Source: Bacteroidia bacterium (lineage in GTDB: Bacteria; Bacteroidota; Bacteroidia; CAILMK01; JBBDIG01). From it: DNA of 64,000 bases. Positions 1 through 64,000 of this stretch are shown piece after piece. The first letter of the stretch is position 1; each line of letters opens with the position of its first letter. Both the position numbers and the translations under genes were made by a program. The stretch is from NCBI GenBank assembly GCA_040880525.1, contig JBBDIG010000040.1, positions 1 to 64,000 of the forward strand, in the 5' to 3' direction. A model generated the notes under the pieces. That model saw only the letters and a list, made by a program, of their open reading frames with translations, did not search any database and had not been told where the DNA came from.

Positions 1-35
1 TCGGAATTGTAACTGCCTGATTTGCAATGATGAGG

Positions 36-51
36 TTTGACGTTAGTCAAA
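36..51. other. Short perfect hairpin (TTTGAC-GTTA-GTCAAA)
   Basis: Six-base arms with a four-base loop, followed by an AT-rich stretch. It could be the weak terminator of a gene lying left of the window or a protein-binding palindrome in front of the hip operon. Nothing else that looks coding is visible in bases 1-185. Confidence 0.35.
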
Positions 52-89
52 ATTCAAGAATCCATATAAAATTGCAATTCACTTTACTA

Positions 90-187
90 TATGCAAACGC
101 ATACAATATTACTATCTTCCACCTGAGTATATCTAATTGCATATAATTTAGTACATTTGACTGTTATTATATTTAAAAGCATATAAT
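90..187 (+). promoter_or_regulatory. hip operon control region: phased GCATA half-sites and -7 box
   Basis: A palindrome TATGC-AAAC-GCATA lies at 90-103. Its right half-site GCATA recurs at 139 and 179, so the three copies start exactly 40 bp apart; the last two are extended to GCATATAA and the third runs into the hipB start codon. TACATTTG at 152-159 matches the Bacteroidota -7 consensus TAnnTTTG and lies between half-sites. HipB-family antitoxins repress their own operon through inverted repeats, so these are the likely operators (inference). Confidence 0.5.
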
Positions 188-395
188 GAAGCAATTGGCG
201 GAGTTTGTCAAAGAGCGTAGAAAAGAGGTATCGCTTACTCAGGAAGAATTTGCTGAACGTGCGGGTGTTGCCCTCACAGTTGTACGGAAAATAGAGCAGG
301 GCAAAACGAACCTGAATATGGATAAGGTGAACCTTGTTCTCCGTATGTTTGGACATGAGCTGGCTCCGGTTAGCACGAAAGACCTGGATGAATGA
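186..395 (+). CDS. hipB: HipB-like XRE-family antitoxin/autorepressor
   Basis: A 69-residue protein made almost wholly of one helix-turn-helix domain of the Cro/C1 (XRE) type; the turn and recognition helix are around residues 17-40 (SLTQEEFAERAGV, then VVRKIEQGKTN). This size and the two following genes match the HipB member of tripartite HipBST toxin-antitoxin systems, where HipB binds operator DNA and strengthens neutralisation by HipS. Its stop overlaps the hipS start by four bases (ATGA), indicating translational coupling. There is no Shine-Dalgarno sequence before the ATG, as is common in this phylum. Family assignment is firm; the role comes from context. Confidence 0.85.
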   Translation: MKQLAEFVKERRKEVSLTQEEFAERAGVALTVVRKIEQGKTNLNMDKVNLVLRMFGHELAPVSTKDLDE

Positions 396-727
396 GACAA
401 GGAAAGGTATTTTATAAAGATCATTTGGCCGGGGTTATTACGGAAACAAATGATGGAGAGTACGTATTTCAATATGATGATCAATACGTAAAAGATCATC
501 CGGATGGGTTCATCACATTCACAATGCCGGTTACAGCTCAGCCTTACGAGGATAAACGGCTCTTTCCCTTTTTTGAAGGGCTGATTCCTGAGGGATGGCT
601 ATTGGACATTGCCTCCGAAAATTGGAAGATCAATAAGAATGACCGGATGGGATTATTGCTGGCATGCTGTAAGGATTGTATAGGGGCCGTAAGCGTTGAA
701 CCAATAGTAGCAGGTGATGGGGAATAG
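392..727 (+). CDS. hipS: HipS-like antitoxin (stand-alone HipA N-terminal subdomain)
   Basis: A 111-residue protein equal to the N-terminal subdomain 1 of HipA kinases (Couple_hipA family), encoded separately. The diagnostic block is KRLFPFFEGLIPEGWLLD (about 55-71) followed by DRMGLLLACCKDCIGAV. In the E. coli O127 HipBST system the small HipS protein, not HipB, is the main antitoxin, and it places a tryptophan in the active site of HipT; Trp69 in the PEGW motif is the candidate equivalent here (inference). It starts within the hipB stop codon and overlaps the next gene by about 11 bases, so the three genes are tightly coupled. Confidence 0.85.
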   Translation: MRQGKVFYKDHLAGVITETNDGEYVFQYDDQYVKDHPDGFITFTMPVTAQPYEDKRLFPFFEGLIPEGWLLDIASENWKINKNDRMGLLLACCKDCIGAVSVEPIVAGDGE

Positions 728-1685
728 ATGTTTATATTGCTATGTGTCTGTTGAAGAAGGACTCAACTTTCATCAAAAGTGTTCACTGGAATTTTTTGGC
801 ACTTCCACACCACCTGAAATAGAATATTCGCTAGATCAAATGGATGAACTAGCGAAGAATGTGGTGGAACGTAGCATTTCCGTACCGGGTGTTCAGCCAA
901 AACTCTCCATGTCATTGGTGAAGAAAACCACAGAGAGTGCTGATACACGGTTGACGGTAGTCGGGGCTTTAGGCGGGCAATATATTCTGAAACCGCCATC
1001 AGACCGCTTTCCGGAAATTCCCCAAAACGAACATGTGACCATGCGCATGGCCGAAAGTTTCGGGATCCGAGTAGTGCCTTCATCATTGATCCGCTTGTCT
1101 TCCGGTGAGCTATCCTACATCACCAAGCGGGTTGACCGTACAGCAACGGGCGAGAAGATCCACATGATAGATATGTTTCAGATCACCGAGGCATTTGATA
1201 AATATAAAAGCTCCCTGGAGAAAGTTGGTAAGGCACTCGGAAGTTATTCTGACAATACATTGCTTGATAAAGTCTTCTACTTTGAGTTAGTCCTTTTCTC
1301 ATTTCTTACCGGAAACAATGATATGCATTTAAAAAATTTTTCGATGATCGAAAGTCCTTCTGGATGGGTACTGGCGTCTGCTTATGATTTATTGAATGTG
1401 GCTATCGTATTACCAGAAGATAAGGAGGAGCTTGCCCTGACATTGGTTGGAAAGAAAAAGAAATTGAAGCGGGAACATTTCGAGCAATTAGGCGAAGTAT
1501 TAGGGCTTTCCGGAAAGCAGGTCAAAGGGGCATTTCAACGAATGATCAAAAACAAACCAAACGCATTTAACTGGATTGAGCACTCATTCTTGTCAGATGA
1601 TATGAAAACTGCCTACAAGGAAGTATTTGACTTAAGGTGTGAGCAATTGGGATTAAAACTAAAATCGCCAAATAATGGTGCATAA
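717..1685 (+). CDS. hipT: HipT-like serine/threonine kinase toxin (HipA catalytic domain)
   Basis: About 322 residues, lacking the HipA N-subdomain supplied by the upstream gene. Visible kinase features, numbered from the ATG at 717: a Gly-rich loop with the motif SISVPGVQPK (Ser53 and Ser55 match the paired autophosphorylation serines of HipT), ATP-contacting Lys92 (YILKPP), catalytic loop NNDMHLKN with Asp202 and Asn207, and metal-binding Asp224 (AYDLLN). The first 23 residues carry CxxC...HxxC (Cys5, Cys8, His19, Cys22), a possible zinc site. A GTG three bases upstream (714) is an alternative start. HipT of E. coli O127 phosphorylates tryptophanyl-tRNA synthetase; the target here is unknown. 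Confidence 0.88.
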   Translation: MGNRCLYCYVSVEEGLNFHQKCSLEFFGTSTPPEIEYSLDQMDELAKNVVERSISVPGVQPKLSMSLVKKTTESADTRLTVVGALGGQYILKPPSDRFPEIPQNEHVTMRMAESFGIRVVPSSLIRLSSGELSYITKRVDRTATGEKIHMIDMFQITEAFDKYKSSLEKVGKALGSYSDNTLLDKVFYFELVLFSFLTGNNDMHLKNFSMIESPSGWVLASAYDLLNVAIVLPEDKEELALTLVGKKKKLKREHFEQLGEVLGLSGKQVKGAFQRMIKNKPNAFNWIEHSFLSDDMKTAYKEVFDLRCEQLGLKLKSPNNGA

Positions 1686-1764
1686 ATGAGACTTAAGAAC
1701 CTGAATTGTCATCCGCAAAGTTTATTTTTTGTATTCCCCAAAAATTAAATACTTAGAAAATCAG

Positions 1765-2004
1765 ATGAAGACCTTATCGCTAAAGTTGGATGAAGCCGTG
1801 TTTGCAACTACTGAAGCCATCCTCAAAAAATTGCAAAAGCCAAGGAACCGGTACATCAACGAGGCGATTGATCATTATAATCAATATCAAAAGCGGCTGT
1901 TGCTATCAGAAAAGTTAAAGGAAGAATCAGCACTGGTACAAGAGGATTCCATGTCAGTCCTGAAAGAATTCGAAGGATTGGAGGAAAATGGTTTAGCAAT
2001 ATGA
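1765..2004 (+). CDS. MazE/RHH-like antitoxin of a decayed MazEF module
   Basis: Seventy-nine residues from the ATG at 1765; an upstream TTG at 1729 gives a 91-residue version that adds an unlikely leader. The start MKTLSLKLDEAVF, then RNRYINEAIDHYN, is typical of ribbon-helix-helix antitoxins paired with PemK/MazF toxins, with a charged C-terminal tail that would wrap the toxin. The stop codon overlaps the ATG of the next frame (ATGA at 2001-2004), the usual antitoxin-toxin coupling. The partner toxin is broken, so this is probably an orphan antitoxin. Confidence 0.7.
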   Translation: MKTLSLKLDEAVFATTEAILKKLQKPRNRYINEAIDHYNQYQKRLLLSEKLKEESALVQEDSMSVLKEFEGLEENGLAI

Positions 2005-2303
2005 AATATGGATTGCTGATCTGAACCCGCAACTCGGAAGTGAGCCAGGCAAAACGCGGCCTGTACTGGTGGTGCAAACTAACCTGCTAAATTCCGTTGG
2101 CCACCAACATTATCAAGCGTTCTCAAATCCTTAGGGTGCATCTCCAGGCCGGTGTGGCAAACGTAATGGAGGACTGCGACATTATGATGGACCAACTTCG
2201 GGCAATTGACAACAAGCGATGGATTAGGAAAATCGGCACAATACCTCCACTTACCGCAACTGTAGTGAAGGAGAATTTGAAAGCGGTGCTTGACTTTGAA
2301 TAG
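2001..2303 (+). pseudogene. mazF: MazF/PemK-like endoribonuclease toxin, frameshifted
   Basis: Two frames together read as one PemK/MazF toxin. After the ATG at 2001 the reading stops at codon 8, but the frame starting TGG at 2009 gives WIADLNPQLGSEPGKTRPVL and continues to NSVGH. A third frame from about 2100 gives TNIIKRSQILRVHL, then ANVMEDCDIMMDQLRAIDNKR and the family's C-terminal helix. The first lesion fits loss of one copy of a 7-bp tandem repeat (ATGAAAT) at the start. The second is a missing stretch of roughly 27 bases between NSVGH and TN, with CACC at the junction. The toxin cannot be made intact. Confidence 0.75.
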
Positions 2304-2520
2304 TGGGGGAGGTAGGGTTGGTGCAGGTTTAGTAAATCCGTGAGAGATTTAACACTACTCGCCCTTCAAAATTTACAACTCCTCAAGTTAAAGTATAGAA
2401 GTCCTGACCCAAACCGACCGCCCACAAAATACGGGAGCGACCTGAAGGCGAAATGCAGAAGGCTCGGAAGGCAATATTCCAAAAAACCGGACAACTGAAA
2501 AAGGCAATTTAGACCACCCC
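2304..2520. other. Gap without recognisable gene
   Basis: About 217 bases between the mazF remnant and the convergent small membrane-protein gene. Frames are short and interrupted on both strands, and no terminator hairpin or promoter is convincing. It may be further decayed accessory DNA. Confidence 0.4.
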
Positions 2521-2736
2521 TTACTTTTTCCCCACCAACAAGACAATCCCGCCAACCGTGGCCACAGCGCCTGCGATGAGGAGCATCAGGCCGGAGTTCA
2601 TGCCTTTGTTGTCGGTGGCTTCAATGCTAATGGGGCCGAGGTTGGCCTCATGTTGACTGTCGTCCATTTGCATAAAGCCTGCAACGCCCATGATGATGCC
2701 TGCTACGAGGAGAATGATTCCGATAATTTTTTTCAT
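2521..2736 (-). CDS. Small two-helix membrane protein (DUF3185-like)
   Basis: Seventy-one residues with hydrophobic helices at about 3-21 (IIGIILLVAGIIMGVAGF) and 48-69 (GLMLLIAGAVATVGGIVLLV), joined by a short polar periplasmic or cytoplasmic loop. The two-helix pattern with glycine-rich second helix resembles DUF3185 proteins of unknown function. It is a single gene flanked by accessory fragments. Confidence 0.6.
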   Translation of the reverse strand: MKKIIGIILLVAGIIMGVAGFMQMDDSQHEANLGPISIEATDNKGMNSGLMLLIAGAVATVGGIVLLVGKK

Positions 2737-2928
2737 GTTGGTTTATTGTAAGGATGAAAGGCCACAATCGGTCAGTTTGTTCTTTAAAACCTGTAAGGGC
2801 CATCTTGTCCATGACCTCATTTATCCCAATCCTGCCTCGTCCATTCCTTTACATCTAAACCAAAAAACAGCAACCACACATGAGATTGCTGCTTTTTTAC
2901 TGTTCCAAACGGAAGGTCAGGGATACTG

Positions 2929-3462
2929 CTACTCCGTCTTCACCCACTTCTTCACTACCTGGCGGCCATTGATGGTAAGCCGGACGAAATAGATGCCGGG
3001 ATGTATCGTGGTGGCCTGGCCGAGGTGCCAGTTGTGGGTTCCGTGGCTAAAGTGCTTCTCTTGCATCGCTGTGATTCTCCTGCTGGTCATGTCCAACATC
3101 TCTACTTGCACAATTCCGCTTTCCGGAATCGCAAGGGCAAGGTTCAGCTCTCCCGTAGATGGATTAGGATAGAGGCTTAAGCTGAGTGCTGCGGTGTTTG
3201 ACTTTCGATGAATGCCGGTAAGGGTATCGGTTATAGTGGTAATGGCATCGTATTGTGCCGGGGCAAACTCCACTTGTCCATCTTCACTCTTGGGAATGGA
3301 AAAGAAGCGATAGGTATGGTCAATCGTACCGGTGAATTTAGCTGTGGTGTTGGGAAGCCATAGCTGGTACACGCCTGTGTCTTTGGCTACGTAAATGTCG
3401 TAGTTGCGAATGTTAGGCGTATACTGGCTGCTGCCCTGTGAACCCCATACTGGTGCGAGCAT
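2929..3462 (-). pseudogene. C-terminal piece of a T9SS-secreted multidomain protein
   Basis: The frame encodes an end piece only. A fibronectin-like segment (IRNYDIYVAKDTG...YRFFSIPKSEDG, about 17-75) is followed by a T9SS type A sorting domain (SLYPNPSTGELNLAL at about 95-110, ending VVKKWVKTE). Such sorting domains normally follow hundreds of residues and a signal peptide, and neither is present. The apparent ATG lies inside a hairpin at 3452-3473 where the sequence breaks. It is read as a decapitated gene rather than a functional 177-residue protein. Confidence 0.7.
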
Positions 3463-3473
3463 TCGCTCGTACC
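3452..3473. repeat. Hairpin at the junction of two gene fragments
   Basis: Arms GGTGCGAGC and GCTCGTACC flank a four-base loop; one position is a G-T wobble. It sits exactly where the reading frame of the T9SS fragment to the left and that of the fragment to the right stop matching. It may be a scar, a small repeat element or coincidence. Confidence 0.45.
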
Positions 3474-3634
3474 TACGCGGTTAAGTTGACAGTAATGGTA
3501 TCCATAACCAATGTACCGGGCGCGAGGCTGTTGTCGGAACAAACAAAATTCTTAATATTACCATTTTGAACTTTACATCTATATGTGGCTAAATTCGAGG
3601 TAGAACGATCAGGTTCAAATGAAATATTCTTAAT
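3473..3634 (-). pseudogene. Short coding remnant, probably from the same secreted protein
   Basis: An open frame of 53 codons without a start codon, in a different frame from the T9SS piece downstream. It ends with CSDNSLAPGTLVMDTITVNL and a stop. The composition (Ser, Thr, Asn, Gly rich with two cysteines) is that of an extracellular adhesin repeat. I infer it belonged to the same large gene. Confidence 0.4.
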
Positions 3635-3678
3635 TTAAAAAATCACCAGAATTACGCACAGAATTAAATTAGAATTAA

Positions 3679-4971
3679 TTGGACGCCTCACAACTTCTTA
3701 CTCATCTTGCACAATTTGATGCTCAAAAGGCGATTGTTTCTAAAAATAAAAGCATCACTTTTTCAGAGCTGATAGCGCAGATCAGGGAGATTTCAGAGAC
3801 CTGGCGAAGGCAATATCACGCTCAACAAATTTTGTTGTTAAAAGGCAAATATTCAATAAATACCATTGCTGCATTTTTTGCTGCCCTCGAAGCAGGTTTT
3901 CACCTGGTATTGGCACCCCGGGATTTATGCTTTACCACAGATGATGTTTTTTGGAGTTATCAAATTAATTTTTCTTCTGATAAAATTAATTTAATTCAGC
4001 AGGGGAAAAGCCAAAAGCCGCAAAAATTGCTTGCATTGGAGCATAAAGGCGAAGCGGCATTGATTCTCCTTACCAGCGGGAGCGAAGGACCATCCAAGCA
4101 GGTTATGTACAGTTTTCAGGATTTTATCATGGATTACCTGCATCGTTCTGCGAAAAATCTGGTTACTGTTCCTGTGATGCCGTTCGATCATTTTGGTGGG
4201 CTGGACGTGTGTCTGCGCGTGCTCTGCTCCGGGGGCACTCTGGTAATACCTGAAATTTCGCAACCGGCCGAAATTTTTAGAGCCGCGGAAGATCACCGTG
4301 CAAATTTTCTCAGCGCTACGCCCAGCTTCTTCAGGATGGCGCTGGCAGCCGGAATTCCTGTGTTGCATCCGCTACCGGATCTGCGCTGGATTAATCTGGG
4401 GGCCGAGGCTATTGCTCCCGCTTTGATTAGGCGGCTGAGCCAGGTTTTCCCACAGGCAGAAATCCGCCAGACGTTTGGAACCACGGAAAGCGGTGTGGTG
4501 GCAATGAGCAATTCGGGGACAGAAAGTCTCACAGCCATAAAAAACGGGATGCGGATCACCAACGGCTCCCTACAAGTGAAGCGGCATCCGGCATTTCTCG
4601 GCTACCTGAACCAGGATGATCCTGGCGAATACATTTCTACCAATGACCTGGCAGAAGAAAATACAGGTAGTTTCCGGATATTGGGCCGGAGCAGCCGCAT
4701 TATCAATACAGGGGGAGAAAAGGTACATCCGGAAGTCGTGGAGGCTGTATTGCTCGAACATCCCAAAATTCAGGAGGTGCGCGTTTTTGCAGAGCCTCAT
4801 CCGCTCCTCGGCCAAATAATTTGTGCAGAAGTATTGACCGAAGAAAAAGGTGCTGACCTCAGAACTGAATTGCGAAAGCATTGCCGTGAGCGGCTTTTGC
4901 CTCATCAGGTTCCGGTCAAATTCAGGTTCAGTGCGAAGATTGGCATTTCAAACCGATGGAAGAAGAAATGA
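3679..4971 (+). CDS. AMP-dependent synthetase/ligase, MenE-like acyl-adenylating enzyme
   Basis: A 430-residue ANL-superfamily enzyme that would activate a carboxylic acid as acyl-AMP and then usually CoA thioester. Core motifs: A3 P-loop LTSGSEGPSK (131-140), A5 QTFGTTESG (264-272), A7 STNDL (320-324), A8 GRSSRIINTGGEKVHP (336-351). The usual A10 PKTxxGK is replaced by KIGISNRWKKK at the extreme C-terminus, so the catalytic lysine is uncertain. The short length resembles o-succinylbenzoyl-CoA synthetase (MenE), but the neighbours are glycosyltransferases, not men genes, so it may prime or decorate a glycolipid. It starts with TTG, having no ATG in range. Confidence 0.75.
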   Translation: MDASQLLTHLAQFDAQKAIVSKNKSITFSELIAQIREISETWRRQYHAQQILLLKGKYSINTIAAFFAALEAGFHLVLAPRDLCFTTDDVFWSYQINFSSDKINLIQQGKSQKPQKLLALEHKGEAALILLTSGSEGPSKQVMYSFQDFIMDYLHRSAKNLVTVPVMPFDHFGGLDVCLRVLCSGGTLVIPEISQPAEIFRAAEDHRANFLSATPSFFRMALAAGIPVLHPLPDLRWINLGAEAIAPALIRRLSQVFPQAEIRQTFGTTESGVVAMSNSGTESLTAIKNGMRITNGSLQVKRHPAFLGYLNQDDPGEYISTNDLAEENTGSFRILGRSSRIINTGGEKVHPEVVEAVLLEHPKIQEVRVFAEPHPLLGQIICAEVLTEEKGADLRTELRKHCRERLLPHQVPVKFRFSAKIGISNRWKKK

Positions 4972-6113
4972 CTTTTCGCCTCATTCATAGTGTGGATAAA
5001 TGGCTGCCCGTTACGCAACGCTGGATTTGGGAGCAATACCGTAACCTGCCCTTTTCAAATCAAATAATTTTTGCCGAAGAAGTGCTACCCATTTCGCCAC
5101 CGGCCAGCGAAATACGCGTGAAGCCGGACGAAAGCAATGATCTGCTCAGCAGGTTATCACGGAAATTTCGAAACCCCAAGCCCTGGCGCCAGGCTGAACT
5201 TGATAAGATCGGGACTCCGGTTGTGCTGTTTTCCCATTTTGGTAACCGTGGCTGGAGCGATCTAAAGCTAAAGGCGGATTTACACATTACCCGATTTTAT
5301 GGCTATGATCTTAAAAGGATCATTCAGCAGGATGGACGTTGGGAAGAGCGCTACCACAGGCTTTTTAAACAGTGCGATGCATTTATTGCGGAAGGAAATG
5401 CTATGGCGGCCAGGCTTCGTGAAATGGGCTGTTCCCAGAAAAAAATATATGTAATCCCTCTCGGCACTTCGCAGCCGGAAAAGACGATAATCCGGAACTA
5501 TGAGGGCGGCAAGGTAGAAATCCTGATCGCTTCCGGTTTTACGGAAAAGAAAGGGATCGTGTATGCGCTACAGGCGTTGGGCGAACTAAAACAGGAAGGT
5601 CGCCTGAAGAACTTTACGATCAACCTGGTGGGAGCAGAGCGGCAAGATTATCTGCCTGACCGGGAATATTGGAACCGGATGCAAACCACCATCCGGGAGT
5701 TTGTGCTGGAGGGAAATACGATATTTCACGGATACCTTGAGTTCGATCAATTGCGCGCGCTGGCTTTGCAGTGCCACTTTGGAATGCACACCAGCGTAAG
5801 CGCGGCAGATGGCGACACAGAAGGCGGATCGCCCGTGGTGCTGATGGACCTGATGGCTGGCGGGCTGCCTTTCATTACCAGCCGCCATGCAGACATTCCG
5901 GAAGTGGTGACCGATCCGTGCGGCATTCTTTGCGAAGAAAGAGATGTAGAAGAGATAAAGCGGGCAGTGCTGGAAATGCTGGAACCGGATGTGCTCAGCC
6001 GGAAATCAGCCGCAGCCATAGACCGCATGGCTGCTCATTTTTTCTGGAACGACATCGGTCCAAAGCAGGCACAGTTGATCAATGCACTGTGGGCGCAGAA
6101 ATTTGGACAATAG
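4968..6113 (+). CDS. Glycosyltransferase family 4
   Basis: A 381-residue GT-B fold glycosyltransferase. The start is set at ATG 4968, which forms an ATGA overlap with the ligase stop; an ATG at 4956 is also in frame. The donor-binding half contains VIPLGTS, then EKKGIVYALQAL, and the signature DGDTEGGSPVVLMDLMAGG, the GT4 form of the EX7E motif in which the second acid is Asp. It would transfer an NDP-activated sugar at the cytoplasmic face. No signal peptide or membrane segment is visible. The acceptor is unknown; coupling to the upstream ligase suggests a glycolipid or acylated glycan. Confidence 0.8.
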   Translation: MTFRLIHSVDKWLPVTQRWIWEQYRNLPFSNQIIFAEEVLPISPPASEIRVKPDESNDLLSRLSRKFRNPKPWRQAELDKIGTPVVLFSHFGNRGWSDLKLKADLHITRFYGYDLKRIIQQDGRWEERYHRLFKQCDAFIAEGNAMAARLREMGCSQKKIYVIPLGTSQPEKTIIRNYEGGKVEILIASGFTEKKGIVYALQALGELKQEGRLKNFTINLVGAERQDYLPDREYWNRMQTTIREFVLEGNTIFHGYLEFDQLRALALQCHFGMHTSVSAADGDTEGGSPVVLMDLMAGGLPFITSRHADIPEVVTDPCGILCEERDVEEIKRAVLEMLEPDVLSRKSAAAIDRMAAHFFWNDIGPKQAQLINALWAQKFGQ

Positions 6114-6131
6114 TCATCTTTTACAGCAGTG

Positions 6132-6139
6132 TACCTTTG
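6132..6139 (+). promoter_or_regulatory. -7 box TACCTTTG upstream of the GT2 gene
   Basis: Exact TAnnTTTG match about 20 bases before the preferred TTG start at 6158. It supports that start over an earlier TTG at 6137, which overlaps the box itself. Confidence 0.4.
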
Positions 6140-6157
6140 CCGCCAACGCTATTTCCT

Positions 6158-7051
6158 TTGCAAATTTCCTTTATCATACCTGTTCGCAGAAAACTCTCAG
6201 GTCTTCGTACTACGCTTGTGAGCCTGGAGGCTCAGGAAGGATTGACCCAGGCAGAAGTAATTGTGGTGAATGACGGAGCCGACCCGGCCATTTCCGGTTT
6301 TCTCAAAAATTTAGCGTTTCCATTTTCTGTTTATGAAATTCCTGTTCACACATCCAAAGGTTCTTACAATGCCCGGAATCTTGGGATCCGGCAGGCTACC
6401 GCGCCTTATCTCATTTTTCTGGATGATTCGATTTTGCTGCCGCCAGACTGGTTTTTGAAGCTGAAGCCTTTGCTCGCACAGTTCGCCTACATAGCTTGCG
6501 AAGTGCGCATTCAGAAAGAACATGAAGAGAAGTTGAGCGAGAAATTCTTCCGGCTGACTGCATTCCAGACTGCCCGTTATGTTCAGGCGCATAACTTTGG
6601 CCTTACCTGCTGCCTGGCCGTGCAAAAGCAGGCTTTTGAGAAAACCGGGCTGTTTGACGACCATATCTTTTCGGGAGGTGACCGGGAGTTTGGGCAGCGA
6701 TTGCACGGATTGGGATTGTCTCAAACGTACTTTGATGCGGCTATGGCATTGCATCCGGCTAAGGACTGGCAGCAGCAATTCCGGGTGCAGACGCGCATTT
6801 ACAAAGGAATGCTTGACCTGGCAAAGCGGTATCCTGAGCGCTATTCCCAATTGCGTCCCACTTCTATGCAGCTTCTCCACAACTTTTACGGATTGGTAAA
6901 ATCACTGCTATTTGCTTCACGAATCCCGCTTTATCAATCAGGGGCATTTACCTATCGGGAGTGGGTGGTAGTTAAATTATTCTCTACCTGGTTGTATTCC
7001 AAAGCACTGATAAAAATTTTGGTCTGGAAAAAACGGGATTTTAACGAATAG
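6158..7051 (+). CDS. Glycosyltransferase family 2
   Basis: A GT-A type transferase of about 297 residues beginning LQISFIIPVRRK with a TTG start; no ATG is available before the conserved core. Key motifs: VIVVNDG, then FLDDSILLPPDWF (the DxD-type region), and FSGGDREFGQRLHGLG, the acceptor-side ED-like motif with Asp. The C-terminal part has a hydrophobic segment near LVKSLLFASRIPLY that could lie against the membrane. Third gene of the ligase-GT4-GT2 cassette. The open frame extends far upstream into the GT4 gene, but that part is a shadow. Confidence 0.75.
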   Translation: MQISFIIPVRRKLSGLRTTLVSLEAQEGLTQAEVIVVNDGADPAISGFLKNLAFPFSVYEIPVHTSKGSYNARNLGIRQATAPYLIFLDDSILLPPDWFLKLKPLLAQFAYIACEVRIQKEHEEKLSEKFFRLTAFQTARYVQAHNFGLTCCLAVQKQAFEKTGLFDDHIFSGGDREFGQRLHGLGLSQTYFDAAMALHPAKDWQQQFRVQTRIYKGMLDLAKRYPERYSQLRPTSMQLLHNFYGLVKSLLFASRIPLYQSGAFTYREWVVVKLFSTWLYSKALIKILVWKKRDFNE

Positions 7052-7084
7052 TATTTAAATCTTTTGGAACAATATCCCAGTATT

Positions 7085-7199
7085 TTGTTCACTGTGATGA
7101 ACAATAAATTCTAAAAATGTATACTCCACTATACAAAATATCCAAAAAATGTTTGTTGTGATAAGCAAAATATCGTATTTTTGTTTACTGAAACGAACA
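7085..7199 (+). promoter_or_regulatory. Four evenly spaced palindromes with a promoter, before the AAA ATPase gene
   Basis: Four imperfect or perfect palindromes, each with a 6-nt spacer or similar: TTGTTCA-N6-TGAACAA at 7085-7104, TGTATA-N6-TATACA at 7118-7135, TTTGTT-N6-AGCAAA at 7152-7169, and a looser copy resembling the first at 7180-7199. Centres are about 32, 34 and 29 bp apart, close to three helical turns. A canonical Bacteroidota promoter overlaps the last two: TTTG at 7152-7155, 20-bp spacer, TATTTTTG at 7176-7183. Repressor sites that control the ATPase are the simplest reading. Confidence 0.55.
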
Positions 7200-7201
7200 T
7201 A

Positions 7202-8392
7202 ATGGAGCATATTATTGAAAAATACATAAAACAAGTTAGTTCCCTCAAATTCCCCTTTGAGCGATCAGCGCTGAAATTCTTTGATGAAGACCATCGTCTG
7301 CTGGGCTTAAAAGGACCGCGCGGAACAGGCAAGACTACCTTGTTGCTTCAATATGCCCGGATGCAGCCGGAATGGCGAACTAAAGTATTGTACGTCAGCC
7401 TCGATAATTTCTGGTTTGCTACCAACACCCTTTACAGCCTGGCAGATGATTTCCTGAAGCGGGATGGCTGCCTTTTGCTTTTGGATGAAGTACACAAATA
7501 CTCCGGATGGGCGCAGGAACTGAAAAATATTTACGATGACCTGCCGGAATTAAAAGTCATTTTCACCGGCTCGTCATTGCTGGAAATTTTGAATGCCAGG
7601 GCGGACCTGAGCCGAAGAGCGGTTGTGTTCAACCTTCAGGGACTCTCGTTTCGGGAGTACCTTGCTTTGCAGCACAAGGTGAAGATACCTGCGCTTACAT
7701 TGCCTGAAATTCTTGAACATCATGCAGAAATTGCAACGGACATTCTTGAAAAGGTAAAACCCCTGGCGCATTTCCAGCATTACCTGCAAAAAGGCTATTA
7801 CCCGTTTTTTAAAGAATCAGAAAAGCTCTACTACCATAAACTGGAAGAAGTGGCGAACCTGATCCTCGAAATAGAATTACCGCAATTGCGGCATCTGGAT
7901 CTTGGATATGTCCCGAAAATAAAGCAGCTATTGGCCGTAATAGCGCAATCATCTCCGTTTATACCCAATATCAGCAAGCTGAGCGAGCGCATCGGGATTA
8001 ACCGGACTACACTTCTCCAATACGTTCACCACCTGGAAGATGCCGGGTTGCTGACGAACCTGTACAGGAAAAGTCAGGGCATTTCTCAATTGCAGAAGCC
8101 GAATAAAATTTTCCTGGATAATACAAATCTGAGCTTTATGCTTTTTTCAAATACTGATAAGGGTGCGCTACGCGAAACATTTTTTGCCAATCAGGTACGC
8201 TTCCGGGAGCAACTCAATTTTCCGGCAACCGGAGATTTCCTGGTAAATGGTCAGCATATATTTGAAGTAGGTGGGAAAAGCAAAACTACGCGGCAGATTA
8301 AAGGAGTGAAAAACGGATTCCGGGCTCTTGATGATCTCGAATATGGCTCAGGCAGGACCATTCCGCTATGGATGTTTGGGTTTCTATATTAA
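7202..8392 (+). CDS. AAA+ ATPase with C-terminal DUF4143 (AAA_14 family)
   Basis: A 396-residue protein with Walker A GPRGTGKT (38-45), Walker B LLLLDEVH (about 91-98), the sensor-like FTGSS motif and a C-terminal DUF4143 region (winged helix around SKLSERIGINRTTLLQYVHHLEDAGLL, then a PD-D/ExK-like tail ending FEVGGKSKTTRQIKG). These ATPases are abundant in Bacteroidota and archaea, often near mobile DNA; their function is not established. Start ATG 7202 lies just after the promoter and palindromes; an in-frame TTG at 7181 falls inside the promoter and is rejected. Confidence 0.85.
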   Translation: MEHIIEKYIKQVSSLKFPFERSALKFFDEDHRLLGLKGPRGTGKTTLLLQYARMQPEWRTKVLYVSLDNFWFATNTLYSLADDFLKRDGCLLLLDEVHKYSGWAQELKNIYDDLPELKVIFTGSSLLEILNARADLSRRAVVFNLQGLSFREYLALQHKVKIPALTLPEILEHHAEIATDILEKVKPLAHFQHYLQKGYYPFFKESEKLYYHKLEEVANLILEIELPQLRHLDLGYVPKIKQLLAVIAQSSPFIPNISKLSERIGINRTTLLQYVHHLEDAGLLTNLYRKSQGISQLQKPNKIFLDNTNLSFMLFSNTDKGALRETFFANQVRFREQLNFPATGDFLVNGQHIFEVGGKSKTTRQIKGVKNGFRALDDLEYGSGRTIPLWMFGFLY

Positions 8393-8423
8393 AGACGAGG
8401 GAAATTCAGGTATTCCAAAAAAA

Positions 8424-9065
8424 TCATCTTCCCCAGGATGCGGGATTATCACGCCATTCTTCCAGGGTTTCCAGCATTTCGGATTTAATATAGTTCCGGG
8501 CTACAGCTCTTTGTATCAGCACAGGAAAGCTGGTAAGCGAAAAAGCCTTAACGGATGCTGAAGAAAAATTAGCCGCAGCCACCGGAAAGTTATAGCTGAA
8601 AATGGAAAGCAGGCCCAGCACGTCTACGTCTGCCTCCCGCAAGGCTGTAATGGCTTCAATGCTGCTTTTGCCCGTGGAGACCAGATCCTCGATCACGACT
8701 ACGCGCTGCCGTTTTTCAAGACGCCCTTCTATCAGGCTTCCCGTACCATGCTCCTTTTTTTTGGATCGCACGTATGCCAGAGGAAAGTTCATTTGATTGG
8801 CAATGATAGCAGCATGAGGAATTCCTGCCGTAGCAACACCTGCAATGGCTTCTGCGTTGGGAAAGTCTGCGCTGATTTTATAGCAAAACTGGCTTTCCAC
8901 ATAGTTGCGTATTTCCGGGTAGCTGAGCAGCAGCCGGTTATCACAATATACCGGAGAACGCCAGCCCGATGCCCAGGTAAAAGGTTCTTCAGGCCGCAGA
9001 ATTACTGCTTTAATCTCCAAAAGAAAATCAGCAATTTTGACCGCAATTTCATCCTCAGTTTTCAT
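8424..9065 (-). CDS. pyrE: Orotate phosphoribosyltransferase
   Basis: Pyrimidine biosynthesis: joins orotate to PRPP giving orotidine monophosphate. The 213-residue length is normal. Catalytic lysine loop RSKKKEHG at 100-107 and the PRPP-binding loop VVIEDLVSTGKS at about 123-134 are intact. It converges on the ATPase gene (31-bp gap) and is divergent from the Nudix gene, with which its start codon overlaps by two bases, so its promoter must lie in the Nudix coding sequence. Confidence 0.93.
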   Translation of the reverse strand: MKTEDEIAVKIADFLLEIKAVILRPEEPFTWASGWRSPVYCDNRLLLSYPEIRNYVESQFCYKISADFPNAEAIAGVATAGIPHAAIIANQMNFPLAYVRSKKKEHGTGSLIEGRLEKRQRVVVIEDLVSTGKSSIEAITALREADVDVLGLLSIFSYNFPVAAANFSSASVKAFSLTSFPVLIQRAVARNYIKSEMLETLEEWRDNPASWGR

Positions 9066-9687
9066 GTCGCAAACCTATAAAATCTACATAAACAACGCTC
9101 CTCTTATTATCACGGACAATCCGCTGATGAAGGATCCGGAGATGAAGCTGCTCATCCACCCTGGTAAAAAGGATATACGAAAGGCCGTTGAGGAACTGGA
9201 GAAAGAGACAACTCATCAGGGGTATTGTTTTCTGGATAAAGAATCAAAGAAAATTTTTCAGCGGTTTGTAAAAATGCATGAACTGGTGATAGCCGGAGGC
9301 GGGCTGGTGATCAGAGAGCAGAAGCTATTGATGATCGTGCGCCTGGGTTTGTGGGATCTCCCCAAGGGAAAGCTGGAAAAAAAAGAATCGTTCAGGGAAG
9401 GAGCCAAGCGGGAGGTAATGGAGGAATGTGGACTGAAGAGTCTGGAATTGCAGGAGAAAGCAGGTGTAACCTATCATACTTACACACGGAGAGGCAGCCG
9501 CAAACTGAAGCGTACTCACTGGTATTTTGCCACAACGGGGCAGGAGCAGCTTGTTCCGCAGGCCAATGAAGGAATTACTCATGCTGAATGGTTGGCAGCC
9601 GCAAAAGTGGAAGAAGCCCTGAAAAAGACCTATCCGGGTATTCGCGACATGGCTAAGACCGCTTTGCCGCACCTAAAAGAAAAGTGA
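9064..9687 (+). CDS. Nudix hydrolase
   Basis: About 207 residues starting MSQTYKIYINNAPL at ATG 9064; an upstream TTG at 9037 lies inside pyrE and is less likely. The Nudix box GX5EX7REUXEEXGU is intact at about 102-124 (GKLEKKESF...REVMEECGL), so the protein should hydrolyse a nucleoside diphosphate linked to another moiety. The N-terminal 70 residues form an extra domain typical of a Bacteroidota-specific Nudix subgroup; the substrate cannot be told. Divergent from pyrE with touching start codons. Confidence 0.85.
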   Translation: MSQTYKIYINNAPLIITDNPLMKDPEMKLLIHPGKKDIRKAVEELEKETTHQGYCFLDKESKKIFQRFVKMHELVIAGGGLVIREQKLLMIVRLGLWDLPKGKLEKKESFREGAKREVMEECGLKSLELQEKAGVTYHTYTRRGSRKLKRTHWYFATTGQEQLVPQANEGITHAEWLAAAKVEEALKKTYPGIRDMAKTALPHLKEK

Positions 9688-9720
9688 AGCGAGAGAAGTC
9701 CTGCCGAGCCTTTTCCGACC

Positions 9721-10152
9721 TCACATAAAATTGATCTTTATATGTTCCCAATCCGGCCAGTCCTCCTGCTTCAATTCTAATATTTTATCAAAATAGGTGA
9801 TGGTGAGCTGGCCGTTTTTGAATCGTGCATTGGCATAAGGAATGGGAAAAGTCTCCACATCGCGGTTGAATACCAGATCATGGACGCTCATAATAAAAAA
9901 GGATGGCCCCTCGAAACCGATCATCACGGGTTTGCGCTTCATATTTACAATGGCTATAAAGTTTGAAATGATGATGAGGAGCGCAATGCCTATGACGCCC
10001 GTCCAAAGGATTGGCATGTGATACACCAGCCGGTAAAAAAGCACCAGCATGAATAGGGTAAACAAAAGGAAATAATTTTGCGAAGCATATTCCTGCAGCA
10101 CTACAAATTTGTTTTTCCTTTTTGGGAGGTAACGGCTTTTGAAAACATTCAT
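9721..10152 (-). CDS. Small membrane protein of unknown function
   Basis: A 143-residue protein with two hydrophobic helices at about 28-46 (FLLFTLFMLVLFYRLVY) and 49-68 (LWTGVIGIALLIIISNFIAI), then a soluble C-terminal domain of about 70 residues. The soluble part has alternating beta-like hydrophobics (FFIMSVHDLVF, GQLTITYFDKIL). The layout resembles PH-like membrane-tethered domains, but I do not recognise the family. Confidence 0.6.
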   Translation of the reverse strand: MNVFKSRYLPKRKNKFVVLQEYASQNYFLLFTLFMLVLFYRLVYHMPILWTGVIGIALLIIISNFIAIVNMKRKPVMIGFEGPSFFIMSVHDLVFNRDVETFPIPYANARFKNGQLTITYFDKILELKQEDWPDWEHIKINFM

Positions 10153-10306
10153 ATTATTAATCGCTGACTTTAGCTGCGAAAGATGCTCATTGCTATGGTA
10201 AATAAAAAATTTTCTTAACAGCCTATGAACAGGTAAACAATTTTGATGGATTGATCTTTAGGAAAGACGCGAAGGGATAAAGGCTCATTCCTGAAAAAGT
10301 TCCCCC

Positions 10307-10314
10307 TATATTTG
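10307..10314 (+). promoter_or_regulatory. -7 box TATATTTG upstream of the aminotransferase gene
   Basis: Exact TAnnTTTG match ending 25 bases before the start codon at 10340. No clear -33 TTG at the expected spacing. Confidence 0.4.
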
Positions 10315-10339
10315 AAAAATTTCCCAAGAAAAAAGCCAC

Positions 10340-11185
10340 ATGGAAAAAGCAAGTTTTGTAGATCTTTCAGGAACTTATTTCGCTGAAGATGAAAGGATAT
10401 TCACAGTGGCAAACCGATCATTTCGTTATGGAGACGGTGTGTTTGAATCCATCAGGATCATTAATGGAAAGACCCATTTGCTCGAACTTCATATTCAGCG
10501 TCTTTTTAATGCTGCACGGTTTCTCAAAATAGAATTACCGGAAGAGTGGAATTATGAATTTTTTCAGGATGCCATCCTCCGCCTTGCAGACAAGAATGGC
10601 GTGGCAGAAAACGGACGGTTGCGGCTGAGCATCTTTCGTCAGCAGGGAGGGCTTTATTCGCCCAAGCGAAACGGGGGCGAATATGTGCTGGAGGCAAGAG
10701 GACATGACGTGCAAGGATTTCCGCTCAATGAAGAAGGGCTCAGGGTGGATATTTACACCGAAATAGAAAAAACCACCAATCATTATTCAAATTTCAAGAC
10801 TTCAAATTCGCTGGTTTACGTTATGGCCAGCCTTTACCGGAAGGAACATAATCTTGATGACTGCTTTATTATAAATTCCAAATCGAGAGTAATAGAAGCA
10901 ATCAGCGCCAATATTTTTTTTATTCGTGACGGGAAGATATATACTCCTCCGCTCAGCGAAGGCTGCATTTCTGGAATTATGCGCACCCACCTGCTGCAAC
11001 TCATGGAGAAGGAAGGAATGCAGGTCCAGGAAACTCCCCTTACACTCGAAGAACTTTTTCAGGCTGATGAATTATTCCTCACCAATACTATCCAGGGAAT
11101 CCGGTGGGTGAAGAATTATAAGATCCACGAATACAAACTTAAGGTGGCAAAGAAGCTGGCCAAAATGCTGAATAAGGCGATTTAA
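10340..11185 (+). CDS. PLP-dependent aminotransferase, class IV
   Basis: A 281-residue fold-type IV enzyme, the group that holds branched-chain amino acid aminotransferase, D-amino acid aminotransferase and 4-amino-4-deoxychorismate lyase (PabC). Markers: FRYGDGVFESIR near residues 28-39, Schiff-base lysine K153 in NFKTSNSL, and the IEAISANIFF...GCISGIMR block that binds the cofactor phosphate. Length and the FRYGDGVFE motif fit PabC-like or D-amino acid enzymes better than IlvE, but the substrate is not settled by sequence. Confidence 0.8.
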   Translation: MEKASFVDLSGTYFAEDERIFTVANRSFRYGDGVFESIRIINGKTHLLELHIQRLFNAARFLKIELPEEWNYEFFQDAILRLADKNGVAENGRLRLSIFRQQGGLYSPKRNGGEYVLEARGHDVQGFPLNEEGLRVDIYTEIEKTTNHYSNFKTSNSLVYVMASLYRKEHNLDDCFIINSKSRVIEAISANIFFIRDGKIYTPPLSEGCISGIMRTHLLQLMEKEGMQVQETPLTLEELFQADELFLTNTIQGIRWVKNYKIHEYKLKVAKKLAKMLNKAI

Positions 11186-11268
11186 TAAGTTAGATAAAGC
11201 GGCTTCATTAATTTGAAACCGCAATCTGGCCGGAGCAGTGAATTTGATAAGGTTCGTGCCTGGAAGCG

Positions 11269-12528
11269 CTAATCTTCCATTACTTCCACGGAGTACGATT
11301 CATAAATATTTTTGTCAGGAAATCGAAGGGTTTTCTTCATGTGCCTGATTATTCTTTGCCTTATTTCGGCAGGTGCAGCAAGCGTATCAGCAGAGAGAAC
11401 AGTTGATTTAAAAGTAACAATGGATTTGCCGTTCTTTTTTTTATCAGAAAATGTAACGTTATTTTCCAGCGCCCGGATGCCCTCAATGTTCTCCATTTCC
11501 TTTTGCAGCGCTTCTGTAAGTTCGGTATTCATGCTGGCTTTGCGGAGGAATGGTGGTTTGCTGAATTGCCAATACATCATCATGGAAATTCCTGCGATTA
11601 CTACCGCAACAGTCAGAATGGTGATAATTCTTTTTCCTTTCAGAAAACGAATCCCTCCGGGCGTGACTTTTCCATAAAAGTAAAACACGGCCGTGGCGGC
11701 TAAATGAATTCCCAGTAACTGGATCAGAATTCTGAAAAGGCTGCTGAGAACGACCTCACCGTTCATGAGGTAAATGCCTGCACCAAGAAGGCCGGTGGGC
11801 GGAGCAAGTGAAGCCGCAACCAAAATGCCGACCGCAGCTCCCGAAACCAAGCTGTCCCTTTCTGACTGGCAGACATTGAGTGCGCCTGCAAATCCTGCTA
11901 CTATTGGAAGAAATATAGCTACCTTGGATACATGGCTGATCTCGATCATCAGCGGAGTGAGGATCTGAAGATTAAAAATTACGGAAAGAAGAAAACTGCC
12001 CGCTATGCCGGTTCCTATCGCCAGGCCATAGCGGAGGAGGCTGCTTTTGAGCAGCGATAATTTTCCGGCTGCTGTACCCAATGCAGCATTCATGGCGGGG
12101 CCGGCAAAAGGTGCTATCAGCATCGCGGCCACAAGCAGATAAGTGGTGGTGGTAAAAAGTCCAATCCAGACGATGATTCCTGCAGCCATTGAATATCCTA
12201 TTAAACCAAAAATAGAACCTACACTCTGGATACCGCCCAGGTATATTTCCATTGAGCTTTTTGGCTGCACATCGGCCACCTCATCGGGCGCCTCTTCTTT
12301 TGGCGGATAGAGCGAAAGCACGCCCCGTGGTATCCAGTTTATCTCCGCATTTTCCACGAAGTCAATTTCTTTTAGAAATCCATTGAGGGTTTTATTTGGA
12401 AGAAATAAAATATATACTTCCTTGTCATCAGACGGGAATACGATAGTGTTTTTTCCCTCGTATTTTTCTACCGCTATTTCAATTCCTGTTCTGTGGCCTT
12501 TCGGAACTTTTAGTATGAGCTGGCGCAT
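11269..12528 (-). CDS. DUF389 family integral membrane protein
   Basis: A 419-residue protein with a soluble N-terminal domain (about 1-95), then about six membrane helices between residues 100 and 320, and a soluble C-terminal tail. The helix region holds small-residue-rich motifs such as MLIAPFAGPAMNAALG and VSGAAVGILVAASLAPP, which are the hallmark of DUF389/TIGR00341 proteins. Function is unknown; transport has been suggested. It stands alone between a forward gene and the response regulator. Confidence 0.8.
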   Translation of the reverse strand: MRQLILKVPKGHRTGIEIAVEKYEGKNTIVFPSDDKEVYILFLPNKTLNGFLKEIDFVENAEINWIPRGVLSLYPPKEEAPDEVADVQPKSSMEIYLGGIQSVGSIFGLIGYSMAAGIIVWIGLFTTTTYLLVAAMLIAPFAGPAMNAALGTAAGKLSLLKSSLLRYGLAIGTGIAGSFLLSVIFNLQILTPLMIEISHVSKVAIFLPIVAGFAGALNVCQSERDSLVSGAAVGILVAASLAPPTGLLGAGIYLMNGEVVLSSLFRILIQLLGIHLAATAVFYFYGKVTPGGIRFLKGKRIITILTVAVVIAGISMMMYWQFSKPPFLRKASMNTELTEALQKEMENIEGIRALENNVTFSDKKKNGKSIVTFKSTVLSADTLAAPAEIRQRIIRHMKKTLRFPDKNIYESYSVEVMED

Positions 12529-12733
12529 CGCACACGGGTTTTTGATTTTTTTACCAAACCCGGCTTAGCCGCAGATGTTTAGGCATTCCTTTACCTCACA
12601 TAAAAAAATACGGTATTGAATTAAAACATTTTATATCAGTTTTTTAATTAAAAATTTAATGCTTAATTAAAACTGAAATAAACTATAATTTGAAGTTTTT
12701 ATGCAGCCAATGAAGCAGAAGGGGCCAACCAAC
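12529..12733. other. AT-rich intergenic gap with a small hairpin
   Basis: Between the DUF389 start and the response-regulator stop. CGGGTTT and AAACCCG at about 12539-12562 form a stem with a T-rich loop, in the leader of the DUF389 gene. The rest is very AT-rich (runs of A and T) and shows no coding frame. Confidence 0.35.
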
Positions 12734-14122
12734 TCAGGTTAGCGTAATGCCATACAGCGTCATTTTCTTCTGCAATTCTTTCTCATCCATGTTTATCTGG
12801 CGGGCTGTGCTTTCAATGTCGTACTGGTTGTTCTTCAACTTTTCTCGGATGTATACTTTCTCTGCGTGAACCTTGAATTCTTCCAGCGTATCGTACCGGT
12901 GTACGTTCAGGTCGTTACCAGTGGAGGAGGCTTTTCCGGATTTTGCGAAAGCATTCACATCATCGCCCACTATTTTATCCCCGCTCAGGATGGCGAGCCG
13001 TTCCACCACATTATGTAGTTCACGAATATTTCCTGTCCATTCCAGCTTCTTTAACTCGTCAATTGCCTCATCTGTCAATTCCTTGTTGGGCATTGAATAA
13101 TCTGTGATGATTTCATCGAGGAATTCCTGGGCCAGCGAGGGAATATCTTCGGTACGCTGGTTAAGTGGCGGCACGTGAATTACAATTACACTGAGGCGAT
13201 GGTAAAGATCTTCACGAAAATTGCCTTTTTCAATTTCCTTGAAAAGATTTTTGTTTGTGGCTGCCACAATTCGTACGTTTACATCAATCATTTTATCGCC
13301 ACCCACGCGCATGATCTTATTTTCCTGCAGCGCGCGCAACACCTTAGCCTGGGCGGAGAGACTCATATCTCCGATCTCGTCCATAAAGAGGGTGCCCCCA
13401 TTGGCCTGCTCAAACTTCCCTATGCGCCTGCGGATGGCAGATGTAAAGGAGCCTTTTTCATGGCCAAACAGTTCGCTTTCAATCAATTCAGATGGAATGG
13501 CCGCACAGTTCACCTCCACCAGTGGACCATCTGCCCGCTGACTTTTTTCATGGAGCCATCGCGCCACCAGTTCCTTGCCTGTGCCATTTTCACCGGTTAT
13601 GAGAACCCGGGCCTCCGTAGGTGCTACTTTATCAATGGTTTCCTTGATGTGAGTGATGGCATTTGATTCCCCGATGATGTCCCGTGTTTTGCTCACTCTG
13701 CGTTTCAGCGTCTTGGTCTCAGTAATCAGGTCCGATTTCTCCATAGCGTTTCGAATGGTGATCAGCAACCGGTTGAGATCAGGAGGCTTGGCAATAAAAT
13801 CGAAAGCGCCCTTTTTTGTGGCTTCTACTGCTGTCTCAATTGTTCCATGGCCGGAGATCATTATAAAAGGCGTATCGGGTGAAACTTCCATGGTTTTCTC
13901 CAATACTTCCATCCCATCTACTTTCGGCATTTTTATATCACAAAGTATTACATCGAATGTGTTTTTCTTGATAAGGCCTATTGCTTCGGCACCATCGCGG
14001 GCCTCTTCCACCTGGTACTTTTCCGATTGCAAAATATCCTTCAGCGTTTCACGAATCATTTCTTCATCGTCCACGATCAGGATTTTGGGCGCATTTTTCA
14101 TCGGCTCTTTTGATTTTATCAT
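12734..14122 (-). CDS. Sigma-54-type response regulator (NtrC family)
   Basis: A 462-residue protein in the order receiver, AAA+ and C-terminal helix-turn-helix. The receiver (about 12-125) has the acidic pocket VDDEE and phospho-acceptor Asp in VILCDIKMPKVDG. The AAA+ domain has Walker A GENGTGKE and Walker B GTLFMDEIGD. The sigma-54-contacting loop reads GSFTSA instead of the canonical GAFTGA. The C-terminal HTH (IESTARQINMDEKELQKKM) is a weak Fis-like domain. No histidine kinase gene is adjacent. An alternative start is the Met at 14101. Confidence 0.88.
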   Translation of the reverse strand: MIKSKEPMKNAPKILIVDDEEMIRETLKDILQSEKYQVEEARDGAEAIGLIKKNTFDVILCDIKMPKVDGMEVLEKTMEVSPDTPFIMISGHGTIETAVEATKKGAFDFIAKPPDLNRLLITIRNAMEKSDLITETKTLKRRVSKTRDIIGESNAITHIKETIDKVAPTEARVLITGENGTGKELVARWLHEKSQRADGPLVEVNCAAIPSELIESELFGHEKGSFTSAIRRRIGKFEQANGGTLFMDEIGDMSLSAQAKVLRALQENKIMRVGGDKMIDVNVRIVAATNKNLFKEIEKGNFREDLYHRLSVIVIHVPPLNQRTEDIPSLAQEFLDEIITDYSMPNKELTDEAIDELKKLEWTGNIRELHNVVERLAILSGDKIVGDDVNAFAKSGKASSTGNDLNVHRYDTLEEFKVHAEKVYIREKLKNNQYDIESTARQINMDEKELQKKMTLYGITLT

Positions 14123-14141
14123 GAAATATTTACGGATTTAA

Positions 14142-14163
14142 CAACAACCTGACGGGGTTGTTG
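14142..14163. other. Hairpin in the leader of the response-regulator gene
   Basis: CAACAACC and GGTTGTTG, separated by six bases, lie 20 bases upstream of the regulator's start. It could be an operator or an mRNA leader structure; there is no T run on either strand, so it is not a classical terminator. Confidence 0.35.
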
Positions 14164-14205
14164 GAAGGCGCAAGATAAGGTGAAAGGGAATTGCTCAAGA
14201 GCCGA

Positions 14206-16275
14206 CTACTTGAGAATTGCAAAGGAACCATGTTTAATTTCACTGGAACCCAGATCTTCAACCGCAAAGAGATAAACCCCCTGCGTTACTTGCTGGCCGC
14301 TTTCTGATAGCAGATCCCAGGCATGTTCGCCTCCGGAAAACACGCGGCTGCCGCTACCACTGAAATCCTGAAACCACCGAATGTCTTCTCCATTATAGCT
14401 GGATGCATCGTGTTCCAGCTTTGCTACTACATCTCCTGCCAGCGTGTAGATGTTGATTACGCATCTTTCAGGAAGATTATAGAAATATATTTTCCGGGTG
14501 CGGGAAGAAGTGCCGTCCCATGCGGCTGATGTGCGATAAGGATTAGGATACACGCCAATTTCCACATTTTCATTTTCTCCGGCAGGAGGGGTTCCAGGGA
14601 ATACACGGAAAGTATTTTCAGTAAAGCTGGATTCCAGCGGCTCCAGGCCCAGGTTTTCATCGCCTTCATCAAAAGCCGTCAGGATAAACCGGTATTGCCA
14701 TCCATTGAGCATATCATTAATTGTATATCTAAAATGATAATGTAATGAATCAATCGGCACGGGATGTCGCAAACTGATGTCTTCGAAACCATTGTTAAAT
14801 CCTACATTGTTCCCAGCGCTGTCCCATTGAGCAATGAGTATAGGTTCATTGCTTCCGGTTCCCTGCAAGTCATCTCCCGGTTTCGTACGGTATAATTTGA
14901 ATCCTTCAAAATCCTGTTTCTTGGAAATGGGATCAATGGAGCTGACGGAATTATTGGTCCAATAAATATCCACGGCATTGTCTCGCGGCTGGATCTTTAC
15001 TTTTGGTGATGCAGGTGGTTCAGGAAGAATGAAGCGATCCAGCGAATTATTGCTGTTCAGATCTTCATTCGCATCAAGCTCCCCGTTTGCGTTCAGGTCT
15101 TCGCCAAGATAGGTTCGCTTGCTCCAGTTGAGGTGTTCCATGAGTTCCTGCCGTGCCACGCGGGTATCAAGCTCCGGAGATGACGGATCGTCCAGTTGTC
15201 GGGCCGCCACCATCGCCATTGTGAACTGAACGGTCTCACCCGGAGCAATTTCAGGAATGGCCCCGATACTGATCAATTGAATTTTATTGGTTGCTGCTTT
15301 TAATGTGGATTGAGTGGATTGGTCAGTAAAATCCATCCCGTTTTTCATTTTAGTATAGCGTTCCAGATCGTCTTCGGGAGCTCCGAAAAGGCTGCCATCA
15401 AAAGACCGGAAATTCCAGAAATTGCCGTTGATCCGGGGAGCTGATAATCCCTGAGTTGTGAAGGTCGTATCATTTTCCGGATGAAAATACTGGTCTCGCC
15501 AGGTTACGCCCAGGATCTGAGAAGCGCCATAGGATCGCGTATAATCAAAATCATCTCCGCTTACCTGATATGCATAAATAGCCGAAGCAGAATCTGAAAA
15601 ACCACCACCGCCTTTATTGAAAAAGGCTGATCCGCTTTCCTGCGTTACGTTTACATTCCTCACCACCAAATCGCTCCACATTCCTAAATAAACTGAATCC
15701 CAGGACGAATTAGAATGATTTGTCAGAGAATAATTCAGGATCACGAAGAAATCGGCAAATGAAAAATTCCAGGCGTAACTTTCGAGGTTAACTACGGCCA
15801 TGAGCGGTAGGTTATGATCCTGCACAGGGATATTAGTGCCGGGCACGATCACGTTGCTGTCAGTAAAATTGGTAACAAAATCCTGGTGAGAAATGGCAGC
15901 GGAGGAGAAGTTCTCACTGCCGGGGAGGCTGCTGCGTTCAACAATGCCACTCAGGGTAGTAAACTCAAATCCGCTTGCACCGGTGGTGTAGCCTGAAGGC
16001 GCATCGAAAGCGGCTGTAGATACTGTGGTGTTGCCATTGAATTGTGCCCCGATCCAGATCCCACCCTCGAACAGATGCTCTATCCCGGAACCTAAGGGAT
16101 ATTCCATTGAAGGAGGGCCGGAGGGATCATTCCTCACATTGGGTCGGCCAATCGTACCGGTATTGCTGATGCTAAGTCCGATATTGCCCGCATCGGTATA
16201 GTCGGAGAGATAGGGCTGGCTATATCCGCTGAAAGCAATGCAGGAGAGGAGAATAAAAAGCGCAAAACGAAGCAT
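14206..16275 (-). CDS. Large secreted protein with T9SS-type C-terminal domain
   Basis: About 689 residues. The signal peptide is MLRFALFILLSCIAFSGYSQ (start at 16275; an ATG at 16281 lies on the probable transcription start and is less likely). The body holds EF-hand-like NANGELDANEDLNSNNSLD (about 415-435) and fibronectin-like blocks. The C-terminal 90 residues (IGVYPNPYRTSAAWDG, then GVYLFAVEDLGSSEIKHGSFAILK) are the FlgD-like/T9SS sorting type. It is probably exported through the outer membrane and anchored at the surface. Function unknown. Confidence 0.75.
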   Translation of the reverse strand: MLRFALFILLSCIAFSGYSQPYLSDYTDAGNIGLSISNTGTIGRPNVRNDPSGPPSMEYPLGSGIEHLFEGGIWIGAQFNGNTTVSTAAFDAPSGYTTGASGFEFTTLSGIVERSSLPGSENFSSAAISHQDFVTNFTDSNVIVPGTNIPVQDHNLPLMAVVNLESYAWNFSFADFFVILNYSLTNHSNSSWDSVYLGMWSDLVVRNVNVTQESGSAFFNKGGGGFSDSASAIYAYQVSGDDFDYTRSYGASQILGVTWRDQYFHPENDTTFTTQGLSAPRINGNFWNFRSFDGSLFGAPEDDLERYTKMKNGMDFTDQSTQSTLKAATNKIQLISIGAIPEIAPGETVQFTMAMVAARQLDDPSSPELDTRVARQELMEHLNWSKRTYLGEDLNANGELDANEDLNSNNSLDRFILPEPPASPKVKIQPRDNAVDIYWTNNSVSSIDPISKKQDFEGFKLYRTKPGDDLQGTGSNEPILIAQWDSAGNNVGFNNGFEDISLRHPVPIDSLHYHFRYTINDMLNGWQYRFILTAFDEGDENLGLEPLESSFTENTFRVFPGTPPAGENENVEIGVYPNPYRTSAAWDGTSSRTRKIYFYNLPERCVINIYTLAGDVVAKLEHDASSYNGEDIRWFQDFSGSGSRVFSGGEHAWDLLSESGQQVTQGVYLFAVEDLGSSEIKHGSFAILK

Positions 16276-16286
16276 GATCATACCTG

Positions 16287-16294
16287 CAAAATTA
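16287..16294 (-). promoter_or_regulatory. -7 box TAATTTTG (minus strand) of the T9SS surface-protein gene
   Basis: CAAAATTA on the plus strand is TAATTTTG on the minus strand, ending 12 bases before the ATG at 16275. This implies a very short leader and supports the downstream of two possible start codons. Confidence 0.4.
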
Positions 16295-16458
16295 GATGAA
16301 AAGAACAGCAGGATAAAGCGGACGAATATTAAAAATCCATGAATTCATGCGATTGAGGAACGGAAAACAAGGGAAAATACCAGAACCATTGCCGCTATTA
16401 TTTTACCTGTTTAATTATAAACTTTTTATGGTATATTAAATTTAATAAATAAAAAATC

Positions 16459-16698
16459 ATGGCATCTTTGGAAATAAGTTTTTATCCTTTGGAAGAAAAT
16501 TACAAGGAAATAATCCTGGATTTTATAAACAGCATAAAAAAGAATGAGAAGTTGGAAGTAGAGGTAAATTCATTCAGCACCCAGATTTTTGGGGATTATG
16601 ACGAGATAATGAAATTACTTTCCACTGAGCTGAAGGAAGTATTAAGCCGGCAGCCCTCAATTGCTGTAATGAAGCTCTCAGCCCGAGATCTTAGATAA
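16459..16698 (+). CDS. Thiamine-binding-like small protein (MTH1187/YkoF family)
   Basis: Seventy-nine residues with the ferredoxin-like pattern of the MTH1187/YkoF family: ISFYPLEENYKEIILDFINSIK at the start and FSTQIFGDYDEIMKLLSTELKE in the middle. Members bind thiamine or hydroxymethylpyrimidine-type ligands as homo-oligomers. There is no thiamine gene beside it. Convergent with the holin-like gene (4-bp gap). Confidence 0.7.
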   Translation: MASLEISFYPLEENYKEIILDFINSIKKNEKLEVEVNSFSTQIFGDYDEIMKLLSTELKEVLSRQPSIAVMKLSARDLR

Positions 16699-16702
16699 AG
16701 AG

Positions 16703-17053
16703 TTAACTTTTGCTTCGCGGAATGAAGGTATCAATAAGGCTGTTCACAATGGAAAGGATGAGGCTGAAGAGCAGTGCCCACCAGAAATTGCGCACTACAA
16801 AGCCGGGAATGAGCCAATCCGTCAACATGATAATTACGGCATTGATGACAAGTAAAAAGAGTCCAAGCGTAAAAACCGTAAGAGGAATAGTAAGAAGAAT
16901 AAGGACAGGTTTTACAAATGCATTGAGCAGCGCAAGAATGGCCACAACTACCACGGCAATCCAAAATCCGGTAACCGAAACCCCCGGCAGCAGCCAGGCG
17001 CACAGCATTACGGCCAATGCCGATAAAGCGATATTTAAAATAAATCTTAACAT
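16703..17053 (-). CDS. Phage-holin-4-like (YvlD family) membrane protein
   Basis: A 116-residue protein with four predicted membrane helices covering nearly the whole length, including LLPGVSVTGFWIAVVVVAILALLNAFVKP and LGLFLLVINAVIIMLTDWLIPGF. The pattern matches the YvlD/mycobacteriophage holin 4 family. Despite the family name, chromosomal members are not known to be phage lysis proteins, and no phage genes are nearby. Confidence 0.78.
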   Translation of the reverse strand: MLRFILNIALSALAVMLCAWLLPGVSVTGFWIAVVVVAILALLNAFVKPVLILLTIPLTVFTLGLFLLVINAVIIMLTDWLIPGFVVRNFWWALLFSLILSIVNSLIDTFIPRSKS

Positions 17054-17185
17054 CTTTTGGATTTTATATGAATGATCAAAGGTAGGTACATCATACGGAC
17101 CTGGGCTGTTTTGCAGATCATTGAAAATAAATGAAAGCAGAATAACTAAATTCGCGGCTCTTTACCATCAAAAAAACAAACTGAA

Positions 17186-19096
17186 GTGAGATACCTGATG
17201 ATCTTAAGCTGCCTGCTGGCAGGCACCCTGACCACAAGTTGCACAGGCAGCCAGGACCGGCAGGGCCAAAACGGAGAAACTACTGCTGACACCACCATGA
17301 GCAATACCTCATTTTCTGATCCGCATTCTTATGCAAATCCGGATGAAGCCCGCATTCAACATCTGGACCTTGAGCTAACGGTGGATTTTGAGCAAAAACG
17401 ACTTCTGGGCAAAAGCATTTACACGCTGGAAACGGCATCTGATGCAGAGCAATTCATTCTTGATACCCGAGGCCTGGAAATAAAGAGTGTTACCATTGAC
17501 AAAAGCGAAGAACCGGCAGTCTGGGATCTGGGAGAGGGAAATGAGATGATGGGACAGCCGCTTACCATTAGGATCACATCGAATGTAAAGAAGGTAACGG
17601 TAGAATATGTTACCGGACCCGAAGCAGACGCGCTCGACTGGCTTGAACCCCGGCAAACGGCTGGCGGCAAACATCCCTTCCTTTATACCCAAAGCCAGGC
17701 AATCCTTGCCCGCACCTGGATCCCGTTGCAGGACGGCCCAGGCATCCGGTTCACCTATAATGCACAAGTTACCGTGCCCCGCGAAATGATGGCGGTTATG
17801 AGCGCAGAAAATCCCCAGGAAAAAACGGAAGATGGCATTTACAATTTTGAGATGTCGCAGCCCATTCCTTCCTACCTCATGGCGCTCGCGGTGGGCGATC
17901 TTGAATTCCGGCCTATCGGCAGGCGCACGGGTATATATGCTGAACCCAGTATGGCAGATGCCTCGGTGTATGAATTTGCAGATATGGAGAAAATGCTGGA
18001 ATCAACGGAGGAGCTCTACGGCCCTTATCGCTGGGAGCGGTATGATCTCATCGTTTTACCTCCCAGCTTTCCTTTTGGAGGCATGGAAAATCCGCGGCTG
18101 ACTTTTGCCACGCCTACCATTCTGGCAGGAGACAGATCGCTCACAGCACTTGTGGCACATGAGCTTGCACACTCCTGGAGCGGCAATCTCGTTACCAATG
18201 CCAACTGGAATGACTTCTGGCTGAACGAAGGCTTTACGGTATACCTGGAAAGGCGCATAATGGAAGCGCTTTATGGCCGCGAATATTCAGAGATGCTGGC
18301 CCTGCTCGGTATTCAGGATCTGCGAAGCACCGTAGAACGATTGATGGGGGAAAATCCTGATGATACCAGGTTGAAACTCGACCTTGAAGGCCGAAATCCT
18401 GATGACGGCCTCACGGACGTGGCCTATGAAAAAGGATATTTCTTTTTAAGAATGCTTGAGGAAAATACAGGTCGCGAAAAATTTGACAATTTCCTGAAAA
18501 AGTATTTTGACAAATTTGCCTTTGAACCTATGACTACCTCATATTTTCTGGCTTATATGAAGGAAAATCTTTTGAACAATGATGATACGCTGTATGAGCA
18601 ATTACAAGTGGGCAAATGGGTATATGGCAGAGGATTGCCGGACAATATTGCAGAAGTTGAATCCCAGCGCTTTGCTCATGTAGAGAGCCAGGTAGAAGCC
18701 TGGAAAGAAGGAGAACCGGCAGGCAACCTTGATACATCAGGATGGAGTTCGCATGAATGGTTGCGCTTCATTCGCCAGTTGCCTCATGAAATGAGCGAGG
18801 AACAAATGGCGGAACTTGACACATCCTTTGGATTCACCACCTCCGGCAATTCAGAAATACAAGCCGCCTGGTACCGCACCGCCATCCGTAACAACTACAC
18901 CGCAGCCTACCCCGCCCTGGAAAGATTCCTGACCAAAATAGGCCGCAGGAAGTTCCTCACCCCACTCTACACCGAGATGGTGGCAACTCCTGAAGGAAAA
19001 CAAAGGGCTCTGAAAATTTACAATCAAGCCCGCCCCAGCTATCATTCCGTCTCCACAGGAACTATTGATGACGTAGTGGAGTGGGAGAGAGAGTGA
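17186..19096 (+). CDS. M1-family zinc aminopeptidase, lipoprotein (LTA4 hydrolase-like)
   Basis: A 636-residue protein. The signal MRYLMILSCLLAGTLTTSC ends in a lipobox cysteine, so it is membrane-anchored. The M1 core has the exopeptidase motif GGMENPRLTF and the zinc site HELAHSW...FWLNEG (about 324-346; two His plus Glu), with the catalytic Tyr region DVAYEKGYFFL. A C-terminal helical domain like that of leukotriene A4 hydrolase-type aminopeptidases follows (about 500-636). It starts at GTG; an in-frame ATG at 17198 would remove the positive n-region. It would trim peptides in the periplasm. Confidence 0.88.
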   Translation: MRYLMILSCLLAGTLTTSCTGSQDRQGQNGETTADTTMSNTSFSDPHSYANPDEARIQHLDLELTVDFEQKRLLGKSIYTLETASDAEQFILDTRGLEIKSVTIDKSEEPAVWDLGEGNEMMGQPLTIRITSNVKKVTVEYVTGPEADALDWLEPRQTAGGKHPFLYTQSQAILARTWIPLQDGPGIRFTYNAQVTVPREMMAVMSAENPQEKTEDGIYNFEMSQPIPSYLMALAVGDLEFRPIGRRTGIYAEPSMADASVYEFADMEKMLESTEELYGPYRWERYDLIVLPPSFPFGGMENPRLTFATPTILAGDRSLTALVAHELAHSWSGNLVTNANWNDFWLNEGFTVYLERRIMEALYGREYSEMLALLGIQDLRSTVERLMGENPDDTRLKLDLEGRNPDDGLTDVAYEKGYFFLRMLEENTGREKFDNFLKKYFDKFAFEPMTTSYFLAYMKENLLNNDDTLYEQLQVGKWVYGRGLPDNIAEVESQRFAHVESQVEAWKEGEPAGNLDTSGWSSHEWLRFIRQLPHEMSEEQMAELDTSFGFTTSGNSEIQAAWYRTAIRNNYTAAYPALERFLTKIGRRKFLTPLYTEMVATPEGKQRALKIYNQARPSYHSVSTGTIDDVVEWERE

Positions 19097-19197
19097 GGGG
19101 TGGAATTCTTAAGCAGAGAGAAATAATTGCGAAACATTTTAATTTCAGTAGCACTTCTTAATTTAAAGGAAAACGATATTAACGTTAAACCGATAAA

Positions 19198-20106
19198 ATG
19201 AACACCAGTGCAGAGAATAAAATACCTGATTTTTTTATAGTTGGAGCGGCTAAGAGTGGAACCACTAGCCTTTGGTATTATCTGAAGGAAAATGATAGTG
19301 TATATGTTCCCGGAGATGAATTGGTTAAAGAACCAAAGTTTTTTTCTGACTTAGCCAAGAGAGAAAAAATGACCTTTAAAAGGTATCTGAAATTATTTTC
19401 CGGGGCTTATCCTGGTCAAGTGATCGGTGAAGCCTCCACCGCCTATTTAACAGATCCCTCGGCATCCAAGAATATTTACGAATTTAATCCTGAAGCAAAA
19501 ATTATAATAATTCTGAGAAATCCTGCTGATCGTGCTTACTCCCTCTATAACTGGATGGTGCAGGAAGGATATGAGTATTTGAATACATTTGAAAAAGCGC
19601 TTGAAGCCGGAAACAGGCGGAAAAGCAAAAGAATACCTAATTTTTGGGAACCGGAATATTATTGGAATTACCGCTATTTTGCATCAGGTTTATATTCCAG
19701 GCAAGTTGAAAGATATTTGAAGCTTTTTCCTACCTTGATATTAAAATTTGAGGATTTGGTGGCAAATTCCCGCCAGGTTTACAATGAAGTTTGTGCGTTT
19801 CTGGAAGCTGAACCAACTTCTTTGAGTCCTAAAATATTGAACGATAGCAAGCTGGTCCATTCCTCCTATATTACTTTTGCTTTAAGAAAATTGAATAATA
19901 TTAAAGAAGTTGTTGATGGGCATTTATTAGGAGAGAAGGAATCTAAAAAGGAAAGGGACTCTCTTGTTAGGCTTACTCAAATAAGCGCTAAACCTCCTAA
20001 GCTTGATCCGGATCTCAGAAAAAGACTGTTAAAAAAATATGAGCCGGACATAAATAGATTGTGCAAGCTTACAGGGAAGGACTTCTATACTTGGCTGGAT
20101 GAATAG
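19198..20106 (+). CDS. Sulfotransferase family protein
   Basis: A 302-residue PAPS-dependent sulfotransferase. The 5'-phosphosulfate loop is FIVGAAKSGTTSLWYYL (about 13-29) and the 3'-phosphate-binding motif is IIIILRNPADRAYSLYNWM (about 101-119), as in heparan-sulfate and other carbohydrate sulfotransferases. It would add sulfate to a hydroxyl or amino group of a glycan or lipid acceptor in the cytoplasm. The following gene begins 53 bp later on the same strand, so the two are likely cotranscribed. Local base composition is AT-rich. Confidence 0.85.
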   Translation: MNTSAENKIPDFFIVGAAKSGTTSLWYYLKENDSVYVPGDELVKEPKFFSDLAKREKMTFKRYLKLFSGAYPGQVIGEASTAYLTDPSASKNIYEFNPEAKIIIILRNPADRAYSLYNWMVQEGYEYLNTFEKALEAGNRRKSKRIPNFWEPEYYWNYRYFASGLYSRQVERYLKLFPTLILKFEDLVANSRQVYNEVCAFLEAEPTSLSPKILNDSKLVHSSYITFALRKLNNIKEVVDGHLLGEKESKKERDSLVRLTQISAKPPKLDPDLRKRLLKKYEPDINRLCKLTGKDFYTWLDE

Positions 20107-20159
20107 GATGCGATGCAATTAAGCCAAAGGAACGGACTGGCAGAAATGCACGAGGAATT

Positions 20160-21581
20160 ATGAATGTGGAGTATAGAATACCTACAGAGGAAGTCAACTT
20201 CGGGCCCCATCGCAGCGATGAGGTAGGAGTCGTCTTTGAATGGAAGGGAGGCATTTTCAGGGCAATACGGAAAGATTTTGTGCATGAGATTCGCAGCTTA
20301 TTTGATTCAGGACTTATCAAAGAATTAAATTCCAAAGAACTTATACCCCAGACCTGTATATCCAAATATCGACTGGAAAATTTCGGCTTAGTTCTCAGTC
20401 ATGAGAAAATACCGGTTATTTCCTATCCTTATGAGTGGACCTTTGGAATGTTGCAGGATGCAGGAATCACGATATTAAAAGTAAATGAAATTGCAAGAAA
20501 TTACGGTTATCAAACTAAAGACGGACATGGCCTGAACGTGCTCTTTCACTATGGTACTCCCAAGTTTGTTGATATTGGAAGTTTTGTTCCTTTGGGAACC
20601 AACAAAATGAATTGGATGGCTTATGAAGAATTCATAAAATATTTTCTTTATCCTTTACGAATGTGGGCTGATCAGAGCACTTTTTTAGCGAGATATATGC
20701 TGTCCGGTCGGTTGAATTTAATTGCACATACTACTTTTTATTTATATAAATATCCGGTTTTAAGATATTTAAAAGCAAGTACAGTGGATAAAGTCCTTAC
20801 CAATATTTATAAATTCAGAAAGATTTCTCTGAATTCAGGCCTGCTGAGCAAAAAGGGGAAAAGAATTGATTTGTTGTCATGGTTGCTGAGAAATAATCTT
20901 TTACCCTTTCAATCTGTGAGCTTTGCGAAACTTAGCAGAACAATTAAAAGGATAAAGATCAAATCCAACGAAAAGGAAGGGAACTCAGGAACCACATTCT
21001 TAGCCAGGAATTCTGAATCTGTTTCTTCTAAATTAGAAACTATAGAAGAGGTACTGTCCAGGCTTCAAGTCAAGACAGTACTCGAACTTGGAGGCATGGA
21101 AGGTATATTGTCCTGCGCACTAAGTGATCAAAAAAGGTACGACAGAATAACTTATGCTGGTTATAATTATCACATAGTAGAAAGGCTGTATAATTCGATT
21201 AAAGTATGCAATATCACTGTTTCACCCCTATTACTGAATTTTTTAAATCCCATCAACAATATTCATCATTTATCAGCCTCTATCCGGCTCTGTTCCGATG
21301 CAGTTTTGGTTTTGGCAGAAATACATAATTTATTATTAACCGAGCGATATTCCATTCATGCTATTTTGCAAGTATTGCTGACGTATACCCGGAAGTTTTT
21401 GCTGATAGAATTTATGCCGTTGGGTCTGAAAGGTAGTGGGGGATCACAAGCGCCCTCGTGGTATTCAATAGAGTGGTTCAGGGCTAGTGTTAAAATCTAC
21501 TGTGAGGTTATCGAAGAAGTGAGCTTAGATGTAGATCGCATTCTTTTTGTCCTTAAATTTAAAGATGAAAGGAAAATCTAA
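20160..21581 (+). CDS. Kinase-like/methyltransferase fusion protein, copy 1 (degenerate methyltransferase half)
   Basis: A 473-residue protein. The N-terminal half looks like an aminoglycoside-phosphotransferase/HipA-type kinase fold: GGIFRAIRK near 30-38 (nucleotide-binding Lys/Arg), catalytic loop KDGHGLNVLF (Asp121, Asn126) and metal site FVDIGS (Asp138). The C-terminal half (about 300-470) is a class I SAM-methyltransferase fold with motif I VLELGGMEGILS, but the motif II acid found in copy 2 (SDYDE) reads AGYNY, so SAM binding may be lost. It ends with FIEFMPLG-like and PSWYSIEWF blocks as in copy 2. It converges on the flippase gene with a four-base overlap. Kinase assignment is my inference from motifs. 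Confidence 0.7.
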   Translation: MNVEYRIPTEEVNFGPHRSDEVGVVFEWKGGIFRAIRKDFVHEIRSLFDSGLIKELNSKELIPQTCISKYRLENFGLVLSHEKIPVISYPYEWTFGMLQDAGITILKVNEIARNYGYQTKDGHGLNVLFHYGTPKFVDIGSFVPLGTNKMNWMAYEEFIKYFLYPLRMWADQSTFLARYMLSGRLNLIAHTTFYLYKYPVLRYLKASTVDKVLTNIYKFRKISLNSGLLSKKGKRIDLLSWLLRNNLLPFQSVSFAKLSRTIKRIKIKSNEKEGNSGTTFLARNSESVSSKLETIEEVLSRLQVKTVLELGGMEGILSCALSDQKRYDRITYAGYNYHIVERLYNSIKVCNITVSPLLLNFLNPINNIHHLSASIRLCSDAVLVLAEIHNLLLTERYSIHAILQVLLTYTRKFLLIEFMPLGLKGSGGSQAPSWYSIEWFRASVKIYCEVIEEVSLDVDRILFVLKFKDERKI

Positions 21582-22912
21582 TGCTTATCCTTCCTGATAC
21601 TTCTTATTAGAGTCTTAGAAATTCTGACGATATTAAATGAATTTAACATCAGGATTAAATTGAATCGACAGGATTTGAATACAATATTATAATAGAATAA
21701 AACTATCGCATAGGTAGCTATCGAAGAAATTGCGGCACCACTAATACCTAATACAGGTAGCAACAGAAAATTAAAGACAATATTGAAAATACTGCCCACC
21801 AGGTAGCTCACAGTTACCAGATGTTGCAACTTTTCAACGATCAATATTTTGTGGCTGAGCAAAGCCATAAAAGTAAAGAGGCCGGCAAATGATAAAAACC
21901 TCAAGGGAGCGACTGCCGGTGCATAGGCTTCGCCAAAGGGAAGTACAATCAGATACTCAGCAAATATGAATATACTGACGTTAAAGAAAAGAGCTGTCCA
22001 GACCAAAAGATCATAGAGTTGCTGAATGCGCTGGTGATAAATTTGCTGGCCCAGCTTTTTACCATTTATAATTGCCGGAAATAAAGTTTCTGTTAGTATT
22101 ATTCCAATAAAAATATATGCTTCACTAATTTTTACGGCTGCTGAATAGTATCCGGTATCGGCCTTGCCCAATAGTTTTTTAATCATAAGCTGATCTACAC
22201 GCAGATTTAAAGTACTAAATGCTCCTGCCAAAATAAGAGGCCACCCTTCTTTCAAATAATTTAAAGCTACCTTTAAATCGAATTTCCAGTTCGAAACGGA
22301 TTTACCCTCTTTGGAGCGATAGAAAGAAAACAGTGTTGTGATTATTACTAAGGTTTCAAGGGAAAAGGTAATCGCAAAGTATTCCAGGGGCATTTCCATT
22401 ATTATCAATGCAATCTTGGTAGAACCTGATAGTATCAGCGCAATTATCTTGGCAATGGACAAAAATTTGAGCCTTACTTTAGCATAATAGTAAGGTTCAA
22501 AAACATTTGTTGATTGTAAAATAAGATTGGTGGAAACAATAAATATCAACAATTTAGAGACCGGGTCCTCGTCCAGAACCAGATGAATAAGGAACATTAC
22601 CAGGCCAAAAGCCAACACAGCATTCCCCAGGCTAAGAGCTAAAGCCGTACCCAGGTATACGTCTTCTTTTTCAGGGTCGTTGACCAGCTCCCGCACTATT
22701 ATCCTGTTGAGCCCAAAATTGGCAATCGGAAGAAATATCAGCATCCATCCAACAGCGTAGTTCAATGCTCCGTATCCCTCTGGTTTCAAATACCTCGCTA
22801 ATAATATGCCTATAAGCATATTTGAAATAAGGGTCAATATTTTTTCAAAAAACTGCCATGATATACTGTAGAAGTAATTAAGAAAATATTCAGATTTAAA
22901 TAATGCTCTCAA
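21578..22912 (-). CDS. Oligosaccharide flippase (Wzx/MATE-like)
   Basis: A 444-residue integral membrane protein with about 12-14 hydrophobic helices. The start SISWQFFEKILTLISNMLIGILLARYLKPEGYGALNY is characteristic of polysaccharide export flippases, which move lipid-linked oligosaccharide units across the inner membrane. It is the last gene of a four-gene minus-strand operon (kinase-methyltransferase 2, methyltransferase, GT4, flippase). No Wzy polymerase is visible in the window, so the glycan may be made elsewhere or be short. Confidence 0.85.
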   Translation of the reverse strand: MRALFKSEYFLNYFYSISWQFFEKILTLISNMLIGILLARYLKPEGYGALNYAVGWMLIFLPIANFGLNRIIVRELVNDPEKEDVYLGTALALSLGNAVLAFGLVMFLIHLVLDEDPVSKLLIFIVSTNLILQSTNVFEPYYYAKVRLKFLSIAKIIALILSGSTKIALIIMEMPLEYFAITFSLETLVIITTLFSFYRSKEGKSVSNWKFDLKVALNYLKEGWPLILAGAFSTLNLRVDQLMIKKLLGKADTGYYSAAVKISEAYIFIGIILTETLFPAIINGKKLGQQIYHQRIQQLYDLLVWTALFFNVSIFIFAEYLIVLPFGEAYAPAVAPLRFLSFAGLFTFMALLSHKILIVEKLQHLVTVSYLVGSIFNIVFNFLLLPVLGISGAAISSIATYAIVLFYYNIVFKSCRFNLILMLNSFNIVRISKTLIRSIRKDKH

Positions 22913-22923
22913 ATCTTCTTTTT

Positions 22924-24213
22924 TTACAAGGAGCTTTTCTGAAATGCGTCTAGTGCCTTTTGAAATAGGCTGAGATGGCTGCTAGCACATTTTTCATAAC
23001 TGAACATATTTGTTGCTTTCTCGCGCGCCTTTTCGCCCATCTGCTTCCGTGCGGAATTCTCAGTTAGGGATATGATTTTAACCGCAAGATCAATCTTATC
23101 CCGTGGTTTCACTAAGTGGCCGGTTATTCTATCCACGATCATTTCAGGAATGCCTCCCACATCAAATGCAATGATGGGTATACCGCAGGCCATTGCTTCA
23201 ATTATCGTATTGGGCAAATTGTCCTCTAAAGAAGGCAGAATAAAAATATCACAAGCATTATAGCATTTAGGGATTAATTTTTCATCATATATTTTTCCTA
23301 AAAATTTAATTTCAAGAGTGGATGCCAGTTTTAGATCTGCACTCTCAACACCAAAGATGAGCAATCTTATTTTTTTGGAAAGTTCAGGCCTGGTTCTAAT
23401 TACTTCTTCCAGGGCATCAAGCAGGTACTCTATACCTTTTCGTTTATCATCAACAGAATTTACCCCTCCAAATAGTATGTCCACTTTGTTTTCGTCAGGC
23501 TCTATATTAAAATATCGCTGGCATTCTTCTTTAGATTCTGATTTAAACAAGGACAAATCCAGGCCGTAACGCGCTAAAGAAACCGGGGTATCTGAGAACA
23601 GTCTGCTTTCTAGCGCCCTGGACTGAAGCCATTGGCTTGGAGTAATAATATGACAAGACAGATGCTCAAAATAGTTCAACTTTTTTTCAAACAGGCGATA
23701 AGACAAATCTTTTTCAATGCTGCTGTTCAAGGCAGGACAAGACTTACAATGGGCGACATACTTGTCGCAGCCCATACTGTAGTGGCATCCACCTGTAAAT
23801 AACCACATATCATGTAAGGTTATAAAGAACGGCTTTTTTAACTCAGACAGTTTTTTTATTTGGGCGACCGAAACAAAAAAATCATTTGGAAAATGAAGGT
23901 TAATAATGTCGGCTTCTTTCAAAAATGGATGATTCATTAAAGAAGGGTTCCCCGATGATAGAGAGAATCCATGGGCTCGCTCAACCTGATAGGGTTTTAA
24001 TGCTTGCTTCTGTCCTAAATGCCTGAGTAAATACGGAAACTTTTGCCAACGTTTCTTTAAAATTGGGATGATGTGAGGGTGCGGTGGTCCTTTCTGTTTC
24101 TGAACGATCATTTTAGCGGAGGCCCCGGCACTATTTAATGATGCCATCAAACGGTAACAGGCATTTGCCGCCCCTGAACCGAAATCAGTCGCATTAATTA
24201 AAGCAATCTTCAT
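22924..24213 (-). CDS. Glycosyltransferase family 4
   Basis: A 429-residue GT-B transferase. The N-terminus MKIALINATDFGSGAANACYRL and the block HDMWLFTGGCHYSMGCDKY...CKSCPAL are typical of capsule and O-antigen GT4 enzymes, with conserved cysteines of unknown role. The donor-site motif ILPSLEDNLPNTIIEAMACGIPI gives the EX7E pair (E in LED and E in IEAM). The flippase gene starts 11 bp downstream. A minus-strand TATATTTG box lies 21 bases upstream, so it may have its own promoter inside the operon. Confidence 0.85.
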   Translation of the reverse strand: MKIALINATDFGSGAANACYRLMASLNSAGASAKMIVQKQKGPPHPHIIPILKKRWQKFPYLLRHLGQKQALKPYQVERAHGFSLSSGNPSLMNHPFLKEADIINLHFPNDFFVSVAQIKKLSELKKPFFITLHDMWLFTGGCHYSMGCDKYVAHCKSCPALNSSIEKDLSYRLFEKKLNYFEHLSCHIITPSQWLQSRALESRLFSDTPVSLARYGLDLSLFKSESKEECQRYFNIEPDENKVDILFGGVNSVDDKRKGIEYLLDALEEVIRTRPELSKKIRLLIFGVESADLKLASTLEIKFLGKIYDEKLIPKCYNACDIFILPSLEDNLPNTIIEAMACGIPIIAFDVGGIPEMIVDRITGHLVKPRDKIDLAVKIISLTENSARKQMGEKAREKATNMFSYEKCASSHLSLFQKALDAFQKSSL

Positions 24214-24233
24214 TTGGTTTTCGATTTGTTCTG

Positions 24234-24241
24234 CAAATATA
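24234..24241 (-). promoter_or_regulatory. -7 box TATATTTG (minus strand) upstream of the GT4 gene
   Basis: CAAATATA on the plus strand, 21 bases before the ATG at 24213, in a 104-bp gap between operon genes. It suggests an internal promoter for the GT4-flippase pair. Confidence 0.35.
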
Positions 24242-24317
24242 AATGAATGTGGTTATGGTACTAAAAAAACTTACAGCCTGATCTTGTAAATTGAATTTAT
24301 AAACTCTCAGATCAAAT

Positions 24318-25235
24318 CTATATAACCTTCTGATATACTGCCAGGACGCTGTGTCCATGAATACCCTGAGCTACCTTAGGCATGATGCCACGAAAGATTT
24401 TGTATATGCCTGTTTTTATTAATACGTTAGAGACAACTCTTCCACTATACTTAAATAGCAGGTTATTTATGTACCAATCAAAATGGTATGGCTGCAAAGG
24501 TTCAAACTTCATATCAAGTAATTTAAGATCAAAAATACCGGACAGTGATACTAAGGAAGTAGGATCCCATAAGCTCATGTGATGTGGCGGCAAATTTAAG
24601 AAATCCCGCTGCCAGTCATGTTTTACAAAAGACTGGTTATTTGGCACTCCAATAAATAATTTTCCTCCGGGTTTAAGGCACTTTTTCATAGCTTCAATAA
24701 AATCATGTACCTCAGCTATGTGTTCCAGTACCTGAAAAGAGCACACAACATCATAGGTATCAGCATTTTTATCTCCATGTTCCTCAATTGACTGATTAAT
24801 CAGATTAAGCCCTTTTTCCTGTGCCTCCCTGACCGCTACAGTGTTTAACTCCAGCCCCAGTGTATGCACCAGGAACTTGTCATTTATTTTCCGAATAAAG
24901 GAACCATCTCCGGCACCCACTTCCAATATTTTATTTCCATCTGTAATTTCTGAGAAGACTTGTTGATGCTCCCATTTCCAGGGCTTATAGTACCACTCGA
25001 AATTTTGCAGATCAGCATATAACTGGGCATCTCCGCTGATTGTAGAAGGACGATAAAACCTGAAGCCTGTATCTGAACAACGATATAGCCCTACCTCCTG
25101 AATATTATCAAATAGGCGGTCTATAGAAATCCCGATACTTTTTTGATATTTATTAATAATAAATTCTGCGCTAATGGTTCTTTCCAGTTCAGCGGTAACT
25201 TTAAGATTTAAAGGACACAATATTTTTTCTTTCAT
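24318..25235 (-). CDS. Class I SAM-dependent methyltransferase
   Basis: About 305 residues. The start is placed at ATG 25235 because GGAGG lies ten bases upstream and the start falls right after the upstream stop; an ATG at 25250 would give a 14-base overlap. SAM-binding motif I is ILEVGAGDGSF, followed by LGLELN (motif II acid), VVCSFQVLEHI and PGGKLFIGVPN. This is the Methyltransf_23/UbiG-like arrangement common in glycan loci, where it acts on sugars. The N-terminal 80 residues are extra and contain a possible metal or substrate region (YRCSDTGFRFYRP). Confidence 0.8.
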   Translation of the reverse strand: MKEKILCPLNLKVTAELERTISAEFIINKYQKSIGISIDRLFDNIQEVGLYRCSDTGFRFYRPSTISGDAQLYADLQNFEWYYKPWKWEHQQVFSEITDGNKILEVGAGDGSFIRKINDKFLVHTLGLELNTVAVREAQEKGLNLINQSIEEHGDKNADTYDVVCSFQVLEHIAEVHDFIEAMKKCLKPGGKLFIGVPNNQSFVKHDWQRDFLNLPPHHMSLWDPTSLVSLSGIFDLKLLDMKFEPLQPYHFDWYINNLLFKYSGRVVSNVLIKTGIYKIFRGIMPKVAQGIHGHSVLAVYQKVI

Positions 25236-25236
25236 T

Positions 25237-26673
25237 TTAAACCTCCGCATTCATTCTGATCTCCCCTATAAAAAGAATTCGATTTTTTTCAAGGGTAGTC
25301 TCTTCGATTAAATAAAAATGTTGATTAAAGGTTTTTCTGAACCATTCGATATTGTACCATGAGGGAACACTTGGCGTATGGGGTACTTTCGGATTATACA
25401 GGCCCAAAGGCATAAATTCAATAAAAACGTATTTTTTTGAATAGCCTTTTAAAATATTAAAAATAAAATCTAACGGATAGCTCTGAGAAAGAACCAAATG
25501 ATGAATAACCGCTAATGCCAGAACGGCATCGGATTTAAACCTGGAAAATGTGTCAGAAAAATAGTTAAAGTTAATAGGATATACAAAATCAAAAAGGATG
25601 GGAGTAATTGATACTTCTGTGAATTTGACGTGTTGATACAACTTATCAACCGCTATTTCGTCATAGTCGCTACAAGTCACCCTGTTTATTGATGTTCTTT
25701 CGAGGATCAGACGGCTAAGTACACCCTGATTTCCGGCCAACTCCAGAACATCCGTGATGTCCATTTTTTTAAGTATATTGATAATATAATCAAATCTGGG
25801 AGTTGAGCTAAGTTTTCCATCTTTCTCGGTAAATTGATCATGATAGTAATCCCATTCTGTATTGTAAGTATTAATATTTATTTTATTAATTTTCTTTATT
25901 AACTTATCAAAATTTACTTTCTGAAAAGGTAATAAATTTCGTTTCTTCAGTTGTTGCAATAGTTTACCTTTGAATCCGCTCAATTTGGGATTAGTATATT
26001 GTTGACCACCGAGAAGCCGTATTTTATAATAACTTGAAACCAAGTGCTCAAGATATTTTTTATTGATTCTTCGTAATAGGGGATAAGTATAAAGTAAATA
26101 ATTTACGTGAGCATTTTTATTTAACGGGTATGATAAAATTCGTTGGGCAATATATGAATTTTGAGATTTCCATATATCAAGGGTATAAATAAAAAACTTA
26201 ACAAATTCCTCATAAGCTATCCACTGTTTGGATGCTGCCGGGTTCTTAGGTATAAAACTTCCAATGTCAACAAATTTGGGTGTCGCAAAATGGAAAATAA
26301 TATTATGGCCGTGAGCATCCTTTGTTTGGTATCCATATTCTTCGGCCACCTTATTTACCTTGAGAATGGTTAATGCGGCATCCTTGAGCATATTAAAAGA
26401 CCATTCATAAGGATAGTTGATCACCGGTATTTTTTCATGTTCCAGAATTAAATTAAACCCTTCCATCTGAATTTTCGTAATCCAGGTTTTAGGAATAAGG
26501 TTTTTTTCCTGAAGTTCTTCGAGCAATCCGCAGGCAAACATAGCCATTACTTCCTTTTCCTTCCTGACCCCTCTGAAAACTCTATCATTCCATATAAATA
26601 CTCTTCCGAAATCATCCGTATCATATCCTGCAAATTGAACTGAACCTGCCGGAATTTCAAGAATTTCATTCAT
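25237..26673 (-). CDS. Kinase-like/methyltransferase fusion protein, copy 2 (both halves look intact)
   Basis: A 478-residue paralogue of the product of 20160-21581. The kinase-like half has DRVFRGVRK (about 30-38), YPYEWSFNMLKDA, catalytic loop KDAHGHNIIF (Asp119, His121, Asn124) and FVDIGS (Asp136). The methyltransferase half has motif I VLELAGNQGVLSRL (309-322), motif II CSDYDE (Asp336) and AVIHHLVL, all of which fit a working SAM enzyme. WDYYHDQF (274-281), usual at the start of such methyltransferases, is present here and absent in copy 1. It leads the minus-strand glycan operon. WbdD, which caps O-antigen chains, joins the same two activities in reverse order (established); equivalence is inference. 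Confidence 0.7.
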   Translation of the reverse strand: MNEILEIPAGSVQFAGYDTDDFGRVFIWNDRVFRGVRKEKEVMAMFACGLLEELQEKNLIPKTWITKIQMEGFNLILEHEKIPVINYPYEWSFNMLKDAALTILKVNKVAEEYGYQTKDAHGHNIIFHFATPKFVDIGSFIPKNPAASKQWIAYEEFVKFFIYTLDIWKSQNSYIAQRILSYPLNKNAHVNYLLYTYPLLRRINKKYLEHLVSSYYKIRLLGGQQYTNPKLSGFKGKLLQQLKKRNLLPFQKVNFDKLIKKINKININTYNTEWDYYHDQFTEKDGKLSSTPRFDYIINILKKMDITDVLELAGNQGVLSRLILERTSINRVTCSDYDEIAVDKLYQHVKFTEVSITPILFDFVYPINFNYFSDTFSRFKSDAVLALAVIHHLVLSQSYPLDFIFNILKGYSKKYVFIEFMPLGLYNPKVPHTPSVPSWYNIEWFRKTFNQHFYLIEETTLEKNRILFIGEIRMNAEV

Positions 26674-26711
26674 CTAATGCTAATTGATTATTGTGTGCTT
26701 TTTCTCGTCTG

Positions 26712-26719
26712 CAAAACTA
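26712..26719 (-). promoter_or_regulatory. -7 box TAGTTTTG (minus strand) of the glycan operon
   Basis: CAAAACTA on the plus strand, about 38 bases before the start of the leading kinase-methyltransferase gene. No clear -33 element. Confidence 0.35.
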
Positions 26720-26793
26720 CTACTTATCAGGTAGCTGAAGATGGTTTATTCGGACAGCTCAAACCCACCTAGTCTGGATTGTTGCATATAATG

Positions 26794-27480
26794 TCATTTC
26801 AGCAACTCCGGAAAGCGCTTTTTGAAGCGTTCGATCCGTGGCACGGATACTTTCCGGACATACGGATCATCCGGGTTTTTTGCCTCATATTCCTGGTGAT
26901 AGTCTTCGGCAGGATAAAATCTGGTGAGCCGTGACACTTCTGTTGTAATAGGTTCCTTAAATTCTCCAGATGCCTCCAACTCCCCAATGAATGCTTCCGT
27001 TTGTCGTTTCTGCTCTTCATTGACGTAGAATATTGCGCTGCGGTATTGAGGGCCTATGTCAGGTCCTTGTCGGTTCAGGGTGGTTGGATCGTGAGAGCCA
27101 AAAAACACCTTTAGCAGGGTGCTGTAGTCCACCACCTGAGGATCGTAATACACTTGTACGGCTTCCGCATGGCTCGTTTGTCCTGAGCTGACTTCCTCAT
27201 AGGTTGGGTCCTTTTCTGTCCCGCCTGCATATCCGGAGATGGCTTCCTTCACGCCTTTTACCTCCTGGAAAATTGCCTCGACACACCAGAAGCAGCCGGA
27301 TGCAAAAACAGCTTTCTCCAACCCTTCAAGTGATTGTTTGTCCTGGCGTTCCGGGCCATCATCTTCGGAGCTTTTCACTTCTGCTTCTTGGTTATTCGAA
27401 TTATTTTGCTGCGTGCATGAAATGCTGACTGCCATCAATAGCAGCATGAGCATGTTCGTCAGCGTTCTTGTTGTCTGCAT
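26794..27480 (-). CDS. msrA: Peptide methionine sulfoxide reductase MsrA, lipoprotein
   Basis: A 228-residue protein with an N-terminal signal (LMLLLMAVSISC, lipobox Cys near residue 22) and a charged linker, then the MsrA domain from about residue 56. The catalytic cysteine is in GCFWCVEAIF, followed by YAGG and YHQEYEAKNPDDPY near the C-terminus. It reduces Met-S-sulfoxide, here of extracytoplasmic proteins because of the lipid anchor. No MsrB domain or gene is adjacent. Confidence 0.92.
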   Translation of the reverse strand: MQTTRTLTNMLMLLLMAVSISCTQQNNSNNQEAEVKSSEDDGPERQDKQSLEGLEKAVFASGCFWCVEAIFQEVKGVKEAISGYAGGTEKDPTYEEVSSGQTSHAEAVQVYYDPQVVDYSTLLKVFFGSHDPTTLNRQGPDIGPQYRSAIFYVNEEQKRQTEAFIGELEASGEFKEPITTEVSRLTRFYPAEDYHQEYEAKNPDDPYVRKVSVPRIERFKKRFPELLK

Positions 27481-27589
27481 TATTATAGGTCGTGTTTTTT
27501 TAAAGAAGATTATGGAGTACGGAAAGTTCAGAGGTTATTCAGGTTTTTAATGTCATCAAATCCGTGGGAATCTAAAATTGCTAATCTAA

Positions 27590-27597
27590 TACCTTTG
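27590..27597 (+). promoter_or_regulatory. -7 box TACCTTTG upstream of hpt
   Basis: Exact TAnnTTTG match ending 22 bases before the start codon at 27620, in the divergent msrA-hpt gap. Confidence 0.45.
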
Positions 27598-27619
27598 CCC
27601 CTTCATCCAAAGCAAAATT

Positions 27620-28159
27620 ATGCCTTCTGTGATTACCGTGTGGGACAAACAATTTGTTCCGGCCATCCCTGCCAGAGAGATCAGCCAGCGCATTGCTGAA
27701 TTAGCTGATGAGATGAACGTTGAATTGCGGGATAAGAACCCGTTGTTTCTTGCAGTCCTGAACGGTTCATTTTTCTTTGCAGCAGATTTGTTGCGCGAAC
27801 TGGATTTCGTCTGTGAGATTTCCTTTGTGAAGCTTGCCTCCTATAGTGGACTTTCTTCCAGTGGTACGGTGCGGGAGCTCATTGGGCTGGAAGGCGCAGT
27901 GGCAGGCAGAAACGTGGTGGTGCTGGAGGACATTGTAGATACAGGGAAAACCATCAATCAGGTAGTACGGATGTTGAAAGAAATGGAGGTGAAGTCGGTG
28001 GCCGTAGCGGCTCTCCTGCTGAAACCTGATGCCCTGCAGGAGCAGGTGGAACTTGATTTTATCGGCTTTAAAGTACCCAATCAATTTCTGGTGGGATATG
28101 GCCTTGACTACAACCAGTTGGGACGCAATTACCGCGACATTTATCGCCTGAAGGAGTAA
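27620..28159 (+). CDS. hpt: Hypoxanthine phosphoribosyltransferase
   Basis: Purine salvage: hypoxanthine (and usually guanine) plus PRPP to IMP/GMP. At 179 residues it has normal length. The PRPP loop VVVLEDIVDTGKT (about 94-106) and the flexible-loop segment KLASYSGLSSSG are intact, as is VPNQFLVGYGLDYN near the C-terminus. adk follows 53 bp later on the same strand, a frequent pairing in Bacteroidota, giving a small purine-nucleotide operon. Confidence 0.92.
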   Translation: MPSVITVWDKQFVPAIPAREISQRIAELADEMNVELRDKNPLFLAVLNGSFFFAADLLRELDFVCEISFVKLASYSGLSSSGTVRELIGLEGAVAGRNVVVLEDIVDTGKTINQVVRMLKEMEVKSVAVAALLLKPDALQEQVELDFIGFKVPNQFLVGYGLDYNQLGRNYRDIYRLKE

Positions 28160-28212
28160 CAGACAAAGTTTTTCAGAATAAATATTTTACCAGCAAAAAT
28201 TAAAATAAGCAC

Positions 28213-28788
28213 ATGCTAAACATTATACTATTTGGCCCTCCGGGGGCGGGAAAGGGAACACAATCTGAGATGCTGAAAAAGGAGCATAAGCTCATTCATC
28301 TGTCTACTGGCGATCTTCTGAGAGCGGAGCGGTCAGCACAAACAGACCTGGGAAAAAAGGCGGAATTCTTCATTAACCAGGGAAAGTTGGTACCGGATGA
28401 AGTTGTGATCGGCATGATTGAACACCAGCTGGAAGCACATGAGGAGGCGCAGGGATTTATCTTCGATGGATTTCCCCGGACAAAGGAACAAGCCAGAGCG
28501 CTTGATGAAATGTTGAAACGACATCAAACGCAGGTTTCAGGAATGATAGAACTCAAAGTAGATCAAATTGAATTGGTAGAACGGCTGCTATTGCGCGGAG
28601 CGACATCAGGCAGGGCAGATGATACTGAAGATGTGATTGCAAAGCGGATCCGGGAGTATGAAGATAAAACCAAACCTGTGGCTGACTATTACCGGGAACA
28701 GCAAAAACACTTTGCTGTAGACGGAGTAGGAGAAGTTGAGGAGATCGCCAGGAGAATAAACCAAGTGGTTGAGGAAATGAAAAGATAA
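28213..28788 (+). CDS. adk: Adenylate kinase
   Basis: AMP + ATP to 2 ADP. P-loop GPPGAGKGTQ at residues 7-16, the AMP-binding segment LSTGDLLR and the FDGFPRTKEQA motif are all present. At 191 residues it is the short type, in which the long zinc-binding LID is replaced by a brief loop (RGATSGRADDTEDVIAKR). It lies in an operon with hpt. Confidence 0.95.
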   Translation: MLNIILFGPPGAGKGTQSEMLKKEHKLIHLSTGDLLRAERSAQTDLGKKAEFFINQGKLVPDEVVIGMIEHQLEAHEEAQGFIFDGFPRTKEQARALDEMLKRHQTQVSGMIELKVDQIELVERLLLRGATSGRADDTEDVIAKRIREYEDKTKPVADYYREQQKHFAVDGVGEVEEIARRINQVVEEMKR

Positions 28789-28909
28789 TAACTTCTCTGC
28801 TAATGAAATATACTTAGGTTTAATCGCAGAAAGACTTAAATAAGTTATGGAACTTGTTGCTATAATTGCATTGGTAATTTTACCATCATCAACCTAAACA
28901 ATTTTACTT

Positions 28910-29917
28910 ATGAGAATTTTAGCCATCATCGGCATTGTGCTGGCCTTGTTCATAGGGCTGCCATTGCTTGCTTCGCTCTTCATTTCATCGCAGGTGCATG
29001 TGGAGCGCACTGCAGAAATCAATGCTCCGCCAGAAGTCGTCTTTCAACAGGTGAATAATTTGCGCAACTGGGAAGAATGGTCTCCCTGGCATCAGATTGA
29101 TTCAAACATGCAGCTTGAATACACTGGCAGCGGAGAAGGCACCGGATCTTCTTACATCTGGACGAGCGAGCATCAGGACGTTGGAAATGGTTCGCTGATC
29201 ATTACGAAAAGTGAGCCTTATGAAAGAATTGAAACGGAAATGAATTTCATGGATCAGGGGACGGCCTATAGTGACTGGCTTTTCGAAAAAACCGACAGCG
29301 GCACCAGGGTAACCTGGTCAATGGACTCTGATATGGGAAATAATCCTGTAGGCAAGTATATGGGACTTTTAATGGATTCCTGGTTAGGGGGTGATTTTGA
29401 GGAAGGTCTGTCAAAGCTTAAAGAGATAAGCGAAGCCACACCGCCCGAACCGGAGCTAATAGTGACGGTAAAGGAAGTAGCGCCACAATGGGTAATTACC
29501 ACGCGGAAAACAATGCCGACCATCCCGGATTCAATGACCGCTAATTTTACAAGGATGTATCAAAAGGTTGGAACCTATATGGGCCAGAATGATCTGGCAG
29601 CTACAGGTCCAGCTCTTTCAATAAATTACAAATGGGAACCGCCTGTGGCTGATATTGCGGCAGGAATGCCTGTGGCAGATTCCATAGAATTGGCCGATAC
29701 CACCCTCAGGCTCGTAAAGCTTGAAGGGAAAGCAGCCTACGTTGTACATAATGGGCCTTATGACAACCTTGAGACAACCTACACTTCCCTCATGAAATGG
29801 ATGCAGGAAAATGAAATGCAACCGGCAGGAAACTCATGGGAAGTTTATCAGGTCGGTCCTGATTCTGAGCAAGATCCTGAAAAATGGATAACGGAAATCT
29901 ACTTTCCGGTTCAGTAG
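28910..29917 (+). CDS. Membrane-anchored SRPBCC domain fused to a GyrI-like effector-binding domain
   Basis: A 335-residue protein. One hydrophobic N-terminal helix (about 2-27) is followed by a SRPBCC/START-like ligand-binding domain (about 30-170; VERTAEINAPPEVVFQQVNNLRNWEEWSPW) and a GyrI/AraC-effector-type domain (about 180-335; ending WEVYQVGPDSEQDPEKWITEIYFPV). Both folds bind small hydrophobic ligands. The fusion is seen in several Bacteroidota and has no settled function. It is followed by a strong terminator. Confidence 0.8.
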   Translation: MRILAIIGIVLALFIGLPLLASLFISSQVHVERTAEINAPPEVVFQQVNNLRNWEEWSPWHQIDSNMQLEYTGSGEGTGSSYIWTSEHQDVGNGSLIITKSEPYERIETEMNFMDQGTAYSDWLFEKTDSGTRVTWSMDSDMGNNPVGKYMGLLMDSWLGGDFEEGLSKLKEISEATPPEPELIVTVKEVAPQWVITTRKTMPTIPDSMTANFTRMYQKVGTYMGQNDLAATGPALSINYKWEPPVADIAAGMPVADSIELADTTLRLVKLEGKAAYVVHNGPYDNLETTYTSLMKWMQENEMQPAGNSWEVYQVGPDSEQDPEKWITEIYFPVQ

Positions 29918-29937
29918 AAAATTATAAAATCAAGAAC

Positions 29938-29982
29938 AAAAGCCTCACCCGCAGCAGTATTACTTGTGGGTGGGGCTTTTTT
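29938..29982 (+). terminator. Rho-independent terminator
   Basis: Stem of about 15 bp (AAAAGCCTCACCCGC paired with the GTGGGTGGGGCTTTT side, with two wobble or mismatched positions) followed by TTTTTT, right after the SRPBCC/GyrI gene. Confidence 0.8.
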
Positions 29983-30157
29983 AGTTAATCAAAATCATCA
30001 TTGCTGATCAGACAAACGTAGATGGATTCAACTTCAAAATAACCTTTACGTTTCAGCGATCTGATTTATTCACAGAAGTAAGGTACTGAATTCAATTTGG
30101 CCACATCATAAACGCGAATACCCGCGTGATTACCCGGTCTTAGAAATTTGCAATTTC

Positions 30158-30165
30158 TACTTTTG
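30158..30165 (+). promoter_or_regulatory. -7 box TACTTTTG upstream of purM
   Basis: Exact TAnnTTTG match ending 16 bases before the ATG at 30182, in a 264-bp gap that otherwise holds only the preceding terminator. Confidence 0.45.
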
Positions 30166-30181
30166 CCCTCAAATTATTGGA

Positions 30182-31345
30182 ATGGACAAATACGAAAAAC
30201 GGGGCGTTTCAGCTTCTAAATCCGAGGTTCATGAGGCCATAAAGCATCTGGACAAAGGACTTTATCCTAATGCCTTTTGTAAAATATTGCCTGATTATGC
30301 TGCTCAGGATCCGGATTATTGCAACATTATGCACGCGGATACGGCCGGAACCAAGACCTCATTAGCTTTTCTCTACTGGAAGGAAACCGGAGATATAAAC
30401 GTCTGGAAGGGAATTGCACAGGATGCGCTGGTGATGAATTTGGACGACATGGCATGTGCAGGCGTTACCGGTGACTTCCTTATTTCTTCTACCATTGGCC
30501 GCAACAAGAATTTGATTCCGGGAGAGGTGCTGGCAGCCATTATCGAAGGCACTCAGGAATTTATCCAAAAGATGGCAAGTCTTGATGTGCAGATACACCA
30601 TGCAGGTGGCGAAACGGCAGATGTTGGCGATATTGTGCGAACGGCAGATGTTGGATTTACGGCATTCGCACGATTACCAAGAGAAGAGGTTGTGGTGAAT
30701 AATATTCAGCCGGGCGATGTCGTCATAGGATTGTCTTCTTACGGACAGGCGTCTTACGAAAGCTGCTACAATAGCGGTATTGGCAGCAATGGGCTCACGT
30801 TTGCCCGCCATGAAGTGCTCGGCCATAAATATGCGGCACTCTTTCCTGAAACATACGATCCACAGGTGCCGGACGATCTTGTGTATTCCGGTCGCATGAA
30901 CCTGACTGATGTTGTGCAAGAAACAGGAATGACAGTAGGAGAGATGCTGCTTTCACCCACCCGGACTTATCTTCCAGTGCTGAAGGAGGTTTTAAAGAAA
31001 CACAGGAAGAAAATCCACGGTATTATTCATTGTACTGGTGGCGGACTTACGAAAGTGCTGCACTTCATTGACAATCTGAACATCGTAAAAGACAATATAA
31101 TTGATATTCCGCCAGTATTCAGGATGATACAGAAACAGACGGGGGCGAAATGGGAGGAGATGTTCGGGGTTTTTAATATGGGAACACGGCTGGAAATATA
31201 TTTGCCGCAGAAAGACGTTGAAGAGTTGCTGCCAACACTGAGGGAATTCAATATCAGAGCGCAGATTATCGGGAAATGCTTTGCTTCTGACGAGAAGAAA
31301 GTGACGATTGCAGTTCGGGAGGGCGAATTTAATTACAAGAGTTAA
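30182..31345 (+). CDS. purM: Phosphoribosylformylglycinamidine cyclo-ligase (AIR synthetase)
   Basis: Purine biosynthesis step 5: ATP-dependent ring closure of FGAM to AIR. It is a 387-residue member of the PurM/SelD/HypE family; the N-terminal region YEKRGVSASKSEVHEAI, then HADTAGTKTSLAF, and the glycine-rich ALVMNLDDMACAG form the ATP site, with HCTGGGLTKVL in the C-terminal half. The form of about 390 residues, with a diverged N-terminus, is usual in Bacteroidota. The RlpA-like gene starts 10 bp downstream. Confidence 0.88.
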   Translation: MDKYEKRGVSASKSEVHEAIKHLDKGLYPNAFCKILPDYAAQDPDYCNIMHADTAGTKTSLAFLYWKETGDINVWKGIAQDALVMNLDDMACAGVTGDFLISSTIGRNKNLIPGEVLAAIIEGTQEFIQKMASLDVQIHHAGGETADVGDIVRTADVGFTAFARLPREEVVVNNIQPGDVVIGLSSYGQASYESCYNSGIGSNGLTFARHEVLGHKYAALFPETYDPQVPDDLVYSGRMNLTDVVQETGMTVGEMLLSPTRTYLPVLKEVLKKHRKKIHGIIHCTGGGLTKVLHFIDNLNIVKDNIIDIPPVFRMIQKQTGAKWEEMFGVFNMGTRLEIYLPQKDVEELLPTLREFNIRAQIIGKCFASDEKKVTIAVREGEFNYKS

Positions 31346-31355
31346 AAAATAAATT

Positions 31356-31793
31356 ATGTATAAAATGAATTTTACGCGATTTTCTATCATTTTAGCAGGC
31401 ATCTTACTTTTCATGGGATGTGCAGGCCAGGAGGAGGAAAAGGTTCCGAATATCGTACTAGAAGGGACGGCTACCTATTATGCCTCATTCTTTCATGGCC
31501 GGATGATGGCTAACGGAGAAATTTACCACCGCGACAGTATGCATGCCGCGCATGATACGCTTCCTTTCGGGACCAGGGTAAAAGTCACCAATTTAAATAA
31601 TGACAGTTCGGTTGTGGTCCACATTGCTGACCGGCTCAACAAAAGAATTCCTTCCGGGTATATAGATCTCTCCCGTGCCGCATCCCGTCAATTAAATATG
31701 CGGGAAGAGGGAAGAGTTCCTGTAACAATGGAGCTGTTGGACTGGCCGGATACCAGCCAGGTGAAAGCATCCGCACCCGAGGAAACCCGCTAA
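31356..31793 (+). CDS. RlpA-like double-psi beta-barrel lipoprotein
   Basis: A 145-residue lipoprotein: signal FSIILAGILLFMGC with lipobox Cys near 22, then one RlpA/DPBB domain (GTATYYASFFHGRMMANGEIYHRDSMHAAHDTLPFG...VVVHIADRLNKR). RlpA proteins are septal-ring glycan-cleaving or glycan-binding lipoproteins. The conserved Asp of the DPBB active site (ADR) is present. There is no SPOR domain, so binding to denuded glycan is unlikely. The 10-bp gap after purM indicates cotranscription. Confidence 0.85.
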   Translation: MYKMNFTRFSIILAGILLFMGCAGQEEEKVPNIVLEGTATYYASFFHGRMMANGEIYHRDSMHAAHDTLPFGTRVKVTNLNNDSSVVVHIADRLNKRIPSGYIDLSRAASRQLNMREEGRVPVTMELLDWPDTSQVKASAPEETR

Positions 31794-31881
31794 ACAGAAA
31801 AATGGCGAAACCGGTGAGCATTTGGATTTACCTCCACGGGATTATAATATCTCGATTTAAAATTCAAAGTGTTCATAATCT

Positions 31882-32568
31882 CTACATGAGCCGTAAAGCT
31901 TCTCTTCTGCTCAGCGCAGGCAGGTGATGTGAATTAACAAACTTCTCCACGGCAGCAGGATCGGTTTTGGAATATTGCCGTAACACCCAGCCAATTGCCT
32001 TTTGTATAAAAAATTCATTTGTAGGCAAACTGTTCAGGATATTTCGGAAAAGCAGGTCGGTATCCGTTTGAGTTTTATACATAAGTTGGAATAAAATAGC
32101 GGTACGGTTCAGCCATATATCCTCTGACCCGATCCATTTTACAGAAGAGGGTTCTCGCAATTCCGGATGCAAAAGCAATATTCTGCCGACAATATTGCTG
32201 GCAATCATATCTACGGTATCCCACCAGCTTTTGTGCGTGATCATATATTCGCAGAGTGGCAGAAATTCCGGTTCCTTTAGTTTCAGTTTTTTCATTAAAA
32301 TATCAAGCATTAATTGCTGATATTCCCGTTCAGGCTGTAGCCAGGCACTTTTTACAATAGCAGGTAGCGATGATTTTTCCGGCAAAACTGCAACGGTTAT
32401 AAATTCCTTTAAAATTGCCCGCCTTTCCGGAGTTTTTATTCCAAAGAATTCAAACTGGTTTCGCATATAGGCTTTTTGCTGCTGTGCGATCTCAGGATCT
32501 CCAGCCGCTGAAAACATGCTGTTAAGGGGTTGCAACCACGGATGCAGCCGTCTTTTCAAATCAGCCAT
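31882..32568 (-). CDS. DNA alkylation repair protein (AlkD-like HEAT-repeat glycosylase)
   Basis: A 228-residue all-helical protein with the family start MRNQFEFFGIKTPERRAILKEF (about 30-51), HKSWWDTVDMIASNIVG in the middle and FIQKAIGWVLRQYSKTDPAAVEKFV near the end. The WWDTVD segment carries the Trp and Asp used by AlkD to handle N3/N7-alkylated purines without base flipping. Single gene, convergent with the purM-rlpA operon. Confidence 0.88.
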   Translation of the reverse strand: MADLKRRLHPWLQPLNSMFSAAGDPEIAQQQKAYMRNQFEFFGIKTPERRAILKEFITVAVLPEKSSLPAIVKSAWLQPEREYQQLMLDILMKKLKLKEPEFLPLCEYMITHKSWWDTVDMIASNIVGRILLLHPELREPSSVKWIGSEDIWLNRTAILFQLMYKTQTDTDLLFRNILNSLPTNEFFIQKAIGWVLRQYSKTDPAAVEKFVNSHHLPALSRREALRLM

Positions 32569-32643
32569 TAATTTACCTATATTAAATAATGAAACGTATT
32601 CAACGAAGACTTATAAAAAGTATTTTTTTATTTCAAAAAGCAA

Positions 32644-34089
32644 TTATAGTTTAATACAAACATTTCTTGTTTCTGAGAAAAAATTTAGCGCATCGTATCC
32701 ACCTTCGCGGCCTACGCCTGATTGTTTCATCCCCCCGAAAGGTGTTCGCAGGTCCCGGAGCAGCCAGGTGTTCACCCAGATAATACCGCTGTCAAGGCGA
32801 TGGGCCAGGTTGTGTGCGCGCTTTAAGTTGCTGGTCCAGATGGTTGCGCTGAGTCCGTAAGGCGTGCAGTTCGCGTATCCCAGCACTTCTTCCTCCGTTT
32901 CAAATGGCTGGAGGGTCACCACCGGGCCAAAGATCTCCTCCTGGTTGGTGCGGCAAGTTTCCGAAAGGCCCTCTATAATGGTGGGTTGCAGGAAATAGCC
33001 GTTTTTGCAGCGGCCTCCTGCATCAGCTTCTGCTCCTCCCGTCAGGATATTCCCGCCTTCCTCTCTGGCCAGTTCAATGTAGGAGAGTACTTTTTCCTTA
33101 TGCGATTTGGAAACCACAGCGCCCATGCGGGTTTCCTTCATCAGCGGGTCTGCGGGCACAAGCTGCTGTTGCACCCTTTTTACCAGTTCATCACGAAATT
33201 TTTCGTAGATATTTTGTTCAATATAAATTCGGCTGCCACAGAGACAAATCTGGCCCTGATTGGAAAAAGAAGAGCGAACGGTTGTTTTTACGGCATCCTC
33301 GAAATCGCAGTCGCCAAAGATGATGTTGGGGTTTTTGCCACCGAGTTCCAGCGACAGCTTTTTAAACATTGGCGCAGCAGTACGGGCAATTCCTTCACCC
33401 GTCTTAGTGCCGCCAGTAAACGATATCGCTTTTACATCCTTGTGCTCCACGATGGCCTGCCCTGCTTTTGGACCGCTGCCATGTACAATATTCAGAACCC
33501 CGGCAGGTAATCCTGCATCTATGCAGATTTGGGCGAGGCGGTAAGCTGTAAGAGGCGTGATTTCCGAAGGTTTGGCCACCACACAATTCCCGGCCGCCAG
33601 GGCAGGAGCAATTTTCCAGGTAAAGAGATAGAGCGGCAGGTTCCAGGGCGAAATGCAGCCTACCACGCCCAGCGGACTTTTATGTGTGTAATTTACAGCC
33701 GTATCATCCATCATATGGGTACTGGTTTCCCAGTGCAAAATAGCCGTGGCAAAAAACCTGAAATTGGCCGAAGCTCGCGGAATATCCACGTTGCGGCTCA
33801 ACCAGATTGGCTTGCCATTATCGTTGGTTTCATCCATAGCCAATTCCTCAAGCTGAGCCTCAATGCGCTCGGCAATGTCAAGCATATATTTGGACCGTAT
33901 TGCGGCAGGCGTCCTGCTCCATTCGGGAAATGCCGCTTTGGCAGCTTCTACAGCCTCCCCGACATCCTGCTCGTCAGAATCAGGAATAAAGCTGTATATC
34001 TCTCCGGTTGCAGGGTTCACATTGTCCAGCCATTCACCCGACTGTGCCGGCCGGAATGTACCTCCGATATAATTCTTGATTTTTTCCAT
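32644..34089 (-). CDS. NAD(P)-dependent aldehyde dehydrogenase
   Basis: A 481-residue ALDH-superfamily enzyme. Cofactor motif FTGGTKTGEGIA (about 225-236), general base Glu in LELGGKNPN, and nucleophile Cys in NQGQICLCGSRIY, followed by EEIFGPVV and a C-terminal MKQSGVGREGG oligomerisation region. It is closest by feel to 2-hydroxymuconic semialdehyde/betaine aldehyde dehydrogenases. It stands alone with no catabolic neighbours, so the substrate is open. Confidence 0.88.
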   Translation of the reverse strand: MEKIKNYIGGTFRPAQSGEWLDNVNPATGEIYSFIPDSDEQDVGEAVEAAKAAFPEWSRTPAAIRSKYMLDIAERIEAQLEELAMDETNDNGKPIWLSRNVDIPRASANFRFFATAILHWETSTHMMDDTAVNYTHKSPLGVVGCISPWNLPLYLFTWKIAPALAAGNCVVAKPSEITPLTAYRLAQICIDAGLPAGVLNIVHGSGPKAGQAIVEHKDVKAISFTGGTKTGEGIARTAAPMFKKLSLELGGKNPNIIFGDCDFEDAVKTTVRSSFSNQGQICLCGSRIYIEQNIYEKFRDELVKRVQQQLVPADPLMKETRMGAVVSKSHKEKVLSYIELAREEGGNILTGGAEADAGGRCKNGYFLQPTIIEGLSETCRTNQEEIFGPVVTLQPFETEEEVLGYANCTPYGLSATIWTSNLKRAHNLAHRLDSGIIWVNTWLLRDLRTPFGGMKQSGVGREGGYDALNFFSETRNVCIKL

Positions 34090-34129
34090 GTAGCAAAATT
34101 ATGATTTCGGCAGGGTTTGATAGGGATTG

Positions 34130-34261
34130 ATGAAAATCGGATGTATTCCTATACTTGTTCAAAACGTTCTTGCTGGGTATGAAAAGCATAAGAAAGATGG
34201 ATATTTGATGCACAGCAGGCTGAACGAAGTCATTCCATTCTTAAAAGAGAATCAGGAATAA
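34130..34261 (+). CDS. Possible 43-residue small ORF
   Basis: Reads MKIGCIPILVQNVLAGYEKH then KDGYLMHSRLNEVIPFLKEN and a stop. The sequence has helical, charged, protein-like composition and begins 40 bases from the divergent aldehyde dehydrogenase start. It has no recognisable family; given the decayed genes just downstream it may equally be the surviving end of a larger gene. Confidence 0.35.
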   Translation: MKIGCIPILVQNVLAGYEKHKKDGYLMHSRLNEVIPFLKENQE

Positions 34262-34304
34262 AGTCCAAATTTTTAGTATTGACTCGTCTTAAAATAAACA
34301 CACT

Positions 34305-34460
34305 ATGAAACCGGTTGATGTCTTAACCAGTACCATTATTTCTGTTCCCATCATAGAGGTTTCAGAGTATGCCTTCAACCCGGATAATACTCCAGAGTGG
34401 ATGATGAGAAAAGCAAATACCAAAGACCTTAAAAAACTTAAACAGATATTGGAACAATGA
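34305..34460 (+). pseudogene. Internally deleted SRPBCC-family gene (51 codons)
   Basis: The frame starts MKPVDVLTSTIISVPIIEVS...NPDNTPEW, which is the beginning of a SRPBCC/polyketide-cyclase-like protein, and then passes directly into RKANTKDLKKLKQILEQ, the usual last helix of the same family. About 90-100 central residues are missing, yet the frame is kept. It is therefore either a dead gene with an in-frame deletion or a mini-protein. Confidence 0.5.
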
Positions 34461-34505
34461 GCATTATCAAGTGCTAAAAATACTCTAAAGAAATAGCAAA
34501 TCAGA

Positions 34506-34547
34506 AGTAAAAATGGTCCAGCCACCTGACCAATGGCTATTTTTACT
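34506..34547. terminator. Bidirectional terminator-like hairpin
   Basis: Outer arms AGTAAAAAT/ATTTTTACT and inner arms AGCCA/TGGCT form a long stem between two converging gene remnants. Confidence 0.5.
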
Positions 34548-34725
34548 AATTGTTTTCCTTCCCAAACCAGAAGCGGTAGCCGGCCCGAAAGCCTAACCTA
34601 ACAACACTAACTGCATGCGGAGCCTGAAACCTACGGTAGTCGATACCGAGATGAAGCCCTTTCCTCATTACCGCCTCCGCAGAACCTTTAAACACCCAAG
34701 GCTGATGCACTCTGGTTTCTGTGCG
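34546..34725 (-). pseudogene. C-terminal fragment of an outer-membrane beta-barrel protein
   Basis: Fifty-nine open codons with no start. The end is VSVVRLGFRAGYRFWFGKEN, with the alternating aromatic/hydrophobic pattern and the near-terminal Phe of barrel proteins; before it comes GLHLGIDYRRFQAPHA. A stop lies immediately upstream in frame. The remainder of 34726-34907 shows no gene. Confidence 0.45.
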
Positions 34726-34877
34726 TCAGGATATAATATGCCAGGCCCCATTAATAGGGGCGGAAGCAGATATGAAAAATCGGAAAGTAGTTGGTGGTTT
34801 CGTGAATATTCCGAAATTGCCATCCTGTAGCCAAATCATAAAATATGGAACCGTAGGGTATAATTGCCGTCTTATAT

Positions 34878-34885
34878 TACATTTG
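34878..34885 (+). promoter_or_regulatory. -7 box TACATTTG upstream of the barrel lipoprotein
   Basis: Exact TAnnTTTG match ending 22 bases before the ATG at 34908. Confidence 0.45.
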
Positions 34886-34907
34886 AACTAACAAACACAA
34901 AAACAGG

Positions 34908-35660
34908 ATGAAAACTAAATTATCTTTTTACCTGCTACTTATAGCGTTTACACTGAGCCTGAGCAGTTGTTACAACGTCTATATACCGAACATGCACAAT
35001 GCGAGTTTGATAAAGGAAGCCGAAGAATTAAAAGTAACAGCAAACCCGGCCAACCTGCAGGTTGCCTACTCGCCTGTTGAAAATTTTCTTGTTGTAGGAA
35101 ATGGCTTCTATAAAAACAACAATTCATTAGATGGAGATCTTGATTTTAATTACCGTGCCAGGCGCTTTTTTGCTGAGGGTGGCTTAGGATTATATCAGCC
35201 ATTTGGGGATGAAGGAGTTTTTGAAATAATTGGAGGTGGCGGTGTAGGCTCAGTTGAGTTTGGTGATAATTTCAATCCTAAAAGTGCGGAATTTCGTTTT
35301 AAAGCCAACAATAATAAGTTTTTCGTTCAGCCCTCCATTGGTTATGTTGATAAAAATATTGAAATCGGTTTTTCTTTAAGGGCAGTTGGACTGCAATTTC
35401 ACTCTATTGAGGAAGATAGTTTTCCTTTATCCGAACTGGAGTTTTTTCAACTGCATAGATTGGACGAAGCAATGTTTTTCTTTTTAGAACCTGCAATAAC
35501 AGTACGTGCAGGGATTGAGTGGGTTAAAGGGCATTTTCAGTTGATGTATGTGAACAATTTAACCGGTGTTCCTGTACACCACAAGGTAATAGCGGCAAAT
35601 TTGGGGGTGACGTTTAACCTGGCTCCTCGGTATAAAAAGGACAAAACTCCGGAACAGTGA
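34908..35660 (+). CDS. Outer-membrane-type lipoprotein of unknown function
   Basis: A 250-residue protein with lipoprotein signal MKTKLSFYLLLIAFTLSLSSC (lipobox Cys21). The mature part alternates glycine-rich turns with short beta strands (EGGLGLYQPFGDEGVFEIIGGGGVG, then FFVQPSIGYVDKNIEIGFSLRAVGL) and ends in LGVTFNLAP plus a charged tail, as in small outer-membrane barrels. I do not recognise a named family. It has its own -7 box. Confidence 0.6.
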   Translation: MKTKLSFYLLLIAFTLSLSSCYNVYIPNMHNASLIKEAEELKVTANPANLQVAYSPVENFLVVGNGFYKNNNSLDGDLDFNYRARRFFAEGGLGLYQPFGDEGVFEIIGGGGVGSVEFGDNFNPKSAEFRFKANNNKFFVQPSIGYVDKNIEIGFSLRAVGLQFHSIEEDSFPLSELEFFQLHRLDEAMFFFLEPAITVRAGIEWVKGHFQLMYVNNLTGVPVHHKVIAANLGVTFNLAPRYKKDKTPEQ

Positions 35661-35778
35661 TTGCGCTCAAAGCCAGCCATCGGTTTTTACATTAAAATTA
35701 TTGCTTTGGGTACTAATCATTCAAAGCAAATTTCATTTTGTACTGGTTGGGAAGGCCGGACAGCTAAGCAAAGTAAAA

Positions 35779-35786
35779 TACCTTTG
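35779..35786 (+). promoter_or_regulatory. -7 box TACCTTTG upstream of the 149-residue ORF
   Basis: Exact TAnnTTTG match ending 23 bases before the ATG at 35810, which supports that gene being real. Confidence 0.45.
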
Positions 35787-35809
35787 CAGGCAACAATGAA
35801 AGGCTAATT

Positions 35810-36259
35810 ATGACAAATGCTGAGTTTATAGACAGGCTGATCCATAATTTGATAACAATAGAAGCGGCAGGAAGAGTGGTCCTTGCACCGCAAACGTTGG
35901 TCAGCAACAACAAGGAACTTAATACGGTAGTAGAAAAGACCCTGATCTCGACTGGTTATTATCACGCCATTCCAGGCTTGCTCGCCAGGCTCTCGCGTTT
36001 CCTGGCTACAGAAAAGGGATATCTGGTTCTCGACCTTGAAAGCCCTGGCTACACAAATCTTTTGGGTGAGATTAAAAATGGTAGCAGCCAACTGGAAGAA
36101 GAGCTTGAGGAGCTTGAGGAGGAATCTGAAGTCATCTTTCCCGGACGAAATTTTACAGTCTCAGAATATGTAAAGGAAGTGTTGGATGATATTGCTTCAG
36201 AAGCCGAGAAGATAAAAGCTTGTGCTACCGTTCTGGAAGCGAAAGGACGCGTGAAGTGA
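35810..36259 (+). CDS. Hypothetical protein, helical, with acidic segment
   Basis: A 149-residue protein of unknown family. It has no signal peptide or membrane helix. It is rich in predicted helix; a Glu-rich heptad-like run (LEEELEELEEESE, about 94-106) lies between two more hydrophobic parts, and the last 40 residues (VSEYVKEVLDDIASEAEKI) look like an amphipathic helix pair. It has a promoter and sits alone between a lipoprotein and a convergent peptidase. Confidence 0.55.
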   Translation: MTNAEFIDRLIHNLITIEAAGRVVLAPQTLVSNNKELNTVVEKTLISTGYYHAIPGLLARLSRFLATEKGYLVLDLESPGYTNLLGEIKNGSSQLEEELEELEEESEVIFPGRNFTVSEYVKEVLDDIASEAEKIKACATVLEAKGRVK

Positions 36260-36308
36260 TTTGAATCATGAATACCAAACCGAGTTTGAAATTGCTGGAA
36301 CCTGATCG

Positions 36309-38648
36309 CTATCTCACGACAACTTTTTGCTGTGCCGTCCAGTCATATTGCCGCACCTCAAATAAATAAGTGCCTTTGCGGTAATCCTGTAATTGCACGA
36401 GCGTAGTTGTATCTCCGAGCTGCAGGTGCTGCCGGTCTACTTGTTTTCCACTCATATCAAAAATTGTGAGTGTGGCCATACCCGATACCGGGCTTTTGAT
36501 GCGTACCCAGCCTTCAGCCGGGTTGGGGAAAAGCTGCAACTGTCCGCGGCCTTTGGGTTCTTCAACGCTTGCTGCAATGTCGCGATATCCGATTACGTAT
36601 TCCCCCTGTTTCAGATCATTGATGATGATCTTGCCCCGCTTATCTGTTTTTAAAATCATCTCTTTTTCATAATCAGGATATTCTGTCCAATTCTGAGAAG
36701 GAGAGGAGCGATAAAGCAAAACCAGGCTGTCTTCAGTTGATATATCAAGTGTATGATCCAGATAGCCACCTGCTATGGTGCGGCCCTCATAAGGAATCGT
36801 GGCGGTTGCCTCAAATTGGATGGGCCATACCCCGCTCACGGAATAATAGCGATAGTCAGAAATACGAATTCCAGGATTCTGGCCTTTGAAGGGATCTGCA
36901 GCCACCCAATTATGTTCCACCAAGAGGAAAGCAGAATCGGTGATTGATTCCACATCTATTTCCATAAGTGCATCTGAAAACTCGTAAACGCCTTTTTCTG
37001 CAATTATTTTATGCTGGCGGGTTTTTGCATCGCTCAGTTTGCCGTCAATATTTACACCGGCAAATACAGGTTCAAATGGAATATTTACTTGCGTTTCTAT
37101 GCCGTTTCCACTCAACATTATTGTCTCTACATGCATCTTCCAGTCGCTGCTCATAAATACCAATTCCAGCGGGACATTGGTGAAATTATGGTCAGCAAAC
37201 CGCAGCTTCTGGCGCAGGTTTACGGTAATATCGTATCCGGTGGAACTTTGTGAACTGCTCCATTTTTCAATACTGAAATGCGCAAACCCGGCTTGAAATA
37301 TCCAGTCATTAAAGAAATGCTGGAGATCTACGCCCGTGTGCCGGGAAAGAAAATCCCTGAGATCTGCGGATGAAGCATTTTTAAAAGCAAAAGAATCCTG
37401 ATATAATTTAAGGGCCGGGAAAAATTTTGCATCTCCAATATAATTACGAAGTGTATGCACCATGTCAGCTCCTTTATTATAAACATGTGTTCCGTAAGTA
37501 TGCTCATGTCCTACAGGCGAAACGGGGAGCGGTTGTTCATCGCCAAGATCAGTATGCGCATATCGCAACACCTGGAGATGATTCGCCCGTACATATTCCC
37601 GGTAGGCTTCAGCGCCATTCAAATGTTCAAAAAACAAAGCTTCAGACCAGGAAGCCCAACCTTCGTTCAGCCACATATCTTCGGCTGTTGCGCAGGTAAC
37701 ATGATCGCCCCACCAGTGGTGTGAAAGCTCATGTGCCCAAAGGCTTTCGTAGGCGAGCGTGCCATCTGTCGCAAACCTGGGATAAGCAATGTTTGTAGCG
37801 TGTTCCATCGCTCCTCCGGTAAATGGTACTACACAAAATCCAACGCGCTCAAAGGGTTGCGGACCATAGGCATTCTCAAATGCAAGCAATCCCCGGGGCA
37901 GGTTCTCAAAGGATTTCCGTGCCTTGCCGGTGTCCTCGGGATGTGCAGCCACGGAAACCGGGAAAGTGGATGCTATGCCGGTATAGGGAAAATAGACTTC
38001 ATGATAATTGGCAATGGCTACTGAAGCAAGATAAGTAGGAATAGAGTCGCGCAGATTCCAATTCCAGGTGCTGGTGCCATTGCCGTGATTCGTTACGTTT
38101 TCCAGGCTTCCATTGCAAAAAGCTTTGAGATTTGAATCGGTAAGAATGGCAAAAGTGTAAGTTGCTTTATCTTCAAAATTGTCGCGGCACGGAAACCATG
38201 CCCGGCCAAAATTATGAGGATCCACCTCGAAACCGACTCCCAGGTTCCAGGCATATCCATCCTGTATTGTATTGAAGTAAAAACCGCCCCATCTGGAGGG
38301 ATCCTGTGCAGGCGTTCCCTGATAATAAACAGCGATAGTGGCGGTATCACCGGGATTCATTGAAGCGGGAAGCAAAACCTGAAGATTGTCACCGGTATGG
38401 GAGAACGTAATTTTTTGCTGTCCCAGAAATATCGAATCCACAGTAAGAGAGGAGAGATGCAGGTTTACCTCATCGAGATTCTGGTTGGTTTTAAAAGAAA
38501 TATTACAACGTGCCGTAAAAGTTTTTGCAGATAGCTGCGGAAACTGCATCGCAATATGATAATGCTGCACGTCAACCGAATCAAACACCTGGCTGAAAGC
38601 AAAAGGAGAGGAGAGGAGCAAGATGGCCAACGGCAGGGAGAATTTCAT
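36309..38648 (-). CDS. M1-family aminopeptidase exported by T9SS
   Basis: A 779-residue secreted peptidase. Signal peptide MKFSLPLAILLLSSPFAFSQ, M1 beta-domain, the substrate motif GGAMEHATNIAY (GAMEN-like, with His in place of Asn) and zinc site HELSHHWWGDHVTCATAEDMWLNEG-type block (HEXXH-X18-E, about 308-331). The C-terminal 75 residues are a T9SS sorting domain (LFPNPAEGWVRIKSP, then KGTYLFEVRQ and VVVR). It should act on peptides outside the cell or on the cell surface, complementing the periplasmic lipoprotein M1 peptidase at 17.2 kb. Confidence 0.88.
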   Translation of the reverse strand: MKFSLPLAILLLSSPFAFSQVFDSVDVQHYHIAMQFPQLSAKTFTARCNISFKTNQNLDEVNLHLSSLTVDSIFLGQQKITFSHTGDNLQVLLPASMNPGDTATIAVYYQGTPAQDPSRWGGFYFNTIQDGYAWNLGVGFEVDPHNFGRAWFPCRDNFEDKATYTFAILTDSNLKAFCNGSLENVTNHGNGTSTWNWNLRDSIPTYLASVAIANYHEVYFPYTGIASTFPVSVAAHPEDTGKARKSFENLPRGLLAFENAYGPQPFERVGFCVVPFTGGAMEHATNIAYPRFATDGTLAYESLWAHELSHHWWGDHVTCATAEDMWLNEGWASWSEALFFEHLNGAEAYREYVRANHLQVLRYAHTDLGDEQPLPVSPVGHEHTYGTHVYNKGADMVHTLRNYIGDAKFFPALKLYQDSFAFKNASSADLRDFLSRHTGVDLQHFFNDWIFQAGFAHFSIEKWSSSQSSTGYDITVNLRQKLRFADHNFTNVPLELVFMSSDWKMHVETIMLSGNGIETQVNIPFEPVFAGVNIDGKLSDAKTRQHKIIAEKGVYEFSDALMEIDVESITDSAFLLVEHNWVAADPFKGQNPGIRISDYRYYSVSGVWPIQFEATATIPYEGRTIAGGYLDHTLDISTEDSLVLLYRSSPSQNWTEYPDYEKEMILKTDKRGKIIINDLKQGEYVIGYRDIAASVEEPKGRGQLQLFPNPAEGWVRIKSPVSGMATLTIFDMSGKQVDRQHLQLGDTTTLVQLQDYRKGTYLFEVRQYDWTAQQKVVVR

Positions 38649-38892
38649 TTTTATAATTATTTTGAATTAAGCTCCAAAATTAAAGAACATGAAGATGCAA
38701 AGAGGCAGGCTTTACTTCTGATATGAGAATTCCAACAGATCCGGGGTTTTCAGGCTGAACATTTAAATTGTAATTAGCCGGCCTGTTCCTTTAATTCCAA
38801 TCCGGAAGAAGGAGCGGGGCAGTATGCTGATCTTTTCCACAACTTGTGCAATAAAACCCACAAACGGACAGGGTCAGGTGGCTTTTTCGGGG

Positions 38893-38900
38893 TACTTTTG
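38893..38900 (+). promoter_or_regulatory. -7 box TACTTTTG upstream of gyrA
   Basis: Exact TAnnTTTG match ending 47 bases before the gyrA ATG. Confidence 0.45.
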
Positions 38901-38947
38901 TGAAGTTTTTCAAATCAAATTTATTCATCAAACTTTTTACGAGATAA

Positions 38948-41527
38948 ATGGCAGAAGGCGAAAAGATCATCCCGATCAATATTGAAGAAGAAATGCGCTC
39001 AGCGTACATTGACTATTCGATGTCCGTAATTGTTTCACGAGCGTTGCCTGATGTGCGTGATGGACTGAAACCTGTACACAGGCGGGTGCTTTATGCAATG
39101 ACCGAGTTAGGGCTTGGATTTAACCGTCCTTACAAAAAGTCCGCGCGTATAGTGGGGGAAGTGCTGGGTAAATATCACCCTCATGGCGACTCAGCAGTTT
39201 ATGACACTATGGTTCGGATGGCGCAGGAATGGAGTATGCGTTACCGTCTTGTTGACGGCCAGGGAAACTTTGGCTCTGTGGATGGCGACCCTCCGGCAGC
39301 CATGCGTTACACAGAAGCCCGCCTCTCCCGGATTGCTGAAGAATTGCTCACTGACCTTGATAAAAACACGGTTGATTTCCGGCCCAACTTTGACGAATCA
39401 CTCAAGGAGCCGGTCGTTCTTCCTGCAGGCTTTCCAAATCTTCTTGCAAACGGTGGATCCGGGATCGCTGTGGGAATGGCCACGAATATGGCGCCCCACA
39501 ATCTTTCTGAAGTCCTGGATGGCACCATCGCCTACATTGATAATAACGACATCACCATTGAAGAACTGATGCAGTTCATCAAGGCTCCGGATTTCCCTAC
39601 AGGTGGAATAATTTATGGCTATGATGGTGTAAAACGCGCCTTCGAGACCGGCAGAGGCCGGGTGATGATGCGGGGTAAAACCAACATTGAACCTTCTGAA
39701 AAAGGATCAGATAAAATCATCGTAACGGAATTGCCCTTCCAGGTGAACAAAGCGAACATGATCAAGGCCACCGCTGAACTCGTAAAAAGTGGCGTTATCG
39801 AGGGGATATCTGCAGTTAATGATGAAAGTGATCGTAGCGGATACCGCGTGGTGTATGAGGTTAGGAGAGATGCGGTTAGCAACGTGGTGTTGAATCAACT
39901 ATTCAAGTACACACAGTTGCAAAGCAGTTTCAGCATCAACAATGTGGCGCTGGTAAAGGGTCGCCCCATTGTGCTGAACCTGAAGGATATGGTGAAGTAT
40001 TATGTGGAGCACCGCCATGAAGTGATCGTGAGGCGCACACAATATGAACTTGACGAGGCCGAAAAACGTGCGCACATCCTGCAGGGGCTTATTATCGCAA
40101 TAGATAACCTGGACGAGGTGATCAACCTGATCCGCGGCAGCCGTACACCCGATGAGGCACGGGAGGGGCTTATGAGCCGCTTCGAACTCTCTGAAATACA
40201 AGCCAAGGCAATACTTGATCTGAGGCTGCAAAAGCTTACTGGCCTGGAGCGAGACAAGTTGAAGGATGAGTATAATGAATTAATGAAAACCATCGAATAC
40301 CTTAAAAGTGTGCTGGAAAATAAGGAACTCCGGATGCAGATCATTAAGGATGAATTGACTGAGACCAAAAAGAAATTCGGGGATGAAAGACGAACGGAAG
40401 TTCTTTTTACAAATGAAGATATTTCGATAGAAGACCTGATCCCTAATGAAGAGATGGTGGTGACCATCAGCCACATGGGCTACATGAAACGCACACCGCT
40501 GGCAGATTATAAATCGCAGGGCAGGGGAGGTCGCGGCAGCAAAGGCGCAGGCTTCAGGCAGGAGGATTTTACCGAGTATCTGTTTGTTGCCTTTACCCAT
40601 AATTACATGCTATTTTTTACGGAAAAAGGCAGATGCTTCTGGATGAAGGTTTGGGAAATACCGGAAGGCACCCGGACCACAAAGGGCCGAGCCGTACAAA
40701 ACCTCTTGTATATTGAACCGGATGATAAGATCCGGGCCGTCATTCCGGTAAATAATCTTGAGAATGAGGAATACCTGAACAATAATTTCATTCTTTTCTG
40801 TACGGAAAAAGGCATCATCAAGAAAACTCCGCTCGAAGCCTACAGCCGTCCACGTATTAAAGGAATCAATGCAATTACTATAGATGAGGATGACCAGCTC
40901 TTGGAAGTAGCATTAACCAGTGGAAATTCTGAGGTGATGATAGCTTCAACTTCAGGCCAGGCAATCCGCTTCCACGAAAGCGCGATCAGGCCAATGGGAC
41001 GCACCGCCAGGGGAGTGATCGGGATCAGGCTCAGCGGCAAGAAAGATGATAAAGTAATTGGAATGGTGAGCGTTGCCGATGAAGAATCTACAGTAATGGT
41101 GGTAAGCGAAAAAGGCTACGGAAAGCGATCGCAAGTTGGAGATTACCGCATTACCAACCGTGGGGCAAAGGGCGTGAAGACGTTGCAGATCACGGATAAA
41201 ACGGGCAAACTGATTGCTATTAAGAATGTTACTGATCAGGATGATCTTATGATCATTAATAAATCCGGTATTACTATCAGAATTGCAATGGACAAACTCA
41301 GGACGATTGGCCGCGCCACGCAGGGCGTAAGGCTCATCCGGTTGGGTGCCAAAGATGAAATCGCTTCCGTGGCGAAAGTCGCACGCGAAGAAGAGGAGGA
41401 ACTGGCCGCTGAAGGAGAAATAGAAGGAGAAGTCATCGAATTAAGCAATGAAGAAATTTCTCCTGATGAACCAGAAAATGAGAACCCGGATGAAACCGGA
41501 TCAGAAGACGAAGAAAGTAATAACTAA
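38948..41527 (+). CDS. gyrA: DNA gyrase subunit A
   Basis: An 859-residue type IIA topoisomerase subunit that cuts and rejoins DNA with GyrB to introduce negative supercoils. Catalytic Tyr121 lies in AMRYTEARL. The quinolone-determining region [17 protein letters not shown] has Ser82 and Asp86, the wild-type (sensitive) residues. The C-terminal beta-pinwheel carries a GyrA-box-like GRGGRGSKG (about 522-530), which favours gyrase over ParC. The last 40 residues are strongly acidic. The TPR gene follows 27 bp later, a pairing I have seen as common in this phylum. Confidence 0.96.
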
Positions 41528-41554
41528 TCAAATCCATTTCAAACCGACAACGTT

Positions 41555-42691
41555 ATGAAAAGCACTTTTGCCTTACTGTTTTTCCTGGGTATTGTATCAA
41601 TAGCCTCAGCACAAAACAGTAAAAGAACTTCCGCCTATTTATCATTACAAAATGGTCAGACCGAAAATGCCATAGCATTGATTGAGGAAGCCATTAAGCA
41701 TGAAAAAACGGCTGAAGATCCTAAAACCTGGTACTACCGTGGCCTTATTTATACCACTGCGATGGGCAATGAGGAAATGAGAGAGAAGTATCCTAATCTG
41801 ACGGATCTTGCCTTTGAATCTTATCTCACTGCAAGGAAGTATGATGAGAAAGAAAAGTTTGACAAGGAAATAAATGAGAACCTGAAGCAATTGCTGATAG
41901 ATGCCTACAATACCGGAGCAAAGGCGTATACAGATAAGGATTTCAAGGCTGCGTCTCAGGCATTTGAATCTTATCTTGCAATGAGCAAAAAGGTAAATCC
42001 TGATCAGATAGATACGGCCGCTATTTTTTATACAGCACAGGCGTATGTAATTGAAAAGGATATGGAAAATGCCCAGCGAACCCTGAAGAAATTGGCTGAG
42101 CTGGATTACCAGGATCCGTGGGTATATTCCTCATTACACCAGATGGAACTCAATGATGGCGATACCGCAGAGGCCATTAAATACATCGAACAAGGAAGAA
42201 AATTTTTTCCGGAAGATGTGTTACTCAGCAACATGGAGGTGAATTTATATTTAAAACTTGGCCAGACGGATGTGCTGATTGAAAAGCTCCGGAAAGCATC
42301 AGAACTTGATCGGTCCAACACCAGTATTTTAGTGGCTCTTGCCAATGTTTACGACAAAGCGGGCAAAATTGACAGCGCAATAATGATCAACCGCAGAGCG
42401 CTGGCAAGAGAACCCAATAACTTTGAAGCTAACTACAACCTGGGCATAATTTACTATAACCAGGGTGTTGAGATCGTAAATCAAGAGCTGAATGAAACCA
42501 ATATTCAAAAGGCAAATCAATTAAAGGCTGAATACAAAGAGATTTTCTCCGAAGCTTTGCCTTACCTGGAAAAGGCACATGAAATAGATCCTGAAGATAA
42601 AAATACAATGATATCGCTCAGAGAAATTTATTTGAGGCTTGATAAAAGAGAAAAAGCTGAGGCGCTGAATGCTTTGATGCAGGAAAAGTAA
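41555..42691 (+). CDS. Secreted tetratricopeptide-repeat protein
   Basis: A 378-residue protein with a signal peptide (MKSTFALLFFLGIVSIASAQ) and about six TPR-like helical pairs across the mature part, for example QTENAIALIEEAIKHE, KAASQAFESYLAMSK, AEAIKYIEQGRKFFPED and IDSAIMINRRALAREPNNFEANYNLGIIYYNQG. It should act as a periplasmic protein-interaction scaffold. It is cotranscribed with gyrA and ended by a strong terminator. Confidence 0.82.
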   Translation: MKSTFALLFFLGIVSIASAQNSKRTSAYLSLQNGQTENAIALIEEAIKHEKTAEDPKTWYYRGLIYTTAMGNEEMREKYPNLTDLAFESYLTARKYDEKEKFDKEINENLKQLLIDAYNTGAKAYTDKDFKAASQAFESYLAMSKKVNPDQIDTAAIFYTAQAYVIEKDMENAQRTLKKLAELDYQDPWVYSSLHQMELNDGDTAEAIKYIEQGRKFFPEDVLLSNMEVNLYLKLGQTDVLIEKLRKASELDRSNTSILVALANVYDKAGKIDSAIMINRRALAREPNNFEANYNLGIIYYNQGVEIVNQELNETNIQKANQLKAEYKEIFSEALPYLEKAHEIDPEDKNTMISLREIYLRLDKREKAEALNALMQEK

Positions 42692-42710
42692 CTGGTTTCA
42701 AAACTTTAAC

Positions 42711-42749
42711 AAAACCACCTGAACGTGTTGTAGTTCAGGTGGTTTTGTT
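42711..42749 (+). terminator. Rho-independent terminator of gyrA-TPR operon
   Basis: Perfect 14-bp stem AAAACCACCTGAAC / GTTCAGGTGGTTTT with an 8-base loop. Confidence 0.88.
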
Positions 42750-42872
42750 GTTATAAGTGAAAAATTCAATTGTTATATAATTTATATTATGTTAAGTTGA
42801 TATTTGAATAAAGCAAGCGTATCTCTGACCAACATGATCCCTCTCTCTTACTAAAAGCACTGCTTACTTTCA

Positions 42873-43094
42873 TTATTGCTCAAAATCTTCCATTACATCC
42901 GGAAAGTTCTTATCCGTTATTTTCTTTATTCTAAGCTCCGCATCATCAAGATAATCCTGACAGTTTCTTATCAACTCTGTAGCTTCTTCAAAAAGCGCCA
43001 GGCTTTCCTCAAGTCCCATTTCAGCATTTTGCATTGCCTCTGTAATTTCATTTATTCGTTTAATCTGCTCCTCAAAACTTCTTTTCTTTTTCAT
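42873..43094 (-). CDS. xseB: Exodeoxyribonuclease VII small subunit
   Basis: Seventy-three residues, mostly two helices. The family pattern is FEEQIKRINEITEAMQNAEMGLEESLALFEEATELIRNCQ. It binds the large subunit, several copies per XseA, to form the single-strand-specific exonuclease VII. The start overlaps the xseA stop by four bases. Confidence 0.9.
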   Translation of the reverse strand: MKKKRSFEEQIKRINEITEAMQNAEMGLEESLALFEEATELIRNCQDYLDDAELRIKKITDKNFPDVMEDFEQ

Positions 43095-44359
43095 TTTCTT
43101 AATCGTTTAATCCGGGTAACCTCTGAAAATATCCTGCCTCGGGCAGTTACAGTTTCCAGTTCATCGGCCACAGCCACATTGCCAATTGATTTTATGATCT
43201 TTCCGTCTTTCAGCGTCAGCGAATATCCTCTTTCCAGGTTTTGTTTCACGTCCAATAACTCTATTCGTTGCGCCAACACTGCCAGGTGATGCTTTTCTGA
43301 AACTAATTTGTTTCTCATTAAGGTTGTTATCGTTTCCTGCTTTTTCTTTAGTTGGGCTTTCATCCCATCGCACTTCAGAATCGCCTTAAAATAACGCAAC
43401 TCTGACCTTTTTTGCCCCAATACCTTTTCTGCGAGGAAGGAAAGTTTCCGTTGTTCCTCATCCAGTTTCTGGCTATACTCCTTTACAAGTCTCTCAGACT
43501 GCCGTCTCAGCAGCAATTCTGCATTGGAAAGGTAATTCATCAATTCCTTTGCATCCGGCACTGCAATTTCCGCAGCAGCCGTAGGTGTTGAAGCACGATA
43601 ATCTGCAACAAAATCAGCGATGGTAAAATCTGATTCATGTCCCACTGCACTTATTACCGGGAGCCGCGAAGCAGCAATTGTTCGCGCCAGGGTTTCATCA
43701 TTAAAACAAAACAATTCTTCAAAGGAGCCGCCTCCCCGGGTCAGAATAATTAATTCCAGCCCTGATATCTGGTTCAGTACTTCAACACTTCTGCACATAT
43801 CTCGGGAAGCCGCTATTCCTTGCACCAGCGTAGGCAACAGCACGACTTCAATATGAGGAAATTTCGTCCTGAAAACTCTGATCATATCATGAATTACCGC
43901 GCCCTGGGCAGAAGTAGCAATTCCGATTTTATGGGGCAAAAAAGGCAAAGGACGCTTTCGGGCGGCTTCAAAAAGTCCTTCTTTTTCAAGTTTTTCTTTT
44001 AAGCGGAGATATTGCTGGTATAAGTCCCCTACCCCGGTTTTTCTTATTTCAGAAACCAAAAACTGATACCTGCCTTGCGCCTGGTAAACCGAAAATGACC
44101 CACGCACCACCACCATTTCTCCTCTGTCCAGATCAGGCATTTTGAAGGCGGTACGGCCGGTCTTGAACATTACACAAGATAATTGGCTCGCGGGGTCTTT
44201 TAAAGAAAAGTAAAGATGCCCGGATTGAGCTCGGGTAAATTGTGATACCTCTCCTTTTATAAAAATATCCTGCAAGGAATCTTCTTCTTCCAGTAATTCT
44301 TTTACAAAAGATGTAATTTCAGTTACGGAATATACAAAGGCAAAAAGATCTTGCTGCAT
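43091..44359 (-). CDS. xseA: Exodeoxyribonuclease VII large subunit
   Basis: A 422-residue protein. An N-terminal OB-fold (about 8-105; FIKGEVSQFTRAQSGHLYFSLKD) is followed by the catalytic domain with IGIATSAQGAVIHDM, LTRGGGSFEELFCFNDE and SAVGHESDFTIADFVADYRASTPTAAAE, which hold the conserved catalytic residues, and a long C-terminal coiled coil. It degrades single-stranded DNA in repair. Operon with xseB by a 4-base overlap. Confidence 0.95.
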   Translation of the reverse strand: MQQDLFAFVYSVTEITSFVKELLEEEDSLQDIFIKGEVSQFTRAQSGHLYFSLKDPASQLSCVMFKTGRTAFKMPDLDRGEMVVVRGSFSVYQAQGRYQFLVSEIRKTGVGDLYQQYLRLKEKLEKEGLFEAARKRPLPFLPHKIGIATSAQGAVIHDMIRVFRTKFPHIEVVLLPTLVQGIAASRDMCRSVEVLNQISGLELIILTRGGGSFEELFCFNDETLARTIAASRLPVISAVGHESDFTIADFVADYRASTPTAAAEIAVPDAKELMNYLSNAELLLRRQSERLVKEYSQKLDEEQRKLSFLAEKVLGQKRSELRYFKAILKCDGMKAQLKKKQETITTLMRNKLVSEKHHLAVLAQRIELLDVKQNLERGYSLTLKDGKIIKSIGNVAVADELETVTARGRIFSEVTRIKRLRK

Positions 44360-44410
44360 AAAAGAAGATTAGGAAGTAACAGGTTTAAGAGATACCATAA
44401 TGAACAGATA

Positions 44411-44450
44411 AAAAAAGGCCATATCCTGAATATTCAGAATATGGCCTTTT
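44411..44450. terminator. Bidirectional terminator hairpin
   Basis: AAAAGGCCATAT and ATATGGCCTTTT flank an inner CTGAATATTCAG palindrome. It has A and T tracts on both sides and ends the AT-hook gene on the minus strand. Confidence 0.8.
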
Positions 44451-44467
44451 GCTGTAACAAAAAATCA

Positions 44468-45385
44468 TCAGGATTTCGCTCTGGGCTTTCTGCCTCTTCT
44501 GCCTTTTGGTTTGACGGAAGTGGCTGCCGGAGCAGGTGCCGGAGCCGTTTCAGTTTTTCTTTTTCTTCCCCGTCTCTTGCCGGTAGTAGCAGTGGGTTTA
44601 GCTTGCACAGCCGGAGATGCACTTTTAGGAGGTCTTCCTCTGCCTCTCTTTTTTGGTGCTGCTTCAGCTTTGGCTGGTCTGCCGGCTTTTTTTGCGCGGC
44701 TGTCACCTGAAGAAGCTTTGGCTGCAAGATATTCCTCAGTTGCTTTTTCAGTTAATTTTTTCCTGAGGTTATTTTGATATTCCTCTTTCAAATTATCACC
44801 CTTAAACCAATCCTTTAAACCATAAACATTACCTCTGATGCCTTCAGCATTGTAAGGTTGTATCTGGTCATTTACATGTTGCAGGCGGTATAAACTACCG
44901 GCAATTGCAGCTTTTAATTTAGTCTCATCTTTCTCCGGAACGTTGTAGCGTGTTCTTGCCCTGTCCACTAATTCATTGGCCGGCATGGGTTCGTTTTCTT
45001 TCTCCAGGGTCTTTAAAATATACGTTCCCCATTTTGATTTTCTGCCTCTTCTACCCTCGTTTTTTGCTTCCTTTGGTTTGGAAGTAGTTGCAGGGGCTGC
45101 TGTAGTAGCAGCAGTAGCAGTGGTTCTTTTACGTCTTCTCCGTTTTTGTGGAGCAGGAGCCTGTTCTGTAGTGGCTGCACTTGCAGAACTTCCTGTGGCC
45201 GGGGCACTTGCAGTTCTGGTAGCCGGTGCTGTAGGAGCCGGTGCTTTTACTTCAGACCCGCCAGTATCCAGTTTGCCAATTATTGACTGCACATGGTCCA
45301 GCCGCTTACGGAGATTAGCCATTTCCTGTTGGTAAAAGGCTTTCATCTCCAATACTTCGTTCTCTGATAAACTGAAATTTCTCAT
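44468..45385 (-). CDS. AT-hook, chromatin-like DNA-binding protein
   Basis: About 305 residues from ATG 45385 (a TTG at 45415 is also in frame). Order: coiled coil (7-40), Ala/Pro/Thr linker (45-80), basic KRRRRKR (81-87), second linker, GRRGRK (111-116), a folded winged-helix-like domain (117-193, KWGTYILKTLEKENEPMPA then YNVPEKDETKLKAAIAGSL), and a basic tail with AT-hook-like cores KKAGRP (232-237), KRGRGRPP (246-253), KRRGRKRK (270-277) and GRRGRKPR (295-302). It probably binds AT-rich DNA in the minor groove and may compact the nucleoid. The central domain resembles HARE-type helix-turn-helix domains (inference). Confidence 0.75.
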   Translation of the reverse strand: MRNFSLSENEVLEMKAFYQQEMANLRKRLDHVQSIIGKLDTGGSEVKAPAPTAPATRTASAPATGSSASAATTEQAPAPQKRRRRKRTTATAATTAAPATTSKPKEAKNEGRRGRKSKWGTYILKTLEKENEPMPANELVDRARTRYNVPEKDETKLKAAIAGSLYRLQHVNDQIQPYNAEGIRGNVYGLKDWFKGDNLKEEYQNNLRKKLTEKATEEYLAAKASSGDSRAKKAGRPAKAEAAPKKRGRGRPPKSASPAVQAKPTATTGKRRGRKRKTETAPAPAPAATSVKPKGRRGRKPRAKS

Positions 45386-45572
45386 TGGTTTTTGATCATT
45401 TATTTGAAAAGGCAATATTATAACAAAAAGATTAAAAAATAAACATAAGAATTGTTCAAAATGAAAATATTTGATTTGGCTATTTGATTCGCTGAATAAC
45501 TAATATGCTGTTTAAAAGCATATTAGGCTATAAAATACGTCTGTTTTTAGCATTGTTAATATGTGAATAAAA

Positions 45573-46769
45573 TTAATCTAACGGGAGTTCCGAACATGCA
45601 ATCCATGCCATCAGCCCCATTCCGATTTTTAATGCATCCTCATCTATATTAAAGCGGCTGGTATGTAAACCGGCATCAATTCCTTTGTTTTCGTTTGCTA
45701 TACCAAGCCTGTAAAAACACCCGGGAACCTGCTGAGAATAATAAGCAAAATCTTCTCCTGTCATTCGCACCGGAAGATCCACAACATTGTCTTCTCCTAA
45801 ATATTTAATGGCGTGGTTTTTAGCTTGTTGCGTAACTTCGGGATCATTAACTAAAAAGGGATATCCTTTGCGGATTTCAAAATCACAACTGCCTGACATG
45901 CTTGCGGCAACTCCTTCCGCAACTTTTTTCATCAGGCGATGAGCTTTTTCACGCCATTCTTCATTTAATGTTCTGAATGTGCCTTCCATTGTTACGGTAT
46001 CGGGGATTATGTTAAAAGATCCCTTTCCAGTAATTTTTCCAAATGATAATACGGAAGGAATATCAGGGCGGGCATTTCTGCTTACGATCTGTTGCAATGC
46101 AATTATAATATGCGAGGAAATGAGAATGGGGTCAACAAGCTTATAGGCAAGGGCTGCATGGCCTCCTTTTCCTTTAATTGTAACATAAATTTCATCCGTA
46201 GAAGCCATATATTGCCCTGGCCTGAAACCCACTTTGCCTACTGGCAGATCGGGAAAAACATGCTGTCCATAAATTTTACCGGGCCGTGGATTATCCAATA
46301 CTCCGGCCTTTATCATTAATGAAGCTCCGCCAGGATCTCTTTCTTCTCCGGGTTGAAAAATCAGCTTGATGGTTCCCTGAAAATTATCCCGTACCTCATT
46401 TAAAATTCGTGCGGCCCCTAAAAGAGATGCCGTATGGACATCATGGCCACAGGCATGCATTATTCCTTCGTTTTGCGATTTATATGGAACTTCGTTTTGT
46501 TCAACTATAGGCAGTGCGTCATGGTCTGAACGCAATGCGATGGTTCTGCGCTCTGGATTTTTACCTTTTATGATTCCTACCAGGCCGGTATCTGCCACAC
46601 CTTCTGTATGTTCTATATTCATAGCTCTCAGTTCATCTGCTATGAATTTTGCTGTTTTAAATTCTTGAAATGACAATTCCGGGTGGGCATGAATGTGCCT
46701 TCTGATTCTTACAACATCCGGATGATATTCATCTGCCAGTGTTTTTATTCTTTGTTCAAGATTCATCAT
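45573..46769 (-). CDS. M20-family amidohydrolase (peptidase M20D/hippurate hydrolase-like)
   Basis: A 398-residue metalloamidase. Metal ligands appear in HACGHDVHTAS (Cys and His), FQPGEERDPGG (Glu) and the C-terminal His in GLHTSRF; a dimerisation domain occupies about 185-300. The family hydrolyses N-acyl amino acids (IAA-amino acid hydrolase, hippuricase and related). Substrate unknown; single gene. Confidence 0.9.
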   Translation of the reverse strand: MMNLEQRIKTLADEYHPDVVRIRRHIHAHPELSFQEFKTAKFIADELRAMNIEHTEGVADTGLVGIIKGKNPERRTIALRSDHDALPIVEQNEVPYKSQNEGIMHACGHDVHTASLLGAARILNEVRDNFQGTIKLIFQPGEERDPGGASLMIKAGVLDNPRPGKIYGQHVFPDLPVGKVGFRPGQYMASTDEIYVTIKGKGGHAALAYKLVDPILISSHIIIALQQIVSRNARPDIPSVLSFGKITGKGSFNIIPDTVTMEGTFRTLNEEWREKAHRLMKKVAEGVAASMSGSCDFEIRKGYPFLVNDPEVTQQAKNHAIKYLGEDNVVDLPVRMTGEDFAYYSQQVPGCFYRLGIANENKGIDAGLHTSRFNIDEDALKIGMGLMAWIACSELPLD

Positions 46770-46962
46770 TAAGATATTAAGTTAGTGTCTGATAGTTCAT
46801 GTCATCGATAATTGGCAGAAATCTGCAGTTGCTTCAGGCATCGTTTTATTATATACAGTATGCTATGTTCAACCTGAATCCCAAAGTTATTGTTTCTAAA
46901 TTAAGCTGGATTCCGGATTGATTATCAGGTTGCTTTGTCTATTCAAGTATAGGATATTAGGA
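46770..46962. other. Intergenic gap without recognisable gene
   Basis: About 190 bases upstream of the M20 gene, with no long frame and no clear -7 box on the minus strand. It is bounded on the right by the terminator of the next gene. Confidence 0.4.
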
Positions 46963-47006
46963 TAAAAAAAGAGCGGCTGAATGAAAAACTTACATTCAAC
47001 CGCTCC
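46963..47006 (-). terminator. Rho-independent terminator (minus strand)
   Basis: GAGCGGcTGAATG pairs with CATTCAaCCGCTC around a 9-base loop, and a run of seven A on the plus strand gives the U tract for the minus-strand gene to the right. Confidence 0.8.
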
Positions 47007-47041
47007 TATAGCTGATTGCCGGCAATTCTGAAAGCGATCTT

Positions 47042-47368
47042 CTACACTTTATAACGGTAACGGTTATCACTGGGTGGAAGATTGCGCAATGCCTCAATAA
47101 GTTCTGTTTTATCCAGTTTTTGATAATTATCAATGTTCTTTTCTGCGGCTTTGGTTCTCAACTGCTCTTCAGTCCAGTTCTCATATTGTGGTCTCTCACC
47201 AGGGTTTCCTGATTCTTCATCCTTTTGATTGGATACCGGTGTATAGTTCTTTCCTTTTTCCATTTTAGCTGCTTCCTCGGCCTGCTCTCCGGTCATGCCT
47301 TGCTCCTGCATGGTTTTGCTCATTGTCTCGTCCTTCCCGGTAAGGTTTTTATGCTGTTTAATAGTCAT
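47042..47368 (-). CDS. Small protein with Rho-N/SAP-like C-terminal helix motif
   Basis: A 108-residue, very hydrophilic protein. The last 50 residues (ENWTEEQLRTKAAEKNIDNYQKLDKTELIEALRN) have the helix-extended-helix pattern of SAP or Rho N-terminal domains, which bind nucleic acid. The N-terminal half (GMTGEQAEEAAKMEKGK) looks disordered. It may be a stress or DNA-associated protein; the exact family is not recognised. It has a clear terminator. Confidence 0.6.
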   Translation of the reverse strand: MTIKQHKNLTGKDETMSKTMQEQGMTGEQAEEAAKMEKGKNYTPVSNQKDEESGNPGERPQYENWTEEQLRTKAAEKNIDNYQKLDKTELIEALRNLPPSDNRYRYKV

Positions 47369-47818
47369 GTGTTCTTTGCTTTTATTTTTGATATAAAACG
47401 CAGCCGAAAGGATATGTTCATTTTTGCGAGCATTGCAAAAAACTCGAAAGGGCTCAACCTATCTGGAAACGGAAACACCTCCTTGCGTGTTTACATGAAA
47501 TATTAACGGCAGCCTGACCGAAGTAACAAGTATGTATACGTAAGCGATTAAGCCTACCTGAAACGACCGTTGCTGCACGGGTTTTGCTATAATGCGATCA
47601 AATTTTCAAACGCTTTTATTAACTTTGCGCCCCAATTTTTTCCCCGCAGTATTTAGCTATCCAGCCTTTTTCATCATTAAAACTTATTCAAAGCTTTTTT
47701 CAGGATGTTTTTTCCTGGACAGGGGCATGGCATTTGTTAAGGCGAGCGCCTGGAAATTTGAAACGTGTTTTCGATTAAAAAGTATTTCTATGACAAGTAA
47801 ATTACATAAGGAGGTAGA
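47369..47818. other. Intergenic region with long leader of the sigma factor gene
   Basis: A 450-bp gap. The plus strand carries a -7 box (47620-47627) about 190 bases before rpoD. A 76-codon frame covers most of the leader but has cysteine- and phenylalanine-rich, non-protein-like composition. No tRNA or known small RNA was recognised. Confidence 0.45.
47620..47627 (+). promoter_or_regulatory. -7 box TAACTTTG, likely rpoD promoter
   Basis: Exact TAnnTTTG match followed by GCGCCCC. If used, it gives an untranslated leader of roughly 185 bases before the sigma factor gene. Confidence 0.4.
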
Positions 47819-48682
47819 ATGAGACAATTAAAGATCAGTAAACAGTTTACCAACAGGGAAAACAAATCGCTGGACAAGTATCTGAACGAAATCAGCAAGG
47901 TGGAAATGATAACGCCTGCCGAAGAAGTGGAACTGGCTAAACGAATTAAGCAAAATGACCCCTATGCGCTGGAAAAACTCGTAAATGCAAACTTGCGATT
48001 CGTGGTTTCTGTAGCTAAACAGTATCAAAACCAGGGGCTTACCCTGGGCGACCTGATCAATGAGGGAAATCTTGGACTTATTAAAGCTGCGCAGCGCTTT
48101 GATGAAACCCGTGGTTTTAAATTCATTTCTTACGCAGTATGGTGGATCAGGCAATCCATCCTGCAGGCACTGGCAGAACAATCGCGGTTGGTGAGGTTGC
48201 CCCTTAATAAGGTTGGTTCCCTCAGCAAAATCGGGTCTGCGGCTGCCGAGTTGGAGCAAAAGTTTGAAAGAGAGGCAACAACAGAGGAAATTGCTGAAAA
48301 GCTGGAACTTCCTCAGGCGGAAATTGAAACGACCCTTTCCACTTCAAGCAAGCACCTGTCAATAGATGCACCCATCAGCGATGAGGAAGATACTTCGTTG
48401 CTTGCATTATTAAGCAATAACGAAGAACCTGATCCTGACAAGGACTTGCTGCATGAGTCGCTGCAAAAGGAGATCATTCGTGTAATGTCTATTCTTTCTG
48501 AGAAAGAAAGGGAGATCCTTAAACTCCACTTTGGATTGGAAGGAAATTACCCACATTCTTACGAAGACATTAGCGAAAAGGTGAACCTGACACGGGAGCG
48601 TGTCCGGCAAATCAAGGAAAAGGCACTCAGAAAACTGAGGAAGTCTTCAAAAAGCAAGCTGCTGAAAGCTTATTTGGGTTAA
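47819..48682 (+). CDS. rpoD: Primary sigma factor (SigA/RpoD, Bacteroidota short type)
   Basis: A 287-residue sigma-70 protein. Region 1.2 begins almost at once (SLDKYLNEISKVEMITPAEE), region 2 has FDETRGFKFISYAVWWIRQSI, region 3 EQKFEREATTEEIAEKLEL, and region 4.2 has SYEDISEKVNLTRERVRQIKEKALRKL. Region 1.1 is missing and the length fits the Bacteroidota primary sigma factor, which recognises the TTTG/TAnnTTTG promoters seen across this window. Followed by a strong terminator. Confidence 0.94.
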   Translation: MRQLKISKQFTNRENKSLDKYLNEISKVEMITPAEEVELAKRIKQNDPYALEKLVNANLRFVVSVAKQYQNQGLTLGDLINEGNLGLIKAAQRFDETRGFKFISYAVWWIRQSILQALAEQSRLVRLPLNKVGSLSKIGSAAAELEQKFEREATTEEIAEKLELPQAEIETTLSTSSKHLSIDAPISDEEDTSLLALLSNNEEPDPDKDLLHESLQKEIIRVMSILSEKEREILKLHFGLEGNYPHSYEDISEKVNLTRERVRQIKEKALRKLRKSSKSKLLKAYLG

Positions 48683-48703
48683 CCCCTTTGCATTTCAGAA
48701 AGT

Positions 48704-48739
48704 AAAAAAGGCTGTCTTATTTATAGGCAGCCTTTTTTT
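48704..48739 (+). terminator. Rho-independent terminator of rpoD
   Basis: AAAAAAGGCTG(T)C pairs with GGCAGCCTTTTTT around an 8-base AT-rich loop. The A tract also allows it to stop minus-strand transcription. Confidence 0.85.
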
Positions 48740-48788
48740 ATTGATTTTCCGGATCGTTTTTATTTAGATCAGATCATCATATTTAAAG

Positions 48789-49172
48789 CTAAGCTTTAAC
48801 AGCGATCAATGATATTTCCACCCTTGCATCCTTAGGTAAACGTGCTACCTGTACCGTTTCCCGTGCAGGGAAATTTTCAATAAAATAGGCTCCGTAAACC
48901 TCATTCACGATGGTGAAGTCATCCATATTCCTTAGAAAAATGCTGCATTTCACCACATCAGAAAGCGCCATTTCTGCTTCTTCCAAAATATACTTCAGGT
49001 TTTCCATTACCTGGCGGGTTTCTGCTCCCACGCTTCCCCGGAGCAACTCGCCATTTTCAGGGTCAATGGCGATCTGGCCACTGCAATAGAGCGTATTCCC
49101 TGCTTTAACTGCTTGATTGTAGGGTCCTATTGGATTCGGAGCCTTGGCTGTATGAACGATCTCTTTCATCAT
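48789..49172 (-). CDS. ridA: RidA-family enamine/imine deaminase
   Basis: A 127-residue protein of the YjgF/YER057c/UK114 family. It starts EIVHTAKAPNPIGPYNQAVKAGNTLYCSGQIA and ends VQVARLPKDARVEISLIA, with the substrate-binding Arg in the last block. It hydrolyses reactive 2-aminoacrylate and similar intermediates. Its first 68 bases overlap the 3' end of the upstream glycosyltransferase gene in another frame. Confidence 0.92.
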   Translation of the reverse strand: MMKEIVHTAKAPNPIGPYNQAVKAGNTLYCSGQIAIDPENGELLRGSVGAETRQVMENLKYILEEAEMALSDVVKCSIFLRNMDDFTIVNEVYGAYFIENFPARETVQVARLPKDARVEISLIAVKA

Positions 49173-51168
49173 AAAACAATTTGAGTTGTTGTCTTCCCAG
49201 GTGCCTCAGACCATTCCACACAATCTCTATATCCTGCTCTATCCTGTAATCTCTTGCATAGAGGAAATTAAGCCGCTCCAACATTGGAAGGCCCATTTTT
49301 CTGTAGGCGTAGCGATCTTGTGGAGTTAATATACCCCGTGGTATTTTTGGCAGCGATTCTTTTTGTTCCACCGGCACATATCCTACCCAGCTTTTCTTTG
49401 CGGAAAGCACCTGGATTATATTTCTGAAATATCCGCCTTTGTCTTTAATTCTCCAGATTAAAACCGGAGAAGCCACAAACAGAAACAGCGTAATACCAAG
49501 ATCCATTAATCTTTTTCTGAAGCGGACATCCGGCCTTGACAGCGCCAGATGAAGCTGGATAGTATAGAGATCACCCTGCGCATGCTTTGAATTGCTGCCA
49601 ATAATAAAGAGGCTCTCCTCAGGAACGATCTTATAATTTACGTTTGCTTTGCTGATTGTCGTCATCCAATGAATTATTTCGCGGGAAGACACATCCTTGG
49701 AGCAGAATATAATTTCGTTTACCTGATATACTTCGGCAATTTCATTAAGCTGCCGGATGGAACCCACAAAGTTTGTTTCGTTCTCGTACGACTCCTCGGT
49801 AGCAACAAATCCGGTTAGATTAAAATTAACACGGGTTTTTTCAAGCAAGGCCAACACGCGGTTGGCCTCCTGTGGATTTCCTACTATTGCCACTCGCTTC
49901 TCCCTGGGTTCTCCAAAATCAAGATTCCGCTCCCGCACAAGGTGCAATAACAGCCGGTTAAACATCATAATTACAGCTGCGATAGCAGCGCCCAAAATAA
50001 TGAGCGCGCGCGAATAGCGGAATGATTCCGGTAAAAATGCATAAATAACAGATATAAGAATTGTCCCTGCTACCACGCCTTTTACCAGTTTTCTTAAACT
50101 ATAGGGCCTCTGGTAGCTGCCTGAAAGCGCATTGGTTAAAATCCAGATCAGCGTATAGGCGGGAAAACTGTAATAAACCAGCTCAACCGGATATTCACCG
50201 CCATCAATATATTTTACTGTGCTTTCCCAGTAATTCTTTAAAAGCAGCAACCCGCCAAATATCATTGCTGCATCTGTTGCCGGCAGGGCCAGTGTTTTAA
50301 TGATTCGGGCAATGACAGATGCTGTTGCCCGCAGGTAAATTGCAATGTTGATAAGAAAGGAAAACATTTTCGCCTGCCCGGAAGAAAAATGCTTTTTCGC
50401 AAAAATTACCATTGCATTATAAAAGATAAAAACATAGTTCACGCTGCTTTTGCGTGTGCTTTCTCCTTTGTAATGAATGATCCGCGTTTTAGGATAATAG
50501 TAATTTTTATAACCTCCTTTTTTTATCCGGTAAGAGAGGTCTATATCCTCGCCATACATAAAAAAGGTCTCGTCCAGAAGGCCGATTTCATCCAGCACAC
50601 TTTTGCGCATCAGCATAAAGGCTCCGGCCAGTACATCCACTTCGTGTACTTCTTCGGGGCTTAAATAGCCAAGATGATAGCGGCCAAACACCCGGCTTTT
50701 TGGAAAAAGCGAAGAAAGCCCTGACATTTTATAAAAAGCCACGGAGGGCGTGGGGAAAGCGCGCTTCGATTCCGGCAGAAACCGCCCTTTTCCATCCAGC
50801 ATTTTTACGCCCAGGCCACCAGCCATTGGATAATCGTCCATGAAGCTGACACATTTTGTGAAAGTGTCTTCTTCCACCACCGTATCAGGATTGAGCAGGA
50901 GAATATATTCCGCTTTGCTCAGGGATATTGCCTGATTATTGGCGGCAGAAAAACCCGCATTTTTCTCATTTACAATGAGCTTTACTTCAGGGAATTTATG
51001 CCGCACCATTTCAGCGCTACCGTCCACCGAATTATTATCTACTACGTAAACTTCATATTCGCCCAGGCCGGCCTCTGTCATTCTTTTTCCGGCTCTCCTC
51101 ACAGAATAGAGCGCCTGTTCAAGAAAATACTTTACGTTGTAATTGACTATAATTACTGAGAGCTTCAT
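49105..51168 (-). CDS. GT2 glycosyltransferase fused to a degenerate phosphoglycosyl-transferase-like region
   Basis: A 687-residue protein. Residues 1-240 are a rhamnosyltransferase-like GT2 domain (DNNSVDGS 44-51, LNPDTVV 92-98, GEDIDLSYRIKKGG 206-219). Residues 262-410 contain four membrane helices. Residues 424-545 form a Rossmann-like domain (RVAIVGNPQEANRVL) and 546-660 follow the WbaP/WcaJ plan (RFRKRLMDLGITLFLFVASPVL, VGYVP, YRIEQDIEIVWNGLRHL). The catalytic block of those enzymes, with its KFRSM and Asp-Glu motifs, is absent. Probably an active GT2 with a relict or regulatory second half. Its start overlaps recR by four bases. Confidence 0.75.
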   Translation of the reverse strand: MKLSVIIVNYNVKYFLEQALYSVRRAGKRMTEAGLGEYEVYVVDNNSVDGSAEMVRHKFPEVKLIVNEKNAGFSAANNQAISLSKAEYILLLNPDTVVEEDTFTKCVSFMDDYPMAGGLGVKMLDGKGRFLPESKRAFPTPSVAFYKMSGLSSLFPKSRVFGRYHLGYLSPEEVHEVDVLAGAFMLMRKSVLDEIGLLDETFFMYGEDIDLSYRIKKGGYKNYYYPKTRIIHYKGESTRKSSVNYVFIFYNAMVIFAKKHFSSGQAKMFSFLINIAIYLRATASVIARIIKTLALPATDAAMIFGGLLLLKNYWESTVKYIDGGEYPVELVYYSFPAYTLIWILTNALSGSYQRPYSLRKLVKGVVAGTILISVIYAFLPESFRYSRALIILGAAIAAVIMMFNRLLLHLVRERNLDFGEPREKRVAIVGNPQEANRVLALLEKTRVNFNLTGFVATEESYENETNFVGSIRQLNEIAEVYQVNEIIFCSKDVSSREIIHWMTTISKANVNYKIVPEESLFIIGSNSKHAQGDLYTIQLHLALSRPDVRFRKRLMDLGITLFLFVASPVLIWRIKDKGGYFRNIIQVLSAKKSWVGYVPVEQKESLPKIPRGILTPQDRYAYRKMGLPMLERLNFLYARDYRIEQDIEIVWNGLRHLGRQQLKLFYDERDRSYSQGSESNRTLQSSS

Positions 51169-51785
51169 ACGCTATAAGGTATGCGGGTGATGATAGAGCG
51201 TCCAAGGGTAATTTCGTCAGCATATTCCAACTCCCCTCCCACCGCTATTCCGCGCGAAAGCGTAGAAATCCGGATATCCATTGGTTGGGTTTTTTTTGAG
51301 ATATAGAACATGGTAGTGTCACCTTCCATTGTGGCGCTGAGGGCAAAAATGATTTCCCCTACTTTTTCTTCTTCAATGCGAACGATCAGATTGTTAACAT
51401 TAATATCATCCGGCCCGATTCCATCCATCGGAGAAATCAGACCGTTCAGCACATGATATTTGCCACGGTACTGCCCCGTGTTCTCAATGGCCAGTACATC
51501 GCGCACATCCTCTACAATGCACAGCACGCTTCCATCCCGGTACGGATTTCCGCAAATCGCACAGATATCATCATCCGTAAGGTTATGACATACCTGGCAG
51601 TGCTTCAGATTTTCAGATAGCTTTTGAAGAATACCACTAAAATGAGAAATTTCAGCAGGCCGCTGTTTCACCAGGCTTAGTACCAGCCGGGTTGCAGTTT
51701 TTTTCCCGATTCCAGGTAACCGCATAAATTCATTTACTGCTTCTTCAATAAGCTTAGAAGGATATTGCATGTAATGTTTAGCCAC
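51165..51785 (-). CDS. recR: Recombination protein RecR
   Basis: A 206-residue protein. Helix-hairpin-helix near the N-terminus (LPGIGKKTATRLVLSLV), a four-cysteine zinc finger (CQVCHNLTDDDICAIC, about 58-73) and a Toprim domain (LCIVEDVRDVLAIENTG...GISPMDGIGP-like). It works with RecF/RecO to load RecA at gaps. The downstream GT2-fusion gene begins in its stop codon. Confidence 0.94.
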   Translation of the reverse strand: MAKHYMQYPSKLIEEAVNEFMRLPGIGKKTATRLVLSLVKQRPAEISHFSGILQKLSENLKHCQVCHNLTDDDICAICGNPYRDGSVLCIVEDVRDVLAIENTGQYRGKYHVLNGLISPMDGIGPDDINVNNLIVRIEEEKVGEIIFALSATMEGDTTMFYISKKTQPMDIRISTLSRGIAVGGELEYADEITLGRSIITRIPYSV

Positions 51786-52061
51786 TCTATGAAGGCTTCA
51801 AAGTTCCTAAAAAATGGCGGGAATGCAGGTATATAACAAGTAGGGGCAATTTTAAATTTAATTAAAACTTTTCTCATAAAGTTGACGGACGCCTTGCACT
51901 ACTTCCGAATTACTAAGCCGGTAGAAAGACCCTGGCAGTTGAAGCATTCCCAAATTCTGAAAATGCTGATCGTCATGAAATCAAGTTTATCGAGAATCAT
52001 GAAATTTTCTAAAACTTAAAACGCAAATCCATATTTAAACAGGAAATATTTATTACTCAAT
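51786..52061. other. Intergenic gap without recognisable feature
   Basis: About 276 bases between divergent recR and the M23 peptidase gene. AT-rich with short interrupted frames; no clear promoter box or RNA gene was found. Confidence 0.4.
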
Positions 52062-53366
52062 ATGACACGAAAGTATTTCCTGCTGCTCTGCTCCTTTGTT
52101 TTTATTCTTTCAGGCTGTAATGAAATTAAAGAAGTTATCAAAAAAAGCAGTCCGCATGAAGTATATACCAAATCGCTGGTAAAAGCCGGGCTGGAGCAGA
52201 CTGCACTGGGGCGGCAATGGCAGCAAACGGCCAGCGCAGCATTGAGCGATTCTCTGATCATTTCATTGCCCTATCAGGAAGAAGGATATTTTTTCGCGGA
52301 TAAAGTCCAGGCTACAGGATTGCGATTTACCGGAAAGCGCGGCCAGAAAATGATCTTTAGTCTTGAAACCACTCCGCCAGCACATTTCAGGATTTTCATG
52401 GATCTGTTTATATTGAAGGAGGGGAAATCTCCTGAGCAGGTGGCTTTTCTGGGCGAAGATGAGTTCATGATGGAATTTACAGCCAAAAGCAATGCGGAGT
52501 ATCTTCTCCGGATGCAGCCGGAATTATTAAAAGGTGGCCGCTACACTCTTACGATCCGTTTACAGCCTTCACTCGGTTTTCCTGTTGCCGAAAGCGATAC
52601 ACGGTCCATCCTCAGTTTTTGGGCTGATCCCCGTGATGGCGGAGCACGATCGCATGAGGGCGTGGATGTATTTGCACCGCGCGGAACCCCGGTAGTGGCC
52701 GTAAGTAACGGAATTATTACGCGCACCGGCACCAACCGGCTGGGTGGAAAGGTGGTGTGGCTCCGGGGCGAAGGTGCCAGTTATTATTACGCCCATCTGG
52801 ATTCGCAAATGGTGGGAGCCGGAAAAAGAGTAAATACCGGGGATACGCTCGGCCTGGTTGGAAATACCGGAAACGCCCGCTACACGGCTCACCACCTGCA
52901 TTTTGGGATTTACACATCAGGAGGTGCAATAGATCCGCTTCCCTTTATTGACAACCGCTTGCCACAACCTGCACCCCTCACTGCTGACATTTCTGCTCCA
53001 GGAAAGTTAATGAGGGTTACCGCAGCGCAAGCCAATCTCAGGAGAAGTCCGGAAAACTCCCGGCCTGTATTGGGTGGCGCAGAGCGAAATACACCGTTTA
53101 CCGTACTTGCTGCCACAGAAGATTGGTTTCGAATACAGTTGCCTGACATGAAGCTGGCTTACTTCCATTCATCGCTGGCTGCACCTGCCGGGGAGCCTTT
53201 TTCTGATGTTCCGGCTCAAACCACGGATTCTTTATATGAAGCGCCTGCCCCTTCTGCCCTGCTCGTACAAATGGCCCGGTCAGCTTCTTTACCGGTGTAT
53301 GGGCGCTACAATGAATTTTATCTGGTAAAAACTGAAACGGATAACTGGGCCTGGAAAAGAGAGTGA
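52062..53366 (+). CDS. M23 peptidase lipoprotein with SH3-like domain
   Basis: A 434-residue lipoprotein (signal MTRKYFLLLCSFVFILSGC, lipobox Cys19). Residues 60-180 form a beta-rich domain of unknown type. The LytM/M23 domain (about 185-300) has HEGVDVFAPRGTPV with the first His and Asp zinc ligands and HHLHFGIY with the HxH motif, so the zinc site is complete. An SH3-like domain (LMRVTAAQANLRRSPENSRPV, about 310-370) follows. It probably cleaves peptidoglycan cross-links from the outer-membrane side. Confidence 0.86.
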   Translation: MTRKYFLLLCSFVFILSGCNEIKEVIKKSSPHEVYTKSLVKAGLEQTALGRQWQQTASAALSDSLIISLPYQEEGYFFADKVQATGLRFTGKRGQKMIFSLETTPPAHFRIFMDLFILKEGKSPEQVAFLGEDEFMMEFTAKSNAEYLLRMQPELLKGGRYTLTIRLQPSLGFPVAESDTRSILSFWADPRDGGARSHEGVDVFAPRGTPVVAVSNGIITRTGTNRLGGKVVWLRGEGASYYYAHLDSQMVGAGKRVNTGDTLGLVGNTGNARYTAHHLHFGIYTSGGAIDPLPFIDNRLPQPAPLTADISAPGKLMRVTAAQANLRRSPENSRPVLGGAERNTPFTVLAATEDWFRIQLPDMKLAYFHSSLAAPAGEPFSDVPAQTTDSLYEAPAPSALLVQMARSASLPVYGRYNEFYLVKTETDNWAWKRE

Positions 53367-53463
53367 AAATCAGGATGCTCCTGCATAAAATCATTCCGCG
53401 CGGGTTCAGATTTTTCTGCATTCAAAGACAAATCCTATGAAAGTTTTCCCGTCCAATGATCGT

Positions 53464-54507
53464 TCAGAGCCTGGGTTTATACCTGGATCTGTCAAATATT
53501 TTCTGGTAATTTTTATCGGCAAATAATTCCTGAACTGTCACCGCATCATTATCGTCCATATAATTCCTGACTATTTGCCAACCAAGATATTCTCCGAGCC
53601 GTGGCGATGATTCCTGTGGTACACCTTCGGCAATCGTGAATGGCGCATCCCTCATGTATCTATCCTTAATGACTTGTTTGGTTATATAAAAAAGCTCTTC
53701 CTGTACAAAATGCTGGTACATTTCGCCCTCATTTTCCTGCGCCCATTCAAGCTGCTCACCCGTATATTCTATTTTAATAGTATCATCCATTTCAGGAGCC
53801 ATCACGTCCAGCCAAAAAAGCATTTTTCCCTGATATATCATTTCGCTGAGTAATGTATTATCCACATATTCTGCCTCCGGGAACTTCATTGAATAATATG
53901 CCTTCAGCACCTGCGCATCAATATATTCCGGCCGGAATCGCCTCATCTGGTAATTGTAATAATCGCGGCTGGGATAAAATTTATAATCAGCGCCCAAAAA
54001 CATATCAGGCGAAATAGCGATAAAAGCGCCCTCAAACGTTACGACCTGATAAGTCATTCCGGTAATGATCGTAAAAATTGCAGGCAGGGTATCCTTGGGA
54101 TAATAATATTTAACATGCCGCATTCCTTCTTCAATCTCCTGTTCATACTGGTCAAATTTGCGGAACTGCGCCATCTGGTCATTATATAGTTCACGCATGT
54201 AGGGATCGTACACGAACTTCTTAAGATTTTCCACATAGCTCTCCTTTTCAACCGAACCTGCACGCAGCAAATGCTCAACGTAAAAACGGAACATTTCAGG
54301 ATATTTTTCCTGAAGACTGACGATTTCCTTTTCAAAATTTTCTTCTGGAATATTAAAAAGCTCAACCTCAAAACGCTTCACCTCAATGGGGGCTTCAATA
54401 TGGGACACGTCCACATCATACCTGCCGGAATCACAGGCATAGAAGAAAAAAATGAAAATAATTTGTGGAAGGAAAAGATGGTATTTTCGCCACGCAAAAC
54501 CAATCAT
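53464..54507 (-). CDS. gldB: Gliding motility lipoprotein GldB
   Basis: A 347-residue protein with a lipoprotein signal ending FFFYAC. The mature part has the GldB pattern: VSHIEAPIEVKRFEVELFNI, then FTIITGMTYQVVTFEGAFIAISPDMFLGADYKFY and RPEYIDAQVLKAYYSMKFPEAE. GldB is needed for gliding and T9SS function in Flavobacterium. In flavobacteria gldB lies with gldC and nadE; here nadE is near but gldC is not seen between them. Confidence 0.85.
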   Translation of the reverse strand: MIGFAWRKYHLFLPQIIFIFFFYACDSGRYDVDVSHIEAPIEVKRFEVELFNIPEENFEKEIVSLQEKYPEMFRFYVEHLLRAGSVEKESYVENLKKFVYDPYMRELYNDQMAQFRKFDQYEQEIEEGMRHVKYYYPKDTLPAIFTIITGMTYQVVTFEGAFIAISPDMFLGADYKFYPSRDYYNYQMRRFRPEYIDAQVLKAYYSMKFPEAEYVDNTLLSEMIYQGKMLFWLDVMAPEMDDTIKIEYTGEQLEWAQENEGEMYQHFVQEELFYITKQVIKDRYMRDAPFTIAEGVPQESSPRLGEYLGWQIVRNYMDDNDAVTVQELFADKNYQKIFDRSRYKPRL

Positions 54508-54551
54508 ATCATCATCTGTTTAACACCATAAATCTGACAAACGGCAAAACT

Positions 54552-55241
54552 ATGAAAAACCTTGTTGCCTTCCTGATACTCGCTTTCATTGCATTTAATT
54601 CGACCGCCCAGGAAAAATCAACACCTGATTTTCAAAAGGTAAATTTTGGATTGCGGTTTAACCCGCTGATCTCCTTTCTGAAAGTAGACTCTGATACACT
54701 GGAAGGCACAGGGCCTAAACTCGGCTTTTCCTACGGAGCCATGCTTGAATTTAATTTGGCTGAGAATTATGCGGTTGCATTTGAGTTAATGCTGAGCCAG
54801 GTTCCCGGCAGTTTTAAATATACTACCTCAGGTATTGATTCTTCTGTGGAAATGAATGTTCAATATGTGGAAATTCCTGTAATGCTTAAAGGAAAGACGA
54901 ATGAGATTGGCTATTTTACTTATTTCGGACATTTTGGACTTGACATAGGAATGCGCACTGTTGCAAAAGGTGATGTGCTGGTGAAAAATGTACTTAAATA
55001 TGAGGATATTGTATTGAATGGAGAAGAGATTATAAGCGATGGTGAGCGTACGGGGGTGATGGCTCCGGATGTCCGGTTTTTCAGATTGGGATTGGTAATT
55101 GGCGCAGGTGCGCAATATTCGCTCGGAGGCTCTACCTATTTGCTGGGTGGCCTATCATTTAATAACGGTTTTACTAACGTGGTTAAAGAGCATCCTATAA
55201 AAAGCGCTTATGTAGCCCTCAATCTTGGTGTTTTGTTTTAA
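54552..55241 (+). CDS. PorT-family outer-membrane beta-barrel protein
   Basis: About 229 residues from ATG 54552, which begins a clean signal peptide (MKNLVAFLILAFIAFNSTAQ); the longer open frame from 54465 runs into the gldB coding region and is rejected. The mature sequence is an eight-strand-barrel type (FGLRFNPLISFLKVDSD, GAMLEFNLAENYAVAFELML, YVALNLGVLF at the end). It resembles PorT/SprT, a T9SS component, which would fit the gldB neighbour, but generic OMP_b-brl_2 proteins look the same. nadE follows 30 bp later. Confidence 0.7.
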   Translation: MKNLVAFLILAFIAFNSTAQEKSTPDFQKVNFGLRFNPLISFLKVDSDTLEGTGPKLGFSYGAMLEFNLAENYAVAFELMLSQVPGSFKYTTSGIDSSVEMNVQYVEIPVMLKGKTNEIGYFTYFGHFGLDIGMRTVAKGDVLVKNVLKYEDIVLNGEEIISDGERTGVMAPDVRFFRLGLVIGAGAQYSLGGSTYLLGGLSFNNGFTNVVKEHPIKSAYVALNLGVLF

Positions 55242-55271
55242 TATTAAATTTAATTGCAACTCAATTTACAC

Positions 55272-56909
55272 ATGAGAATTGCACTTGCCCAGCTTAATTA
55301 CCACACGGGCCACTTCGATTATAATACCAACAAGATCATTACAGCCATTCAAAAAGCCAAAGCAGAAAAAGCCGATTTGGTGATTTTTGCTGAACTGGCT
55401 ATTTGTGGATACCCTCCCCGCGACTTTCTGGAGTTTGATCACTTTCTGGAGCTTTGCGAACAGAGTATGGAGAGCATTGCCCGTGAATGCGTTGGCATTG
55501 CTGCCATTGTAGGAGGGCCTTCCCACAATCCCCGGCCCGAAGGAAAGAATCTTTTCAATTCCGCATTTTATTTAAAAGACGGGAAGATTGAGCATATCTA
55601 CCACAAAACGCTCCTGCCTACATACGATGTTTTTGATGAGTACCGGTACTTTGAGCCTGCCATTGAACATTCCTGCATTGAATTGAATGGCTGCCGGATA
55701 GCCCTCACGATATGTGAAGATATCTGGGACTTGCTGGAAGATCCTCTTTATACGGTAAATCCTATGGACCAGCTCATCAGCCAGGCTCCGGACTTTATGG
55801 TGAATATTGCCGCATCTCCTTTTGCCTGGAAACATGATGAACGCAGAAAGGACGAACTGCGAAAGAACGCTTCGAAGTATCAATTGCCAATCTTCTATGT
55901 AAACCATGTGGGAGCTCAGACTGAACTGATCTTCGATGGGGCTTCAACCGTGATGAATGCGAGAGGAAGCGTATATGATGTGTTGGATTGTTTTACAGAA
56001 GATCTCAGGATATATGATCTGGAAGACGTCAGGAAGCAATCGCCCATTGTGCGCTATTCAAAACCTTCAAAATATGAACTTATCCATGATGGGCTTGTGC
56101 TTGGAATTCGCGACTATTTTCAGAAGCTGGGATTTAAAAAAGCTATTCTCGGCCTTTCAGGAGGAATTGACTCAGCACTGGTTGCTGTGCTGGCAACGGA
56201 GGCGCTGGGCAACGAAAACGTGCAGGCCGTAATGATGCCGACCGAATATACCTCCGGCAGATCAAAGTCAGATGCGGAGAAACTAGCTGATATCCTTGAC
56301 ATTTCATATAAAATAATTCCGGTTCAAAGTCCTTATCAGGCGTTTCTGGCCGAATTGAATCCTTACTTTGGAGATATGCCTTTTGGTATTGCCGAAGAAA
56401 ACATGCAGGCGCGAAGCCGGGCGATCATCCTGATGGCACTGGCCAATAAATTCGGGTACATCCTGCTGAATACCTCTAATAAAAGTGAACTGGCCGTGGG
56501 CTATGGAACGCTGTATGGCGATATGGCCGGTGGGCTGTCAGTAATTGGAGATATTTATAAAACAGAGGTTTTCGAACTCTGCCGTTATATTAATCGCAAT
56601 GACGAGAAAATTCCGGAGTCTATACTTACCCGGCCTCCTACCGCAGAATTACGACCGGATCAAAAAGATTCGGACAGCCTCCCACCATATCAGGTGCTGG
56701 ATGAAATACTGCACGAGTATATAGAAATGCGACTGGGTCCGCGTGAGATCGTAGCAAACGGATATGATGAGGCCACCGTAAAACGCATCCTGAAAATGGT
56801 GAATCAAAGCGAGTACAAACGTGCGCAGTTCCCTCCTATCCTGCGCGTTTCTGACAAAGCTTTCGGCATGGGAAGAAGAATGCCGATCGTAGCCAAATAC
56901 CTGGGATAG
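55272..56909 (+). CDS. nadE: Glutamine-dependent NAD+ synthetase
   Basis: A two-domain enzyme of about 545 residues. The N-terminal nitrilase-type glutaminase domain has the Glu-Lys-Cys triad (FAELAICGYPPRDF with Glu41; HKTLLPTYDVFDEYRYF; LTICEDIW). The C-terminal synthetase domain has the PP-loop LSGGIDSALVAV and the deamido-NAD-binding region NTSNKSELAVGYGTLYGDMAGG. ATG 55272 is preferred over an upstream TTG because the family starts MRIALAQLNY. It makes NAD from deamido-NAD, ATP and glutamine. Confidence 0.94.
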   Translation: MRIALAQLNYHTGHFDYNTNKIITAIQKAKAEKADLVIFAELAICGYPPRDFLEFDHFLELCEQSMESIARECVGIAAIVGGPSHNPRPEGKNLFNSAFYLKDGKIEHIYHKTLLPTYDVFDEYRYFEPAIEHSCIELNGCRIALTICEDIWDLLEDPLYTVNPMDQLISQAPDFMVNIAASPFAWKHDERRKDELRKNASKYQLPIFYVNHVGAQTELIFDGASTVMNARGSVYDVLDCFTEDLRIYDLEDVRKQSPIVRYSKPSKYELIHDGLVLGIRDYFQKLGFKKAILGLSGGIDSALVAVLATEALGNENVQAVMMPTEYTSGRSKSDAEKLADILDISYKIIPVQSPYQAFLAELNPYFGDMPFGIAEENMQARSRAIILMALANKFGYILLNTSNKSELAVGYGTLYGDMAGGLSVIGDIYKTEVFELCRYINRNDEKIPESILTRPPTAELRPDQKDSDSLPPYQVLDEILHEYIEMRLGPREIVANGYDEATVKRILKMVNQSEYKRAQFPPILRVSDKAFGMGRRMPIVAKYLG

Positions 56910-57077
56910 CCGGACATTTTCATGTGAAATGCTATACATTAATTAACTGAATATCTTGTATATCAATAGGTTTCGCCTCCATCAATACTTTAAGGATTTG
57001 TGTAAATTCAGTACAGTGCCTTCGATGCAAGAACCATTATAAGACATTGATATTTACAGGTAAAACAACACTTTTTG

Positions 57078-57085
57078 TACTTTTG
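57078..57085 (+). promoter_or_regulatory. -7 box TACTTTTG upstream of ahcY
   Basis: Exact TAnnTTTG match about 43 bases before the ahcY ATG. A TTG lies upstream at 57047, but the spacing is longer than usual. No SAH riboswitch structure was recognised in the 219-bp gap. Confidence 0.45.
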
Positions 57086-57128
57086 CAGCCGCAAAAAAAT
57101 GTTTTCTAACTTTTAAATAATTTTAAGA

Positions 57129-58445
57129 ATGATCGAGACCAAGGTGAAAGCCGAAGATTATAAGGTAAGGGATATTTCCCTGGCTGCCTGGGGGCGCAAG
57201 GAAATTGAACTGGCAGAAGCTGAAATGCCGGGACTGATGGCAACACGCGAAGAGTACCGTGATACCCAGCCTCTCAAAGGTGCCCGGATTGCCGGATGCC
57301 TCCACATGACCATCCAGACTGCCGTGTTGATTGAAACATTGGTGGAACTTGGCGCAGAGGTCCGCTGGTCGTCTTGCAACATCTTTTCTACGCAGGACCA
57401 CGCGGCAGCTGCCATTGCCGCTGCTGGCGTTCCTGTTTTTGCCTGGAAAGGATTGACCGAGGAAGAATACGAGTGGTGCATTGAGCAAACACTGTTTTTT
57501 GGCAGTGAAGACAAACCACTGAACATGATCCTGGATGATGGTGGCGACCTCACCAATGTGGTGCTCGACCAATATCCTGAAATTGCCAAGCATGTAAAAG
57601 GCATCAGCGAAGAAACAACCACGGGCGTACTGCGCCTCTACGACCGCATGAAAAAAGGCACACTTCCAATGCCTGCCATCAATGTGAACGACTCCGTTAC
57701 CAAAAGCAAATTCGACAACAAGTACGGTTGCCGTGAAAGCTGTGTAGACGCCATTCGCAGGGCCACGGATATTATGATGGCCGGTAAAGTGGCCGTAGTA
57801 GCCGGATTTGGAGATGTGGGCAAAGGTTCAGCAGAATCGCTGCGTGGCGCTGGCGCTCGCGTCATCATCACCGAGATTGACCCGATCTGTGCGCTCCAGG
57901 CAGCGATGGAAGGTTTCGAAGTGAAGAAGATGATTGATGCCGTGAAGGAAGCCGACATTATCGTTACGGCCACTGGCAACAAGGACATCATAGCAGGCCC
58001 CCATTTCGAGGCCATGAAGGACAAAGCCATTGTGTGCAACATCGGCCACTTCGACAATGAAATTGATATGGCATGGCTGAACAAAAAGCATGGTGCTACA
58101 AAAGACACCATCAAGCCGCAGGTAGATAAATATACTATTGACGGCAAAGACATTATTGTGCTGGCTGAAGGCCGCCTCGTGAACCTGGGCTGCGCTATGG
58201 GCCACCCTTCATTCGTAATGAGCAACAGCTTTACGAACCAAACGCTGGCGCAAATAGAACTTTGGAACAATACGGACAAATACGAAAACAAGGTTTACGT
58301 ACTTCCAAAACATCTTGATGAAAAAGTTGCCCGCCTGCACCTGCAAAAGATCGGTGTGGAACTGGAAGAACTTTCGGCTGACCAGGCCGCATACATTGGC
58401 GTGGATAAGAATGGACCTTATAAGAGCGAGCATTATCGCTATTAA
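57129..58445 (+). CDS. ahcY: S-adenosylhomocysteine hydrolase
   Basis: A 438-residue NAD-dependent enzyme that splits SAH to adenosine and homocysteine and so keeps methyltransferases running. NAD-binding motif [15 protein letters not shown] (about 219-233), substrate-site [13 protein letters not shown] and [15 protein letters not shown] near the N-terminus, and the C-terminal [11 protein letters not shown] with the Lys and Tyr that reach the partner subunit. Followed by a terminator. Confidence 0.96.
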
Positions 58446-58473
58446 GCGTTCATATTTTAGATTTTAATGTATT

Positions 58474-58510
58474 AAAAAAAGGGAAATCCGGTTTGGGTTT
58501 CCCTTTTTTT
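58474..58510. terminator. Bidirectional terminator hairpin
   Basis: AAAAAAAGGGAAA and TTTCCCTTTTTTT with an 11-base loop, between ahcY and the convergent DUF1905 gene. Confidence 0.87.
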
Positions 58511-58560
58511 GATTAGTTATGAGTTGTCCTGGTTTTTTCCCCAACCCCATTGTGCTAATT

Positions 58561-58833
58561 TCAATTCAACCGTTCTTCAAGATTTACTGTGATCTCATCA
58601 CCGGCTTCTTTGCCAATAGCTTGTCGGATTTCCTGCTTCACCGGTAATTTATGATTGCCATTCCCGAGCGCCATGAAAGCACTCTGGAACGGGTGGCCGT
58701 CTATTGTTCCTTTCACTTTCACCAGGCCTTTAGTGCCGAAAAATGCAGCAGCTTCCGGCCACATCACGTATGTGTGTCCCCCTTTTGCCGGGCTTTTCTG
58801 CAGTGTTGCTATAAATTGTTGTTCAAGTTTCAT
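58561..58833 (-). CDS. DUF1905 domain protein
   Basis: Ninety residues from ATG 58833; an open frame from 58887 overlaps the upstream VOC gene and is rejected. The single beta-barrel domain reads FIATLQKSPAKGGHTYVMWPE, then GLVKVKGTIDGHPFQSAFMALGNGNHKLPVKQEIRQAIGKEAGDEITV. DUF1905 proteins are widespread and of unknown function, often beside YdhG/PhnB-type genes, as here (25-bp gap). Confidence 0.85.
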   Translation of the reverse strand: MKLEQQFIATLQKSPAKGGHTYVMWPEAAAFFGTKGLVKVKGTIDGHPFQSAFMALGNGNHKLPVKQEIRQAIGKEAGDEITVNLEERLN

Positions 58834-58858
58834 TACGCTTATTTCAAACCAAACTTCA

Positions 58859-59710
58859 TTAAGCCCGCTCCAGCGTGGCAACATCAATTTTCTTCATCTT
58901 CAGGATTTCATTCATCACTCTTTCTGACTTTTCAGGATCACCAGAACCCATAAGCTCGCCTAAATTTTCAGGTACAACCTGCCAGGAAACGCCAAACTTA
59001 TCCTCCAGCCAGCCGCACATGCTTTCGGCTCCGCCCTCTGTGAGCCGATTCCAGTAGTGGTCAATTTCCTCCTGGTTTTTGCATTCAATCATCAGGGAAA
59101 CGCCTTCATCGAATTCGTACCTGTGATCCTGAGCGCTGTCCATCACCATTAGTTTATAGCCGTTCAGTCCGAATTGCGCGTGCATCACAGTGCCTTCCTT
59201 ATCAGGGGCGCTGTTGGCATCGTACCGCATGATGCCATCAACTTTGGAATTATTAAAGATGTACGTATAATGATTGAGCGCCTCTTCTGCACGGCCAAGT
59301 TGCTCTCCCGTAAAGAGCAGGCAGGGCGTAATGTGCTGCCCCACATCTTCCAGCTTACCTGAAGAAAGTTGCCACGAAACACCGTACTTATCCTGTAACC
59401 AGCCGTATTGATCGCTCCACGGATATGCATCCAGCGGCATCAGCACATTGCCACCTTTGGATAGAGCCTCCCATATTTTCTGGATTTCCTCTTTGCTTTC
59501 CGAGATATAGAACAACGAAATTGAAGGGTTTGGACGGAACTTAGATCCGCCATTCAGACACATCACCTGCTCTCCGGCCACTTCAAACATCACTACCATG
59601 GGTGTATCGGTGGTAATCCTGGCATTGCTGAAAATGGCACAGTAGAATTCTGCGGCCTCTTTGCCATTGCTGTCGAACCAAAGACAAGGCGTTATTTGCT
59701 GATCTTTCAT
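58859..59710 (-). CDS. PhnB/VOC-family protein with two tandem 3-dmu-9_3-mt domains
   Basis: About 283 residues from ATG 59710; the frame upstream to 59782 has no family similarity. Two glyoxalase-fold repeats are visible: ITPCLWFDSNGKEAAEFYCAIFSNARI (from about residue 5) and ITPCLLFTGEQLGRAEEALNHY (from about 130), each ending in a DKYGVSWQ or DKFGVSWQV block. No methyltransferase domain is attached despite the domain name. Probably a small-molecule-binding or lyase-like protein; cotranscribed with DUF1905. Confidence 0.85.
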   Translation of the reverse strand: MKDQQITPCLWFDSNGKEAAEFYCAIFSNARITTDTPMVVMFEVAGEQVMCLNGGSKFRPNPSISLFYISESKEEIQKIWEALSKGGNVLMPLDAYPWSDQYGWLQDKYGVSWQLSSGKLEDVGQHITPCLLFTGEQLGRAEEALNHYTYIFNNSKVDGIMRYDANSAPDKEGTVMHAQFGLNGYKLMVMDSAQDHRYEFDEGVSLMIECKNQEEIDHYWNRLTEGGAESMCGWLEDKFGVSWQVVPENLGELMGSGDPEKSERVMNEILKMKKIDVATLERA

Positions 59711-59827
59711 AAGTCTCGATTTTAATTTTCCTGAACAAATGTAGAATATCAAATACCGAAGCAGAAGGTAGCAAAGCGACATTTTAAGGGGTGGAATGCG
59801 GCTGGTATTACAAGCTTTACTTCCTCT

Positions 59828-61306
59828 TCAATTCTGCATCCAGAATATTTTCTCTGATACATTCTTCTCTCCTCTCGCCTCCGGTCCGGGAAAGAACGAA
59901 TTAGCAACTATAAACACGATTGCAGAAACAGCGATCCCAAAAATATTGGCATCCAGACTCAGCCAAAGCTGATCAAACCATTGCAGGGAAATGGTTGTGA
60001 AACCACCAAGAATCATGGCGGCCATTGCAGCTACCGGACTAGTTTGTCGCCAGAAGAGTGCTCCGAGCAGCGGCACCAGCAGCCCGGAAACCATAAAGGC
60101 GTAAGAAAGCAGCATCAGGTCCAGCACCTGTGTCATTACTGAGGCGAGGAGAAGCGAAATTGCACCAATCACCAAGGTGGCGATTTGCGATATTCCCACG
60201 AAATCTTTGTGATCGGTAGAGAATTTACGGAAGCGCCCCACAATATCCGAAACGAAATTTCCTGAAGCCGCCATCAGGCAGCTATCGGCCGTGCTGAGAA
60301 TGGCCGAGAAATAGGCTGACATCACCAAACCCATAAGGCCAACGGGAAGTACCGTTCGCAACAGCATAGGCAGGCCCGTTTCAGGATCGGTGGCAGAAAC
60401 ATTGGCGCTGCCCAGGTAGTCGAACATTCCCTGGTCTGCGGCCACGCGCGCCAGCAGTCCTAGCGCCACGCCCATAAAAGCCATAACCGGCCACTCAAAC
60501 AACCCGGCAAGATACCAGGCGCGCCTGGCAGTTTTTTCATCACGGCAGGCATAAATGCGTTGGTAGAGCGTCATGCCAACGAACCAGATGGGAATGATCG
60601 TCACCGCCCAATTCACCAATTCCTGCCAGGAAATATTGGTGAGCGTCAGCATTTCCGGTTGTACGGTTTGCTGCACAGCTTCCCAGCCGCCTACGGTAGT
60701 GTAGGCTACAGGCAAAGCGATGAAAATCAAACCGGCCATCAGGATGATCCATTGCACTGTATCGGTATAGATCACAGCCTTCAGGCCGCCCAATACGGTA
60801 TATATAACTACGATCAGCCCCATGGCAATGAGGGCCGTGTCCAGGTCTACAGCCGCAAAAGCGCCATTGGCCAACTTTGCTCCCGCCAGGATCTGTGAAC
60901 TCGTGAAGCCCATGTAGCCGATCGCGGAAATAATGCCGGCTACGAGCGCCACATTCGCCCCATAATAATGATTGAAGATTTGCGGAAACGTGAGAAACCG
61001 GCCAAATGCTTCGTTGCCTTTTACTTTGGGAATGAGCAGCACTGCTGCCAGCCATGCCCCAATCAGTCCTGTAAAAAGCATCCACGCTCCGGACAGGCCC
61101 ATGACAAAACCCAAACCGCCCAGTCCAATAGAAAATCCGCCACCTACATCCGTGGCCACCACCGAAAGGCCGATATGCAGGCTGCCCATATTGCGCCCGC
61201 CCACATAGTAATCATCCCCGCTTTTGTTCTTGTGCATGAAGTAGAGCCCCACCCCAAGCATGGTGATGATGTATACGAAAAAAATGGTGATGTCCAGCCA
61301 GTGCAT
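59828..61306 (-). CDS. Sodium:solute symporter family protein
   Basis: A 492-residue membrane protein with about 13 helices, LeuT-fold SSS family. It starts WLDITIFFVYIITMLGVGLYFMHKNKSGDDYYVGGRNMG, has GGGFSIGLGGLGFVMGLSGAW (helix 2) and AYFSAILSTADSCLMAASGNFVSDI, whose Ser-Thr pair forms the Na2 sodium site. The solute (amino acid, sugar or carboxylate) cannot be assigned. Single gene. Confidence 0.9.
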   Translation of the reverse strand: MHWLDITIFFVYIITMLGVGLYFMHKNKSGDDYYVGGRNMGSLHIGLSVVATDVGGGFSIGLGGLGFVMGLSGAWMLFTGLIGAWLAAVLLIPKVKGNEAFGRFLTFPQIFNHYYGANVALVAGIISAIGYMGFTSSQILAGAKLANGAFAAVDLDTALIAMGLIVVIYTVLGGLKAVIYTDTVQWIILMAGLIFIALPVAYTTVGGWEAVQQTVQPEMLTLTNISWQELVNWAVTIIPIWFVGMTLYQRIYACRDEKTARRAWYLAGLFEWPVMAFMGVALGLLARVAADQGMFDYLGSANVSATDPETGLPMLLRTVLPVGLMGLVMSAYFSAILSTADSCLMAASGNFVSDIVGRFRKFSTDHKDFVGISQIATLVIGAISLLLASVMTQVLDLMLLSYAFMVSGLLVPLLGALFWRQTSPVAAMAAMILGGFTTISLQWFDQLWLSLDANIFGIAVSAIVFIVANSFFPGPEARGEKNVSEKIFWMQN

Positions 61307-62171
61307 AAAATTCTGAGGTTGTGAAAATTCCTTTAGGGATTGCAGAAGTATAAAAAAAAGGAGAGAACCTCAAATTTCCGCTGTCGCATTATGGGTATTT
61401 CTATGCAGATTGTTCGTGCTGATGTAGCATGAGCAATGAAGGTTTCATTGAGTCAGAACATAATCCAATATGGCGGATCACGAAATGAATCCGCCACTCG
61501 TGGGCCTTTAATAACCTGCTGAACAGGTAAAGAGACAGCAAAGGGCTGATACTTATCCCGGAGCTGGAATTTGAGCTTCCCAATAAAAAGACGGTTCGGC
61601 CGGATGGGACCACTTTCAGGATTATATCTTTGAGATATAATAGCTGTTGAAGAAAGATTGCACGGTGAGTATGAGAACAGTTGAGATTGTGGGGGAAATG
61701 TGAAAAATTAATATTCAGAATAATGACTGAAGAAAAAGCAAAAGTGGAATCGGAAAAAATGGCTAAGGACTTAATGAATAAACCAGCATATAATCTGGAC
61801 AAAGCGAAAATTACTTGGTTGAAGCCAAAGAATTTAATAGTCCTGGGGTCTACCTGGTTTTTAAGATCACGCTATAGATTTCCCGGTTTACCGTCCTTTT
61901 GGACACCGTTAGCATTTCCAGGTAAAACCCTGGCAGGGCCGGTAGCGCCTTGCCTAGCAAACGCAGGGGCTTCTTCGTATCCTATATTATCCGGTAGTCC
62001 GATATAATACGGACATCTTAGTCTTAAATGAAAATTAGAGAAGCATCCTGATGTTCATAAAAGACTTAACCCCTAGTTTGGGTTTATTAACTATCACGTT
62101 ACCAGGCATCTTAAAGGTAGTTTAAATGGTTCAAAACATTATTTTTTGTATAACTAAAAGTAAGCTGAAAA
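61307..62171. other. Gene-poor stretch with decayed coding traces
   Basis: About 865 bases without an intact gene. One trace (61492-61650) is described separately. Another frame from 61723 (MTEEKAKVESEKMAKDLMN) runs to 62007, but only the first 45 codons look protein-like; after LIVLGSTW it becomes Pro/Arg/Ser-rich. No RNA gene, IS end or terminator is convincing. Confidence 0.4.
61492..61650 (+). pseudogene. Coding remnant with an in-frame stop, unknown family
   Basis: One frame reads RHSWAFNNLLNR, stop (61528-61530), then LILIPELEFELPNKKTVRPD and on to a second stop at 61648. The PELEFELPN...RPDGT segment recalls the N-terminal part of some restriction-modification methylases, but the match is from memory and short. 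Confidence 0.25.
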
Positions 62172-62199
62172 TTGTAAAATAAAATTTAGCATATCTTTG
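62172..62199 (+). promoter_or_regulatory. Promoter of the acidic lipoprotein gene
   Basis: TTG at 62172-62174, 17-bp spacer, TATCTTTG at 62192-62199; a good match to the Bacteroidota -33/-7 promoter, about 50 bases before the start codon. Confidence 0.5.
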
Positions 62200-62248
62200 A
62201 CGCGAACAATTTTAATTTTTACACCTAAAAGATTCAAAGCCTAAAATC

Positions 62249-62890
62249 ATGAAAAATCTGTTTTTAATCTTCTGCGCTTTTTGCGCTACATCATTTGTCC
62301 TGAGTTCTTGCGATAACGACAAGGGAATGACGGATGCCGAAAGAAATGCCATTATCGACTCTACGTATGAAGCCGAGGCAACGCTGATCCGGGAAAATAT
62401 GATCCGGCAGTGTTCTGACGAGATGGAAATGCGGGTTCAGCCTAAAGTGGATAGCATCGTTCAGGCTAAAATGGATGCGGATGACGAATCTGCCGATGAC
62501 ATGCTGGATAATGATGGCATGACAACGGATCAGGATGGTGATGACATGACTGCAGATGAGGATGCCGATGTGGAAAAAGACGAGATGACCGATCAGGAGA
62601 AAATTGACATGGCGGTTCAGGAAAAGATCGCAGAACTTCGTGAAGAAATGGAGAGGGAATGTCAGCAGCGCGTAATGGATGTGGCTAACCACAGAGCCGA
62701 TTCTATTCTGGCTCTGGAACCAGAAGCCAGCACAGGAACTCCGTCTTCTCCTCCCGGGAATCAAACCGAAGAGCCGACAACACCGACTACTGAACCAGGC
62801 AGAAAAAGCGAGGAAACCGTGAAACCAGGAAGGAAATCTGACGAGCCAGTAAAACCAGGAAGAAAAAATCCTAAGAACGAAGGAAACTAA
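62249..62890 (+). CDS. Acidic repeat-containing lipoprotein
   Basis: A 213-residue protein: lipoprotein signal MKNLFLIFCAFCATSFVLSSC (Cys21), a helical Glu/Arg-rich stretch, an Asp/Met-rich central segment (about 75-115, DDMLDNDGMTTDQDGDDMTADEDADVEKDEMTD type), a second helix (AVQEKIAELREEMERECQQRV) and a Pro/Thr tail with three near-copies of PGRKSEE/PGRKSDE/PGRKNPK. The acidic part could bind divalent cations. No known family. It has its own promoter and terminator, so it is a stand-alone unit. Confidence 0.7.
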   Translation: MKNLFLIFCAFCATSFVLSSCDNDKGMTDAERNAIIDSTYEAEATLIRENMIRQCSDEMEMRVQPKVDSIVQAKMDADDESADDMLDNDGMTTDQDGDDMTADEDADVEKDEMTDQEKIDMAVQEKIAELREEMERECQQRVMDVANHRADSILALEPEASTGTPSSPPGNQTEEPTTPTTEPGRKSEETVKPGRKSDEPVKPGRKNPKNEGN

Positions 62891-62933
62891 TCCATCCGAT
62901 TGTAACTATCGGGTCTTACTACAAGATCCTATT

Positions 62934-62971
62934 AAAAAAGGGATGTCCTCAACACGACATCCCTTTTTTTT
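62934..62971 (+). terminator. Rho-independent terminator
   Basis: AAAAAAGGGATGTC and GACATCCCTTTTTT with an 8-base loop, 44 bases after the lipoprotein stop. Confidence 0.88.
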
Positions 62972-63181
62972 GATCCATGAAGCGGGCTTCTTAATAGCTG
63001 AAGTTTAAAATCAAAACGTAATTCCATTCTTTGAATATAGGCATATTCCGAAGCTATTGGTAGCATCTAAAATTAATGATTAATGGTGAGTATTTAAAGA
63101 GTACAAATAAAAATGCCATGGGAGCTTTAAAAGCTGATGAAATATTCTAATCAGGCGATGTATCCTTGCTTTTTTAACATT

Positions 63182-63271
63182 CTATTTACGAAGCATTACT
63201 GCTTGACAAGTTGCGGTAATGACATTACCTGCAGCCTCATAAGAAACTGTAATCCAAACCGAAAACCAGAA
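63182..63271 (-). pseudogene. 3' fragment of a paralogue of the gene at 63678
   Basis: Twenty-nine codons, ending TVSYEAAGNVITATCQAVML and RK-stop. This lines up with the C-terminus of the neighbouring gene (TVSYDDGGTIVTETCEVIML, then RQ-stop). A stop codon lies directly upstream, so only the tail survives. The remaining bases between 62972 and 63577 show no gene. Confidence 0.55.
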
Positions 63272-63577
63272 TCAACATTAAGCTTTTCAGGTTCAACTTG
63301 TTGGACGGAAAATTGGGCTGGATTTCAAAAAACTAAACAAACCTGCGGCTCCCCTACTTTTGTTCGGACGCGGAAAGCGGAAATCACGGATGTGGGACGA
63401 ATTCATAGTCTCCTTCATTCCGGTATTTTTTAAGGAAGTAAAAGGAGGAGCACTTTTTACACACTAAGTTTGGAGAGGTAAAATGAGGAAGAGAAAAGAA
63501 GCATTAATAAACAGGTTTAAATGGGCCAGATTATTATTTGAAGGCAGGCCGGGCAAAATAACTATGGGAGCAAAAAT

Positions 63578-63619
63578 AAAAAAGCCATTGAGACCTTTAA
63601 CGGGTTCAATGGCATTTTT
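63578..63619 (-). terminator. Terminator of the right-edge gene (minus strand)
   Basis: GCCATTGA pairs with TCAATGGC around a 14-base loop, with an A run on the left that gives the U tract for minus-strand transcription; it follows the stop at 63678. Confidence 0.65.
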
Positions 63620-63677
63620 ATAAGTAAAGGTATGTTCTGGTCAGGCTAATTCGTCCTGCTTCTGAAACATTCGCTCT

Positions 63678-64000
63678 CTATTGCCGGAGCATTATTACCT
63701 CACAGGTTTCTGTAACTATTGTGCCTCCGTCATCATATGAAACCGTGTATTCAATGGTAAGGGTATTTCCTTCAATTGAACCGGAACCACTCAGAGTGTA
63801 AATGTTCGTGCAGAAAGTCTGTTCAGCAATCGTCAAAGTATTGCCATCTACGCTCGCCTCAACATTATAATCATTGGGACAAGTAAACTCTCCCAGGTTC
63901 TCAATACGGATGATAGTCTCATCTGTTCCGCTCTTGGTGATTTCCACAGGATAAGACGCTCCTGTACAATCATCACTGCCCTCAAACATACCAACGAATT
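63678..64000 (-). CDS. Small secreted beta-rich protein, 5' end outside the window
   Basis: At least 107 codons are visible and the frame is open to the window edge, so the internal ATG at 63989 need not be the start. The sequence is a run of short beta strands (VGMFEGSDDCTG, ETIIRIENLGEFTC, NVEASVDGNTLTIAEQTFCTN, GSGSIEGNTLTIEYTVSYDDGG) with five cysteines, and ends CEVIMLRQ. This is the pattern of small Bacteroidota lipoproteins made of one lipocalin-like or META-like domain. Family not named. A decayed sister copy lies just downstream. Confidence 0.55.
   Translation of the reverse strand, partial: FVGMFEGSDDCTGASYPVEITKSGTDETIIRIENLGEFTCPNDYNVEASVDGNTLTIAEQTFCTNIYTLSGSGSIEGNTLTIEYTVSYDDGGTIVTETCEVIMLRQ

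Follow-up and report, generated by a model that had tools for sequence, protein, structure and literature searches.

Two NoeA-family kinase–methyltransferase paralogues, one with a degenerate methyltransferase half, flank a glycan cassette in a Bacteroidia genome

The chain terminator WbdD of Escherichia coli O9a combines a methyltransferase, a kinase and a coiled coil and acts at the non-reducing end of the glycan (PMC3482155). Coiled-coil rulers are characteristic of chain terminators, and the carbohydrate-binding modules of Wzt recognise a terminal group, one such group being the methylphosphate made by a kinase–methyltransferase (PMC11231755). The same combination is described for ORF6-N of the Klebsiella pneumoniae O7 terminator, whose kinase domain resembles no other described so far and for which methylphosphate formation was shown in vitro (PMC11231755).

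A further kinase–methyltransferase family was described in 2022 from Lani_1194. Its members carry the kinase before the methyltransferase, and 94% of its ~2000 homologues have both domains (PMC9758233). NoeA is a homologue of Lani_1194, Flavobacteriales are among the commonest holders, and a NoeB-like gene (Lani_1195) neighbours 38% of the family, making it frequent but not universal (PMC9758233). That study also made a comparison between another kinase–methyltransferase family and WbdD. Literature on the NoeA family yielded no biochemical activity for any member.

Two paralogues around a low-G+C glycan cassette

We analysed a 64,000-nucleotide window from a Bacteroidia bacterium (contig JBBDIG010000040.1) encoding two NoeA-family proteins. 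P1 (20160..21581, + strand, 473 aa) has a kinase-like half and a degenerate methyltransferase half; P2 (25237..26673, − strand, 478 aa) has both halves intact. Pairwise protein comparison aligned them at 42% identity over 474 positions (E 1e-128). Residues 1–205 form the kinase-like half of each, supported in P1 (20160..20774, +) by invariant residues and Foldseek kinase matches and in P2 (26059..26673, −) by the AlphaFold2 model and family conservation. The methyltransferase half covers approximately residues 254–473 of P1 (20919..21578, +) and, on the basis of motif conservation and Foldseek, residues 256–478 of P2 (25240..25908, −). Both open reading frames carry the DxHxxN loop and following DIG motif reported in the initial annotation. 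P1 reads D121-G-H-G-L-N126 and D138-I-G, with D121, N126 and D138 encoded at 20520-20522, 20535-20537 and 20571-20573 (+). P2 reads D119-A-H-G-H-N124 and D136-I-G, with D119, N124 and D136 at 26317-26319, 26302-26304 and 26266-26268 (−).

The pair had been described as bracketing, on opposite strands, genes for a flippase, a GT4 enzyme and a methyltransferase beside a sulfotransferase, and Pfam agrees. Six genes occupy 19198-26673, with the sulfotransferase and P1 on the + strand and the other four on the − strand. The sulfotransferase (19198..20106, +; Sulfotransfer_1, E 1.4e-14; G+C 37%) ends 53 bases upstream of P1. A Wzx-type polysaccharide flippase (21578..22912, −; Polysacc_synt, E 1.6e-22) converges on P1, their 3′ ends sharing 4 bases, and is followed by the GT4 glycosyltransferase (22924..24213, −; Glyco_trans_1_4, E 4.7e-30). 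A separate class I methyltransferase (24318..25250, −; Methyltransf_23, E 1.5e-20) shares 14 bases with the 3′ end of P2. With these overlaps of 4 and 14 bases, the cluster is compact. G+C content is 34–38% in five of the six genes and 40% in the GT4 gene, compared with 49–50% in flanking genes and 44% across the window, and the block therefore looks like an acquired island. The flanking genes are housekeeping-like.

The window cassette contains Wzx but neither Wzm–Wzt nor an obvious polymerase or initiating transferase. Elsewhere in the window, at 49105-51168 (−), lies a gene for a 687-aa GT2 glycosyltransferase joined to a CoA_binding_3 domain, which is known from sugar-phosphate initiating transferases.

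Scans with Pfam, NCBIfam, PHROGs and PADLOC returned nothing useful for the kinase or methyltransferase half. Sinorhizobium meliloti NoeA, annotated beside nodL and noeB in L016, was the comparator for the family, in place of the Legionella member, a predicted effector. By tblastn, P2 matched noeA on pSymA over residues 15–165 at 26–28% identity (E 4e-6 to 7e-6), and a profile search extended the match over the full length (E 3.7e-20). The kinase-like N-terminal half contains the expected Arg, Asp, Asn and Asp (R34, D119, N124 and D136), where we infer R34 to be the equivalent of R38 in PMC9758233. A class I methyltransferase fold is predicted for the C-terminal half of both proteins, with the motif residues present in P2 only. 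Length, domain order, invariant residues, sequence homology and a glycan-related setting are likewise shared. Judged by sequence, P1 and P2 are members of the NoeA/Lani_1194 kinase–methyltransferase family. The proposal that the pair was previously undescribed thus fails, because this family, with the same domain order, was already published (PMC9758233).

Within a 60-row tree, P1, P2, L001, L002, L003, L004, L005, L008 and L089 fall on one side of a branch with 100/100 support. This clade carries the signatures D[AGC]HxxN and EFMPLG[LIM], whereas the remaining family mostly has D[AS][STA]xxN and EF[VPI]xxxD (for instance, DAS/DAT-xxN and FVPKED in place of DxHxxN and FMPLGL). P1 and P2 are sisters (support 100/98) with branch lengths of 0.98 and 0.46, respectively, and are best explained as a lineage-specific duplicate pair. 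One clade member, L002, comes from a Candidatus Dependentiae contig in an otherwise Bacteroidota clade and adjoins a flippase and a hexapeptide acyltransferase; its placement reflects either lateral transfer or a binning error.

The kinase-like half and its relation to WbdD

Conservation and predicted structure both bear on the proposed kinase-like first half. Across the alignment, D20, R34, D119, N124, D136 and S139 (P2 numbering) are unchanged throughout 60/60 family members, so that the catalytic Asp and Asn positions, far from varying freely, are invariant. AlphaFold2 models of P1 and P2, made from 9-row alignments built only from window sequences and collected relatives, reached pTM 0.85-0.86 and a mean pLDDT of 82. 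In the model, the first half runs through a hairpin, helices, a long helix (93–112), a strand (115–117), the catalytic loop (119–124) and two further strands (125–128 and 131–134) to the DIG motif, which is the order seen in a kinase C-lobe.

Searching with the P1 model, Foldseek retrieved the protein kinases Csk (3.4e-6), FGFR3 (4.5e-6), ROCK1, Jak1 and PAK1 in addition to methyltransferases. The kinase matches spanned E ~3e-6 to 3e-5 with low TM-scores (0.27–0.49 by target). For P2, the best 50 matches were methyltransferases only, with the Hen1 type first. The predicted kinase fold thus rests on the P1 match and on homology between P1 and P2, and on that footing the first half came out kinase-like as initially proposed. 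Comparing 43 kinase halves with Pfam gave only insignificant matches to RIO1 and DUF4135, and a kinase-half profile found no match among PDB sequences. In the NoeA/Lani_1194 family, Lys72 of PKA is seemingly replaced by Arg and no ion-pair Glu was found (PMC9758233), so catalysis may be atypical.

The likeness to WbdD drawn in the initial annotation holds in part. WbdD and the P1/P2 pair each join a protein-kinase-like fold to a class I methyltransferase in one protein within a glycan export setting, and at some sister loci the clade gene lies behind Wzm–Wzt. As regards mechanism the parallel is reasonable; membership of the WbdD group does not follow. WbdD has the methyltransferase first, whereas both of our models place the kinase first, so the reversed order holds as anatomy. 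No C-terminal coiled coil is seen in P1 or P2, whose models end in beta strands near residue 470. Searches of the PDB with P2 or the kinase-half profile returned no WbdD chain up to E 10. By description, ORF6-N also differs from P1 and P2 in placing the methyltransferase first and in having a coiled coil, a carbohydrate-binding module and C-terminal GT2 modules (PMC11231755).

Divergent fates of the two methyltransferase halves

A class I methyltransferase plan had been claimed for the second half of both proteins; the fold is predicted in both, but the motif residues survive in P2 and not in P1. P2 keeps every family motif residue but one, at position 311, where E conservatively replaces D. 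P1, which retains all kinase residues, lacks W274, Y277, N315, D336, D338 and H392 (P2 numbering), residues that are otherwise conserved. W274, Y277 and H392 are present in 59/60 rows, with P1 the sole exception, and the W..Y segment falls in residues 272-287 of P1, where AlphaFold2 pLDDT is <50. In a 31-row alignment we scored the columns that are ≥85% conserved among the remaining rows. At these columns P1 matches 12/20 in the methyltransferase half, fewer than any other row, and 25/29 in the kinase half; P2 matches 19/20 and 25/28.

Scoring private changes against six other clade members as outgroups located the divergence. At positions on which 6/6 outgroups agreed, P1 and P2 changes stood at 15:0 for the methyltransferase half (p 6e-5) and at 1:1 for the kinase half. 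Requiring agreement of 5/6 gave ratios of 19:1 and 4:3 (p 0.04 by Fisher test between the halves), and three outgroups (L001, L002 and L005) gave 22:0 and 3:3 (Fisher p 0.006). At 4/6, ratios of 27:10 and 9:5 gave no significant contrast (Fisher p 0.73). Because the contrast between halves fades at looser outgroup agreement, the excess in P1 is concentrated at strictly conserved positions.

These patterns speak to what P1 has become. We consider it very improbable that P1 is a decaying pseudogene: its branch is longer than that of P2, but its 473-aa frame is intact, its catalytic residues are all kept, and at none of the three outgroup thresholds has its kinase half diverged more quickly than the kinase half of P2. 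Nor does a frameshift account for the motif loss, since reading the region around residues 262-330 in the alternative frames does not recover W..YH.

In class I methyltransferases, the acidic pair after strand 2 holds the ribose of SAM. P1 has lost this pair along with the N of motif I and the near-universal W, Y and H, and its W..Y segment is modelled with low confidence. These losses make it distinctly unlikely that the half gained a new specificity, even though the frame is open, H391, E419, R465 and G317 are retained, and the fold as a whole is predicted with good confidence. With kinase residues kept, methyltransferase residues lost and private changes so unevenly split between the halves, P1 is most likely a kinase whose methyltransferase half is dead. 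The idea that P1 and P2 form a matched pair of capping enzymes is consequently not supported.

Among solved structures, the methyltransferase fold of P2 came closest to a bacterial Hen1 domain (3jwh; Foldseek TM 0.71). Hen1 (3jwh and 3jwi) shares this fold but is an RNA 3′-end enzyme with only 15-18% identity. The invariant HH (388-392) and E419 of P2 lie close to the expected metal-ligand positions of Hen1, and a metal-dependent methyltransferase is possible for the P2-type half. The top viral fold match to P2, BFVD entry A0A481Z196 from Mimivirus LCMiAC01, is nearly full length (E 6.5e-18, TM 0.61/0.71) and suggests a giant-virus kinase–methyltransferase of the same plan.

A NoeB-free, exporter-linked clade and its proposed role

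To compare genomic settings we counted automatically, at 7 clade loci and 40 other loci, whether a sought gene lay within two genes. A NoeB-like sulfatase-fold gene (PF00884) was found at 0/7 clade loci and 34/40 others (p 2.7e-5), and a single NoeB-like query had no match in the window genome. We treat the NoeB neighbour as a habit and not as a defining feature of the family. On two IMG/VR contigs (L059:6226-10203 and L060:914-5533), a few small genes separate a filamentous-phage morphogenesis gene of the Zot/pI-like kind from a NoeA-family gene with a NoeB-like gene behind it; the two may represent an inovirus cargo pair.

Wzm and Wzt showed the opposite pattern, occurring together at 3/7 clade loci (L003, L109 and L039) and 0/40 others (p 0.002). 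The clade gene starts 6 bases after the end of wzt in L003 and overlaps it by 19 bases in L109 and 14 bases in L039. A Wzt_C domain was detected in the adjoining Wzt at E 2e-10, 1e-10 and 1.5e-5, respectively, the last being below the Pfam cut-off. Because two of the three loci belong to Flavobacterium relatives, we count this adjacency as two independent lineages. Flippases stand in place of Wzm–Wzt in L002 and the window, bringing exporter-linked loci to five of seven, and L001 and L005 have mixed genes around the clade member. The window genome encodes a Wzm–sulfotransferase–Wzt_C operon (L124:6582-9801; G000:C26), its only Wzt_C locus. We rejected this exporter as acting in trans for P1 and P2, as no NoeA-family gene lies nearby. 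What is new is a NoeB-free, exporter-linked NoeA clade together with a naturally occurring sibling, probably kinase-only, whose methyltransferase half has degenerated.

The clade's setting recalls that of WbdD, which serves a Wzm–Wzt exporter; the gene sits directly behind Wzm–Wzt at three of seven clade loci, though not in the window cassette. By description, the Lcin_0519 family also pairs a kinase and a methyltransferase beside Wzm/Wzt-like genes; it is classed apart, its domains are arranged differently and a coiled coil is common in it (PMC9758233). It is conceivable, though quite unlikely, that P2 (and P1) are true chain terminators that, like WbdD, cap a surface polysaccharide at its non-reducing end and determine its chain length. 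The fusion of kinase and methyltransferase, the position behind Wzm–Wzt_C at three sister loci and the further Wzm–Wzt_C pair in the window genome would fit such a role. The missing coiled-coil ruler and the Wzx exporter of the window cassette argue against chain-length control, as does the lack of a NoeA-family gene near the genome's own Wzm–Wzt locus. Since sister loci carry Wzm–Wzt, some tie to export is nonetheless indicated.

The substrate of the family might instead be a small molecule, a lipid or a nucleotide-sugar, and not a glycan chain that has already been assembled. The noeA operon is tied to Nod-factor modification (nodL-noeA-noeB in L016; PMC9758233), most of the 34 loci with a NoeB-like neighbour are not glycan clusters, and the inovirus-like contigs carry the NoeA–NoeB pair. 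We regard this as unlikely, given that the P1/P2 clade lacks the NoeB neighbour and is found beside exporter or flippase genes (the window, L002, L003, L109 and L039).

We judge it moderately probable, as the best explanation, that P2 phosphorylates and methylates a glycan intermediate before export and that P1 only phosphorylates it. The neighbouring genes, from which we infer both acceptor and product, suggest that P1 and P2 are cytoplasmic enzymes working on a lipid-linked intermediate made with the adjacent GT4 enzyme. By homology, setting and WbdD chemistry, the kinase half would use ATP to phosphorylate a hydroxyl group of a sugar. The methyltransferase half of P2 would then methylate that phosphate or a nearby group, in WbdD-like fashion. 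P1 would leave the phosphate unmethylated or serve as a kinase-active partner of P2, and Wzx would afterwards flip the marked intermediate. Because P1 has kept its kinase half and lost its methyltransferase residues, it is probable that the two proteins place distinct marks on the same surface glycan. A bolder version, which we offer tentatively as a possibility, is that P1 and P2, as a complex or in sequence, write phosphate and methylphosphate on one glycan, in a NoeA clade that does for Wzm–Wzt glycans what WbdD does.

For a family of ~2000 proteins that includes a nodulation host-range protein, NoeA, a clade gene directly behind Wzm–Wzt points to a testable substrate class. The putative kinase-only sibling and the intact copy next to it form a ready-made control for separating the two functions. 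Should capping prove to be the role, methylphosphate-type marking of exported glycans would also have arisen in an unrelated enzyme of reversed domain order.
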